Below are positions 1 to 50,261 of a DNA stretch of 50,261 bases, piece by piece (the stretch's first letter is position 1; each line of letters begins with the position of its first letter). Under the pieces are notes generated by a model. It searched no databases, was not told the origin of the DNA, and was given only the letters and a program-made list of their open reading frames with translations. The DNA is taken from positions 1-50,261 of the forward strand of contig JAJDUK010000059.1 of assembly GCA_022826665.1 (NCBI GenBank). The letters are read 5' to 3'. This DNA is from Alphaproteobacteria bacterium. Lineage in GTDB: Bacteria; Pseudomonadota; Alphaproteobacteria; UBA828. The translations under genes and the position numbers were made by a program.

Positions 1-399
1 CAGCAGGATGATGACGCCCATCCACCACAGGATCTCGCGCGGCGACTTGTAGGAGCCGTAGTAGAGGCCGCGGAAGAGGTGGATGTAGACCACGGCGAAG
101 AACATCGAGGCGCCGTTGGCGTGGAGGTAGCGCATGAGCCAACCCCACTCCACGTCGCGCATGATGTGCTCGACCGAATCGAAAGCGTGATCGGCATGCG
201 GCGTGTAGTGCATCGCCAGCACCACGCCGGTGATGATCTGCACCACCAGCATGATCCCGGCGAGGGAGCCGAAGTTCCACCAGTAGTTCAGGTTGCGCGG
301 CGCCGGATAGTCGATGAGGTGCTTGTTGGTCCAGCTGAAGACCGGCAGCCGGTACTCGATCCATTGGGCGACGCGGTTCTGCGGTACGGGTGTCGTCAT
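1..399 (-). CDS. petB: Cytochrome b of the bc1 complex, N-terminal 133 residues (cut by window edge)
   Basis: Cytochrome b is the membrane core of ubiquinol:cytochrome c reductase and carries both b hemes and the quinone sites. The frame opens at ATG 397-399 and stays open to base 1, so the gene continues outside the window. Visible family features are the N-terminal amphipathic stretch with [11 protein letters not shown] (about 38-48), a first membrane helix (about 44-63), and a second helix with two histidines 14 residues apart (H93 in RYLHANG, H107 in YIHLFRG). That spacing is typical of heme ligands. The phrase GLYYGSY follows, as expected. It starts 13 nt after the Rieske stop, so it is co-transcribed with it; cytochrome c1 should follow outside the window. 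Identification is secure. Confidence 0.95.
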
Positions 400-412
400 C
401 CGGCGCGGTCCC

Positions 413-967
413 CTACCCGATCCGAACCAGTTCGTCGTCAAGGAACTCGTAGCTCGGCACCGGCAGGTTGGCCGGCGCCGGCCCCTTGCGGATGCGGCCG
501 GAGGTGTCGTAGTGCGAGCCGTGGCAGGGGCAGAACCAGCCGCCGAACTCGCCCCGCGGGTCGCCGATCTTGGAGCCGAGCGGCACACAGCCGAGATGCG
601 TGCACACCCCTTCCACGATCAGCCATTGTGCTTGCGGCGCCCGCTCCGAATCGGGCTGCGGGTCGGAGAGGTCGTCGAGCGGTGTCTCCTGCGCCGCGGC
701 GATTTCTTCCGGCGTGCGGTAACGCACGAAGACCGGCCGGCCGCGCCACTTCACGACGATGGTCTGGCCTTCCTCGATGGCGGAAAGATCGACTTCGGTG
801 GACGCCAGCGCGAGCACGTCGGCCGAGGGGTTCATGGTCTCGATCAGCGGCCAGGTGATGCCGACGACCGCCATGCCGCCCATGGCGCCGGCCGCGAGCA
901 CCAGGAAGTCGCGTCGCGTGCCCGCGTGCTCGGACGAGCTTTCCGTGGGCGGCGCGGCGTCAGCCAT
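413..967 (-). CDS. petA: Ubiquinol-cytochrome c reductase Rieske iron-sulfur subunit
   Basis: This 184-residue Rieske protein passes electrons from ubiquinol to cytochrome c1. Both cluster boxes are intact: CTHLGC at 122-127 and CPCHGS at 146-151. By family rules the 2Fe-2S ligands are C122, H124, C146 and H149, with C127-C148 as the disulfide. A twin-arginine signal/anchor ([15 protein letters not shown], from residue 17) precedes the single membrane segment, as usual for Tat-exported Rieske proteins. ATG at 965-967. It is first in the fbcFBC-type operon, with cytochrome b 13 nt downstream. The 158-nt gap upstream holds a GC-rich hairpin (1039-1060) and no obvious consensus promoter. Confidence 0.96.
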
Positions 968-1038
968 GGTCGAACCCCCTTCGAACTGCCTGATGGGATT
1001 GCCTTCGGGAACCTAGAAACGAGCAACCATCACGACAC

Positions 1039-1060
1039 GCTCGCGGCGGCTGCCGCGAGC
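1039..1060 (-). other. GC-rich hairpin upstream of petA
   Basis: A perfect 9-bp stem, GCTCGCGGC/GCCGCGAGC, with a GGCT loop lies between the lipoprotein gene stop (1126) and the Rieske start (967), both on the minus strand. No T-run follows on the minus strand, so it is a poor intrinsic terminator. It could be a weak or factor-dependent terminator, or a 5' leader structure. Confidence 0.4.
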
Positions 1061-1125
1061 GGCGACAGGGTTAGCACGCAGCGTAGGCAAGGGCAAGACG
1101 CTAAGAGAGGAACGTCGACGGCTCC

Positions 1126-1767
1126 CTATTTCCCAGGAGTGAAGTGCACCAAATCCCGCTTTTCGGGCGGCGCGGACCGGTCGAGGCGCGTGTACCAGAT
1201 TCGGATGCTCCGCCCGAGGTCAGGCGAGATATAGAGAACACGTTGCTCGGTCTTCGACCTGCAGACCGTGTAGAACACGCGGTAGAAGCCGGTCGCTTTC
1301 TGCACGCGATCCTGCTTCGTCACCTTGCAGAGCACCTCCTCATCCCATCGGTTCTCGCTCGTATCCAATCCGACTCTGCGGTAGCGCCACGTCCGTCCGA
1401 TCTCGAGCGGCCAGATGTGCCCGGCGGTTAAGGTAACGGTCTGGGTACCGTCGGGAATGCGCCGGCAGTTCTCCCACGCCGTCCATGGCGAGATGCCGTC
1501 TCGCGGCCTTGTGTAGGTGCAGCCGCTCTCCGCCACCTCGTAGCGAATCGAGTCGGTCTCGATCGCCACGAGCGTGTGAGTGGTCGTTCCCGTCCGGCTT
1601 TTCCAGACCTCTACGTCGCCGACGGCCCGCGTGGGCTCGTCCATGGGGGAGAGTGGCCCGGCGCCGCAACCGCCGAGCACGAGCAACGCCGCCAGAGCGA
1701 GTATGCACGTCGTGGCTGCTGCGGTGGCGCTCTTCGGCATCCTCAGACCCGTCACCATGCTCCTCAT
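1126..1767 (-). CDS. Hypothetical outer-membrane-type lipoprotein
   Basis: Predicted 213-residue lipoprotein of unknown function. The N-terminus has a short basic region, a hydrophobic stretch (about 18-32) and a lipobox LVLGGC that puts the lipidated cysteine at residue 34. The mature part has WPLEIGRTWRYRR, a phrase often seen in small extracytoplasmic beta proteins, and several cysteines. An in-frame extension reaches 2028, but it is antisense to hyuB and would bury the signal peptide, so I reject it. ATGs at 1767, 1758 and 1740 are all compatible with the signal peptide. GAGGAG lies too close to 1758 to decide. The gene lies between hyuB and petA; nothing links it functionally to either. 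Confidence 0.7.
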   Translation of the reverse strand: MRSMVTGLRMPKSATAAATTCILALAALLVLGGCGAGPLSPMDEPTRAVGDVEVWKSRTGTTTHTLVAIETDSIRYEVAESGCTYTRPRDGISPWTAWENCRRIPDGTQTVTLTAGHIWPLEIGRTWRYRRVGLDTSENRWDEEVLCKVTKQDRVQKATGFYRVFYTVCRSKTEQRVLYISPDLGRSIRIWYTRLDRSAPPEKRDLVHFTPGK

Positions 1768-1834
1768 TCTTCGCACCCCGATTTTGCCGTCATAGTACCC
1801 CGAAAGAGTGGAGCCAGCGCGAGGAGACGATGCC

Positions 1835-3625
1835 TCAAGAAGTTGCGCCCCGCAGCGCCTCCGTCGCCTCCCGATCCACCACCAGCGAGTCGGTTTCCCG
1901 GTCTCCGGTGAGCACGACTCCGTAGACCTCGCGGGCGCGCTCGGGCGTCTCCCAGCCACGCGCGACATCCATGCGCACCCGCTCAGGATCGCGCTCCATC
2001 GGGTCGCCGTACCCGCCGCCCCCCGCATCGAAGCCGCGAATCATTTCGCCCGGCTGCAGGGCAAGCTGCACGACGTTGGGCAGCAGCGTCTCGTCGCCGT
2101 TGGCGCCGACCCTGTACTGGATCGCCGGCGCGCCGTCGTGGCCGCCTTGCGCGCCCCGCGCCGGATTGACCTGACAGTCGGAGGGAATCACCACCGTCAT
2201 CGGGTCCTCGCGCGGCCCGTAGACCACCTCGCAGGCGGGGCCACCGCGATGGCGCCCCGCGCCGCCGGTGCCGGGCATGAGGCGCACGGTCTTGAACAGC
2301 ATCGGGTGCTTCACCTCGGCGAGCTCGATGCTGTCCCGATACATGAGGCCGGAGACCACCGGCAGCACGTAGGTGACCCAGCCGTCGGCCTTGGGCCCGG
2401 CGGGGCCGCCGTTCACCAGCATCATGAGCTGGTTAATGTAGGGATCGCCGCCGCGCCTGAAATCGGGGCCGCTGATGACCGCGCCGCCGGAGCCCATGGC
2501 GCTGCCGCCTTCCGCCAAGCCGTAGCCGTCGCCGAGCCGGGCCATCGCCGAGTGGGTGATGTTGACCAGGCGGTCGGCGACATTGGTGGTCGCCATCGAG
2601 GTCGAGTGGGGGAAGGACGGACGGCCGACCACGCAGCCGTCCCGCAGCAGCACGTCCACGCGGCGGAACGACCCGCCGTTGTGGGGTATCTCGGGGCCTA
2701 AGCAGTTGAAGAGGCCCGCCACGACGTTGTTGATCGCGCAGGCCTCCGATTCGTTGAGGCCGCAGTCGAGGCAGTCGATGTTGTCGCGGAGGTCGATGGT
2801 GACCCGGCCCTCATCCGGATCGATGCGGAGCTGGACCTTGATCGGGATGCCGTCCGGCAGGAACGGCTCGAAGGGATCGTGCGCGCCCTCCGCCTCCACC
2901 TCGGCCTTCGGCAGCTCCTTGATCGCCTGCACCATGCGCCGCTCGGAATAGTCGAACCACTCGCGGATGAAGGTCTTGATGGTCTCCTTGCCGTACTTGG
3001 CGCAGAGCTCCTTCAGGCGCCGCTCGGCGATGCGCGCCGCGCCGAGCTCGGCCAGGAAGTCTCCGTACCACTGCTCCGGCACTCGGATGCGCCGGCGGCA
3101 CATGCGGATCACGTCGTCCACCATCTCGTAGCCGCGCTGTACCCGCACGCACGGAAAGATCAGCGAGCCCTCCTCGTACACGTCCTTCGCCGCGGCGTGA
3201 TAGGTGGTGGGGATGCTGTTGCCGATGTCCGCCTGATGCCCCTTGGCGCAGGCTGTGAACAGGTGCTCGCCATCGATGAAGACGGGCACCAGCACCGCGT
3301 GGTCGGCCGGGTGGGTGTTGCCGAGGTAGGGGTCGTTGTGGAGGAAGGCGTCTCCTTCGGCGAGATCGTCGTGCAGGTCGGTCATCGCCCGCGTCTGCAG
3401 GTGCGAGCCAAAGATATGGACCGGCAGGCCCTCCGCCGTCGCCAACAGCTCGTTGTCGCCGGTGCAGATCGCGCAGGAGAAATCCCGCGCCACAGCGATC
3501 ACGGCCGAGCGCGCGGCCTTGAGCAGCGTGTTCGACATCTCGCGCACGATGCCGTCGAGCCGGTTGGAGAGCACCGAAAGAAGGACCGGGTCGAGAGTCC
3601 CCGGCGCGGGTTCGGGCGACGTCAT
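1835..3625 (-). CDS. hyuB: Hydantoinase B / oxoprolinase C-terminal-type subunit
   Basis: A 596-residue HyuB-family subunit. With HyuA it forms ATP-dependent N-cyclic amide hydrolases (N-methylhydantoinase, 5-oxoprolinase) or, in related acetophenone and acetone carboxylases, carboxylases. Family features include RNFS-like VARDFSCAICT near residue 47, the block HNDPYLGNTHPADHAV (about 95-110), GNSIPTTYHAAAKDVYEEG, the glycine-rich MGSGGAVISGPD and the GAGRHRGGPA-like C-terminal block. ATG at 3623-3625, 1 nt after the hyuA stop, so the two are translationally coupled. The substrate cannot be read from sequence. The neighbouring aminotransferase and Liv-type importer suggest a nitrogenous ring or amide compound. 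Confidence 0.88.
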   Translation of the reverse strand: MTSPEPAPGTLDPVLLSVLSNRLDGIVREMSNTLLKAARSAVIAVARDFSCAICTGDNELLATAEGLPVHIFGSHLQTRAMTDLHDDLAEGDAFLHNDPYLGNTHPADHAVLVPVFIDGEHLFTACAKGHQADIGNSIPTTYHAAAKDVYEEGSLIFPCVRVQRGYEMVDDVIRMCRRRIRVPEQWYGDFLAELGAARIAERRLKELCAKYGKETIKTFIREWFDYSERRMVQAIKELPKAEVEAEGAHDPFEPFLPDGIPIKVQLRIDPDEGRVTIDLRDNIDCLDCGLNESEACAINNVVAGLFNCLGPEIPHNGGSFRRVDVLLRDGCVVGRPSFPHSTSMATTNVADRLVNITHSAMARLGDGYGLAEGGSAMGSGGAVISGPDFRRGGDPYINQLMMLVNGGPAGPKADGWVTYVLPVVSGLMYRDSIELAEVKHPMLFKTVRLMPGTGGAGRHRGGPACEVVYGPREDPMTVVIPSDCQVNPARGAQGGHDGAPAIQYRVGANGDETLLPNVVQLALQPGEMIRGFDAGGGGYGDPMERDPERVRMDVARGWETPERAREVYGVVLTGDRETDSLVVDREATEALRGATS

Positions 3626-3626
3626 C

Positions 3627-5699
3627 TCAGCGGGCCTCCAGGATGAAGTTGCCGGCTTCGCTCAGCCAGGTCCGCGTGCCGGGGTCGACCACGATGGTGG
3701 TGGTCGGCTCCTCGATGATCGCGGGCCCTTCGATCGCGGCGCCGGGGCTCAGGTTGCGGCCGAGATAGATCGGCGTGTCCACGCGCGCGCCGCCACCGAA
3801 ATAGGCGGGCCGGCGGCTGTCCGGCTCCGGCGGCCCGCCGGCGCCGGCGATCGACGGCGGACGGGCGGCCGCGTCGAGGCCGACGGAGACCCGCCCCTTC
3901 CAGTTGAGGCATTCCAGGATGCTGTCGGGATCGCGCACGGCGAAGACCTGCTCGTGCGTGGCGTGGAAGCGCTCCACCAGCGCGGCCACATCGCGCTCGG
4001 TCTCGAAGCGCTCGACCGGCAGCGCCACGTCGAGCTCCCACACCTGGAACAGGTAGCGCGCCTCGACGAAGCGCTCGATCCGCATGGTCTCGAGGCCGCG
4101 CTCGCCCAGCGTCGCAGCGAAGCGCTCGAGCTCGGCGTCGATCGACTCGAGCACGGCGTTCACGCCCTCGAAGTCGAAGCCGGCTGAGCGCGTGACCATG
4201 CTCGCCGAGTGCTCGTGAATCACGTCGGAGACCTGCATTCCGCAGGCGCTGAGCACGGCGGCGGTGCGCGGCAGGATTACCCTGTCGCAGCCGAGCTCGC
4301 CTGCGATCGCCATGACGCCGAGGCCGGCCGCGCCGCCGCCAGCGACTAGCGTGCATTCCTGCGGATTGAAGCCCTCGGTCACGGTGATGTCCTGGATCGC
4401 CTTGATCATCAGCTCGTTGGCGAGGCTCATGATGGCGTGCGCCCCGTCGTCGAGAGACTTGCCGAGACGATCGGCGAGCGCGCCGACCGCGTGCCGGGCC
4501 GCGCCTTCGTCGAGCGCGAGCCGGCCGCCGAGGAAGTAGTCGGGGTCGAGATAACCCAGCAGCAAGGCCGCATCGGTGACCGTGGGCTCGGTGCCGCCCG
4601 CGCCGTAGCAGGCAGGCCCCGGGACCGCGCCGGCGCTGCGCGGGCCCACCCGGAGCAGGCCGCCCGGATCGATCCAGGCGATCGAGCCGCCGCCCGCGCC
4701 GATGCTGCGCACGTCGACTGAGGAAATCGCGAGGATATGGCCGGTCCATAGACCGCCGATCCAGGTCTCGCGGGTCTGCTTCACCGCGCCGTCACGAACC
4801 AGGCCGACATCGAAGGTGGTGCCGCCCGTGTCGCAGACGATCACATCGTCGCCGAAGCCTTCCATCTGCGAGTAGGCCAGTGCCGCCACCGGTGCCATGG
4901 CGGGGCCGGACTTGACCGTGTGGATCGGCCGCTCGACCAGCTCGTCCACGTGCATGCAGCCGCCGACGGAGGTGCTCACCAGGATCTCGCCCTTGCATCC
5001 GGCAGCGCGCAGGTCGTCCTCCATGCCTTGCAGGTGCGCCTGCATGAGCGGCTTGAGCGAGGCGTCGATGGCGGTCGCCGACGCGCGCCGATATTCCCGG
5101 ACGATGGGGATCAGCCGGTGCGAGAGCGTGTAGGGGACGCCGGGGAGAACCTCCTCGATCAGCGCGGCGAGCGCCTGCTCATGCGCGGAGTTCGCGACCG
5201 CCCACAGCAGGCACACGGCGACCGCCTCGAAGCCCCGCTTCTCGACCAGCCCGAGCGCCGCGCGGGCCTGCTCACGGTCGAGCGGCGTCACCACGCCGCC
5301 CTCGGAGTCGATCCGCTCGTCGATCTCGAAGGTGTGGGCCTGCGGGATGTAGGGGTCCGGGTAGTCGGTCTCGAAGTCGTGGACCCCGTGCTTGCCGCCT
5401 TCCTTCAGCACCAGGATGTCGGGGAAGCCGGCGGTGACCAGGAACGCGGTCTTGGCGACCGCGCCCTGCACGATCGCGTTGGTGGCCCGCGTCGTGCCGT
5501 AGATCAGGAGATCGGTCTCGCCGAGCAGCGCGGGCAGGCTCAGGTCCAGCTGCTCGGCCGCGTTCTCCAGCGCGCCCTGCATGCCGACGAAGATGCGGTC
5601 GGGCGTGGTCGGTGCCTTGCCCACCACCTCCCGCCCGTCGCCCCCGGCCACGACATCGGTAAAGGTGCCGCCGGTATCGACGGAGATGCGAAATCCCAC
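3627..5699 (-). CDS. hyuA: Hydantoinase A / oxoprolinase N-terminal-type subunit
   Basis: A 690-residue HyuA-family ATP-binding subunit and partner of HyuB immediately downstream. The N-terminus has the actin-like phosphate loop RISVDTGGTFTDVV (about 4-17). The middle has the second nucleotide block VCDTGGTTFDVGLV and the family signature GAGGGSIAWID, then GPRSAGAVPGPACYG. The start is GTG 5697-5699, preceded by AGGGG about 8 nt upstream. Length is normal for stand-alone HyuA (about 690), as opposed to the ~1,280-residue fused oxoprolinases. It is 24 nt after the aminotransferase stop and 1 nt before hyuB, so these three genes form one transcription unit. N-methylhydantoinase, oxoprolinase or carboxylase activity are all possible. 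Confidence 0.9.
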   Translation of the reverse strand: MGFRISVDTGGTFTDVVAGGDGREVVGKAPTTPDRIFVGMQGALENAAEQLDLSLPALLGETDLLIYGTTRATNAIVQGAVAKTAFLVTAGFPDILVLKEGGKHGVHDFETDYPDPYIPQAHTFEIDERIDSEGGVVTPLDREQARAALGLVEKRGFEAVAVCLLWAVANSAHEQALAALIEEVLPGVPYTLSHRLIPIVREYRRASATAIDASLKPLMQAHLQGMEDDLRAAGCKGEILVSTSVGGCMHVDELVERPIHTVKSGPAMAPVAALAYSQMEGFGDDVIVCDTGGTTFDVGLVRDGAVKQTRETWIGGLWTGHILAISSVDVRSIGAGGGSIAWIDPGGLLRVGPRSAGAVPGPACYGAGGTEPTVTDAALLLGYLDPDYFLGGRLALDEGAARHAVGALADRLGKSLDDGAHAIMSLANELMIKAIQDITVTEGFNPQECTLVAGGGAAGLGVMAIAGELGCDRVILPRTAAVLSACGMQVSDVIHEHSASMVTRSAGFDFEGVNAVLESIDAELERFAATLGERGLETMRIERFVEARYLFQVWELDVALPVERFETERDVAALVERFHATHEQVFAVRDPDSILECLNWKGRVSVGLDAAARPPSIAGAGGPPEPDSRRPAYFGGGARVDTPIYLGRNLSPGAAIEGPAIIEEPTTTIVVDPGTRTWLSEAGNFILEAR

Positions 5700-5723
5700 G
5701 GCGGAGCCCCTATGAACGAGGGC

Positions 5724-7121
5724 TCAGCCCTTGCCGAAGACGCTTTCCACGGCCTCGCCGAAGATGCCGACGGTCTCGTCGACATCGGCCTTAGAGAAGG
5801 TGAGCGGCGGCGAGAATGCGTTGACCGGCAGGAAGGGCAGCGCTCGGGTAAGCATCCCTCGCTCCTGCGCCGCCGCCGAGACGCGCCGATGGGCCGGCGG
5901 GGTCATGTCCGGCGCGGCCTTGCTCCCGCGCTCGGCGGCGTACTCGACGCCCAGCATGAGGCCCGCGCCGCGGATTTCGCCCACGTTGGGGTGATCGCCC
6001 ACCCGCTCGATCAGGCACTGCTTGAAGTAGGGGCCGACCTCGGCCGCGTTGGCGACCAGGTTCTCGGACTCCATGATCTCCAGGTTGGCGAGGCCGACGG
6101 CGCCGCCCACCGGGTGGCCCGAATAGGTGAAGCCGTGGGCGAACATGCCGACCTCGGCCGTGCCGTCCGCCAGCACCTGCCAGACCTCGTCCGATATCGC
6201 GACCGCCGACATCGGGAAGTAGGCGCTGGTGAGCCCCTTGGCGAAGGTCATCATGTCGGGCTTGAGCCCGAAGTAGCTCGCGCCGAACCAGGTGCCGAGG
6301 CGCCCGAAGCCGCAGATCACCTCGTCCGTGATGAATAGGATGTCGTGCTTCTTCAGGATCGCCTGCACCTTGTCGTAGTAGCCGCCGCCCGGAATGATCA
6401 CGCCGCCGGTGCCCATCACCGGCTCCGCGATGAAGGCCGCAATGGTCTCGGGCCCTTCCCGCTCGATCATGGCTTCGAGCGATGCGGCCATGCGGTCGGC
6501 GAACTCCTCTTCGCTCTCGCCCTCCAGGCCTTCCCGCCAGTAGTGCGGGCAGTCGGTGTGGAGCACGCCCTCGAAGGGCAGGTCGAAGGCCTTGTGGTAA
6601 AGCGGAATGCCGGTGAGGCTGCCCGCCGCGCCGGTGACGCCGTGGTAGGCGCCGAGACGCGAGATGATCTTCTTCTTCTCGGGCCGGCCGCGCAGGTTGT
6701 TGTAGTAGCGGACCAGCTTGAACTGCGTGTCGTTGCCGTCCGAGCCCGACAGTCCGAAGAACACCTTGCCGATGTGGTGGCAGTCGGCGTGCTCGTGCAG
6801 CAGCGAGAGCAGCTTCTCGGCGAGCCTGATCTGCGGCTCGTTCGAGGCGGCGCCGAAGGTGTGGAAGAAGCCGATGCGCGCCATCTCCTCGGCCGCGACC
6901 TCGGCGAGCTTCGTCCGCCCGTAGCCGATGTTGACGCACCAGAGCGCCGCTGCCGCGTCGATGTAACCCTTGCCCTGGCGGTCGTAGACCTTCACCCCGC
7001 CGCTCTTCCCGTAGATGACGGGGCCTGCGTCCTGATGCTCGGCGATGGAGGTGACAGGGTGGAGCAGGACCTGCTTGTCGAGCTCCTCCAGCGAGATGTT
7101 CTGGGCCTGATCGAGCGACAT
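5724..7121 (-). CDS. Class III (omega) PLP-dependent aminotransferase
   Basis: A 465-residue fold-type I aminotransferase of the omega-amino-acid:pyruvate type. These enzymes move an amino group from a primary amine or omega-amino acid to pyruvate or a keto acid. The cofactor-binding sequence is clear: the glycine-rich GSDGND (about 126-131), the Asp of [12 protein letters not shown] (D266) that contacts the pyridine nitrogen, and the Schiff-base lysine K295 in [21 protein letters not shown] at 233-242 is also typical. ATG at 7119-7121. It lies 129 nt downstream of livF and 24 nt upstream of hyuA. I infer that it removes an exocyclic or omega amino group from the substrate taken up by the Liv system. 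Confidence 0.88.
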
Positions 7122-7250
7122 GCTGCGTCTCCATGTTGAGGGCTGGCAAGCCGCCGCAATGGTCGGACCAGACGGCAGCCGGGGCCGGCAAGCGTATGTC
7201 AGGGCGTCCCTTGCGGCAACGGTGTGGGCGACGTGTTACCGGTGTTCGCC

Positions 7251-7982
7251 TCAGGCGCCTAGGTAGTACTGCTTGACCATCTCGTTCTCGGAGAGATCGG
7301 CAGCGGACCCGGCGGCGAACGCGATTTCGCCGTGGACGATGATGTAGCCGCGATCGGCGATCTTGATGGCCTGGTTGAAGTTCTGCTCGGCCATCAGCAC
7401 GGTCAGACTGCGCTGCTCCTTCAGCTCCCTGATCTTGGCGATCACGCGGCTGACCAGGATCGGCGCGAGGCCGACGGAAGGCTCGTCGATCACCAGGATG
7501 CGGGGCTCCGACATCAGCGCGCGGGCGATGGCCAGCATCTGTTGCTCGCCCCCCGACATCGAGCCGGCGAGCTGACGCCGACGCTCGGCCAGCACCGGGA
7601 AGGCCTCGAACACGAACGCGAGATTGGCGTCGATCCGCTTCCGCGCGGATTCCCGATAGGCGCCCAGCGTCAGGTTTTCCGCCACCGTGAGCTGGGGGAA
7701 CAGGCGCCGGCCTTCAGGCACCAGGGAGATACCGAGCTCGACCACGTCCTGCGGGGTCTTGCCCACAAGCTCGATCTGCTCGCCCTCGTCGGTCTCGTAG
7801 GTGATGGACCCGGCGGTGGGCGCAACGATCCCCATGATGCAGTTGATGAGAGTCGACTTGCCGTTGCCGTTGGTGCCGAGCAGCACCACGGTCTCGCCGG
7901 GATCAACGGAGACCGAGACGCCGTGCAGGACGCGCACGGAGCCGTAGCCGGCCTCAATGTTATCGACGACGATCCTACTCAC
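7251..7982 (-). CDS. livF: Branched-chain-amino-acid-type ABC transporter ATPase (LivF-like)
   Basis: A 243-residue cytoplasmic ATPase of a HAAT/Liv importer. Walker A is GTNGNGKST (36-44), the signature is MSGGEQQM (142-149), and Walker B is ILVIDEPSVGL (about 162-172). QLTVAENLTLGAY is typical of LivF as opposed to LivG. The start is GTG 7980-7982 and overlaps the end of livG by 8 nt. It is the last gene of livKHMGF. Despite the name, such systems in catabolic loci often carry amides, aromatic acids or other non-branched-chain solutes, so the name denotes family only. Confidence 0.92.
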   Translation of the reverse strand: MSRIVVDNIEAGYGSVRVLHGVSVSVDPGETVVLLGTNGNGKSTLINCIMGIVAPTAGSITYETDEGEQIELVGKTPQDVVELGISLVPEGRRLFPQLTVAENLTLGAYRESARKRIDANLAFVFEAFPVLAERRRQLAGSMSGGEQQMLAIARALMSEPRILVIDEPSVGLAPILVSRVIAKIRELKEQRSLTVLMAEQNFNQAIKIADRGYIIVHGEIAFAAGSAADLSENEMVKQYYLGA

Positions 7983-8697
7983 CGAGGTAGGCCCTCTCGA
8001 CTTCGGGGTCGTTGACGATCTCGTCGGGATTCCCCTCCGCGATCTTTCGGCCCGCGTCCAACACCACGATGCGCGTCGAGAACCGCATCACCGCCCGCAT
8101 GATGTGCTCGATCATGATGATCGTGATGCCGCCTTCGTTCAGCTTGAACAGAATATCGAGGATGTCGTCGACCTCGGTCGAGGAGAGGCCGGCCATCGCT
8201 TCATCGGAGATCAGCAATTCGGGTTGCGTCGCCATCGCGCGCGCGAGCTCCAGCTTGCGCATGTCGATTTGAGTGAGCGACCCGGCATTCGCGCGGGCGC
8301 GTTCCGCGAGCCCGATGGTCTCCAGGATCGCCATGCCGCGCTCCTGAACCTCGGACCGGCTGGTGCCGGTTGCGAATTCGAGCGCGATTCCTAGGTTCTC
8401 CAGCACCGTGAGCGAGCGGAAGGGCTTGGGAATCTGGAACGAGCGCGCGATGCCCAGCCGCGTGCGTTGATGGGGCTTCTTGCCGTCGAGCTTGACGCCC
8501 TTGAAGACGATCTCGCCGCCCTCGTTTGCGAGCGTGCCCGAGATGCAGTTGATCATGGTGGTCTTGCCGGAGCCGTTGGGTCCGATCAAGCCGAAGCGCT
8601 CGCCCGCCCTGACCTCCATGTCGACCTGGTCCAGCGCCGTGAAGCCGCCGAACCGCTTGGTGACGGCGCGCACGTCGAGCAGCGCGTCAGCGGTCAT
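7975..8697 (-). CDS. livG: Branched-chain-amino-acid-type ABC transporter ATPase (LivG-like), unusual signature
   Basis: A 240-residue ATPase that pairs with LivF. Walker A is GPNGSGKT (39-46) and QIPKPFRSLTVLEN (about 88-101) is the Q-loop region. The ABC signature position, normally LSxGQ, reads LTQIDMRKLELARA (about 141-154), so the canonical serine-glycine pair is missing. Walker B is followed by SDEAMAGL where DEPAAGL is more usual. I have the impression that a LivG subgroup with such DExMAGL sequences exists, so this may be lineage-normal. ATG 8695-8697; it overlaps livM by 11 nt and livF by 8 nt. Confidence 0.9.
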   Translation of the reverse strand: MTADALLDVRAVTKRFGGFTALDQVDMEVRAGERFGLIGPNGSGKTTMINCISGTLANEGGEIVFKGVKLDGKKPHQRTRLGIARSFQIPKPFRSLTVLENLGIALEFATGTSRSEVQERGMAILETIGLAERARANAGSLTQIDMRKLELARAMATQPELLISDEAMAGLSSTEVDDILDILFKLNEGGITIIMIEHIMRAVMRFSTRIVVLDAGRKIAEGNPDEIVNDPEVERAYLGE

Positions 8698-9661
8698 CGC
8701 GACGGCCTCCCAACCACTTCTTGAGCAGTCCGACGATCCCTTCCGGGGCCACGATCACGAAGAACACCAGGACGATGCCCACGATCAGGAGGTTGAGTTC
8801 CGAGGAAATCGTCACCGTGGCGACCTGCTGAACGGTGCCGAGCAACAGAGCACCGATCACCGGGCCGAGCCACGTGGTGGCACCGCCGATCATCGGCATC
8901 GCGATGGCGTTCACCGCATAGATGAGATTGAACGCCGAAGACGGCTCGATAAAGCTCACGTAGAGCGCGAACGGTGCGCCGGCGACGCCCATCAGGAATC
9001 CGGAAACCGTCGTCGCGATCAGCTTGAGCCTGAGCGTCGGAACGCCGGCACACTCGGCGGCAATCTCATCATCGCGAATGGCGATGAAGCCGCGCCCCGT
9101 CCTCGACAGCTCGAGCCAGCGCGCGACCGAGACGGCAAAGATCGCGAGCAGAAGCATCACGAAGAACAGGAACTCGATGTAGTCGCCGAACGGCGCCTGC
9201 TCGCGCGAGCGCAGGATGTAGGCACCGGTGGCGCCGCCCACGAACTCCCAGTTGATGATGAGCGTCTCGAGGACGATGGCCATCGCGAGGGTGGCGATAG
9301 CGAAGAAGACACCGCGCAGGCGCAGCGTCAGGTAGCCCATGGCGAGCCCGAGCAGGGCGCAGACCACGCCCGCGAAGGGGATCATCAGAGCCAGCGGCGC
9401 CTGGAAGAGGTTGTAAAGCACGACGGAGGCGTAGGCGCCGACGGCGAAGAAGCCGGCGGTGCCGAAATTCACGTAACCCATGTAGCCGCCCATGATGTTC
9501 CAGGCGGTCGCGAGCACCACGTATTGCAGGACCACATAGCCCGCGAAGAAGATGAAGGTGTTGATGTTGAACAGGTCGAAGATCGTCACCGCGATGCCGA
9601 GCACCGCGATGGCGGCGGCGCAGAGCCAGAAGGGCGAGAGCTTCAGCGCAGGCCACTTCAT
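8687..9661 (-). CDS. livM: Branched-chain-amino-acid-type ABC transporter permease (LivM-like)
   Basis: A 324-residue permease with about eight to ten hydrophobic segments. The LivM hallmark GGYMGYVNFGTAGFFAVGAY (residues about 59-78) is present, followed by the GRGFIAIRDDEIAAECAGV motif that contacts the ATPase. The frame stays open to 10081, but that extension is antisense-like Arg-rich sequence. The ATG at 9659-9661 (MKWPALKLSPF) overlaps the livH stop in an ATGA arrangement and is chosen. The C-terminus (KKWLGGRRDDR) overlaps livG by 11 nt. It acts in the inner membrane with LivH. Confidence 0.92.
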   Translation of the reverse strand: MKWPALKLSPFWLCAAAIAVLGIAVTIFDLFNINTFIFFAGYVVLQYVVLATAWNIMGGYMGYVNFGTAGFFAVGAYASVVLYNLFQAPLALMIPFAGVVCALLGLAMGYLTLRLRGVFFAIATLAMAIVLETLIINWEFVGGATGAYILRSREQAPFGDYIEFLFFVMLLLAIFAVSVARWLELSRTGRGFIAIRDDEIAAECAGVPTLRLKLIATTVSGFLMGVAGAPFALYVSFIEPSSAFNLIYAVNAIAMPMIGGATTWLGPVIGALLLGTVQQVATVTISSELNLLIVGIVLVFFVIVAPEGIVGLLKKWLGGRRDDR

Positions 9662-10530
9662 CGGCCGAACAGTCCTTGTGGCCGGAAGGCGAGGGCCGCT
9701 AGCAGAATGCCGAAGGCCACGGCGGGCGCCCATGACGGGCCGAAGAAGGTCGAGACCAGGCTCTCGGCGATGCCGAGGATCAGTCCTGCAACGAGGGTGC
9801 CGGGGATCGATCCGAGCCCGGCGAGGACCGCGATCGCGAACACCTGGCCGATATAGAGCCGGCCGACCGACGGCTCGACCGGAATGATGATGATCAGCAG
9901 CGCACCCGCGAGCGCGGCGGTGCCGATGCTGATGCCGAAGCCGAGCTGCTTGATCTTGACCGGATCGGCGCCCATGAGCTGCAGCGCGAGCCGATCCTGC
10001 GCCACGGCCTTGATCGCGCGGCCGTTGAAGGTGCGCGACATGTAGAGATAGACCGCGGTGAACATGGCGATGGCGACGCAAAACGGCACGAACATGCGGG
10101 TCGGCACCCCGATCCCGCCGGCCTTCCAGCTTTGCCCGATGTAGGACGCCTGCACGGTGCGGAAATCCACGCCGTAAACCATGATGAGCGCGACCTCGAT
10201 GATGAACATGACGCCGAAGAAGAAGGCGAGGCCGCGCAGCGCCTCATCGTCCTTGCGCTCGAAACTCTCGTAGTAAAGCCGGTAAGCGCCGGCACCGATC
10301 AGGAAGAACACGGGAATGAATATGATTCCCGTCAGGATCGGATCCAGGCCCCACAGGCTGTTGCACATGTAGGCGATGTACGAGCCCAGGATGATGAATG
10401 CCGGATGGGCGATATTGACGATGTTGAGCTGCCCGAACGAAACCGTCAGCCCGAGGCTGACCGCGGCGTAGAATCCGCCGAGCAGCACGCCGGCGATCAG
10501 CGCATTCACTAGAAGTTCGACGGAGAACAA
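9658..10530 (-). CDS. livH: Branched-chain-amino-acid-type ABC transporter permease (LivH-like)
   Basis: A 290-residue inner-membrane permease. LivH features are LLGGFYAAVSLGLTVSFGQLNIVNIAHPAF near the N-terminus (about 16-45), the ATPase-contact region NGRAIKAVAQDRLALQLMGAD, and GLGSIPGTLVAGLILGIAES near the C-terminus. The best-fitting start is a rare TTG at 10528-10530, with AGGA about 10 nt upstream. The next alternative, GTG at codon 8, would trim the first helix. A strong hairpin lies 29 nt upstream, between this gene and the binding-protein gene. Confidence 0.9.
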   Translation of the reverse strand: MFSVELLVNALIAGVLLGGFYAAVSLGLTVSFGQLNIVNIAHPAFIILGSYIAYMCNSLWGLDPILTGIIFIPVFFLIGAGAYRLYYESFERKDDEALRGLAFFFGVMFIIEVALIMVYGVDFRTVQASYIGQSWKAGGIGVPTRMFVPFCVAIAMFTAVYLYMSRTFNGRAIKAVAQDRLALQLMGADPVKIKQLGFGISIGTAALAGALLIIIIPVEPSVGRLYIGQVFAIAVLAGLGSIPGTLVAGLILGIAESLVSTFFGPSWAPAVAFGILLAALAFRPQGLFGR

Positions 10531-10558
10531 CCGCTGGCCGTCCTACCGGTAATAGGAG

Positions 10559-10590
10559 ATGTCATCCCGTCGAATGCGGCGGGATGACAT
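10559..10590 (-). promoter_or_regulatory. Intercistronic hairpin between livK-like and livH-like genes
   Basis: A perfect 11-bp inverted repeat, ATGTCATCCCG/CGGGATGACAT, separated by 10 nt, lies in the 102-nt gap between the binding protein (stop 10633) and the permease (start 10530). No T-run follows on the minus strand. In binding-protein-dependent operons such stems commonly protect the upstream mRNA or partly terminate transcription, giving more binding protein than permease. I infer that role here from position. Confidence 0.6.
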
Positions 10591-10632
10591 TTCCATTGGC
10601 AGTCGCTGTCAGGCTCCTCTCGGGAGCGCTGG

Positions 10633-11907
10633 CTACTCGGCGTAGGGGTAGTTGACGGTCCCCGACTTCCACTCCTCGGGATAGAGCACGACGCGCGTCC
10701 CGGCCTTGGTGAAGGTCGCGAGCTCGTTGTCCTCGATCCCCTGGTACTGGACCATCAGCACCCGCGTCTTCGCCCACTCGCCGTTCGGCGCGAAGCTCAC
10801 GTTGCCGACCACCGTGTCGAACGAGTTGTTGCGGATGTACTCGCCGATAACCGCGTGATCCGCACTGTTGGTGGCGGTGATCGCCTGCCCCAGCACCTGC
10901 AGATACGCATAGGCGTAGGGTTGGAGATAGTAGCCCAACGGGTCCACGCCCTGGCCCTCGGCCGCCTTCTGGTACTTGGCGAGGAACGCCTCGACGCCCT
11001 CGAACTTCAGCGTGGGCTCCGGCACCCAGAAATCGTAGTTCACGATGCCGTTCAGCTTCGGCCCGAGCGCCGTCATGATCGAGGCGAACTGAAGCCCCAC
11101 CATGCCGCCGCCGAAAATCTTGGTCTTGAGGCCAACCTCGGTGGCCGCCTTCACCATCCCGACCGAATCGGGCGGGTACGAGCCGACAAACACCATATCC
11201 GGATTGCGCGCCTGAATGGCATTGACGATCGGGGTGAAGTCCGGCGTCTTCGGGTGGTAGGACTCGTCATAGACGATCTCGAGCCCCAGTTCTTCCGCCT
11301 GGATCCGGGCGCCCTTGACCGCGTTCTTGGCGAATTCGGCATCGGCGCCCACGAGCGCGATCGTCTTCGGCGGCGGGTCCTGCGCCATGGCAACGCTGTA
11401 GAAGCCCTTCGACCAGTCGGTCAACGGCTCCGGCCCTGCCGGCATGATCTGGAAATAGTTCGGATAGTTGAACTTCTCGTTGACCGCGAGGCCGAACAGC
11501 GACGGAAAGACGAGACCGCGCTGCATCACGATCGGCATCGCCGGCGCGATCAGGTTCGTACCGTAACCGGACACCACGAAGTCGACATCGTCGACGTCGA
11601 GCAGCTTCGTATAGATGCCGGGCACGTTCGCGGGGTTGGTCTGGTCGTCGTAGTAGACCAGCTCGACCTGCTTGCCGAGCAGCCCGCCCGCGGCGTTAGT
11701 GTCCTCGGCCCACACCTGCATGGCGATGAGCGCGCCCTTGCCCGCCCCGGCGAGACCGCCGGTGAGCGCCATGCTGAAGCCGATCTTGATGGTGTCGTTC
11801 GCCTGTGCCGGTGCGGTAAGCGCAACCGCCCCGGCTACGATTGCCATCGCGAGTGACCGCTTCAGCCACCCGCGACGGCTCAATTTATGCTTTGATTTCA
11901 TTAGCAT
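10633..11907 (-). CDS. Periplasmic branched-chain-amino-acid-type substrate-binding protein
   Basis: A 424-residue solute-binding protein of the LivK/Peripla_BP_6 family, first gene of the livKHMGF unit. The N-terminus has a signal peptide with an RR pair (SRRGWLKRS), a hydrophobic core and a likely cleavage after APAQA near residue 36. The mature domain opens with the family phrase IKIGFSMALTGGLAGAGKGA. TNAAGGLLGKQVELVYYDDQ is the usual second block. ATG 11905-11907 is preceded by GGGAGG and GGAG; the in-frame start at 11937 would shift the signal peptide inward. At 424 residues it is longer than classical LivK (~350-370). A candidate promoter lies at 11948-11976. Ligand unknown. Confidence 0.9.
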   Translation of the reverse strand: MLMKSKHKLSRRGWLKRSLAMAIVAGAVALTAPAQANDTIKIGFSMALTGGLAGAGKGALIAMQVWAEDTNAAGGLLGKQVELVYYDDQTNPANVPGIYTKLLDVDDVDFVVSGYGTNLIAPAMPIVMQRGLVFPSLFGLAVNEKFNYPNYFQIMPAGPEPLTDWSKGFYSVAMAQDPPPKTIALVGADAEFAKNAVKGARIQAEELGLEIVYDESYHPKTPDFTPIVNAIQARNPDMVFVGSYPPDSVGMVKAATEVGLKTKIFGGGMVGLQFASIMTALGPKLNGIVNYDFWVPEPTLKFEGVEAFLAKYQKAAEGQGVDPLGYYLQPYAYAYLQVLGQAITATNSADHAVIGEYIRNNSFDTVVGNVSFAPNGEWAKTRVLMVQYQGIEDNELATFTKAGTRVVLYPEEWKSGTVNYPYAE

Positions 11908-11947
11908 GGTCTCCGTGCCTCCCACATCTCCGACCACCTATTTCAAG

Positions 11948-11976
11948 AGGCTATCCCTCGGGTTGGGGACCGTCAA
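11948..11976 (-). promoter_or_regulatory. Candidate sigma-70-type promoter for the livKHMGF unit
   Basis: On the minus strand, TTGACG (11971-11976) and TAGCCT (11948-11953) are exactly 17 nt apart, which matches the alphaproteobacterial TTGAC-N17-TAnnnT pattern. Transcription would start near 11941, leaving a ~34-nt leader before the binding-protein ATG. The upstream enoyl-CoA hydratase gene ends at 12044 on the same strand, so this site would separate the two transcription units. Confidence 0.5.
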
Positions 11977-12043
11977 GCCAATGTCCTGACGCGGAAATTT
12001 CGAAACGGTTACGGCCAGAGGGGGGCAGCGCGAAAAGAGAAGG

Positions 12044-12916
12044 TCAGTCCGAGCCTTCGATCGGCCTGTTCAGAGTCCAATCGTAGGTGCCTGCATCGCG
12101 TTCCTGCACGGCTTGCTTCCAGCCGACCTCTTCGGCGCGCTTCTTGAAGTTCACTCCCTCCGGCGAATGGCGCGTGATGCCGTCGAAGATCGTAGCGAGC
12201 CGCTGAGTGTTCATGAGTCCGGTCGCTTCGATCGCCTGATTGATGACCAGCTTCTGCATGGCCAGCTGGTTGACCGGCGCGCTTGCCATGCGCCGGGCCA
12301 GCGCCTCCACCTCGTCGTCGAGCCCCGCCGCGGGCACGGCCTTCAGCACGAGGCCCATGTCGGCGGCCTCCCTGCCGGTGATCCTGTCGCCGGTGAAGAG
12401 CATCCTCTTGGCCTTCTCGGGCCCCAGGCGATAGACCCACATGGCGGTGGTGGGGCAGCCCCAGACCCGCGCCGGCATGTAGCCGATCTCGGCGTCGTCT
12501 GCGACGAGCGTGAGGTCGGCACAGAGCGCGATGTCCGAGCCGCCCGCGAGCGCGAAGCCGTGCACCTTGCAGATCACCGGCTTGAGCGCTCGCCAAAGTG
12601 CCATGAAGTGCTGGGTATTCGCCCACATGAAGGCGTAGTCCTGGATGGGGTCCCAGGGCATCTCCTGGCCCGTGTAGCCGCCATTGTCTCCGCCGGTAGC
12701 CCCGCTCGCATAGCGCGTGAGGTCGTAGCCGGCGCAGAAGGCCCGCCCGGCGCCCGAGAGCACCATCACGTGGACGCCCGAATCGGCATCGGCCCGCGCG
12801 ACGGCGTCCGAGAGCGCGCCCGGCAGTTCGTCGTCGATGGCGTTCAGCACCTCCGGGCGGTTGAGCGTAATCCGCGCGATCCGTCCATCGCGTTCGTAGA
12901 GGACTGAGGTCGTCAT
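12044..12916 (-). CDS. Enoyl-CoA hydratase/isomerase family protein (crotonase fold)
   Basis: A 290-residue crotonase-superfamily enzyme acting on an acyl-CoA. It has ARITLNRPEVLNAID near 14-28. The first oxyanion-hole segment is GAGRAFCAGYDL (about 55-66) and the second is KVHGFALAGGSDIALCAD (about 117-134). GYMPARVWGCP follows where hydratases usually have a catalytic Glu near PEVxxG/PExxLG; no Glu is obvious here, so the reaction may differ from simple hydration. ATG 12914-12916 overlaps the stop of the acyl-CoA ligase by 4 nt (ATGA), so the two are translated together. An upstream in-frame extension to 13057 lies antisense to nothing but inside the ligase gene and is rejected. Confidence 0.85.
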   Translation of the reverse strand: MTTSVLYERDGRIARITLNRPEVLNAIDDELPGALSDAVARADADSGVHVMVLSGAGRAFCAGYDLTRYASGATGGDNGGYTGQEMPWDPIQDYAFMWANTQHFMALWRALKPVICKVHGFALAGGSDIALCADLTLVADDAEIGYMPARVWGCPTTAMWVYRLGPEKAKRMLFTGDRITGREAADMGLVLKAVPAAGLDDEVEALARRMASAPVNQLAMQKLVINQAIEATGLMNTQRLATIFDGITRHSPEGVNFKKRAEEVGWKQAVQERDAGTYDWTLNRPIEGSD

Positions 12917-14535
12917 CGTGGCTCCCCTCGGTACTGCCCCGCGAGGTAGCCGTCCCGCAGCAGGAATTTCTGGATCTTGCCCGAGCCGGTCATCGGGAAC
13001 GCGTCGACACGGCACCAGATCGTCGGCGTCTTCTGGGGCGAGAGGCTCGCGCGGCAATGGGCATGCAGGGCGTCCCTGTCCACCTCCCGCCCGCCCTCGG
13101 TGCGGACGAAAGCGGCGATCACCTCGCCCCAGGTCTCGTCGGGCAGGCCGACCACGGCGACCTCGGCCACGCTTGCGTGCTCCAGCAGGACGTTCTCGAT
13201 CTCGGCTGGGAAGTGATTCTCGCCGCCACGGATGATCATCTCCTTCACCCGCCCGGTGATCGTGACGTAGCCCCGCGCATCCATGCGCCCGAGGTCGCCC
13301 GTGTGGAGCCAGCCGTCGGCGTCGATGGCCTCGGCCGTCGCCGGCTCGTTGTCGTGATAGCCCAGCATGACGCTGGGCCCGCGGGCGCAGATTTCGCCGA
13401 TCTCGTCGACGGCGGCGGTACGGTTGTCGGCAACGCGCCGGATCGAGACGTCGGTTTGTGGAATGGGCTGCCCCACCGTGTTGCAGATATCGTCGATGGT
13501 GTCGTCGCTATAGTGCTGGGTGATGAGCGGGCTGTGCTCGGTCTGGCCGTAAACGGTTGAGAACGCGCAACCGAATCTCCGCTGCGCGCGGCGCACCAGC
13601 TCCGGCGCCACCATGGCGCCGCCGCTGTTCACCATTTCCAGGGACGAGGTATCGCAGGGCGCGGCTTCGTAGGCGTCGAGCATGGCGAGGATCATCGTCG
13701 GCACCCCGAGGGCGATATTGGCCTTCTGGCTTTCGATCAGGCCGACGACGACGTGCGGATCGAACAGGCTGACGAGGACCATCCGGCAGCCGGCCTGGAG
13801 CGAGCCCAGGGTCAACATGCCGCACCCGCTGGTATGGAACATCGGCATGGGGTTGATCCAGGTGGTGCTCTCGGTCACACCGCAGCGGCCTGCGTAATAG
13901 CGCGCGTTGTTGACCAGCCCGCGATGGCTCAGCACCGCGCCCTTGGGGAAGCCCGTCGTGCCGGAGGTGTATTGAATCTGTGCTGCATCGCCGGGCGCGA
14001 CGACGGGCAACGTCTGCGCCCCCTCCCCGCCCGCGGCATGGAGGGCCTGTGTATCGTTCATGTCGACGACCTCGCGGATGGCTTCCAGGCCGTCCACGGC
14101 AGCGGCGCCGATCTCCGCCATCGGGTTGCCCCGGAACTGCTCGACCAGGAACAACGCGACGGCCCCCGACTGCTCCAGCACGTAACGCAGCTCCCGCACC
14201 TGGTAGGCCGGGTTCGCCGTCACCAGCACCAGCCCGGCGAGGGCGCAGGCGTACTCCATCAGCACCCATTCCGGGCTGTTGGGCGCCCAGACGACGACCC
14301 GTTCGCCGGGGCGGAAGCGCGACGCCAACGCCACCGCCAGCCGTTCGCTATCCGCAAGCAACGCTGCATAGGTCCAGCGCCGTCCGATCTCGCCGGATTG
14401 GCGGACCTCGACCAGCGCCTCCGCTTCCGGACGCCGCGCGGCGGTCTCACGCAGCAGCCCGCCGACGGTGATCTCGCGAACGTCGATGTCCTTCTGCGCC
14501 GGGAAGTAAGCCTCGGTGAGCGCGACCTCGTACAT
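12913..14535 (-). CDS. AMP-forming acyl-CoA synthetase (ANL superfamily)
   Basis: A 540-residue adenylate-forming ligase that activates a carboxylic acid to its CoA thioester. Motifs in order: P-loop IQYTSGTTGFPKGAVLSH (about 187-204), YGQTEHSP (motif A5 region), GWLHTGDLGRMDARGY (A7), KEMIIRGGENHFPAEIEN (A8), and MTGSGKIQKFLLR with the adenylation lysine at about K520. ATG 14533-14535, 3 nt after the M24-family stop, and its own stop overlaps the hydratase start. It probably activates a medium-chain or unusual acid made by the neighbouring pathway, feeding the hydratase. Acid specificity cannot be read from the sequence. Confidence 0.9.
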   Translation of the reverse strand: MYEVALTEAYFPAQKDIDVREITVGGLLRETAARRPEAEALVEVRQSGEIGRRWTYAALLADSERLAVALASRFRPGERVVVWAPNSPEWVLMEYACALAGLVLVTANPAYQVRELRYVLEQSGAVALFLVEQFRGNPMAEIGAAAVDGLEAIREVVDMNDTQALHAAGGEGAQTLPVVAPGDAAQIQYTSGTTGFPKGAVLSHRGLVNNARYYAGRCGVTESTTWINPMPMFHTSGCGMLTLGSLQAGCRMVLVSLFDPHVVVGLIESQKANIALGVPTMILAMLDAYEAAPCDTSSLEMVNSGGAMVAPELVRRAQRRFGCAFSTVYGQTEHSPLITQHYSDDTIDDICNTVGQPIPQTDVSIRRVADNRTAAVDEIGEICARGPSVMLGYHDNEPATAEAIDADGWLHTGDLGRMDARGYVTITGRVKEMIIRGGENHFPAEIENVLLEHASVAEVAVVGLPDETWGEVIAAFVRTEGGREVDRDALHAHCRASLSPQKTPTIWCRVDAFPMTGSGKIQKFLLRDGYLAGQYRGEPR

Positions 14536-14538
14536 GGC

Positions 14539-15708
14539 TTATCCGGCGGCCCCTCCACCGCCCGGCGCGAGGTTGCGCGGCGCCCGGCTCAGGCATTCCG
14601 GTCCGCCTTCCCCGATCGCGTAGGTCTCGCCTAGCGTCATGGCGAGCCCGTCGTCGCTGTTCGCGAGAATGATGTGAACGAACAGCACCATGCCGGGCTC
14701 CACGGTTTGCGGATTGCCGGTGTAGAACATGGGGCCATCCATCCAGGACGGGGCGAAGGTCGCGCCCAGGCTGTAGCCGCAGGCGTTGAGGCGATGCTTG
14801 CGGTAGCCCGCATTGTCGAGCACCCGGGCGTGGGCATCGAAGACCTCGCCGAAGCGCCGGCCGGGGTGCAGGGTATCCCGGCACGCGTCAAGCGCGTCGC
14901 TGCAGGCCCGATGCATGGCCTTGTGCTCGTCGGAGACCGGGCCGACCACGAGGGTGCGCATGAGCGCGGCGTGATAGCGGCGATAGGCGCCGGCGAACTC
15001 GAGGGTGAGCTGGTCCTGCTCCGCGAGCCGGCGGCGCCCGGCCTTGTCCCGGCACAAGAGCGCGTCGGGGCCGGAGCTGAGGATGAAGGGGTTGCCGGGA
15101 TACTCGCCGCCGCCCTTGAAAACCGCGCCCTGCATCGCAGCCAGGATGTCGCCCTCGAACGCGCCCGGCGCGGCCAGCCGCTCGGCTTCCGCCAGGGCGT
15201 CGTCGGCGAGTTCGGCCGCGCGGCGCACGTGGGCAAGCTCATCGTCGCTCTTGACGATGCGGAGCGCGGAGACGAGGTCCGACGCATCCTCCAGCGTGCA
15301 GAACTCGTCGAACGCCCGCTCGACCCTGAGCCAGTTTGCCGCGGTCAGGCCTTGGGTATCGCGCTCGACGCCGATCAACGTCCCGGCCCCGCCGTGCCCG
15401 GTGACCACATCGCGGAGCGCGCCGGCAGGGTCCGCGCCGGCTTCGTCGACCCAGATGCGGATGTCCTCGATGATCGAGGTGTGCTGCGCCTGTCTCAGGT
15501 CTGGGGCGCGTGTGAGCAGGGTGATCCGCCCGTCGCTGCCGAGCCAGAGGCATTGGAAGAAGCAGAACCCGAAGGTGTCGTAACCCGTCAGGTAGTACAT
15601 GCTCTCCTGCTTGAAGAGCAGGATGCCGAAGAGGCCCCGCCCCTTCAGCGCGCGGACCACCGCGTCGCGACGCTGGTCGAACTCGTCCCTCGTGAAGTGG
15701 ATCGCCAT
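14539..15708 (-). CDS. M24-family (creatinase/ectoine-hydrolase-like) amidohydrolase
   Basis: A 389-residue pita-bread-fold protein. The N-terminal creatinase domain starts MAIHFTRDEFDQRRDAVV and contains YYLTGYDTFGF. The C-terminal M24 domain lacks the canonical metal ligands. Where prolidases have DAG...DITRT it reads EFAGAYRRYHAALMRT. The usual GHGIG histidine region is GYSLGATFAPSW. FVHIILANSDDG and LGETYAI replace the TIEPG/E block. This pattern resembles creatinase and, as I recall it, DoeA/EutD ectoine hydrolase more than aminopeptidase P, so hydrolysis of a small C-N bond is more likely than proteolysis. ATG 15706-15708 has GGAGGA 7 nt upstream; the frame extends to 16518 but overlaps the divergent dehydratase gene. 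First gene of a unit with the CoA ligase and hydratase. Confidence 0.82.
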   Translation of the reverse strand: MAIHFTRDEFDQRRDAVVRALKGRGLFGILLFKQESMYYLTGYDTFGFCFFQCLWLGSDGRITLLTRAPDLRQAQHTSIIEDIRIWVDEAGADPAGALRDVVTGHGGAGTLIGVERDTQGLTAANWLRVERAFDEFCTLEDASDLVSALRIVKSDDELAHVRRAAELADDALAEAERLAAPGAFEGDILAAMQGAVFKGGGEYPGNPFILSSGPDALLCRDKAGRRRLAEQDQLTLEFAGAYRRYHAALMRTLVVGPVSDEHKAMHRACSDALDACRDTLHPGRRFGEVFDAHARVLDNAGYRKHRLNACGYSLGATFAPSWMDGPMFYTGNPQTVEPGMVLFVHIILANSDDGLAMTLGETYAIGEGGPECLSRAPRNLAPGGGGAAG

Positions 15709-15876
15709 GCGCCGCCGTCCTCCGCCACGCTGCCCCTCTTGCGGCGGACGATAGGGCGCAGCGGCACGGGCGTAAACCGACGAGCCTCTGTAACGCCGGC
15801 GGGCTACCCCTGGTCGGCGTTTCCCGATAATGATGGCCTCCCTGCCACGTCCTGCGAATGGGCCGAGTAAGTGGTG

Positions 15877-18576
15877 ATGACCGACCGTTTCGAATTCGAC
15901 CGGGTGGCCCGTCTTCCGGCGGCGGGCGATAACGTCGCGATCGCGACGCGGCGCCTGGAGGCCGGCACCCGCGTCACAGACGGGACGGGTGAGTTCCGCC
16001 TGCCCCACACGATCCTCGAAGGGCATCGCTTCGTCCGCGTGCCGGTCCCGCAAGGCACGCAACTCACCTCCTGGGGGCTCCCCTTCGGCATCGCGACCCG
16101 TGCGCTGAAACCCGGCGAATACGTCTGCAACCAGCGGATTCTGACAGCGCTCGCCAATCGCGACATCGACTTCGCGCTGCCCGATGCCGCCAACTTCGTG
16201 GACACCATGGAGACCTACTCGCTGGACGAGGCCTGCTTCATGCCGGGCGCGCAGGTCGCGCCTGCCGATGAGGGCGCCACCTTCGAGGGCTTCCGCCGCC
16301 CCGGCGGGCGCGGCGTCGGCACCCGGAACTTCGTCGTGGTGCTGGCCACCACGTCGCGCGCCAACGGCTTCGTGCGCGCGGTCGCGGGCCGCGCTGCGGC
16401 CAAGGCACCCGCCGGCATCGACGGCGTGGTCGCGGTCACCCATACCGAAGGCGGCGGGGCCGGTCGGCCGAACAACCTGGATCACGTGCTCCGGGTGCTC
16501 GCGGGCTTCATGGTGCACCCCAACGTGGGCGCGGTGCTCGCGGCCGACGACGGCGCGGGCGCCTACACCAACGACGATCTACGGCGCTTCATGGCGGACC
16601 GCAGCGACCCGCTCGACCACGTGCCGCACGCGTTCTTCCGTATCGAGGGCGGATTCGAGGCGGAGGTTGCGCGCGCGGCTGGACTGATCGAGGGCTGGCT
16701 GCCCGAGGTCGCGGCCGCCACGCGCACGCCGGAGCCGGTCGGTACGCTCCGACTCGCGCTGCAGTGCGGCGGCTCGGACGCGTTCTCCGGCGTCTCCGGC
16801 AACGCGCTTGCGGGCTGGGTGGCGAAGGAGGTCATCCGGCACGGGGGCGCCGCGAACCTGGCCGAGACCGACGAGCTCATCGGCGCCGAGTCCTACGTGC
16901 TGGAGAACGTCCGCGACGCCGCCACCGCTCGCGCGTTCCTGGACAAGATCGAGAACTTCAAGCGCTACGCGGCGAACCACGGGGCCACGGCGGAAGGCAA
17001 TCCCACGGGCGGGAACAACTTTCGCGGTCTCTACAACATCGCCCTCAAATCCCTCGGTGCCGCGCGCAAGAAGGCGCCGGAGGTCCGGCTCGACCACGTC
17101 ATCGACTACGGCGCGCCCATGCGCGAGCCGGGCTACTACTTCATGGACAGCCCAGGCAACGACCTGGAGAGCATCGCGGGCCAGGTGGCGGCGGGCTCCA
17201 ACCTCATCCTCTTCATCACCGGCAACGGCTCGATCACCAACTTCCCCTTCGTGCCGACGCTCAAGTTCGTGACCACCACCGGGCGCTTCGAGCTGCTCGC
17301 GAACGAGATGGACGTGAACGCCGGCCGCTACAACGACGGCATGGAGATGGACGCGCTCGGCGCGGAAACCTTCGAACTCGCGCTCGACATCGCGTCCGGG
17401 CAGCGCAGCAAGGGGGAGCTTGCCGGCCACGCCCAAGTCTCGATTTGGCGCGACTGGCCGCGCACCGGCAGGGACGGGCTGGAAGAGGCGCGCAGGCGTC
17501 CTGTCCCGAGCGGACGGCCTATACCGGTACGGCAGGCGCCGCCGCTCGACCTCGCCTTCGACGCGATGGTCACCGAGGATGGCGTAGCGTCGGATCAGGT
17601 CGCGCTGGTGATGCCGACCAGCCTCTGCTCCGGCCAGGTCGCCCGCCTCATCGCCGACGAGCTCGATGCCAACCCACCACCCTGGAGCGACGTGTCGCGC
17701 TTCGTGGCACTCGTGCACACCGAGGGCTGCGGCTCGGCCAACGGCGCCGGCCTCTACCTCGATACCCTCACCGGACACCTCGCGCACCGGAGCGTGCGCC
17801 ACGCGGTGCTGCTGGAGCACGGCTGCGAAATGACCCACAACGACGCGGTGCGGAATCATCTGGCCGCGCACGGCGTCGCGGCGGACCGCTTCGGCTGGGC
17901 GAGCGTGCAACTGGACGGCGGCATCGCCAGCGTGCAGGCCAAGGTAACCGGACAGATCGAGGCGATGGCGGCGGCCCGCGCCGCGCCCGCATCCGAGCGG
18001 CGGCGCGTCGGTGCAGACGAGATGCGCGTGGGCCTCGCTGCACACGGCCCGCTGCCGGACACGATGGCGGAGGCGTTTGGCCGGCTTGCGACGGGTCTCG
18101 TTGCGGCCGGCGCGACCGTGGTCGTGCCCGACAACGAAGGACTGCTCGGCAACGACGGGTTCCGACGTTCCGTCTTCCCCAATGGCATGAAGTCCTCTGC
18201 CTCGCTCGCGTTCGGCCGACCGGCGGCAGTAGCAGGATTCCACGTCATGGAGACTCCGACGGAGAACCCGGTGGAGACGTTCACGGGCCTTGGTGCGACC
18301 GGGGTCGACTTGATGCTCTGCCACGCAGGCCAGACCCCGCTGCAGGGGCATCCCATGCTCCCCCTCGTCCAGGTCACGTCCGTTCCCGAGGTCGCGGCGC
18401 AGTACGGCAGCGACCTGGATCGCGTCCTGGCGCCGGAGCAGAGCATCGAGGGGACGGTCGCCGCGTTGGCTGCGCTGATCGCCGACGTGGCGTCCGGCCG
18501 CTATCGGCCGGCGCTCTGGTCGCGCGGGGTCACCGAGTTCCAGCTCACCCGCGGCAGGCTCGGTCTCTCGCTGTAG
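15877..18576 (+). CDS. Double-length UxaA/altronate-dehydratase-family protein
   Basis: An 899-residue protein of the UxaA/GarD sugar-acid dehydratase family, which normally measures ~500 residues. Residues ~15-110 form a SAF-like domain. Residues ~145-525 form a UxaA body ([34 protein letters not shown] at 296-309, [27 protein letters not shown]). Residues ~570-890 look like a second copy of the body ([21 protein letters not shown] at 614-623, [11 protein letters not shown]). The first copy has lost the HTEGC and GCE cysteines (HTEGGG 189-194, DDGAGAY) but keeps CGGSD. The second keeps the former and lacks CGGSD. ATG 15877 is preferred over in-frame GTGs at 15871/15874. It is followed 19 nt later by a GMC oxidoreductase, suggesting a dehydrogenase-dehydratase pair for an acid or polyol. 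Confidence 0.85.
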
Positions 18577-18595
18577 CGGCCGCGTGGAGACGCGC

Positions 18596-20206
18596 ATGGC
18601 AGCCCCGGAAGCGCTCGACGGCCGCTACGACTACATCGTCGTGGGCGCCGGCACGGCCGGATGCGTGCTCGCCAATCGCCTGACCGAAGACCCACGGACC
18701 CGCGTGCTGCTGCTCGAAGCCGGCCGCAGCGACGCCTACCACTGGGTCCATATCCCCGTGGGCTATCTCTACTGCATCGGCAACCCCCGCACCGACTGGA
18801 TGATGAAGACCGCGCCCGAGCCGGGCCTCAACGGGCGCAGCCTGGTCTATCCCCGCGGCAAGGTGCTGGGCGGCTGCACCGCGGTCAACGGCATGATCTA
18901 CATGCGAGGCCAGGCGGCGGACTACGACCACTGGCGCCAGCTCGGCAACCTCGGCTGGGGCTGGGACGACGTGCTGCCCTACTTCCTCAAGTCGGAGGAC
19001 CACCACGCCGGGGCGAGCCCGATGCACGGCACCGGCGGCGGTTGGAAGGTCACGACGCAGCGGCTGAGTTGGGAGATCCTGGAAGCGGTGCAAGAGGCCG
19101 CCAAGGAGTTCGGCATCGAGCCTCGCGCCGACTTCAACGACGGCGACAACGAGGGCTCGGGCTTCTTCGAGGTGAACCAGCGCAACGGCGTGCGCTGGAC
19201 CACGGCGAGCGGGTTCCTCAAGCCGGCGATGAAGCGGCCCAACCTGCGGGTCGTCCTCCAGGCCGAGACCGAGCGGCTGATCCTCGAAGGCCGCGCGATG
19301 CGCGGCGTGGTTTATCGGCACAAGGGCACCCGGCGCCAAGTGCGCGCCGAAGCCGAGGTGCTGCTGGCCGCAGGCTCGATCAACTCACCCAAGATCCTGG
19401 AGCTTTCCGGGATCGGCCAGCCCGTGCGGCTCGCCGGGCTCGGTATCGAGGTGTCGCACGAGAGCCCCGGAGTCGGCGAGAACCTGATGGATCACCTGCA
19501 GATCCGCACGGTCTACGGCGTGAGCGGCGCGACGACCCTGAACACGCTCGCGAACAGTTTCTGGGGAAAGGCGGGCATCGTCCTCGAATACGCGTTGCGC
19601 CGGAGCGGGCCGATGTCGATGGCGCCGAGCCAGTTCGGCATGTTCACGAAGTCCGACCCCGCGCTCGCCACGCCCGACCTGGAGTATCACGTCCAGCCGC
19701 TCTCCACCGACCGGCTGGGCGATCCGCTCCATCCCTACCCCGCCATCACGATGTCGGTCTGCAACCTGCGCCCGGAGAGCCGGGGGAGCTGCCACGTGAC
19801 CACCACAGACCTCGCCGCGCAGCCCGAGATCAAGCCGAACTATCTCTCGACCGCCCACGACCGCCGCATCGCGGTCAAGTCCGTCGGGCAGGTCCGACAG
19901 ATCATGGCGGCCAGGGCGCTAAAGCGTTACGCGCCGAAGGAGCTTCTTCCCGGCCCCGAGGTCCGGTCCGACGAGGACCTTGTGAAGGAGGTCGGCAACA
20001 TCGCGACCACGATCTTCCACCCGGTGGGGACGTGCAAGATGGGCGATGACCCCAACGCGGTGGTGGACTCGGAGCTGCGCGTGCACGGGCTGAAGGGCCT
20101 GCGCGTCGTCGATGCCTCGATCATGCCCCGGATCACGTCGGGCAACACCGCCTCGCCGGTCATCATGATCGCGGAGAAGGCCGCCGACATGATCCGCGGA
20201 ATGTAA
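18596..20206 (+). CDS. GMC-family FAD-dependent oxidoreductase (choline/alcohol dehydrogenase-like)
   Basis: A 536-residue GMC flavoprotein that oxidises a primary or secondary alcohol. The Rossmann motif [18 protein letters not shown] lies near the N-terminus (GAGTAG 17-22), and GMC signature 1 is around [18 protein letters not shown]. Signature 2 is [16 protein letters not shown]. The C-terminal catalytic region holds [10 protein letters not shown] and [21 protein letters not shown], which provide the His and the Asn. ATG 18596 has GGAG 6 nt upstream and is preferred to GTG 18584. It starts 19 nt after the UxaA-like gene, so co-transcription is likely. It resembles BetA-type dehydrogenases, but nothing restricts the substrate to choline. 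Confidence 0.92.
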
Positions 20207-20213
20207 TGAAGGC

Positions 20214-20242
20214 TCGCGAGTCCGTCATTGACGGACTCGCGA
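20214..20242 (+). other. Hairpin just after the GMC oxidoreductase gene
   Basis: A perfect 12-bp stem (TCGCGAGTCCGT with ACGGACTCGCGA) and a 5-nt loop start 8 nt after the oxidoreductase stop. No T-tract follows on the plus strand, so it may be a weak or factor-dependent terminator or an RNA-stabilising end. Its 3' arm is the beginning of the dispersed repeat at 20221-20352. Confidence 0.55.
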
Positions 20243-20352
20243 CAGGCCGCGACTGCGGCCCGCCGCCAATGCGGCGCACATCGTGCGCTCCCGCGCGCGT
20301 GACCGCGCGACGCGGAGGCGCCGGCCGCAGGCCGGCTGCCGTGAGCGAAAAA
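20221..20352. repeat. Dispersed intergenic repeat, family 1, copy 1
   Basis: A GC-rich ~132-bp element that matches 44881-45014. The first ~57 bases differ from the other copy at six positions plus one gap, and both share GCGACAGGCCGCGAC, ATGCGGCGC, GCGGAGGCGCCGGCCG and the end GCCGGCTGCCGTGAGCGA followed by an A-run. The middle is rearranged. It fills the gap between two convergent genes and abuts the terminator of the SDR gene. Confidence 0.8.
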
Positions 20353-20387
20353 TCCGGTAGCGTTTCCGTGCGAAACGGAAACGCTAC
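20348..20387 (-). terminator. Intrinsic terminator of the SDR gene
   Basis: Read on the minus strand, a perfect 13-bp stem (GTAGCGTTTCCGT with ACGGAAACGCTAC, 20357-20387, 5-nt loop) is followed by CCGGA and five T residues (complement of A at 20348-20352). The 5' arm includes the SDR stop codon (20384-20386). The structure is a strong rho-independent terminator for the leftward SDR gene. Confidence 0.75.
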
Positions 20388-21196
20388 AAGGCGGCGCCAC
20401 CGTCCAGGTTGATGGCCTGCCCGGTCACATGGGGGGCGTTCACGAGATAGAGCGCGAGCTCCGCCATGTCCTCCTCGGTCTGTGGAACGCCCTGGGGAAT
20501 GTAGCCCTCGATGAAGCGTGCGTAGGTCTGCTCCGGCGTCTCCCCTGATTCCCCGAAGGCGACGTTGAGCAGCGTCCACATCTGCGTGCCCACGATGCCG
20601 GGGCAGATGCAGTTGACCGTGATGCCCTCGCGCGCCACCTCCTTGGCGAGCGCGTTCGAGAAGCCGATGACCGCGAACTTGGACGCGCAATAATGCGAGA
20701 GCGTCGCGGTGCCGAACTTGCCCGCGACCGAGGAGATGTTGACGATCCGGCCGCCGTCGCCCTGCGCGCGCATCTGGATGACCGCCGCCTTGTTCACGAG
20801 GAACGTACCCTTGGCGTTCACATCCATGATGTTGTCCCACTCCGCCTCGCTCATCTTAGCGATGGGGCGGGCGGTGATCACGCCGGCCGCATTGACCACG
20901 ACATCGACCCGGCCGAAGCGCTCGACCGCCTGCGCGAACATGGCGTCGACGGCAGAGGCGTCGGAGACATCCGCATCGATGGCGATGGCATCGCCGCCGA
21001 TCTCCTGCGCCACGGCAAGCGCCGCTGAGTAGCCGCCGATGTGATTCGTTTCGTACTGGTTCTCGGCACTCGGCGCGTGTTCCAGCCCGTTGAGGGCGAG
21101 CTTCATGCCCTCGCGCGCGAACAGCAACGCAACGCCCTTGCCGATTCCGGTGCCGCCACCGGTGATGAGTGCCACCTTCCCCGCTACGTCGGACAT
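20384..21196 (-). CDS. Short-chain dehydrogenase/reductase
   Basis: A 270-residue classical SDR, probably NAD(P)-dependent oxidation of an alcohol or reduction of a ketone. The cofactor motif is TGGGTGIGKG (12-21) and the structural motif is VVNAAG (100-105). The catalytic set is S155/S156 in NISS, Y169 and K173 in YCASK, and N127 in DVNAKG. The C-terminus VTGQAINLDGGAAL is typical. A stretch near 41-60 (APSAENQYETNHIGGYSAAL) is longer than in most family members. ATG 21194-21196; an in-frame upstream start at 21283 overlaps the rplM promoter and is rejected. It faces rplM divergently and converges on the GMC gene; its substrate is unknown. Confidence 0.9.
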   Translation of the reverse strand: MSDVAGKVALITGGGTGIGKGVALLFAREGMKLALNGLEHAPSAENQYETNHIGGYSAALAVAQEIGGDAIAIDADVSDASAVDAMFAQAVERFGRVDVVVNAAGVITARPIAKMSEAEWDNIMDVNAKGTFLVNKAAVIQMRAQGDGGRIVNISSVAGKFGTATLSHYCASKFAVIGFSNALAKEVAREGITVNCICPGIVGTQMWTLLNVAFGESGETPEQTYARFIEGYIPQGVPQTEEDMAELALYLVNAPHVTGQAINLDGGAAL

Positions 21197-21258
21197 GGTC
21201 CTCAAACTCCGTCTTCGATCCACGCGATAGTGCCACGCATCATCCCGCAACGCTGCCG

Positions 21259-21286
21259 TTGACTGGGCAAAGTCCTGTGGCATACT
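21259..21286 (+). promoter_or_regulatory. Candidate promoter for rplM-rpsI
   Basis: TTGACT (21259-21264) and CATACT (21281-21286) are separated by 16 nt in the divergent intergenic region. Transcription would start near 21293, about 70 nt before the rplM ATG. This leaves a leader in which ribosomal-protein feedback could act, though I see no defined structure. Confidence 0.5.
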
Positions 21287-21361
21287 CCCGGCGGCGCGCG
21301 GGCCGGCGAGAGCCGAACGAGGCCGCGCGCCGTTTTGTCACATCCCATCGTCGTGAGCGAA

Positions 21362-21835
21362 ATGAAAACCTTCTCGGCAACGCCTGCCACTATCGAGAAG
21401 AAGTGGATGCTGGTGGACGCGGAGGACCTCGTCCTCGGCCGGCTCGCCAGCATCGTCGCGAGCCGTCTGCGCGGCAAGCACAAGCCGAGCTACACCCCGC
21501 ATATGGATTGCGGCGACAACATCATCATCGTCAATGCCGGGAAGGTCCGGCTCACCGGGCGCAAGCGGGAAGACAAGCTCTATCACCACCACACCGGGTA
21601 TCCCGGCGGCCTCAAGACCCGCACGGCGGCCCGCATCCTCGGTGGCAAGAAGCCCGAGGAGGTGGTGATCAAGGCGGTGCAGCGGATGATCCCCAAGGGC
21701 CCCTTGGGGCGCCGGCAAATGGCGAACCTCAAGGTCTATCCCGGCCCGGACCATCCGCACGAGGCGCAGCAGCCGGAGCCCCTCGATATCGCCGCGATGA
21801 ATCCGAAGAACGCGAGGAGCACGCTCCGTGGTTGA
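21362..21835 (+). CDS. rplM: 50S ribosomal protein L13
   Basis: A 157-residue L13, a large-subunit protein that binds 23S rRNA early in assembly. Alphaproteobacterial L13 begins MKTFSA..., which fits ATG 21362; the frame extends to 21335 (MSHPIVVSE), but those residues are not part of the family. Recognisable blocks are [43 protein letters not shown] and MIPKGPLGR. The gene overlaps rpsI by 8 nt, the usual L13-S9 coupling. Confidence 0.97.
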
Positions 21836-22310
21836 CGAGCCGAAGACTCTGACCAGCCTTGCCGAGCTCGGTGAGGTCGCCCGGCCCGACGCTGACATCG
21901 AGCCGGAGCCGCAGATCGACCGGCTCGGCCGCACCTACTCGACCGGCAAGCGCAAGGACGCGGTTGCGCGCGTGTGGCTGCGGCCCGGCATCGGCACGAT
22001 CACGGTGAACAAGCGCCCGGTGGAGGACTACTTCGCCCGCCCGGCGCTTCGGATGATCATCAACCAGCCGGCGGAGCTGGTCGGGCGCCGCACGCAGTAC
22101 GACGTCATCTGCACGGTCAAGGGCGGCGGCCTCTCGGGTCAGGCGGGGGCGCTGCGTCATGGCATCAGCCGGGCGCTCGCGGCGCGCGAGCCGGAGCTGC
22201 GCAAGATGCTCAAGTCCGGCGGCTTCCTCACCCGCGACAGCCGCGTCGTGGAGCGCAAGAAGTACGGCAAGCGCAAGGCCCGCCGCAGCTTCCAGTTCTC
22301 CAAACGCTGA
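21828..22310 (+). CDS. rpsI: 30S ribosomal protein S9
   Basis: A 160-residue S9, a small-subunit protein whose basic C-terminal tail reaches the P-site tRNA. The conserved core begins at [16 protein letters not shown] (about 37). [19 protein letters not shown] and the C-terminal [16 protein letters not shown] are diagnostic, and the terminal SKR is intact. The ~35-residue acidic N-terminal extension is common in alphaproteobacterial S9. GTG 21828 has GAGGAG 8 nt upstream and overlaps the end of rplM. Confidence 0.97.
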
Positions 22311-22367
22311 GTTGGGCGTCGCCGGCGCGCCTTTACCTCCGGTTTTCGCGATCGAAATAGGCTTCCC

Positions 22368-23426
22368 ATGAGCCCCTCCTCCTCAGGCACGGGCAACACC
22401 GCGCGCGTCGGCGTGCTCGGCGCGAGCGGCTATACCGGCGGCGAGCTGCTGCGCCTGCTGGCGCATCACGACGGCTTCTCGGTCGGCCTGCTGACCGCCG
22501 AGCGCCGCGCGGGCCAGAGCCTGGGCGCAGTCTTTCCCCATCTCGACGGCGCGGGCTATCCCGACCTTGTCAAGATCGAGGACGCCGCATGGGATGCGCT
22601 CGACGCGGTCTTCTGCTGCCTGCCTCACGGCACCACGCAGGAGGTTATTGCCGCCCTCCCCGAGCACCTGAAGGTTGTGGATCTCTCGGCCGACTTCCGG
22701 CTCGCCGACCCCGAGGTCTATGCCGCATGGTACGGGCGGGCGCACGGCGCCGTCGCGCTTCAGGCCGAGGCGGTCTACGGACTCACCGAGCTCGCGCGTG
22801 AGGAGGTCCGCAGCGCCCGCCTTGTGGCGAACCCCGGCTGCTACCCGACCTCCGCGCAGCTGCCGCTGGCGCCGCTACTCGAAGACGGGTTGATCGAGAG
22901 CGACGACATCATCATCGACGCCAAGTCGGGGGTCTCCGGCGCCGGGCGCGAGGCCAAGCAGGCGAGCCTCTTCGCGGAAGTCGGCGAGGGCGTGCACGCC
23001 TACGGCATCGCCGCCCACCGCCACGCGCCCGAGATCGAGCAAGGGCTCTCGGCCGCGACCGGCGCGCCGGTCCGGGTTAACTTCACGCCTCACCTCATGC
23101 CGATGAACCGCGGCATTCTGGCGACGATCTACGTGCGCAGCCGGGCGGGCGCCGATGGCCTGCGCGAAGCCCTCGCCCGGCGCTACGCGGACGAGCCGTT
23201 CGTGCGCGTGCTGCCTGCGGGCATGGCGCCGGCGACGCGCCACGTGCGGGGCTCCAACCACTGCCTCATCGGGGTCTTCGACGACCGGATCGAGGGGCGC
23301 GCCATCCTGATCTCGGCCATCGACAATCTGGTCAAGGGCGCTTCGGGCCAGGCGATCCAGAACATGAACCTGATGCACGCCCTGCCGGAGACGACCGGGC
23401 TCGAGCAGGCGCCGCTCTTTCCGTAG
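22368..23426 (+). CDS. argC: N-acetyl-gamma-glutamyl-phosphate reductase
   Basis: A 352-residue ArgC, the NADPH-dependent third step of arginine biosynthesis, reducing N-acetylglutamyl phosphate to the semialdehyde. It has the nucleotide motif GVLGASGYTGGELLRLL (about 15-31), the catalytic cysteine in NPGCYPTSAQ (C158), and the C-terminal block NLVKGASGQAIQNMNLM. Length matches the long (~350) class. ATG 22368 lies 57 nt after rpsI; the rplM-rpsI-argC order is common in Rhodospirillales-like genomes. The gene ends 14 nt before the next start, so it is probably co-transcribed with it. Confidence 0.96.
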   Translation: MSPSSSGTGNTARVGVLGASGYTGGELLRLLAHHDGFSVGLLTAERRAGQSLGAVFPHLDGAGYPDLVKIEDAAWDALDAVFCCLPHGTTQEVIAALPEHLKVVDLSADFRLADPEVYAAWYGRAHGAVALQAEAVYGLTELAREEVRSARLVANPGCYPTSAQLPLAPLLEDGLIESDDIIIDAKSGVSGAGREAKQASLFAEVGEGVHAYGIAAHRHAPEIEQGLSAATGAPVRVNFTPHLMPMNRGILATIYVRSRAGADGLREALARRYADEPFVRVLPAGMAPATRHVRGSNHCLIGVFDDRIEGRAILISAIDNLVKGASGQAIQNMNLMHALPETTGLEQAPLFP

Positions 23427-23440
23427 CGAGACGGGAGCCT

Positions 23441-24034
23441 ATGTCCGCCGGCCTGCTGCTCCCTTATCGCCACCGCTGGCCTCAGGTGGCGCCGAGCGCC
23501 TTCGTCGCCGCCGGCAGCACCGTGATCGGCGACGTCGTCCTCGGGGAGCAGTCGAGCATCTGGTTCAACTGTGTCCTGCGCGGCGACGTGAACTACATCC
23601 GCATGGGCGCGCGCAGCAACGTTCAGGACGGCACGATCATCCATACGGCCACGGCGGACGGCCCCACGCTCATCGGCGACGACGTGGTGGTGGGTCACAT
23701 GTGCCTGCTGCACGCCTGCATCCTGGAAGACGCCTGCATGATCGGCATGGGCGCCACCGTGATGGATTTCGCGGTGGTGGAGAGCGGCGCGTGGGTCGCC
23801 GCCGGCGCGCTGGTGACGCCGGGCAAGCGGGTCAAGAGCGGCGAGATGTGGATGGGCAGGCCCGCGAAGGCGGTGCGCATGGTGAGCAACGCGGAGTGCG
23901 AGACCATCACCACCATCGCCCGGCGCTACGCCAACCGTGCCGGCGAGTACCGGGCCTCCTCGGGCCCGCCGCAGCGCGCGTCGGCAGCTACGACGCCAGG
24001 ACGTAGGCGCCCGGCGCGTCCTCGATCGGCCTGA
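23441..24034 (+). CDS. Gamma-class carbonic anhydrase-like left-handed beta-helix protein
   Basis: A 197-residue hexapeptide-repeat protein of the gamma-carbonic-anhydrase/YrdA/PaaY group. The repeats run from about 25 to 155 (for example GSTVIGDVVLGEQSSIWFN, VLRGDVNYIRMGARSNVQDG, VVGHMCLLHACILEDACMIG). Candidate zinc histidines lie in IIHTA, GHMC and LLHAC. The RGD start and NVQDG are family hallmarks. Carbonic anhydrase activity is not guaranteed in this family. ATG 23441 has GGGAG 7 nt upstream. The last ~45 residues are Pro/Arg/Ala-rich and not part of the fold, and the gene runs 47 bp into the 3' end of the opposing PHA synthase gene. Confidence 0.88.
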   Translation: MSAGLLLPYRHRWPQVAPSAFVAAGSTVIGDVVLGEQSSIWFNCVLRGDVNYIRMGARSNVQDGTIIHTATADGPTLIGDDVVVGHMCLLHACILEDACMIGMGATVMDFAVVESGAWVAAGALVTPGKRVKSGEMWMGRPAKAVRMVSNAECETITTIARRYANRAGEYRASSGPPQRASAATTPGRRRPARPRSA

Positions 24035-25781
24035 GCGCGCCGTCGCCGGGGACGCGCGCCGGCACCTTCTTGCCGCCTGAGCGGCGGCGTTGCCAGGCGT
24101 GCCAGTCGTTCCACCAAGAGCCCTCGTGGTGTTCGGCTGCGGCGAGCCAGGCATCGGCATCCTGCGACTCGCCGACCGGCCCGGTCCAGTAGCCGTACTT
24201 GCCGGCCTCGGGCGGGTTGATGATACCGGCGATATGGCCGGAGGCGCCGAGCACGAAGCGGCGCTGCCCCCGATAGAGCCCGCACGCGGCGAAGCAGGAC
24301 TGCCACGGCGCGATGTGGTCCTCCCGCGTCGCCACGATATAGGTCGGGATGTCGATGCGGCCGAGGTCGATGGGCACGCCGGCGAGGCTCATGCCCTCCG
24401 GCCGGGCCAGCAGGTTCTCCTGATACATCTTGCGCAGGTAGAAGCCGTGCATCGCCGCCGGCATCCGGGTCGAATCCGCGTTCCAGAAGAGCAGGTCGAA
24501 GGGCAGCGGCTCGCGGCCGAGCAGGTAGTTGTTGACCACGAAGGACCAGATCAGATCGTTGGCGCGCAGCATGTTGAAGGTCGTCGCCATGTGCCGGCCG
24601 TCGAGATAACCCGTTTCAGCCATCATGGCCTCGAGCGACTCGAGCTGGGCATCGTCGATAAAGACGCCGAGCTCGCCGGGCTCGGCGAAATCGACGAGGG
24701 AGGCAAAGAAGGTGGCGCTCCTGATCCGCTTCTCGCCCCGCGCCGCGAGGTAGGCCAGCGTCGCGGCAGTGAGCGTGCCGCCCAGGCAGTAGCCGATCGC
24801 CGCGACATCGCGCTCGCCCGTCGCCTGCTCGATCGCATCGAGCGCGGCCAGCGGGCCGTCCACCATGTAGTCCTCGAAGGTCTTCTCGGCGAGGCGCTCG
24901 TCCGGATTGATCCACGAGATCATGAAGACCGAATAGCCCTTCGATACCGCCCACCTGACGAACGAGTTCTTCGGCCGCAGGTCGAGCACGTAGTACTTGT
25001 TGATCCAGGGCGGCACGACGAGGAGTGGCCGGCGAAACATCGTCTCGGTGCTCGGCGCATACTGGATCAGCTGCATCAGGTCGTTCTGGAAGACGACCTT
25101 TCCGGGCGTCGTGGCGATGGTCTCGCCCAGGACGAAATGGTCCTCGTCCGACATGCGCGGCGCGAACCGACCCTCGTTGCGCTCCAGGTCGTCGAGCACG
25201 TTGCGCAGGCCCTTTAACAAGTTTTCGCCCCTGGTCTCGGCAGTCTCCTTGAGTGCTGCGGGGTTGGTGGCGAGGAAATTGGTGGGCGCCAGCGCATCGA
25301 CGAATTGGCGCGTGTAGAAGGCGAGCTTGGCAGCATCCTTCTCGTCGAGGCCGCGCAGGTTCCCCACCGCCGACTGCATGCAGCCGGCGGTCAGCAGGTA
25401 CGATTGCTTCAGGTGATCGAAGACCCAGCTCTCGGTCCAGGCAGGATCGCGAAAGCGTCGGTCGTCTGGCGCGGGCTCGGCCACCGGCTCGGCGGGCTCT
25501 TCGCCCTGCAGGCGCTGCGCACCCTGCTGCCACAGCCTGAGATAGCCGTCCCACCACTTCATCTGGGCGTCGATCAGCGGCGACGGATCGTCGGCCAGGC
25601 TCCGCGCCATCGCCCCCAGGGCGGCGCTGAGGTTGAGCGGGTCGGATGCCGCCCCGGCACCCGTCGCGCCCTGCCCGCTCAGGAATCGCGCCGCGATCCG
25701 CTGGCTTTGCTCCGCAATGGCGGCGAGTTGGTCGGCCATGTCGTGTTCCGTCGCGTCTGCGGCGGGCGGGTCGTCGGGCAT
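23988..25781 (-). CDS. phaC: Class I poly(3-hydroxyalkanoate) synthase
   Basis: A 597-residue PhaC polymerising (R)-3-hydroxyacyl-CoA on the surface of PHA granules. The lipase-like box is GYCLGG (330-335), with the nucleophile cysteine C332. The catalytic Asp lies in ATREDHIAPWQS and the His in LGASGHIAGIINPP. The substrate-domain phrase PPWINKYYVLDLRPKNS is diagnostic for class I. ATG 25779-25781 gives the typical ~590-residue length; the frame extends to 25841 and another Met lies at 25739, so the start is uncertain by ~20 codons. No phaAB or phasin genes are adjacent. Confidence 0.94.
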   Translation of the reverse strand: MPDDPPAADATEHDMADQLAAIAEQSQRIAARFLSGQGATGAGAASDPLNLSAALGAMARSLADDPSPLIDAQMKWWDGYLRLWQQGAQRLQGEEPAEPVAEPAPDDRRFRDPAWTESWVFDHLKQSYLLTAGCMQSAVGNLRGLDEKDAAKLAFYTRQFVDALAPTNFLATNPAALKETAETRGENLLKGLRNVLDDLERNEGRFAPRMSDEDHFVLGETIATTPGKVVFQNDLMQLIQYAPSTETMFRRPLLVVPPWINKYYVLDLRPKNSFVRWAVSKGYSVFMISWINPDERLAEKTFEDYMVDGPLAALDAIEQATGERDVAAIGYCLGGTLTAATLAYLAARGEKRIRSATFFASLVDFAEPGELGVFIDDAQLESLEAMMAETGYLDGRHMATTFNMLRANDLIWSFVVNNYLLGREPLPFDLLFWNADSTRMPAAMHGFYLRKMYQENLLARPEGMSLAGVPIDLGRIDIPTYIVATREDHIAPWQSCFAACGLYRGQRRFVLGASGHIAGIINPPEAGKYGYWTGPVGESQDADAWLAAAEHHEGSWWNDWHAWQRRRSGGKKVPARVPGDGALRPIEDAPGAYVLAS

Positions 25782-25938
25782 CGCAAGCCGTGTCCGTGCG
25801 GGGTGGGTTGGCAGGCGCACCTGTCGGCCGCCGCCCGCCAATGCGAATGATCTGAATTGCGTATATGCTACCCGCGAGTCGGACGGTTCTCAACGCTGGC
25901 GGTTGCAGGGCATCGCCAGCCAACCAGGAGAATTCCCC

Positions 25939-26358
25939 ATGCACGATTCCCAGGGCCATCAGGCGACCACACCCACTCTCAGGCGGCAGCGGATGCGGCC
26001 ACTCGCGCTCCTCGCGATCGGGCCGCTTGCTCTCGGCCTCGTCGTGACCGGATGCACGGCGGTCGAGGACACGACCGATTACATCGGCGACCTCTTCAGT
26101 TATGTCGAGGACGACGACGAGATCTTCGGCAGCGATGACGTCTCCAGCGGTGACGAGCCCTACCGCTCCGTCAGCGAAGTGCCGAGCGAGGCGCCCGCCG
26201 TTTCGAGTGCGGAAGAGCGTGTCGAGCTGACCGCCGGCCTGGTAGCGGACCGCGAGAAGGCGCAACACACGGCCGAGGAACTTCGTGCGCGGGTGGAGTC
26301 GGAAGAGCCGATGACGCAGGTTCGCGCCGTGTATCAGCCGGCGGAGGAAACCGAGTAG
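25939..26358 (+). CDS. Small acidic lipoprotein, hypothetical
   Basis: A 139-residue protein with a signal segment (PLALLAIGPLALGLVV) and lipobox VVTGC placing the lipidated Cys near residue 39. The mature part is highly acidic (VEDDDEIFGSDDVSSGDE), then has a charged helical stretch (RVELTAGLVADREKAQHTAEELRARV) that could form a short coiled coil, consistent with a periplasmic lipoprotein. ATG 25939 has AGGAGA 8 nt upstream and is much better supported than upstream in-frame codons, which overlap phaC. A possible TATGCT -10 lies at 25864-25869 without a clear -35. I do not recognise the family. Confidence 0.75.
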   Translation: MHDSQGHQATTPTLRRQRMRPLALLAIGPLALGLVVTGCTAVEDTTDYIGDLFSYVEDDDEIFGSDDVSSGDEPYRSVSEVPSEAPAVSSAEERVELTAGLVADREKAQHTAEELRARVESEEPMTQVRAVYQPAEETE

Positions 26359-26579
26359 CCTGCAGCGGCGAACGGCGGATGATCCTGCTGGGCGTCTTGC
26401 TCGACCGTACCAACGGCGCACCGGCAGCCGCCGGCGTGTCGTGCCCCTCGTCTCACGACCGGCCCGCCGAGATCCCTCCCCTGTCGTGACCCATCGCCCC
26501 CACTGTGTGCCGGGCGGTCGAGGATCGGCCGGCCGCGTTGACTCGACGCCACAGACCAACCTGAAAGAAGTACATCTTC

Positions 26580-27887
26580 ATGCCTGAACCGCTACGTATC
26601 GGCGTCGCCGGGCTGGGTACGGTCGGCTGCGGCGTGCTCGCGCTGCTGCGCGACAACGCCGCGCTGCTGGAGCAACGCACGGGCCGGCCGATCGAGGCGG
26701 TTGCGGTCTCGTCACGCGACAAGGGCAAGGATCGCGGGGTCTCGCTCGACGGTCTCGACTGGTGCGACGACGCCCGGGCGCTCGCCGCCCACCCGGATGT
26801 CGATGTCGTGGTCGAGCTGATCGGCGGGTCGGAAGGGATCGCGCGGGCGCTCTCCGAGGCCGCCTTCGCCAACGGCAAGCACCTGGTGACCGCGAACAAG
26901 GCCCTGCTCGCCCACCACGGCGCGGCGCTCGCGGACGCGGCCCAGCAGGCGGACCGCCACCTCGGCTACGAGGCCGCAGTCGCCGGCGGCATCCCCATCG
27001 TCAAAGCGCTGCGCGAGGGCCTCGCCGGCAATCGGATCGGCGGCGTCTACGGCATCCTGAACGGCACCTGCAACTACATCATGACGGCGATGCACGAGTC
27101 GGTGCCGGCCGGCCAGGCGCGGGAGTTCGACTCCGTGCTGCAGGAGGCGCAGGATCTCGGCTACGCGGAGGCCGACCCTTCGACCGACATCGACGGTATC
27201 GACGCGGCCCACAAGCTCGCGATCCTCACCAGCGTCGTCTTCGGCTGCCCGGTCGACTTCGACGCCGTGCACGTCGAGGGCATTCGCCACGTCAGCGCGC
27301 TCGACATCGGCTTCGCCATCGAGCTCGGCTACCGGGTCAAGCTCCTGGGAATCGCCCGCGCCGACGAGGCTGCGATCACACAGCGCGTGCACCCCTGCAT
27401 GATCCGCGAGACCGCGCCCATCGCCCGCGTCGACGGCGTCTTCAACGCCGTGGTAGCGGAGGGCGACCGGATCGGCAGCGCGCTGTTCGAAGGCCCTGGC
27501 GCAGGCGCCGGCCCGACTGCATCGGCCGTGGTCGCCGACCTCGTCGACATCGCGCGCGGGCAGATCATGCCGGCCTTCCCCGCCGCGTCGGCAGGCACGG
27601 CACGGCCAGCGGCGAAGCCCATGGACCACCACGTCGGTGCCTACTACATTCGCCTGATGGTGGTGGACAAGCCGGGTGTGATTGCCGGCATCGCCGCCTG
27701 CCTGCGCGACGAGCAGGTCTCCGTGGAAGCCATGCTGCAGCGTGGTCGCAACCCCGGCGAGCTGGTGCCCGTGGTGCTCACCACCCACGAGGCGCAGGAA
27801 GCGGCGGTCGTGAACGCGCTCGCCGCGATCGACCGCCTCGACACGGTGCTGGAGCCGCCGCGCATGATCCGGATCGAAGCGTTCTAG
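26580..27887 (+). CDS. hom: Homoserine dehydrogenase
   Basis: A 435-residue NAD(P)-dependent enzyme reducing aspartate semialdehyde to homoserine for threonine and methionine synthesis. It has the Rossmann motif GVAGLGTVGCGVLALL (about 8-23), VTANKALLAHHG and the catalytic core with GGIPIVKALREGLAGN, GILNGTCNYIM and YAEADPSTDIDG (DID). A C-terminal ACT domain (about 353-430, VDKPGVIAGIAACLRDEQ) points to allosteric control, probably by threonine. Start ATG 26580 has only a weak GAAAGAAG ribosome site. First gene of hom-glpX-recJ, a conserved alphaproteobacterial order. The upstream 221-nt gap shows nothing else I can name. Confidence 0.96.
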   Translation: MPEPLRIGVAGLGTVGCGVLALLRDNAALLEQRTGRPIEAVAVSSRDKGKDRGVSLDGLDWCDDARALAAHPDVDVVVELIGGSEGIARALSEAAFANGKHLVTANKALLAHHGAALADAAQQADRHLGYEAAVAGGIPIVKALREGLAGNRIGGVYGILNGTCNYIMTAMHESVPAGQAREFDSVLQEAQDLGYAEADPSTDIDGIDAAHKLAILTSVVFGCPVDFDAVHVEGIRHVSALDIGFAIELGYRVKLLGIARADEAAITQRVHPCMIRETAPIARVDGVFNAVVAEGDRIGSALFEGPGAGAGPTASAVVADLVDIARGQIMPAFPAASAGTARPAAKPMDHHVGAYYIRLMVVDKPGVIAGIAACLRDEQVSVEAMLQRGRNPGELVPVVLTTHEAQEAAVVNALAAIDRLDTVLEPPRMIRIEAF

Positions 27888-27896
27888 GGGGCGTCC

Positions 27897-28883
27897 ATGA
27901 CAGAGGAGGCGATCTCCCTCGACCGCAACCTGGCGCTGGACACGGTGCGCGTGACCGAGGCCGCGGCCCGCGCGGCGGCCAGGCTGATCGGCCGCGGCGA
28001 CGAGATGGCCGCCGATCAGGCCGCCGTCGATGCCATGCGACGCGGTCTCAATGCGCTCGATATCGACGGCACGGTGGTGATCGGCGAAGGCGAGCGGGAC
28101 GAGGCGCCGATGCTCTTCATCGGTGAGACCGTCGGCACCGGCAAGGGGCCCAGCCTGGATGTCGCGCTCGACCCACTCGAAGGCACAACCATCTGCGCCA
28201 CCGGCGGCCCCAACGCGCTCGCCGTGCTCGCGATGGCGGAGAAAGGCGGCTTCCTCGCCGCGCCCGACACCTACATGGACAAGATCGCCGTCGGCGACGG
28301 ACTGCCGGACGAGCTGGTCGACCTCGACGACCCGCCGGCCACGACACTGGCCAAGCTCGCGCAGGCGAAGGACTGCGATGTCAACGAGCTGACCGTCCTG
28401 ATCCTGGACCGGCCCCGGCACGAGGAGCTGATCGCCAAGGTGCGCGAGACCAGCGCGCGCATCCAGTTGATCCGGGACGGCGACGTCGCGGGCGTGATCG
28501 CGACCACGCGGCTCAACCGCACCGTCGACATCTACATGGGGATCGGCGGCGCGCCCGAGGGCGTGCTCGCCGCCGCGGCGCTTCGCTGCATCGGCGGCCA
28601 GATGATGGGCCGGCTGGTCTTCCGCAACGACGACGAGAAGGCACGCGCGCGGGCGATGGGCGTCACTGATCTCAAGCGCAAGTACAGCCTGCACGAGCTT
28701 GCTGGCGGCGAGGTGATGTTCTGCGCGACCGGCGTGACCGACGGTGCGATGCTGCGCGGCGTCTCGCGGCTCCCCAACGGCGCGCGCACCAGCTCGGTGG
28801 TCATGCGCTCGCGCACCGGCACCGTGCGGATGATCGAAGCCGAGCACGATTTTTCCCGCGCGCCCGAGCGCATCGGCGCGTGA
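27897..28883 (+). CDS. glpX: Class II fructose-1,6-bisphosphatase
   Basis: A 328-residue GlpX, a Mn-dependent phosphatase in gluconeogenesis. Family phrases: LDRNLALDTVRVTEAAARAA at the N-terminus, VVIGEGERDEAPMLFIGE (about 61-78), VALDPLEGTTICATG (metal/phosphate region; LDPLEGT), and GIGGAPEGVLAAAALRC. The start is 9 nt after hom and shares its transcript. In this lineage some class II enzymes also act on sedoheptulose bisphosphate; that cannot be judged here. It is followed by a CT/GA-rich inverted repeat (28902-29016) before recJ. Confidence 0.96.
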   Translation: MTEEAISLDRNLALDTVRVTEAAARAAARLIGRGDEMAADQAAVDAMRRGLNALDIDGTVVIGEGERDEAPMLFIGETVGTGKGPSLDVALDPLEGTTICATGGPNALAVLAMAEKGGFLAAPDTYMDKIAVGDGLPDELVDLDDPPATTLAKLAQAKDCDVNELTVLILDRPRHEELIAKVRETSARIQLIRDGDVAGVIATTRLNRTVDIYMGIGGAPEGVLAAAALRCIGGQMMGRLVFRNDDEKARARAMGVTDLKRKYSLHELAGGEVMFCATGVTDGAMLRGVSRLPNGARTSSVVMRSRTGTVRMIEAEHDFSRAPERIGA

Positions 28884-28901
28884 TGTGACTCCGCTGCGCC
28901 T

Positions 28902-29016
28902 CCCCCACCTCTCCCTGTCCCTCTCCCCCCAAAGGGCGGAGAGGGGACGTAGACGACAATCGCCTGTTCTCCCTCTCCTCCCCCTGGGGGAGGAGAGGGT
29001 CGGGGTGAGGTGGGGG
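28902..29016. repeat. Dispersed CT/GA-rich palindromic repeat, family 2, copy 1
   Basis: A 115-bp element bounded by CCCCCACCTC and its complement GAGGTGGGGG, with two inner stems (CCCTCTCCCC...GGAGAGGGG and CTCTCCTCCCCC...GGGGGAGGAGAG). The transcript could fold into a three-way junction. It shares nearly the whole design and most bases with 41184-41292. It sits between glpX and recJ on the same strand. Confidence 0.85.
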
Positions 29017-29052
29017 CACGTCCTCCCAACCTCCACCGTGTAGAGCGAAGTG

Positions 29053-30861
29053 ATGAACGACGGGGCGGCGATGCTCGGGGTCGAGCGATCGCTGCTCGGC
29101 AAGCGCTGGCGCGCGAGGCTGGACGATTCGATGGCCGGCCTCTCGCTTGCCCAGGCCATCGAGGTGCCGGAGCTGGTCGGGCGCGTGCTCGCGGCCCGCG
29201 GCATCGCGGCAGAAGACGCGCCGGATTACCTCGACCCGACGCTGCGCCGGCTCCTGCCCGATCCGCTCCACCTTAAGGACATGGAGCGGGCCATCGCGCG
29301 GCTCGCAGGCGCGCTGGAGGCGGGCGAGAAAATTGCGATCTTCGGCGATTACGACGTGGACGGCGCGACCTCGGCCGCGCTCCTCAGCCGCTTCTTTGAG
29401 GCCGTCGCCGACGCGCCCACCATCTACATCCCCGACCGCTTGCGCGAAGGCTACGGCCCGAACGCCACCGCCATGCGCATGCTGGCAGCGCAGGAGGTGC
29501 GCGTGGTCGTCACGGTGGATTGCGGGATCAGCGCCTTCGACGCACTCGAAGACGCCGCCGACGCCGGGCTCGACGTGATCGTGGTCGACCACCACGTGGC
29601 CGAAGCGCGGCTGCCACGGGCGTGCGCCGTGATCGACCCAAACCGGCTGGACGACGCGAGCCCGCACCGCCAGCTCGCCGCCGTGGGCGTGGCCTTCCTG
29701 CTCGTGGTTGGGCTCAACCGGCACCTGCGCGAGTCGGGCTGGTACCGCGAACGGGAAGAGCCGGACCTCTTGCAATGGCTCGATCTGGTGGCGCTCGGCA
29801 CCGTCTGCGACGTGGTGCCGCTCACCGGCGTCAACCGCGCCTTCGTGCGCCAGGGACTCACGATGATGCGCCAGCGCCGCAACGTCGGGCTCAGGGCGCT
29901 CGGCGACGTCGCAGGGCTGGAGGAGCCGCCGGGGGTCTATCACCTGGGCTTCATCCTCGGGCCGCGCGTCAACGCCGGCGGCCGGGTGGGCGAGGCCAGC
30001 CTGGGCGCGCGCCTCATGACCACCGAGGATGACGACAAGGCACGCGAGATCGCGCAGCAACTCGACGCGTTCAACCGCGAGCGTCAAGCGATCGAGCAGG
30101 CGGTGCTGGAGGAGGCCATCGAGCAGGTCGAGACGGCAAGCGGCGGCGCGTTTGCGTCGGCGCCCCTGGTCCTCACCCACGATGAGCGCTGGCACGCCGG
30201 CGTCATCGGCATCGTCGCGAGCCGGCTGAAAGAGCGCTACAACCGGCCGGCGGTCGTCGTCGCCTGGGAGGATGGCGCGGACGGCGTCGGCAAGGCGTCG
30301 TGCCGCTCGGTGCCGGGCGTCGATATCGGCGCCGCAATCACCGCCGCGCGACAGGCGGGCCTGCTGGTCAACGGCGGCGGCCACCCGATGGCGGCGGGCT
30401 TCACCGTGGAGCGTGCGAAGATTTCACCGCTGGAGGAATTCCTACATCAGCGCCTGGGCGCGGACGCGGACGAAGCCGAGCGCGCCCCGACCCTCGGGCT
30501 CGACGGCGCGCTCGGCGTCGAAGGCGCCACCGCGGACCTGCTGGAAATGCTGGAGGCCGCCGGCCCCTATGGCGCGGGAAATCCGGAGCCCCGCTTCGCG
30601 GTCGCCGGCGCCCAGTTGCTGCGCGCCGATATCGTGGGCCGGGGCCACGTGCGCTGCCAGCTTGCGGGCCGCTCGGGCAAGCGGCTCAAGGGCATCGCCT
30701 TCCGCGCCGCCGACAACGCCCTGGGCCACGCGCTGCTGGCGGGCGCGGAGCACCCGTTCCATCTGGCGGGCCGGCTCCGCCTCGACCGCCGCCGGGGCGC
30801 CCGCGCCGTCGAGCTGCACATTGACGACGGCGCTCCGGCGCTCCCGCCATCCGATCCTTGA
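29053..30861 (+). CDS. recJ: Single-stranded-DNA-specific exonuclease RecJ
   Basis: A 602-residue 5'-3' ssDNA exonuclease of the DHH family, acting in RecF-pathway recombination and mismatch/base excision repair. Catalytic motifs in order: IFGDYDVDGATSAAL (motif I, about 97-110), VVTVDCGIS (152-160), VVDHHVAE with DHH at 179-181 (motif III), the GPRVNAGGRVGEASLGARLM block, and the DHHA1-domain HDERWHAGVIGIVASRLKE and NGGGHPMAAGFTV. The C-terminal OB-like domain is present. ATG 29053 is preferred over GTG 29050. The length is slightly above E. coli RecJ (577). Confidence 0.96.
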   Translation: MNDGAAMLGVERSLLGKRWRARLDDSMAGLSLAQAIEVPELVGRVLAARGIAAEDAPDYLDPTLRRLLPDPLHLKDMERAIARLAGALEAGEKIAIFGDYDVDGATSAALLSRFFEAVADAPTIYIPDRLREGYGPNATAMRMLAAQEVRVVVTVDCGISAFDALEDAADAGLDVIVVDHHVAEARLPRACAVIDPNRLDDASPHRQLAAVGVAFLLVVGLNRHLRESGWYREREEPDLLQWLDLVALGTVCDVVPLTGVNRAFVRQGLTMMRQRRNVGLRALGDVAGLEEPPGVYHLGFILGPRVNAGGRVGEASLGARLMTTEDDDKAREIAQQLDAFNRERQAIEQAVLEEAIEQVETASGGAFASAPLVLTHDERWHAGVIGIVASRLKERYNRPAVVVAWEDGADGVGKASCRSVPGVDIGAAITAARQAGLLVNGGGHPMAAGFTVERAKISPLEEFLHQRLGADADEAERAPTLGLDGALGVEGATADLLEMLEAAGPYGAGNPEPRFAVAGAQLLRADIVGRGHVRCQLAGRSGKRLKGIAFRAADNALGHALLAGAEHPFHLAGRLRLDRRRGARAVELHIDDGAPALPPSDP

Positions 30862-30868
30862 TCGCCCC

Positions 30869-30898
30869 TTGATTTCGAGGCACCCAGCGCGCTACATG
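30869..30898 (+). promoter_or_regulatory. Candidate promoter for tRNA-Glu
   Basis: TTGATT (30869-30874) and TACATG (30893-30898), 18 nt apart, lie just after recJ. Predicted initiation near 30905 is ~11 nt before the tRNA 5' end. The match is moderate. Confidence 0.35.
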
Positions 30899-30915
30899 GC
30901 GCGGCCCATGGCAGT

Positions 30916-30990
30916 GACCCCTTCGTCTAGAGGTTAGGACACCACTCTTTCAAGGTGGAGACACGGGTTCAATTCCCGTAGGGGTCACCA
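30916..30990 (+). tRNA. tRNA-Glu (anticodon UUC)
   Basis: A 75-nt cloverleaf with encoded CCA. The acceptor stem is GACCCCT paired with AGGGGTC, discriminator A, CCA at 30988-30990. The D-arm begins TCGTCTAGAGG. The anticodon stem CACCA-type pairing (ACCACTCTTTCAAGGTGG) presents TTC. The T-arm is CGGGTTCAATTCCCG. The 3' end (CCGTAGGGGTCACCA, 30976-30990) is repeated at 32708-32722, marking it as an integration site. Confidence 0.97.
30976..30990 (+). repeat. Left attachment repeat (tRNA-Glu 3' end)
   Basis: CCGTAGGGGTCACCA forms the end of the tRNA and recurs exactly at 32708-32722. The flanking bases differ on both sides, so the identity is 15 bp and bounded. Confidence 0.8.
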
Positions 30991-31037
30991 ACTATTTTCA
31001 TTCTCTTTTACTTTTCAGCGGGTTAGAAGTCCCGTTT

Positions 31038-31062
31038 GACCAACCTTCCGGAAAGGCTGGTC
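31038..31062 (+). other. Imperfect hairpin downstream of tRNA-Glu
   Basis: GACCAACCTT and AAGGCTGGTC pair with one A-C mismatch around a short CCGGA loop. It is ~48 nt past the tRNA and may terminate the tRNA transcript, but no T-run follows. The surrounding 30991-31060 stretch is clearly AT-richer than the rest of the window. Confidence 0.35.
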
Positions 31063-31251
31063 AATTCTGTTCCTGATCCGCCCCTAATTTCGCCACACCG
31101 AGTTTGTGTGTAACCCTCCAGCGTTGATCGGCACGTGGATTGACGCTGATCGGCATTGTAATTCATTGAGAAGGCGGGATTTTGCGCGGCCAAACTTGCT
31201 CTGCTGACAACAGGGCTCCGCCTCCCCGCTACGAAATCGAGGAAGGTAACC

Positions 31252-32196
31252 ATGCGCGTCTTCAGTGCCGAAGAGACCCGAAACCTGTTGCCGTTCGATG
31301 CGCTGATCGAGGCGCTGCGGGAGATGTTCCGGGCCGGCGCCGCTGCCCCCTTGCGGCATCACCACGCCATCGCGCTCGACGGGCAGCCGGACGCGGCGCT
31401 GCTCCTGATGCCCGCGTGGAACCCGGCGGGCCTGGGCGGGGTCAAGATCGTGAACGTCAATCCGGGCAACGCGGCCGCCGGAATCCCCTCGGTGTCGTCC
31501 TCCTATCTTCTCTTCGATGCGAAGACCGGGCGGCACCTGGCGACGCTGGACGGCGGCGAACTCACCGACCGGCGCACCGCCGCCACCGCCGCACTGGCGG
31601 CGAGCTACCTGGCGCGCGCGGATGCACGCCGGCTGCTGATGATCGGCGCCGGACGCGTCGCCGCCAACCTGGCCGACGCGTTTCGGGCCGTGCGTCCGAT
31701 CGAGGACGTCACGGTCTGGAACATCAATGCGGAAAATGCCGAAAGGCTGGCGCGAAGGCTGAACGGCGCGGGGTTTCGCGCCGCGGCCGCGACGGACCTC
31801 GAGGCTGCGGTCGCTGACGCCGACATCATCAGCTGTGCGACGCTGGCAATCGATCCGCTGATCGCAGGCGCGTGGCTCAGGCCTGGACAGCATCTCGACC
31901 TGATCGGGAGCTTCAGGCCCCACATGCGTGAGGCCGACGACGCGGCGGTGCGCCGCGCGCGCGTCTACATCGATACGGAGGGAGCCTTGAAGGAGAGCGG
32001 CGACATCATCGGGCCGATCAGGTCCGGCGCGCTGACGGAGGAGCGGATCGCGGGCGACCTGACGGGCCTCTGCCGGGGAACCGTCGCCGGCCGCGGCGAC
32101 GAACAGGAAATCACGCTCTTCAAGTCCTCCGGCTCCGCGCTTGCCGATCTCGGGGCTGCGACACTCGCCCACGCGAATTTTGAGGAAGACGCATGA
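31252..32196 (+). CDS. Ornithine cyclodeaminase/mu-crystallin family protein
   Basis: A 314-residue NAD(P)-dependent enzyme of the OCD/mu-crystallin family, which includes ornithine cyclodeaminase, alanine dehydrogenase and ketimine reductases. It shows MPAWNPAGLGGVKIVNVNPGN (about 53-73) with the conserved lysine K65. The loop LDGGELTDRRTAATAALAA (about 99-117) and the Rossmann motif MIGAGRVAANL (130-140) follow. HLDLIGSFRPHMREAD and a late DLGAA follow. OCD-family proteins usually read GAGxQA; here the Gln position is Val. ATG 31252 has GAGGAAGGT upstream. The stop overlaps the truncated higB start (ATGA). The exact substrate is open; its place on the island suggests acquisition with the TA genes. 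Confidence 0.88.
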   Translation: MRVFSAEETRNLLPFDALIEALREMFRAGAAAPLRHHHAIALDGQPDAALLLMPAWNPAGLGGVKIVNVNPGNAAAGIPSVSSSYLLFDAKTGRHLATLDGGELTDRRTAATAALAASYLARADARRLLMIGAGRVAANLADAFRAVRPIEDVTVWNINAENAERLARRLNGAGFRAAAATDLEAAVADADIISCATLAIDPLIAGAWLRPGQHLDLIGSFRPHMREADDAAVRRARVYIDTEGALKESGDIIGPIRSGALTEERIAGDLTGLCRGTVAGRGDEQEITLFKSSGSALADLGAATLAHANFEEDA

Positions 32197-32321
32197 GCCG
32201 CGGGGGTCAAATCGGTCGCCTGCAGAGGCATTATGCCGTATCCGTCTCCGCCAACTGGCGAGTGACGTTCCGGTTCGAGGACAGACACGCCGTGGATGTC
32301 GACTACCTGGACTACCACTAG
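32193..32321 (+). pseudogene. higB: Truncated HigB-type toxin, C-terminal remnant
   Basis: An open frame of 42 codons (ATG 32193, TAG 32319-32321). From residue 9 on it closely follows the C-terminus of HigB/RelE-like toxins: HYAVSVSANWRVTFRFED then VDVDYLDYH at the end. HigB proteins are ~92 residues, so about the first 50, including the conserved N-terminal half of the RNase fold, are gone. The remaining start overlaps the ornithine-cyclodeaminase stop, which marks the deletion or insertion junction. It is followed 11 nt later by an intact higA. An active toxin is not expected. Confidence 0.8.
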
Positions 32322-32332
32322 GGGACCCTAAG

Positions 32333-32620
32333 ATGGCCATGAAGAACCCCGTCCATCCCGGTGCCATCGTTCGCGAAGACTGCCTGAAGCCGTTGGGTCT
32401 CACCGTCACCGAAGGCGCGAGGCGGCTCGGCGTCGGGCGCCAGACACTTTCCAACCTTGTGAACGAAAAGGCGTCGGTCTCCATCGAGATGGCCTATCGC
32501 CTATCGAAGGCCTTCGGCTCGACGCCGGAGGCATGGCTTGGCATGCAGTTGGCCTTCGATCTGGCGCAGTCCCGCCACCTCGAGCAGACGATACAGGTTG
32601 AGCGAGTCGAAGCCGCGTAG
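32333..32620 (+). CDS. higA: HigA-type antitoxin (HTH, XRE family)
   Basis: A 95-residue antitoxin of the HigA/VapI type. HPGAIVREDCLKPLGLTVTEGA (8-29) and LGVGRQTLSNLVNEKASVS (32-50) form the helix-turn-helix. The C-terminal EAWLGMQLAFDLAQSRH is the usual HigA dimer/neutralising segment. ATG 32333, with weak ribosome-site sequence. In HigBA loci higB precedes higA; here only the end of higB remains 11 nt upstream, so this is an orphan that could still repress its own promoter or cross-neutralise another HigB. Confidence 0.9.
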   Translation: MAMKNPVHPGAIVREDCLKPLGLTVTEGARRLGVGRQTLSNLVNEKASVSIEMAYRLSKAFGSTPEAWLGMQLAFDLAQSRHLEQTIQVERVEAA

Positions 32621-32707
32621 CGCAACTGTTGCCGCTCGTCCTCTGAAGCCAGGAGCCGGCGTCTCGGTTCGAGGTCGCACAGCGTACAGTCGTCGCGCCG
32701 GCTCAGA

Positions 32708-32722
32708 CCGTAGGGGTCACCA
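32708..32722 (+). repeat. Right attachment repeat (copy of tRNA-Glu 3' end)
   Basis: CCGTAGGGGTCACCA is identical to tRNA-Glu 30976-30990, in direct orientation, with unrelated flanks. It directly precedes the stop (32726) of the leftward amidotransferase gene. It lacks a tRNA body, so it is a displaced 3' end. Confidence 0.8.
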
Positions 32723-32725
32723 GCG

Positions 32726-33466
32726 TCAGCCGCCCTCCCCGTCGCGCCGCGACCGCTTGACGATGAGGTCGAGCCAGGCGTCGCCCACGCGGTAACAGAA
32801 ATCGTGCGAGGCGAAGTGGTGGAGCTGCAACTGATGCGGCAGCGCGTCCGGCAGCGTGGGATAATGGGTGGGCACGATCTCGTCGGAGATCGAGACCCAG
32901 TGCGTCATCATCTCCGGCGTCACCTCGAAGTGGGGCTGGAAGGAATAGGTCGCGGCCCCGATGCGGAAGGCCTGGTTGGGCACCTCCTCGCCCACCATGA
33001 GCCGGGTGGCGCCCTCGGGAATGTCGAAGGTCTGGCTGTGGAACTCGGCGAGGTGGACGGGATTGTCGAAACCCTGGCCGAGCAGCGGGTCGCTTTCCGC
33101 CGCCTGCGTCAGACGGATCGGCACGAAGCCCACCTCGGGCACATCCACGTCGTAGCAGCGCCCGCCGAAGGCGCGGGCGACGATCTGCGAGCCGAGGCAG
33201 ACGCCGAGCACCGGCTTCTCCGCCTCGGTGAAGCGCCGCACCAGCGCCGCCGCATCCTCGAGCCAGGGGTGCTCCTCCACGTGGCCCGCGTGCATGGCGC
33301 CGCCCATGAGGAGGAAGCCGTCGTAACCCGAGGCGTCCTCGGGCAGCCGGTGATCGGCATTGAGGTGCGGCATACAGGCCTCGAAGCGGACGCCGCGGCG
33401 CGCCGCCGGCTCCTCCAGGTAGCCCGGCCCGGAGTTATCGTGATTCTGCAGGAGAAGGATTCGCAC
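32726..33466 (-). CDS. Class I glutamine amidotransferase-like protein
   Basis: A 246-residue stand-alone GATase1 domain, like those of GMP synthase and gamma-glutamyl-putrescine-type hydrolases. The nucleophile elbow GVCLGSQIVARA has C90, and the catalytic His and Glu are in PHFEVTPE (H179, E181). LLMGGAMHAG at 52-61 forms the oxyanion region. GTG 33464-33466 has GGAGG ~10 nt upstream inside the end of the RraA-like gene; the 6-nt gap indicates coupling. No synthase partner is adjacent, so the ammonia acceptor, or a hydrolase role, is unknown. Its stop lies 3 nt beyond the island's right boundary. Confidence 0.88.
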   Translation of the reverse strand: MRILLLQNHDNSGPGYLEEPAARRGVRFEACMPHLNADHRLPEDASGYDGFLLMGGAMHAGHVEEHPWLEDAAALVRRFTEAEKPVLGVCLGSQIVARAFGGRCYDVDVPEVGFVPIRLTQAAESDPLLGQGFDNPVHLAEFHSQTFDIPEGATRLMVGEEVPNQAFRIGAATYSFQPHFEVTPEMMTHWVSISDEIVPTHYPTLPDALPHQLQLHHFASHDFCYRVGDAWLDLIVKRSRRDGEGG

Positions 33467-33472
33467 CGGCGT

Positions 33473-34159
33473 TCAGCCTCCGCGCCAGAAGCGCTTGAAA
33501 CTCTCCACCGTGACATCGGGGTCGCGGCAGAAATCGATGATCGCCTGCTCCTTCTCGGTGACCGCGACCGCCGCCTCCAGGATTTGCGGAACCAGATCGG
33601 GCGGGACGACGACGGCGCCGTTGACGTCGGCATGGATGACGGTGTCGGTGCGCGCATAGAGCCCGGCAACGTTGACCTCGCAGTCGAAATCCGCCCGGTG
33701 ATAGTCGGCGCGGTTGGGCCGGATGCCGCCGTGCAGAACCTGGAAGCCCTCGGTCATGCCGGCCACGTCGCGAACGGCGCCGTTGGTGACGAGGCCGATA
33801 CAGCCGAGCGCGCTGTGCATGAAGCTCATCACCTCGCCGAAGAGGGCGTTGGTGGCGGCGTGGGGCGTGTCGCCGTCCTGCACCACGACGATGCGGGGCT
33901 CGGGCCCGGCAGCAACGTAGTCGAACCAGGCGAGGTCCTGCGCCTTCTCGGCCTCGGCGTCGAGGCCGCCGGGCTCCAGCGTGCGGTAGAGCGTGGTGCG
34001 CGCGAAGCCCACCATCGGCGGCAGGTCGGGGCGCGCGCACTGGAGCGTCGCCTTGGTCGAGCGCCCCGCCGCCTGCGGCGCGATCGCGAGCAGCGCGTTG
34101 CAGATGGTGGGCGTGTCGTAGCGGCCGAGCGCCGCGAGGTCGATGTCGTGAACGGTCAT
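33473..34159 (-). CDS. RraA-like (HMG/CHA aldolase superfamily) protein
   Basis: A 228-residue protein of the RraA/4-hydroxy-4-methyl-2-oxoglutarate aldolase family. It opens with LGRYDTPTICNALLAIAP, as in this family, and has NGAVRDVAGM, the conserved G-x-x-RD region that binds a divalent metal and substrate in the aldolases. DVNGAVVVPPDLVPQILE is another family block. ATG 34157-34159 has GGGGAGGA 5 nt upstream. It is likely an aldolase or decarboxylase of dicarboxylic or keto acids, not a true RNase E regulator, but I cannot name the substrate. Divergent from the SMP-30 lactonase gene at 34270. Confidence 0.85.
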   Translation of the reverse strand: MTVHDIDLAALGRYDTPTICNALLAIAPQAAGRSTKATLQCARPDLPPMVGFARTTLYRTLEPGGLDAEAEKAQDLAWFDYVAAGPEPRIVVVQDGDTPHAATNALFGEVMSFMHSALGCIGLVTNGAVRDVAGMTEGFQVLHGGIRPNRADYHRADFDCEVNVAGLYARTDTVIHADVNGAVVVPPDLVPQILEAAVAVTEKEQAIIDFCRDPDVTVESFKRFWRGG

Positions 34160-34269
34160 GCGATCCTCCCCGCCCCCTCTTAGCGGCCGCGTGGCGCGGT
34201 GACAATGCGTGCGGCCTTGCGCGCGGCGCGACCCGCCGCCACCATCGAGCAAACCAAGGGGTGACGCGC

Positions 34270-35187
34270 ATGAGCATCAAGATCGAGTGCATCCTCGACT
34301 GCGGGAACCACCTGGGCGAAGGCCCGGTGTGGGACGTGGACGAAGGCCGGCTCTACTGGGTGGACGGCACCGGGCGCCGGGTCGGCAAGCCCGAGCTTTG
34401 GCGCATGGACCCGCGCACGGGCAAGGTCGAGAACTGGACCCTCGGCGAGCATGATGTCGGCGCGATGGCGCTGCGTGCCGGCGGTGGCGCGGTGATGGCG
34501 CTCGACGACGGCTTCTACTTCTTCGACTACGACAAGGCGGAGATGGAGCTGATCACCAAGGTCGATGCCGAGCAACCGCGCACCCGGCTCAACGACGGCA
34601 AGTGCGACCGGCGCGGGCGCTTCTTCGCAGGCGGGATGGACGACAAGGAGGAGCTCACCATCTGCGGCCTCTGGCGGCTCGACCCCGACCTCAGCGTCAC
34701 CAAGGTGGATGGCGGCATCATCTGCACCAACGGCCCGTGCTGGAGCCCGGACGACAACACCTTCTACCTGGCCGACAGCTTCCAGGAGGAGTTCTGGGCC
34801 TACGACTACGACATCGAGACCGGCACGCTCTCCAACAAGCGGGTGTTCGCCTCGACCAAGGACGATGCCGGCGTCGCCGACGGCTCGACGGTGGACGAGG
34901 AAGGCTGCCTCTGGAACGCGCAGGTGATCGGCGGCGAGCTGGTGCGCTATGCGCCGGACGGCTCGGTGGAGCGCCGCATCGGGATGCCGGTGAAGAACGT
35001 CACCAGCGTGATGTTCGGCGGCGACAACCTCGACGTGCTCTACGTCACCTCCATGGCCCGAGTGCAGCATCCGGCGGTGCACGACATGTTCCAGGTGGAG
35101 GCCAAGCCGCAGTTCCTCGCCGGCGGCCTGTTCGCGGTGACCGGCCTCGGCATCAGGGGCATCCCCGAGCCCCGTTTCGCGGGGTGA
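34270..35187 (+). CDS. SMP-30/gluconolactonase family protein
   Basis: A 305-residue six-bladed beta-propeller lactonase. Metal ligands of the family are visible: Glu in GEGPVWD (about 16-22), Asn in LNDGKCDRRGRFFAGGMD, and Asp in VADGSTVDEEGCLWNA. NGPCWSPDDNTFYLADS provides another conserved Asn. Such enzymes hydrolyse sugar-acid lactones. ATG 34270 is preferred over GTG 34261 because AAGGGGTG lies upstream at suitable distance. It is divergent from the RraA-like gene; a lactonase next to an aldolase fits sugar-acid breakdown, which is inference only. Confidence 0.92.
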   Translation: MSIKIECILDCGNHLGEGPVWDVDEGRLYWVDGTGRRVGKPELWRMDPRTGKVENWTLGEHDVGAMALRAGGGAVMALDDGFYFFDYDKAEMELITKVDAEQPRTRLNDGKCDRRGRFFAGGMDDKEELTICGLWRLDPDLSVTKVDGGIICTNGPCWSPDDNTFYLADSFQEEFWAYDYDIETGTLSNKRVFASTKDDAGVADGSTVDEEGCLWNAQVIGGELVRYAPDGSVERRIGMPVKNVTSVMFGGDNLDVLYVTSMARVQHPAVHDMFQVEAKPQFLAGGLFAVTGLGIRGIPEPRFAG

Positions 35188-35198
35188 GCAGTCCAGCC

Positions 35199-35393
35199 AT
35201 GCACATCCCCGAGGAAACTTCCGACCAGTCGAGCGCTTCCGAAGGCGCGGCCGTCGAGACTGCTTTACAGGGCGATCCCTTACGGATGCGCAAGAGGCCC
35301 TACGACCTCGCCGACCTGTTGAGCCGCATTACCGACGACAACTTGCATCCCGAGCAAGACACCGGCGATCCACAGGGCAATGAGCAATGGTAG
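35199..35393 (+). CDS. Orphan MazE-like antitoxin fragment or small protein
   Basis: A 64-residue ORF 12 nt after the lactonase stop. The C-terminal part, RPYDLADLLSRITDDNLHPE followed by DTGDPQGNEQW, matches the toxin-binding tail of MazE/PemI antitoxins (typically Y-L-E-L-L...ENxHxExDxG-x-P-x-G-x-E-x-W). The N-terminal part (MHIPEETSDQSSASEGAAVE) is unlike the usual AbrB-type DNA-binding domain. It is therefore either a truncated antitoxin or a recombined one. ATG 35199 has no clear ribosome site. The next ATG, 35387, overlaps its final Trp codon, as in mazEF operons. Confidence 0.6.
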   Translation: MHIPEETSDQSSASEGAAVETALQGDPLRMRKRPYDLADLLSRITDDNLHPEQDTGDPQGNEQW

Positions 35394-35497
35394 AGATACG
35401 GTTATTCCCGAACACGGGACTCGCCGTGTGGCCTGCCTTATCGTCGCAGGCCAGTCGCAATCAGACCCGAAATCGCTGCCTCAAGTCTTTCGAATAA
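35387..35497 (+). pseudogene. Possible vestige of a mazF-type toxin N-terminus
   Basis: A 36-codon frame beginning with ATG in the last codons of the MazE-like ORF. MVEIRLFPNTGLAVW shares the spacing of R, P, G, (I/V)-W with MazF beginnings such as M-V-x-R-Y-V-P-D-x-G-D-(L/I)-(I/V)-W. After W15 the frame continues without MazF resemblance and stops at 35495-35497. Support rests on short similarity and position, so the call is tentative. Its 3' end overlaps the end of the opposing NDUFS4-type gene. Confidence 0.3.
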
Positions 35498-35768
35498 AAT
35501 TGTCGGCGTAGGACTTGGGGCGGATGGGGCGCGACTGCGGCTCGTCCACGACGTAAGCGAGGCCCTTGCGCTTGGCGTAAGCAATCGCCTGCTGCTTGGT
35601 CGCGAAGCTCAGCTTGACCTGCTGGGTGGTGTCGTCGGAGCCGGTCCAGCCCATGAGGCTGTCCACCGCGCGGTTGCCGCGCGGCGCGTGCTCAAGCACC
35701 CAGCGGTTGGTCTTCGCCCGGCCCGACTGAGTCGCCGTCTTCGCCGGCCTGTAGATGCGCACGTCCAT
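35481..35768 (-). CDS. NADH dehydrogenase accessory subunit, NDUFS4/ETC-C1 type
   Basis: A 95-residue protein matching the ETC complex I subunit conserved region (18-kDa, NDUFS4). It contains RIYRPAKTATQSGRAKTNRWVL, then GWTGSDDTTQQVKLSFATKQ and AIAYAKRKGLAYVV, ending with RPKSYADNF. In mitochondria this subunit stabilises the N-module of complex I; in alphaproteobacteria it is an accessory subunit encoded away from the nuo operon, as here. ATG 35766-35768. It is probably monocistronic; the region after its stop overlaps the tail of the possible mazF vestige. Confidence 0.92.
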   Translation of the reverse strand: MDVRIYRPAKTATQSGRAKTNRWVLEHAPRGNRAVDSLMGWTGSDDTTQQVKLSFATKQQAIAYAKRKGLAYVVDEPQSRPIRPKSYADNFIRKT

Positions 35769-35835
35769 CGCCCGGCCTCATAGCGCGGCCACACGACGAC
35801 GGCAAGCCTCGGTCAGTTCATTTCCCTCAGTCGGC

Positions 35836-35921
35836 GGGCGCTCGCTCCGCTCGCTTGCCTACGCGCTTACGCGCGCGGCGCAGTCGCGCCGTCCGGGCCT
35901 ACGGCCCGGGGCGGAAGCCGC
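35836..35921. repeat. GC-rich palindromic sequence after the GST gene
   Basis: A dense run of inverted repeats: GGGCGCTCGCTCCGCTCGC, TTACGCGCGCGGCG and CCGGGCC/GGCCCGG (35893-35899 with 35903-35909, 3-nt loop). It follows the GST stop at 35922 on the minus strand. No clear T-run is present. It resembles the position of the family-1 repeats but not their sequence. Confidence 0.5.
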
Positions 35922-36554
35922 CTACGCCGAGGCGCTGGGCCGCGCGCCGACCTCGGCGAACCAGCGGGCCACGTTAGCGCAGTCCTCGGGAATTTCGATC
36001 TCGGCGCGCTTGGAGAAGTCGATCGTTATGAACGCCGTGATGTCGGCGATGGAGAACCTGTCGCCCGCGAGATGGCTGCTTTCCGCGAGCCTGCCGTCGA
36101 GCTTGGCGAAGAAGCGCCCCATCAACTGCCTGCCGCGCTCGGCCAGTGCCGGGATCTGGGGAACCCCGCCGGTCACACCGGCCACCCCGCGGCCCTCGAA
36201 CATCGGCGCGCTGTTCCGCAGCGCGTCGACGGCCGCGAGATAGCCCTCCAGCTCCGCCTGCCGGTTCCACATCTCGATGACCGCCCTCTCCTTGGCGTCG
36301 CGGCCCATCAGGTTGGGCTCCGGATGGGTCTCCTCCAGATAGCGGCAGATCGCCACCGATTCGCCGAGGCTGGTGCCGTCGTCGAGCACCAGCGTCGGCA
36401 CCACGCAGTTGGGGTTCACGGCGCGGTACTCGTCGGTGAACTGCTGCCGCTCGCGGGTGTTGATCTGGACGGAGGGGATCTCGATCCCCTTTTCGGCGAT
36501 GAACATGCGCACCCGGCGCGGACCGGGCGCGAGCGAAAACTCGTAGAGCTTCAT
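35922..36554 (-). CDS. Glutathione S-transferase
   Basis: A 210-residue GST. The N-terminal thioredoxin-like half starts MKLYEFSLAPGPRRVRMFIAEKG (the typical family Tyr/Ser/Pro arrangement). The middle motif PTLVLDDGTSLGESVAICRYLEE (about 55-77) includes the cis-Pro and the SES glutathione-binding residues. The C-terminal all-helical half contains SIADITAFITIDFSK (about 168-182), the DxxxF/N-cap motif. ATG 36552-36554. It is 31 nt after the amidase stop and probably in the same transcript. The last codons (ARPSASA) fall in GC-rich repeat-like sequence, so the C-terminus may have been extended by it. Confidence 0.93.
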   Translation of the reverse strand: MKLYEFSLAPGPRRVRMFIAEKGIEIPSVQINTRERQQFTDEYRAVNPNCVVPTLVLDDGTSLGESVAICRYLEETHPEPNLMGRDAKERAVIEMWNRQAELEGYLAAVDALRNSAPMFEGRGVAGVTGGVPQIPALAERGRQLMGRFFAKLDGRLAESSHLAGDRFSIADITAFITIDFSKRAEIEIPEDCANVARWFAEVGARPSASA

Positions 36555-36585
36555 CTGGTGGTTCTCCCTGGTTGGCCGCCGCCGC

Positions 36586-38106
36586 TCAGAGCGTCTTCCA
36601 GTCCACGGATTGCTCCCAGGCGTGGGCGGCGCGGTAGATGGTCGCTTCGTCGAAGTGCCTGCCGATCAGCTGGAGGCCGACCGGCAGGCCGTCGTTCAGG
36701 CCGCATGGAATGGTGAGCGCCGGGTGGCCGGTGATGTTGTGGCAGGCGGTGTTGGTCAGCATCTCGTGGGCGCGCTGGATGTAGAGGTCGATTGGCGCGT
36801 CCGCCGGCGCAAGGGGCGTCGCCACGATGGGCAGCGTCGGCATGACCAGCACGTCGCAGTCGCCGAGCGCCCGGTCGTAGGCCGCGCGGATGCGGCGGGC
36901 GATGTTCTGCGCCTTGCCGTAGTAGCGCCCGCCGTACTGGTTCAGCATGTATTGGCCGAGCAGGATCGCGTACTTGAGCGTGTGCGGGAACTCGTCCGCC
37001 CGCTCGCGCCAGCGGGCGTAGCGGTCAATCAGGCTGGTGACGAAGAGGCCCTTCCAGTTGGTGCCGAAGCCGTTGCCGTTGATCATGAAGTCGACCGTGC
37101 CCTCGAGCCCGATGGGGGTCCAGACCGCGCCGCTGACCAGATGCTCCGGGATGCTGATCTCGCGCAGGGTGGCGCCGATCGCCTCGTATTGAGCGATGGC
37201 GGCGCGGACGGTCTCGTCCACGGCGGGCTCCGAGTTGGGGTGGCCGAAGCCTTCGGTCACGACGCCGACGGTCATCCCGTCTGCGCCCCGGCCGAGCGCG
37301 GCCGTGTAGGACGGGACCTCCGGCACGCCGATCTGGCGCGGGTCGAGCCCGTCGCTGCCGGCGATCGCCTCCAGCAGCAGCGCGTTGTTGGCGACGGTGT
37401 CCGTCATTGGCCCGACGTGATCGATGGTGAGCTCGATGGGCATCACGCCGGTATAGGGCACGAGGCCGTGCGTCGGCTTGAGTCCGACGATGCCGCACAT
37501 GGACGCCGGGATCCGGATCGAGCCGCCCTGGTCGCCGCCGATCGCCATCTCCACGTTGCCGGCCGCGACCACCGCGCCGGAGCCAGACGAGGAGCCGCCG
37601 GAAGTGTAGCCGTGCTTCCAGGGGTTGTGGACGGGGTTCCCGGTGGCATTGGTGTGGCTCGCGCCGGAGAAGCAGAGGTACTCGCACGCGGTCTTGCCCG
37701 CGATTTCGCCGCCTGCGTCGAGGATGCGGCTCACTACCGTGGCGTCCACCTCCGGCACGTAGCCTTCGAGCACCGAGGCGCCGTTCATCATCGGCACGCC
37801 GGCAACGCAGACATTGTCCTTGATGCCCACGCGCTTGCCGGCGAGCGGGCCCTCCGCCGCGCCCTTGATCGCGGTCTTCCAGTACCAGCCGTTGTGCGGG
37901 TTCTCCTCGCCCGTGGGCCGGTGGCCGGGAACGCGCGGGTATCTGACCTCCGGCAGCTCGTCCGCCATGGAGTCCACGACGCCGTAGCCCGCGAGCATGG
38001 GCTGCATCGCCGCGAGATACTGGCTGGCCTCGTCCTCCGAGAGGCTCATGCCGAGCTGCGTGCCGACCTCGACGATCTGGTCCGTGGTGGGTGCTTTGAT
38101 CGCCAT
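36586..38106 (-). CDS. Amidase, amidase-signature family
   Basis: A 506-residue AS-family hydrolase. The Ser-cisSer-Lys triad is present: K96 in VGIKDNV, the Ser-rich GGSSSGSGAVVAAG (170-183), and nucleophile S196 in GGDQGGSIRIPASMCG. Tail phrases TIPCGLNDGLPVGLQLIG are family-typical. It is not GatA, since there are no gatB/C neighbours and its N-terminal domain differs. It hydrolyses an unknown carboxamide or nitrile-derived amide. ATG 38104-38106. A gene for GST follows 31 nt on. The 127-nt region upstream (38107-38233) is AT-rich in part (TTATTCAATCAAATAAGATGG) and is the likely promoter region, though no full consensus is evident. Confidence 0.92.
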   Translation of the reverse strand: MAIKAPTTDQIVEVGTQLGMSLSEDEASQYLAAMQPMLAGYGVVDSMADELPEVRYPRVPGHRPTGEENPHNGWYWKTAIKGAAEGPLAGKRVGIKDNVCVAGVPMMNGASVLEGYVPEVDATVVSRILDAGGEIAGKTACEYLCFSGASHTNATGNPVHNPWKHGYTSGGSSSGSGAVVAAGNVEMAIGGDQGGSIRIPASMCGIVGLKPTHGLVPYTGVMPIELTIDHVGPMTDTVANNALLLEAIAGSDGLDPRQIGVPEVPSYTAALGRGADGMTVGVVTEGFGHPNSEPAVDETVRAAIAQYEAIGATLREISIPEHLVSGAVWTPIGLEGTVDFMINGNGFGTNWKGLFVTSLIDRYARWRERADEFPHTLKYAILLGQYMLNQYGGRYYGKAQNIARRIRAAYDRALGDCDVLVMPTLPIVATPLAPADAPIDLYIQRAHEMLTNTACHNITGHPALTIPCGLNDGLPVGLQLIGRHFDEATIYRAAHAWEQSVDWKTL

Positions 38107-38233
38107 GACTGCCCTCCCCTCGCCGCCCGATCCAGAGCCGACTTCGGCGTCAATTATTCAATCAAATAAGATGGTTATGAGAAATTGGGTTCGTTTTGTA
38201 ATTTTGAGTTTCTCACCGCGGCCAGCCTCCGCC

Positions 38234-38698
38234 CTAGGCCGTCGCTTCCGCCGCCGGAGAGCCGTAGAGCTGCCGGGCGCGGACCTCGAAGGCGCGCACC
38301 ATGCGGTCCACGGCCTCGGCGAAGAGCGCGCTCATCACCCGCCTCAGGAGCCTGGAGCGGAACTCGAAATCGACGAAGAAATCGACCTCGCAGCCGTCGC
38401 TGCGCTCGTCGAAGCGCCAGCGGTTGACCATGTGGTGGAACGGCCCGTGGGTGTGGTTCACCTCGATCCGGTACTCGTCGCGGTGGAGCTGCATTCGCGA
38501 GCCGAAGCGCTCGCGGAGCATCATGAAGCCGATCAGCATGTCGGCCTCCACGATGCCGGGCTCACCGGGCACGCGCCTGGTCACGCGGGTGCCGAGACAC
38601 CAGGGCAGGAACTCGGGGTAGCACTCGACCTCGGCCACCAGATCGAACATCTGGTCCGAGCTGTAGGGCATGAAGCGGCGCTCGACGTGCTGCGGCAT
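38234..38698 (-). CDS. COQ10/RatA-like SRPBCC coenzyme Q-binding protein
   Basis: A 154-residue START-like protein of the COQ10/polyketide-cyclase group. FMPYSSDQMFDLVAEVECYPEFLPWC (about 9-34) is diagnostic, followed by RMQLHRDEYRIEVNHTHGPFHHM and VDFFVDFEFRSRLLRRVMSALF. In mitochondria the homologue binds ubiquinone and aids respiration; the bacterial RatA name refers to ribosome association. ATG 38696-38698, 11 nt after the lipA stop, making it the last gene of the enolase-to-COQ10 series. Longer in-frame starts overlap lipA and are rejected. Confidence 0.92.
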   Translation of the reverse strand: MPQHVERRFMPYSSDQMFDLVAEVECYPEFLPWCLGTRVTRRVPGEPGIVEADMLIGFMMLRERFGSRMQLHRDEYRIEVNHTHGPFHHMVNRWRFDERSDGCEVDFFVDFEFRSRLLRRVMSALFAEAVDRMVRAFEVRARQLYGSPAAEATA

Positions 38699-38709
38699 TG
38701 GGAGCGCCT

Positions 38710-39660
38710 TCAGGCGCCAGAGGGGGACGCGGCCGCGGCGGTCGCGAGCTTGGCCTCGCGGTTGGCCCGCAGGGTCAGAAAATCGTCGCCGGCGTGATAG
38801 GAGGAGCGCGTGAGCGGCGAGGACGAGACCATGAGGAAGCCCTTGGCGTAGGCCAGCCGCTCGTACTCGGCGAACTCGTCCGGCGTGACGTAGCGCATCA
38901 CCTCGTGATGGCGCTCGGTCGGGCGCAGGTACTGGCCGATGGTGAGGAAGTCCACGTCGGCCGAGCGCAGATCGTCCATGACTTGCAGGATCTCGCGCCG
39001 CTCCTCGCCGAGGCCCACCATGACGCCGGACTTGGTGAAGATCGAGGGATCGCGGCGCTTCACTGTGTCCAGCAGGCGGAGCGAGTGGTAGTAGCGCGCG
39101 CCGGGGCGCACCTGGGTGTAGAGGCGCGGCACCGTCTCCAGGTTGTGGTTGTAGACGTCGGGCTTCGCGTCGGTCACCGCCTCGATGGCGCCGGGCTTGT
39201 TGCGGAAGTCGGGCGTCAGCACCTCGATGGTGGTCTCGGGCGCGGTCTCGCGCAGGCGCTCGATGCAACGCACGAACTGGAAGGCGCCGCCGTCGTCGAG
39301 ATCGTCGCGGTCCACCGAGGTGATGACGACATGGTCCAGGCCGAGCGATCCGACCGCCAGCGCCAGCTCGTCCGGCTCGTGCGGGTCGAGCTGGTCGGGC
39401 CGGCCGGTCGCGATGTTGCAGAAGGCGCAGGCACGGGTACAGACCGAGCCCAGGATCATCACCGTCGCGTGGCCCTTGGCCCAGCACTCGCCGATGTTGG
39501 GACACGCCGCCTCCTCGCACACCGTGTTCAGCCGGTGCGTGCGCATCAGCTTCCGCGTCGCGTTGTATTCGGGCGAGGTCGGCGCCTTGACCCGGAGCCA
39601 GCGCGGCTTGGGTTCGCGGTCGCTACGGGACTTCAGCGGTGTGACCTGCGACTCAGCCAT
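38710..39660 (-). CDS. lipA: Lipoyl synthase
   Basis: A 316-residue radical-SAM enzyme that inserts two sulfurs into protein-bound octanoyl groups. The auxiliary cluster motif [12 protein letters not shown] has C48, C53 and C59; the radical-SAM motif CTRACAFC has C74, C78 and C81. The C-terminal [10 protein letters not shown] carries the conserved Ser that ligates the auxiliary cluster. ATG 39658-39660 has GAGGAG upstream; a longer frame to 39714 overlaps the lpd end and is unneeded. It lies 22 nt after lpd and supplies the cofactor for the pyruvate dehydrogenase E2 encoded in the same cluster. Confidence 0.97.
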
Positions 39661-39682
39661 GCTCGGCTCCTCGGCTTCCCGC

Positions 39683-41086
39683 CTAGATGTGGATGACGCG
39701 CCCATAGGCGTCAAGCACCGATTCGTGCATCGCCTCGGATAATGTGGGGTGCGGGAAGATGGTCTCGACGAGGTCGGCCTCGGTGCACTCCAGCGAGCGG
39801 GCGACCGTGTAGCCCTGGATCAGCTCGGTCACCTCGGTGCCGATCATGTGGGCGCCGAGCAGCTCGCCGGTGGTCTCGTCGAACACGGTCTTGACCATGC
39901 CCTCGGGCTCGCCGAGCGCGATGGCCTTGCCGTTGCCGATGAAGGGGAAGCGCCCGACGCGCACACTATGGCCGGCGTCCTTTGCTGCGGCTTCGGTGAG
40001 CCCAACCGAGGCGACCTGGGGCCGGCAGTAGGTGCAGGCCGGCACGCGGCTGGTATCCAGCGGGTGCACGCCGTCTGCGCCCGCGATCTTCTCGACGCAG
40101 AGCACGCCCTCGTGGCTGGCCTTGTGGGCGAGCCAGGGCGGACCCGTGACGTCGCCGATGGCGTAGACGCCGGGCTCGCCGGTCGCCATCCAGGGGTCGG
40201 TCTGGATGTGGCCCTTCTCGACCACCACGCCGGTGCCCTCCAGCCCGATATCCTCGACGTTGCCGACGATGCCGGCGGCGAGGATTGCGCGGTCGAACGT
40301 GGCGTCTTGCGCCTTGCCGTCTGCGGCCTCGATGGCGGCCTGCACCGCGACGCCGCTCGCCTCGAGGCTGGTCACGCGGGCGCCGGTGTGAATGGTCATG
40401 CCTTGCGCTTCGAAGGCCTTGAGGGCGGCGGCCGAGATTTCCTCGTCCTCCACCGGCAGCACGCGCGGCAGAATCTCGACCACGGTGACGGCGCTGCCGA
40501 GGTCGGCGTAGAAGCTCGCGAACTCCATGCCGATGGCGCCGGCGCCGATGACCAGCAGCGAGGCGGGGTGCGAGGGCGGCACCATCGCCTCCTTGTAGGT
40601 CCAGATCATCTCACCGTCGGGCTCCATACCGGGCAGCACCCGCGCCCTGGCGCCAGTGGCGAGGATGATGTGCCGCGCCAAGACGGTCTCGACCGCCCCG
40701 TCCTCCTTGGTCACCTCGAGCGTGCCGGAACCGGCCAGCCGGGCGTGCCCCTCGATCACCGTGACGCCGTTCTTCTTCATCAGGTAGGCGACGCCGCGGG
40801 AGAGCTGGTCCGCGACCTTGCGCGAATAAGTGACCACCTTCTCGATATCGACCGAGACGTCGCCGACGGTGATGCCGAAGTCGGTAAGCCGGCCGAGGGT
40901 GTGGCGCAGCTCCGAGACCCGGAGTAGCGCCTTAGTCGGGATGCAGCCCCAGTTGAGGCAGATGCCGCCCAGGCGCTCGCGCTCGACCACGGCGGTCTTG
41001 AGGCCGAGCTGGCTGGCCCGGATTGCCGCGACATAGCCGCCGGGGCCAGTGCCGACGATCACAACGTCAAAGGACGGATCGGCCAT
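39683..41086 (-). CDS. lpd: Dihydrolipoamide dehydrogenase (E3)
   Basis: A 467-residue FAD disulfide oxidoreductase that reoxidises lipoamide using NAD+. It has the Rossmann motif [15 protein letters not shown] (about 8-22). The redox-active disulfide lies in [13 protein letters not shown] (C43, C48). The NAD motif is [12 protein letters not shown], and the C-terminal interface segment [10 protein letters not shown] supplies the His-Glu pair. ATG 41084-41086. It is separated from the E2 gene by a 282-nt gap holding a family-2 repeat and a hairpin, so it may have its own promoter or uneven expression. The set with E1/E2 marks it as the PDH-linked E3. Confidence 0.97.
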
Positions 41087-41113
41087 GATGTCCTCCGGTC
41101 TGGTCTGCGTGAG

Positions 41114-41132
41114 GGGCCGGCGAGGCCGGCCC
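41114..41132 (-). other. Hairpin upstream of lpd
   Basis: An 8-bp perfect stem GGGCCGGC/GCCGGCCC with a 3-nt GAG loop lies 28-46 nt before the lpd start, in the gap after the E2 gene. It has no T-run. It may attenuate or protect the transcript; I see no further support. Confidence 0.4.
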
Positions 41133-41183
41133 GAGAGTCAGAGCACTTTCCGACCTTGCCGTATCAGGTCTGCCCGAACGATA

Positions 41184-41292
41184 CCCACCTCCCCCTGTCC
41201 CCCTCCCCCGAAGGCGGAGGGGGAACGCAAACGGCGCCGCCCGCTCTCCCTCTCCGCCCCTGGGGGCGGAGAGGGCCGGGGTGAGGTGGGGG
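41184..41292. repeat. Dispersed CT/GA-rich palindromic repeat, family 2, copy 2
   Basis: A 109-bp element with ends CCCACCTC (41184-41191) and GAGGTGGG (41283-41290) and two internal stems (CCCCTCCCCC...GGCGGAGGGGG and CTCTCCCTCTCCGCCCC...GGGGCGGAGAG). It shares most bases with 28902-29016, including CCTGTCC, CGGGGTGAGGTGGGGG and the CTGGGGG loop region. It sits between the E2 and lpd genes. Confidence 0.85.
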
Positions 41293-41368
41293 TTCTTCGG
41301 GCCGCACTGCATGCGAAAAGAGGGACCGTGCGGCGGCTGGCTACGATCCCGTTCGATCGGGTAGCGCA

Positions 41369-42691
41369 CTAGAGAAGCATGGTGAGCGGGTCTTCGATCA
41401 GGCCCTTGAACGCCTGCAGGAACCGGGCGCCGAGCGCGCCATCGACCACGCGGTGATCGACCGAGAGCGTGCACGACATCATGGTGGCGACGGCGAGCGC
41501 GCCGTCCCTGACCACCGGCCGCTGCTCGGCGGTGCCGACCGCGAGGATCATCGATTGCGGCGGGTTGATGATCGCCGCGAACTCCTTGATGCCGTACATG
41601 CCGAGGTTGGAGACGCTGAAGGTGCCGCCCTGGTACTCCTCTGGCGCGAGCCCCATGGGCTTGGCGCGGGCGCGCCCGGCGAGCTCCTTCACCTCGGCCG
41701 AAATCTCGGCGAGCCCCTTGCCGTCGGCATTGCGCACGATGGGCGTCACCAGCCCGTCCTCGATGGCGACGGCCACCGAGATATCTGCGCTCGCGTATTG
41801 CCGGAGCGCGCCGTCCACCCACGACGCATTGGCGGCCGGGACCTTGCGCAGCGCGAGCGCGGCCGCGCGGATCACGAAGTCGTTGACCGAGAGGGTGTAG
41901 TCGTCCGAGCGCTCGTTGAGCTGGGCGCGGGTCTCCAGCAGCGCATCGACCGCGCAGTCGACCGTTAGATAGAAGTGCGGGACCTCGCGCTTCGCCTCCT
42001 GCAGCCGCTGCGCGATGACCTTGCGCATGGTGCTGGCCGGTGCGTCCTGGTAGGCGGCAGCGGGCGCAGTGGGGGCCACGGGCGCCGCTGCCGGCGCCGC
42101 AACGGGTGCTGCCACTGCTGGAGCGGGCGCGGCGACCGCGGGCGCTGCCGCAGCGGCGGCGATGGCCGCCTCGACATCGACCTTGACGATACGCCCGTTA
42201 GGCCCGGTGCCGGCGATCACCTCCAGCGCGAGGCCGGCCTGCTTGGCCATGCGGCGTGCCAGCGGGCTCGCGAAGATGCGTGCGCCGGGCTCGCGCTGAG
42301 GCGCGGGCGGTGTCGCGCCGTTGCCGCCGGGCGCTGGTGCGGCCGGGGCTGCCGCCGGTGCGGCTTCGGCTGCCGGCTCGGTCGGCACGGCAGCGGGCGC
42401 CGCTGCAGCAGGAGCAGCCTCCGCGCCCTCCAAGGCCGCTGCGTCCTCGCCCTCCTCCAGGATCAGCCCGATGACGGCGTTCACCGGCACCGCCTCGGTA
42501 CCGGCGGGGGCGACGATTCTGGCGAGGGTGCCCTCGTCGGTCGCCTCCACCTCCATGGTCGCCTTGTCGGTCTCGATCTCGCACAGAATATCGCCGGCCT
42601 GGACCGAGTCTCCTTCGTTCTTGAGCCAGCTCGCGACGTTGCCCTCGGTCATCGTCGGCGAGAGCGCCGGCATGAGAATCTGGATCGGCAT
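41369..42691 (-). CDS. pdhC: Pyruvate dehydrogenase E2, dihydrolipoamide acetyltransferase
   Basis: A 440-residue E2. One lipoyl domain (about 1-78) carries the modified lysine K43 in ETDKATMEVEA. A flexible Ala/Pro-rich linker (about 85-135) follows, then the peripheral-subunit-binding domain (about 138-175). A second Ala/Pro linker leads to the catalytic acyltransferase domain with active-site H413 and D417 in SVDHRVVDGALGARF near the C-terminus. ATG 42689-42691 has GGGAGA upstream. It begins 9 nt after pdhB. The domain layout is the normal bacterial single-lipoyl type. Confidence 0.97.
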   Translation of the reverse strand: MPIQILMPALSPTMTEGNVASWLKNEGDSVQAGDILCEIETDKATMEVEATDEGTLARIVAPAGTEAVPVNAVIGLILEEGEDAAALEGAEAAPAAAAPAAVPTEPAAEAAPAAAPAAPAPGGNGATPPAPQREPGARIFASPLARRMAKQAGLALEVIAGTGPNGRIVKVDVEAAIAAAAAAPAVAAPAPAVAAPVAAPAAAPVAPTAPAAAYQDAPASTMRKVIAQRLQEAKREVPHFYLTVDCAVDALLETRAQLNERSDDYTLSVNDFVIRAAALALRKVPAANASWVDGALRQYASADISVAVAIEDGLVTPIVRNADGKGLAEISAEVKELAGRARAKPMGLAPEEYQGGTFSVSNLGMYGIKEFAAIINPPQSMILAVGTAEQRPVVRDGALAVATMMSCTLSVDHRVVDGALGARFLQAFKGLIEDPLTMLL

Positions 42692-42700
42692 GTCGTCTCC

Positions 42701-43684
42701 CTATTCCTGATAGCAGACGCGGCGGACGGCGTCGGCGATGTCTTTCGCGCCCGGCAGGGTCGCGGCTTCGAGATTGGCTGCGTAGGGCATCGGCAGGTCG
42801 GCGCCCGAGACCCGCGCGACCGGCGCATCGAGCATGTCGAACGCCTGCTCCATGACCAGCGCGGCGACCTCGGCGCCGATGCCGGCGAAGGGCCAGCCCT
42901 CCTCCACCGTGACCAGACGGTTGGTCTTCTCCACCGAGGCCAGCACCGCCGCGCCGTCGAGCGGGCGGAGCGAGCGCAGGTCGATGACCTCCACGTCGAT
43001 GCCCTCTGCGGCGAGAGTCTCCGCCGCCTCCAGCGCGCGGCCGACCATGATCGAGAAGGCGGCGACGGTGACATCGCTGCCGGCGCGTGCGACCGCGGCC
43101 TTGCCGATGGGCACCAGGTGATCGTTGCCCTCGGGCACCTCAAAGCTCTGGCCGTAGAGCAGCTCGTTCTCCAGGAACACCACCGGGTTGGGATCGCGGA
43201 TGCAGGACTTCAACAGCCCCTTGGCGTCGGCCGCCGAGTAGGGCGCGATCACCCGCCAGCCGGGCACGTGGGCGAACCAGCTCGCATAGCACTGGGAGTG
43301 CTGTGCCGCGACCCGCGCGGCGGCGCCGTTGGGCCCGCGAAACACCACCGGCACCGGCAGCAGGCCGCCGGACATGTAGAGCGTCTTCGCGGCCGAGTTG
43401 ATCAAATGATCCATCGCCTGCATGGCGAAGTTGAAGGTCATGAACTCGACGATGGGCTTGAGGCCGCCCATGGCGGCGCCCACGCCGATGCCGGCAAACC
43501 CGGCCTCGGTGATGGGCGTGTCGATCACGCGTCCCGCACCGAACTCGTCGAGCAGGCCCTGGCTCACCTTGTAGGCGCCCTGGTACTCCGCCACCTCCTC
43601 GCCCATGAGGAAGACGTCGGGGTCGGCCCGCATCTCCTCCGCCATCGCGTCGCGAAGCGCCTCTCGAACGGTCTGCTGAACCAT
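42701..43684 (-). CDS. pdhB: Pyruvate dehydrogenase E1 beta subunit
   Basis: A 327-residue transketolase-like beta subunit that builds the thiamine-diphosphate site with E1 alpha. Family blocks: [37 protein letters not shown] (contains the TPP-activating Glu), [21 protein letters not shown] and [16 protein letters not shown]-like [14 protein letters not shown]. No N-terminal lipoyl domain, unlike the ~460-residue PdhB of many alphaproteobacteria. ATG 43682-43684, 24 nt after the pdhA stop. It is in the pdhABC unit. Confidence 0.97.
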
Positions 43685-43708
43685 GTGGGGCGGAGTCCTG
43701 CGCGGCTC

Positions 43709-44728
43709 TCAGGCGCTGACCACGATATCGGCGTCGAGCGAGACCGGAGCGGGCTCGGGCGCGGACTGGGCGAAATCGGCGGCCTCGTTGACGATGGCCT
43801 TGATCTCCCGGTCGATCTCCTTGATCGCGTCCTCGTCGGCGTGGCCGCAGTCGATCAGGGCCTGGCGCGCCTGCTCGATGGCGTCGCGCTCCTTGCGCAC
43901 CTTGCTCACCTCGTCGCGGCTCCGGTACTTGGCCGGGTCGGACATCGAATGGCCGCGGTAGCGGTAGGTCATCATTTCGAGCAGCAGCGGCCCGTTGCCC
44001 GCCCGCAAGCCCGCGACGGCCTCCTGCGTCGCATGGTAGACCGCCGCCACGTCCATGCCGTCGACCCGCCCGCCGGGAATGCCGAAGGCCGCGCCGCGCT
44101 CGTAGAGCTCCGATACCGCCGCCGAGCGCTCCACCGCCGTGCCCATGGCGTACTGGTTGTTCTCGATCACGAAGAGGACCGGAAGCTGCCAGAGCGCCGC
44201 CATGTTGAAGGCCTCGAACACCTGGCCCTGATTGGCGGCGCCGTCGCCGAAATAGGTGACGGAGATGCGGTCCGAGGCGCGGTATTTGTGGGCGAAGCCG
44301 AGGCCGACGCCGAGCGGCACCTGGGCGCCGACGATGCCGTGGCCGCCATAGAAGCCGCGCTCGGGCGCGAACAGGTGCATCGAGCCGCCCTTGCCCTTGG
44401 AGGAGCCGGCGGCGCGCCCGGTAAGCTCCGCCATGACCTCCTTGGGGGGTACGCCCGCGATCAGCATGTGGGCATGGCAGCGATAGCCTGTGATGACCGA
44501 ATCGCCGGGCCCGAGCGCGTACTGAATGCCGGTGACCACGGCCTCCTGCCCGATATAGAGGTGGCAGAAGCCTCCAATGAGCCCCATGCCGTAGAGCTGG
44601 CTGGCCTTCTCCTCGAAGCGGCGGAGCAGCAGCATGTCGCGGAACGCGCGATGCAGCGTTTCCGGCTCCATCGCGGCTGCCTGAGCGGGCTGGGCCCCGC
44701 TTCGGGTCCGTTTCCTGGCAGTCGCCAT
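43709..44728 (-). CDS. pdhA: Pyruvate dehydrogenase E1 alpha subunit
   Basis: A 339-residue E1 alpha; with PdhB it decarboxylates pyruvate and acetylates E2-bound lipoate. TPP motif GDGAANQGQVFEAFNMAALW (GDG...N) and the family phrases IGQEAVVTGI, YGGHGIVGAQVPLGVG, VIENNQYAMGT and YRYRGHSMSDPAKYR (phosphorylation-loop region in eukaryotes) are all present. ATG 44726-44728 (MATARKR) has GAGG 7 nt upstream; a GTG at 44758 is in frame but lacks a good ribosome site. Upstream lie a candidate promoter, a 14-bp palindrome and a dispersed repeat. Confidence 0.96.
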   Translation of the reverse strand: MATARKRTRSGAQPAQAAAMEPETLHRAFRDMLLLRRFEEKASQLYGMGLIGGFCHLYIGQEAVVTGIQYALGPGDSVITGYRCHAHMLIAGVPPKEVMAELTGRAAGSSKGKGGSMHLFAPERGFYGGHGIVGAQVPLGVGLGFAHKYRASDRISVTYFGDGAANQGQVFEAFNMAALWQLPVLFVIENNQYAMGTAVERSAAVSELYERGAAFGIPGGRVDGMDVAAVYHATQEAVAGLRAGNGPLLLEMMTYRYRGHSMSDPAKYRSRDEVSKVRKERDAIEQARQALIDCGHADEDAIKEIDREIKAIVNEAADFAQSAPEPAPVSLDADIVVSA

Positions 44729-44793
44729 TCCTGTCCTCGCCTCCGACGCCCGCTCCACCCATCACGTAATCGGCTGGCGCGGAACGTCAAGGC

Positions 44794-44822
44794 ACGCTAG
44801 GTCAATCGGGGCCGGCTGACAA
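44794..44822 (-). promoter_or_regulatory. Candidate promoter for pdhABC
   Basis: On the minus strand TTGTCA (44817-44822) and TAGCGT (44794-44799) are 17 nt apart, matching TTG-N17-TAnnnT. Initiation near 44787 would leave ~60 nt of leader before the pdhA ATG. The palindrome at 44839-44852 ends ~17 nt upstream of the -35. Confidence 0.4.
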
Positions 44823-44838
44823 GGGAAGGTAACAGTTA

Positions 44839-44852
44839 CTTGCCATGGCAAG
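44839..44852. promoter_or_regulatory. Perfect 14-bp palindrome upstream of pdhA promoter
   Basis: CTTGCCATGGCAAG is its own reverse complement and sits just upstream of the candidate pdhA -35. A site of this size and position could be an operator for a dimeric regulator. I cannot assign the factor. Confidence 0.4.
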
Positions 44853-44880
44853 AGGTTTGGCCGTTCGACGCTAGAGCGTG

Positions 44881-45014
44881 TCCGGCTTTGACGGACGCGC
44901 GACAGGCCGCGACCGCGGGCCCGCCGCTTATGCGGCGCCCTCGCGGAGGCGCCGGCCGTCGCGCCGGTAGGCGCGCGGAATCGCAGGACGGCCGGCTGCC
45001 GTGAGCGAGAAAAT
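44881..45014. repeat. Dispersed intergenic repeat, family 1, copy 2
   Basis: Matches 20221-20352 over the first ~57 bases, through GCGGAGGCGCCGGCCG, and at the end GCCGGCTGCCGTGAGCGAGAAAAT. It lies directly downstream of the ftsB stop (45019), so on the minus strand the repeat begins within ~5 nt of a gene end, as in copy 1, where the SDR terminator and stop adjoin it. This copy has an extra inner palindrome (CGGCCGTCGCGCCGGTAGGCGCGCGG) in place of part of copy 1. Confidence 0.8.
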
Positions 45015-45018
45015 GCGC

Positions 45019-45354
45019 TTACTCGTCCGCTCCGGAGCCCGACGGGCGGTCGTGGAAGATGATCTCCTCGTCCGGGTGGCCGAGGTTGAGCATCCGGCGG
45101 GCCTCCTGATCGAGCAGATCGAGGTCCAGGTTGTCGGACCGAAGGCGGGAGACGCGGTGCTCCAGCTTGCGCCGCTCCTCGGCAAGCGCGGCCACCTCGG
45201 CGCGGGTGCGCTCCACCTCGCTGGAGCGCTCGACCCACCTGAGCAGCCCGCGCTCGCCTTGCACGCTCTGGTAGCCCACATAGAGCAGGCCCAGCGCGCA
45301 GGTGAGCAGCACGATGATGGTCCGGTAGCGAACGCGGGCGAATCGCTCGGCCAT
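45019..45354 (-). CDS. ftsB: Septum formation initiator FtsB/DivIC-like
   Basis: A 111-residue bitopic membrane protein. It has one transmembrane helix (about 10-28, TIIVLLTCALGLLYVGYQ) and then a coiled coil (about 38-75, EVERTRAEVAALAEERRKLEHRV). The short C-terminal domain has LDLLDQEARRMLNLGHPDEEI, the family end that contacts FtsL/FtsQ. It acts in divisome assembly. ATG 45352-45354. It lies 88 nt after eno, and the eno-ftsB-pdhA order is the standard alphaproteobacterial one. The stop (45019) adjoins repeat family 1. Confidence 0.93.
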   Translation of the reverse strand: MAERFARVRYRTIIVLLTCALGLLYVGYQSVQGERGLLRWVERSSEVERTRAEVAALAEERRKLEHRVSRLRSDNLDLDLLDQEARRMLNLGHPDEEIIFHDRPSGSGADE

Positions 45355-45442
45355 AACGCCACGACATCAACCCCGGTGTGGGCGCCTGTCAAGACAGCAA
45401 TGCTGGCCTAAATCAGTGGGGCGCAGGCTGACGCCCGCCCGC

Positions 45443-46873
<1,431 letters not shown>

Positions 46874-46918
46874 TTACCCCATTCATAGCATCGATCGACA
46901 AGGGAGAAGGGCGAGCTC

Positions 46919-48130
46919 ATGCGCAAGAGCGATGACCGCATCCTGACCACTCACATTGGCAGTCTGCCGCGAAGCCCGGCGCTGCTGGACATGTTGGTAC
47001 AGATGGAAGCCGGCCAGGCCGTCGACCCGGACGCGTTTCGCACCCGCCTCGCCGACGACATGGACGAAATCGTCCGCAAGCAGGTCGAGGTCGGAATCGA
47101 CGTCGCGGGCGACGGCGAGTTGCCCCGCATCGGCTTTTCCTTCTACGTCAAGGACCGGATGTCCGGCTTCGGCGGGGTCGCGCAGCGCGGGACCGTCACG
47201 GACTTCGCCAAGTTCCCTGGTTACGCGGCGCTGAAGTTCGGTGCTCACAAGACCAGCGAGGACGACGAGAAGGACATCACGCAGAGCGCGTCGATGTACG
47301 CCGCGCCGGAGTGCCAGGGAGAGGTCGTCTACGACCCTGAGCTCGCCGCTGCGAAGGAGGAGCTCGCCGCGTTTGACGCCGCGATCGAGCGTGTCGGCGC
47401 GGCGGACAAGTTCGTCGAGACCTTCGTGACGGCGGCGACCCCCGGCATCATCTCGACGACGCTGCTGCGCACAGAAGACAACCCGGCATATGCCAGCGAC
47501 CGAGACTATCTGTATGCGTTGGCGGCGGAACTCAAGAAGGAATACGACTACGTCGTCTCGCAGGGCCACACCCTGCAGCTCGACGCGCCGGATCTCGCGC
47601 TTGAGCGGCAGATCATGTTTCACGACCGCCCGCTCGACGAGTTCCTCGAACGGGTCGCCCTGCATATCGAGGCGCTCAACCTTGCGCTTGCTGACATCCC
47701 GCCCGAGAAGGTCCGGCTTCACGTGTGCTGGGGCAACTGGGACGGCCCGCACCTCGACGATGTCGACCTCGAGCCGCTCATCCCGCATCTCTACGCGGCG
47801 AAGGTGGGTGCGCTCAGCATCGCCTTCGCCAATCCCCGCCACCAGCACGACTGGAAGAAGTTCAAGGCCCATCCGCTGCCGGACTCGATGATCCTCATGC
47901 CGGGGGTCATCGACGTGACCACGAACTACCTGGAGCACCCAGAGGTTGTGGCGGACCGCCTCTGCCAGTTTGCCGAGGTCGTCGGCGATCGCAGCCGCAT
48001 CGTCGCGGCCGCCGACTGCGGCTTCAGCACCTTCGCGGGCTACGTGATGGTTCCGGCCGATGTCGCCTGGAAGAAGCTCGAAATGTTGACGGAGGGCGCG
48101 AGGCTCGCGAGCGAACGCCTTTGGTCCTGA
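46919..48130 (+). CDS. MetE C-terminal-domain-like methyltransferase with altered zinc site
   Basis: A 403-residue homologue of the C-terminal (methionine synthase II) domain of cobalamin-independent methionine synthase, without the N-terminal half of MetE. It begins with the family phrase TTHIGSLPRSP. Zinc ligands expected by alignment are His, Cys, Glu and Cys (MetE H641, C643, E665, C726). Here H268 and C270 (RLHVCWGN) and C367 (ADCGF) are present, but the Glu position falls at A302 in LSIAFANPRHQ, where relatives I recall have an Ile/Phe-Glu. An altered or absent zinc site, or a different reaction, is possible. ATG 46919 has GGGAGAAGGG upstream. It is followed 56 nt later by a binding-protein gene. 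Confidence 0.82.
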   Translation: MRKSDDRILTTHIGSLPRSPALLDMLVQMEAGQAVDPDAFRTRLADDMDEIVRKQVEVGIDVAGDGELPRIGFSFYVKDRMSGFGGVAQRGTVTDFAKFPGYAALKFGAHKTSEDDEKDITQSASMYAAPECQGEVVYDPELAAAKEELAAFDAAIERVGAADKFVETFVTAATPGIISTTLLRTEDNPAYASDRDYLYALAAELKKEYDYVVSQGHTLQLDAPDLALERQIMFHDRPLDEFLERVALHIEALNLALADIPPEKVRLHVCWGNWDGPHLDDVDLEPLIPHLYAAKVGALSIAFANPRHQHDWKKFKAHPLPDSMILMPGVIDVTTNYLEHPEVVADRLCQFAEVVGDRSRIVAAADCGFSTFAGYVMVPADVAWKKLEMLTEGARLASERLWS

Positions 48131-48186
48131 TATGCCCGCGGTTCGGGCAGCGGAAACGCAATGACGACGCCAGAGGGAGAGACCCG

Positions 48187-49383
48187 ATGACACACAAGTC
48201 CGTGCTTGCCGTCGCAGCGGCGGCATTTCTCGCCATCGGCTCGCTGTGCGGGCCGGCCAGCGCCGACGACGACGAGATTGTTGTCGGCATCGCCGCTTCC
48301 CAGTCCGGTTTCATGCTGGCCTTCAGCGGCCCTTCGGCGCTCGGCGCCAAGATGGCCATCGACGACATCAACGCGCGCGGCGGGCTGTTGGGCCAGCGGA
48401 TCAGCATCGTCGAATCCGACGCCAAGTCGATCCAGGAAGAGAGCGCCAAGGCCGCGCTCGACGTCATCAATGCCGGCGCCGACATGGTGATCGTCGACTG
48501 CGATTTCGACTGGGGTGGGCCGGGCGCACTGATGGCCCAGAACGCCGGCCTGATCTCCTTCTTCCTCTGTGCCGAGGATGCCAAGGCCGGGCCGGCCGGC
48601 ATCGGACCCTACGCGTTCACCTCCGGCAATGCCGCGCACGCGCAGGGCTCCACCGTCGCGCAGTGGGGCTATCACGAAAAGGGCTACCGCAACTTCTACC
48701 TCCTCCTGGACGATATCGCCCAGTACAACAAGTCGGTCTGCAACGGCTTTCGCTGGGCGGCGGAGAGCCTGGACGGGTTGAACATCGTCGGCTTCGACTC
48801 GTTCCAGAACAACGACCCCAGCGTGCAGGCACAAATCGACAGGATGAGGAGCATCAGCGAGCCTATCGACGCGATCGTGCTGTGCAGCTTCGTGCCGGGC
48901 GGCGCTTCGGTCATCAAGCAGATCCGCGACAACGGGATCGACACGCCGATCCTCACCGACGGGGCCATGGACGGTAACTTCTGGATCGATGCCGTGCCCA
49001 ACATCGACGAGGTGTACGTCACGGCCATCGGCTCGGTGTACGGCGACGATCCGGACCCCAAGGTCGAGGCCTTCATGGATCGCTTCGAGGAGCACTACGG
49101 TGAGCGGCCCGCCACCGGTTACGCTCTGCCGGGCTATGCCCTTATCGAGATGTGGGCGCTGGCGGTGGAGAACGCGGGAACGGTGGAGACCGAGCCTGTC
49201 GTCGAAGCGCTCGAGAACCTGCGCGACATCGAAACCGTCGCCGGCCCGCGCAGCTACAGCAAGGACCTGCACATCCAGAACAAGGTGCGCTACCTGATGA
49301 TCGGCTGGCACAACGGCGGGCACAAGATCGAGGGCTACTGGACCACGGGTCCGATCCCCGTCGAGGTGCTGCTCGCCAACTAG
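48187..49383 (+). CDS. Orphan Liv-type periplasmic binding protein
   Basis: A 398-residue Peripla_BP_6/LivK-type solute-binding protein. A signal peptide (MTHKSVLAVAAAAFLAIGSL, cleavage near PASA-DDD) leads into VVGIAASQSGFMLAFSGPSA and the usual DDINARGGLLGQRISIVESD. ATG 48187 has GAGGGAGAG 7 nt upstream. No permease or ATPase lies nearby, so it must use another transporter or act as a sensor-type receptor. It follows the MetE-like gene on the same strand (56 nt), which hints at a shared substrate pathway. Distinct in length and sequence from the binding protein at 10633-11907. Confidence 0.9.
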   Translation: MTHKSVLAVAAAAFLAIGSLCGPASADDDEIVVGIAASQSGFMLAFSGPSALGAKMAIDDINARGGLLGQRISIVESDAKSIQEESAKAALDVINAGADMVIVDCDFDWGGPGALMAQNAGLISFFLCAEDAKAGPAGIGPYAFTSGNAAHAQGSTVAQWGYHEKGYRNFYLLLDDIAQYNKSVCNGFRWAAESLDGLNIVGFDSFQNNDPSVQAQIDRMRSISEPIDAIVLCSFVPGGASVIKQIRDNGIDTPILTDGAMDGNFWIDAVPNIDEVYVTAIGSVYGDDPDPKVEAFMDRFEEHYGERPATGYALPGYALIEMWALAVENAGTVETEPVVEALENLRDIETVAGPRSYSKDLHIQNKVRYLMIGWHNGGHKIEGYWTTGPIPVEVLLAN

Positions 49384-49490
49384 AGCGGCCGACGATCAGG
49401 CGTTGGAGAAGGCGGCTGCCGGCACGCGAGTGATGAGAGAAGCAGCGCGGGTCCGCCAGGCCCGCGCTGCCCGAAGACGCGGAGGCGGCG

Positions 49491-50138
49491 ATGAAGGTGG
49501 TGGTTGCGGGCGCGAACGGGCTCACCGGGCGGATCGTGCTGAGAATGCTGGCGGAGGCCGGGCACGAGCCCGTCGCCATGATCCGGGATTTTTCTCAGCG
49601 CGAGGAACTGGAGCCGCTCGGCGCGGAGTGCCGGATCGGCGATCTGGAAAAGCCGGTGGGTTACGCCGTTCGCGGCTGCCGCGGCGCCATCTTCGCCGCA
49701 GGTTCGGGCTCCAAGACCGGGCCCGAGAAGACCATCGACGTGGACCAGAACGGGGCGATGGCCTTCATCGACACCTGCGCGCGCATGAACGCCCTCCGCT
49801 TCGTCATGCTGAGCTCGATTGCCGTCGACGAGCCGGAGCGCGGGCCCGAGGGCCTGCATCACTACTTCAGGGCCAAGGCGATCGCCGACAAGCACCTGCA
49901 GGCGAGCGGCCTGAACTACACCATCGTCAGGCCGGGCTTCCTCACCAACGAGGCCGGCACGGGCGCCATCGCCACCGGCGACGACTTAGGCCCCATCGCC
50001 AAGGAGACCCACTCCGTGAGCCGCGAGAACGTGGCGCGGGTGCTGGTGGACTGCCTCGCCACCGACAACACCATCGCGAAGACCTTCGAGATGATCGACG
50101 GCGAGACGCCCATCGCCGACGCGCTCAAGGCGCTCTGA
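49491..50138 (+). CDS. Atypical SDR / NAD(P)-binding (NmrA-like, SDR_a5) protein
   Basis: A 215-residue Rossmann-fold protein. The nucleotide motif is VVVAGANGLTGRIVLRML (about 3-20; GANGLTG, an NmrA/atypical-SDR pattern). RFVMLSSIAVD and YFRAKAIADKHLQASGLNYTIVRPGFLTNE follow; these are the YxxxK-like equivalents and the RPG block. YwnB/YesF-type homologues act as NAD(P)H-binding sugar-nucleotide-epimerase-like proteins, often of unknown role. ATG 49491. It ends 53 nt before the low-complexity contig end, 107 nt after the binding-protein gene. Confidence 0.88.
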   Translation: MKVVVAGANGLTGRIVLRMLAEAGHEPVAMIRDFSQREELEPLGAECRIGDLEKPVGYAVRGCRGAIFAAGSGSKTGPEKTIDVDQNGAMAFIDTCARMNALRFVMLSSIAVDEPERGPEGLHHYFRAKAIADKHLQASGLNYTIVRPGFLTNEAGTGAIATGDDLGPIAKETHSVSRENVARVLVDCLATDNTIAKTFEMIDGETPIADALKAL

Positions 50139-50190
50139 GCATCTGCCTCCGCGAAGCTCGGTCTTCACGTCTCACCACGCCACGATCTGA

Positions 50191-50240
50191 GCCCCCCCCC
50201 GCCCCCCCCCCCCCCCCCGCCCCCCGGGGGGGGGGGGGGG
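50191..50240. other. Homopolymeric C/G end, probable assembly artefact
   Basis: After a normal sequence the window ends in a run of ~34 cytosines interrupted by three Gs, switching to ~15 guanines, then TGAAGAGGGGCCCCCACAGGG. This does not resemble any biological feature elsewhere in the window. Low-quality read ends are the likely cause. Confidence 0.75.
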
Positions 50241-50261
50241 TGAAGAGGGGCCCCCACAGGG

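Follow-up and report, generated by a model that had tools for sequence, protein, structure and literature searches.

A fused pair of UxaA/GarD-type dehydratase bodies with complementary residue losses as a candidate single-chain pseudo-dimer

In this study, we found that one gene of an Alphaproteobacteria bacterium encodes two copies of a UxaA/GarD-type body, duplicated behind a single SAF domain, with complementary losses of conserved residues in the two halves. The gene lies in a window of 50,261 nucleotides, which is the whole stretch of DNA analysed (GenBank assembly GCA_022826665.1, contig JAJDUK010000059.1). The product is probably a single-chain pseudo-dimer of the UxaA/GarD dehydratase family, in which the losses are divided so that one complete iron site would remain. 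The idea of a duplicated dehydratase with a site shared by its halves had been put forward in a first-pass annotation of this DNA, and it is supported by sequence comparison, in which the same partition appears as separate alpha and beta genes in two further lineages.

The fused gene occupies positions 15877-18576 on the forward strand, which also carries all other features of the window given below, and is open throughout, encoding 899 residues from an ATG start without a stop. With the upstream GTG at 15871 as the start, the product would be 901 residues long. Pfam analysis of the whole protein identified a SAF domain at residues 18-83 (PF08666; 15928-16125), which also matched the structures 3k3s and 3laz with Z of 13-14, followed by two copies each of GD_AH_second and GD_AH_C. 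Half 1 contains domain 2 (GD_AH_second) at residues 138-278 (16288-16710) and domain 3 (GD_AH_C) at residues 290-527 (16744-17457). A linker of about residues 528-554 (17458-17538) joins it to half 2, which extends from about residue 555 to the C-terminus at 899, with its domain 2 at residues 577-698 (17605-17970) and a degenerate domain 3 at about residues 708-892 (17998-18552). When half 2 (555-899) was scanned alone, GD_AH_second (E = 5e-11) and GD_AH_C (E = 3e-9) were both above the curated Pfam cut-offs. The half-2 and half-1 profiles aligned end to end in hhalign (99.7%, E = 5e-27, 328 columns). These profile and Pfam matches bear out the earlier reading of two UxaA-like bodies in 899 residues. 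Ordinary relatives of 500 amino acids matched well to half 1 only. Both Pfam domains (each twice), the GarD fold and a SAF domain in cis place the protein in the UxaA/GarD superfamily (COG2721). Against TIGR03248, the galactarate dehydratase equivalog, it scored 183.5 bits and fell below the required 730.85, compared to 940.6 bits for E. coli GarD. A gene for a GMC-family oxidoreductase (18584-20206) begins 8 bases past the fused gene; it is a possible operon partner, with the linkage retained in the nearest relatives only.

We then compared conserved residues in an alignment of 83 fused sequences from many phyla with those of 31 ordinary enzymes (E. coli UxaA, GarD and 29 others). Four cysteines and no others were invariant in the fused family: C297 of half 1 (QCGGSD; codon 16765-16767) and C584 (PTSLCSG; 17626-17628), C618 (HTEGC; 17728-17730) and C650 (EHGCE; 17824-17826) of half 2. 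They align with E. coli UxaA C264, C132, C166 and C199, respectively. In the ordinary enzymes, the C166 column was Cys in 30 of 31 and the other three columns in 31/31. A previous report on D-arabinonate dehydratase, a brown and EPR-active enzyme, showed that its cysteines 134, 173, 208 and 276 are conserved superfamily-wide except in sulfolactate sulfo-lyase, and described them as probable iron sites (PMC6336799). By this alignment, the invariant cysteines of the fused family are the same residues as those proposed there for iron binding. No single body of the fused protein holds all four, one being in half 1 and three in half 2, and the set is complete in the whole chain only. Since the pattern is invariant in all 83 homologues, it does not represent decay.

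The partition also covers other residues. Half 1 has lost the three putative metal cysteines of domain 2 together with GCE and the Gln corresponding to UxaA 225, while the fold of this domain is retained; HTEGGG (189-194; 16441-16458) is a Cys-less form of the HxxGC motif, and DDGAGAY (224-230; 16546-16566) is a Cys-less form of GLGCE. Its domain 3 has intact catalytic motifs and is the slowest-evolving domain, and the R-N pair of GTRN is retained. As half 1 keeps this pair and loses the cysteines, GTRN may act together with domain 3 in the same body. Half 2 retained all three domain-2 cysteines, GCE and Gln, but three elements that are invariant in 31/31 ordinary enzymes are missing from it: CGGSD, the NPSPGN loop and the catalytic Lys of domain 3. 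The residues [10 protein letters not shown] (719-728; 18031-18060) stand where CGGSD should be. Exceptions to the partition were sought across the fused sequences and none was found: the domain-2 motif windows of half 1 were always Cys-free, and CGGSD never occurred in half 2. The complementary motif loss described in the first-pass annotation therefore holds throughout the alignment, and its quoted motifs (HTEGGG at 189, DDGAGAY at 224-230, CGGSD at 297-301, HTEGCG at 614, HGCE at 648 and the residues at 719-728) are present in the protein. Homologues with all motifs in both halves, which it had named as the contrary case, were absent from the fused family. It gave C618 the wrong number (C617), and of the three domain-2 cysteines in half 2 it recognised two, missing C584 and likewise the loss at this position in half 1, which has R161. 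Separately, we observed that at residues 653-654 (window 17833-17838), beside C650, an Opitutales clade has Pro at 654 with a joint change at position 329 in domain 3 of half 1. This is possibly a coordinated active-site shift in that one clade.

Duplicated enzymes often diverge in specificity, and both halves are conserved and well folded in the models, so that each half could have become an enzyme specialised for a substrate of its own. We regard this as very improbable, because half 2 has given up just those three elements that are invariant in ordinary enzymes and no domain of the protein evolves faster than domain 3 of half 2.

The structures of the halves were then modelled. The full-length model had a mean pLDDT of 90.4 and a pTM of 0.92, and its residues 5-530 matched GarD (6u7l) with Z of 41.5 and an rmsd of 2.9 over 439 residues. 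The model of half 2 alone (pLDDT 90.5, pTM 0.90) matched residues 114-520 of 6u7l with Z of 27.1 over 298 residues. The first-pass annotation had considered that half 2 might turn out to have no UxaA-like structure; it is GarD-like. When half 2 was modelled alone, pLDDT fell below 50 at the Cys618 loop and the C-terminus, and the corresponding blocks reached 71 and 77 in the full-length model. This gain is weakly consistent with half 1 contacting half 2, given that the alignments differ between the models.

The assembly that contains the window is a draft in 106 contigs, and a lost stop joining two genes or a chimeric contig could in principle produce such a gene as a relic or artefact. This has a negligible probability and is refuted by conservation: relatives at full length and in one open frame, at 42-91% identity, are spread over many phyla, some of them coming from isolates (Rubrobacter, Pantoea soli), and more than 150 alignment columns of the fused family are conserved at 95% or more. 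These relatives were found in the same genus as the window organism and in Gammaproteobacteria, Chloroflexota, Poribacteria, Latescibacterota, Gemmatimonadota, Acidobacteria, Verrucomicrobia (Opitutales), SAR324 and Rubrobacter. The genes of Rubrobacter indicoceani and Pantoea soli are plasmid-borne. The fused gene was sparse in Chloroflexota (3/301 genomes), and among 398 sampled Pseudomonadota genomes no copy was found except in the window's own genome. A Caldilineaceae genome (G452, locus L144; contigs C70 and C66) carried two diverged copies. The neighbourhood was not conserved, with no neighbour family recurring in more than 9 of the 81 fused loci, and it was therefore dropped as a guide to the substrate. 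Some loci contained genes typical of sugar-acid pathways (2-hydroxyacid dehydrogenase, DHDPS-like, HpcH-like, FAH or KDG permease) in no consistent set.

The same division of residues was found between separate genes. We designated as alpha a body without the three domain-2 cysteines and with domain 3 intact, and as beta a body with the cysteines retained and domain 3 degenerate. A half-2 profile search of Chloroflexota identified adjacent alpha/beta gene pairs at L184:6152-8670 and L185:5011-7574. The beta proteins of both pairs have a domain 3 degenerate by S267Y and by loss of GN and Lys. They retain the domain-3 cysteine (CGGYD and similar), and thus the split in Chloroflexi concerns other domain-3 residues. 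Five further Chloroflexi genomes had apparently one paralogue each (four beta-only and one alpha-only). If the site is composite, a partner should be found elsewhere in each genome, and the expected type was fixed before the search. The predicted type was found in four of the five, as an unlinked alpha in G604, G708 and G636 and an unlinked beta in G692; the search for an alpha partner in the beta-bearing genome G660 found none, which counts against a composite site. Three SuyB-like control genomes had a single copy each. The Chloroflexi pairs are thus adjacent in two genomes (L184, L185) and unlinked in four (L204-L206, L213).

A plasmid search with the alpha protein identified haloarchaeal operons of three overlapping genes in the order alpha-SAF-beta (L192:6001-8671; also L193, L194, L195, L197 and L198), in Haloterrigena, Halomarina, Haladaptatus, Halarchaeum and Halomicrobium. 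All are annotated merely as 'UxaA family hydrolase'. Four operons (L192-L195) were checked residue by residue. Their alpha proteins have A/T/T or A/T/I where the three cysteines belong, and their beta proteins keep all three cysteines; these beta proteins have other residues in place of CGGSD and, like half 2, lack the NPSPGN loop. No published description of the haloarchaeal operon or the Chloroflexi pair was found in the part of the open-access literature covered. The recurrence of the split in haloarchaea and Chloroflexi suggests a general rule for how this family builds its iron site.

Cysteines can also be lost in this family by another route. SuyB-like large subunits (L178-L183; CGESD, no domain-2 cysteines) adjoin a small SAF gene and have no beta partner. 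This counts against a shared site, since it indicates that a Cys-less alpha body can be part of a working lyase alone, and sulfolactate sulfo-lyase is exempt from the four-cysteine rule (PMC6336799). Half 1 might accordingly be an independent cysteine-free lyase of the SuyB type, with half 2 as a metal-binding regulatory or scaffold appendage outside catalysis. We consider this quite unlikely. What domain 2 of half 2 has preserved, while domain 3 of that half decays, is precisely the catalytic-site set (three Cys, HGCE and Gln), and half 1 has the full ordinary domain-3 set, whereas the SuyB-like genes have CGESD and other changes. Unlike in SuyB, a second, cysteine-bearing body was always fused to half 1 (83/83), and the same alpha/beta pairing recurs in the two further systems. 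The rates of evolution also differ. Ordinary enzymes had a domain-3/domain-2 divergence ratio of 0.85; the three alpha types lay below it (0.55-0.65) and the three beta types above it (1.30-1.86), in small groups of 3 to 19 sequences, and the alpha-type shift was absent from SuyB (0.91). These ratios indicate selective constraint on domain 3 in alpha and on domain 2 in beta, as a composite site requires.

We next examined how the split forms are related. Alpha and beta were 59% identical in Chloroflexi and 33% in haloarchaea, and the two halves of the fused protein were 20% identical. The Chloroflexi alpha and beta clustered together (bootstrap 98). The split in Chloroflexi thus looks local, with other placements of beta still allowed by the smaller data set alone. 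AU tests rejected a common origin for the alpha types (p = 2e-10 for all alphas as one clade; p = 0.0008 to 0.0045 for each pairwise alpha grouping). As the alpha types are not one clade, they arose repeatedly. AU tests on beta groupings, including a single beta origin, gave no resolution. Across the fused homologues, half-1 and half-2 distances were correlated (r = 0.89), with half 2 evolving faster. Partial correlations of the domain distance matrices in the fused family were not discriminating. An apparent covariation of half 1 domain 3 with half 2 domain 2 (such pairs being enriched 2.4x in the top 100) was discarded, as it vanished once 11 sequences belonging to a single clade were left out.

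In the proposed composite site, domain 2 of half 2 would give three putative Cys ligands (C584, C618 and C650) with the conserved EHGCE and Gln. Domain 3 of half 1 would give C297, which is the fourth cysteine of the family, along with the residues for substrate and acid-base roles in CGGSD, ETDE, NPxxGN, K391 and MDSPGND. Domain 2 of half 1 and domain 3 of half 2 would be left over as structural elements that keep the pseudo-dimer together. The two residue sets would meet in one cavity and bind iron, and the predicted reaction is dehydration of an aldonate or aldarate to a 2-keto-3-deoxy acid, probably by beta-elimination of water. The FAH-family hydrolase and 2-keto-3-deoxygluconate permease genes beside the Pantoea gene fit the predicted sugar-acid dehydration. 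The shared site might also be formed between chains of a higher oligomer and not between the halves of one chain. GarD is a homodimer, and the separate alpha and beta chains elsewhere make cross-chain assembly natural. We consider such an arrangement unlikely in the fused protein, where fusion makes an in-chain pseudo-dimer simplest and the full-length monomer model has a high pTM. By extension, the cysteines of one subunit would work with domain 3 of the other in ordinary enzymes. We lean towards the view that iron-dependent UxaA/GarD enzymes build the iron site across the dimer, where one subunit would contribute three Cys and its partner the CGGSD side, and that in at least three lineages a symmetric dimer with two sites independently became an asymmetric alpha/beta pair with one site, the pair being fused into one chain in the window's family.

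The loss pattern resembles a natural complementation experiment: in an iron enzyme family that is poorly understood, it assigns each conserved residue to one of two sets and allows the surfaces forming the active site to be predicted. It predicts that ordinary UxaA and GarD act across the dimer interface, and that many proteins annotated simply as 'UxaA family hydrolase' need a specific partner for activity. If the same asymmetry evolved repeatedly, the family would be well suited to studying the passage from homomer to obligate heteromer to fusion.

D-altronate dehydratase UxaA and D-arabinonate dehydratase are iron-containing enzymes of one superfamily, with four conserved cysteines reported (PMC6336799). 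They share Pfam domains and the motif set with the fused protein, but they are single bodies of about 500 residues or fewer with no complementary loss. The D-galactarate dehydratase GarD of E. coli has the same order of SAF, domain 2 and domain 3; half 1 matches it, and half 2 matches its domains 2-3. Its cysteines at 144, 179, 215 and 288 occupy the same four positions; however, they all lie in one body, whereas those of the fused protein are split 1 + 3 between two. In SuyAB, the sulfolactate sulfo-lyase, and other heteromers of a SAF protein and a large subunit, SAF is on its own chain, indicating that splitting is tolerated, and SuyB lacks the domain-2 cysteines, but there is a single large subunit and no second body bearing the missing cysteines. 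To our knowledge, the UxaA/GarD family has no described case of a metal site divided 1 + 3 between paralogues. Complementary pseudo-dimers of other families, such as pairs of catalytic and non-catalytic paralogues and fused double-domain glyoxalases, form one site from two diverged copies and have unrelated folds. The haloarchaeal operon and the Chloroflexi pair have the same complementary partition as the fused protein, but in separate, unfused proteins whose alpha types are phylogenetically distinct.
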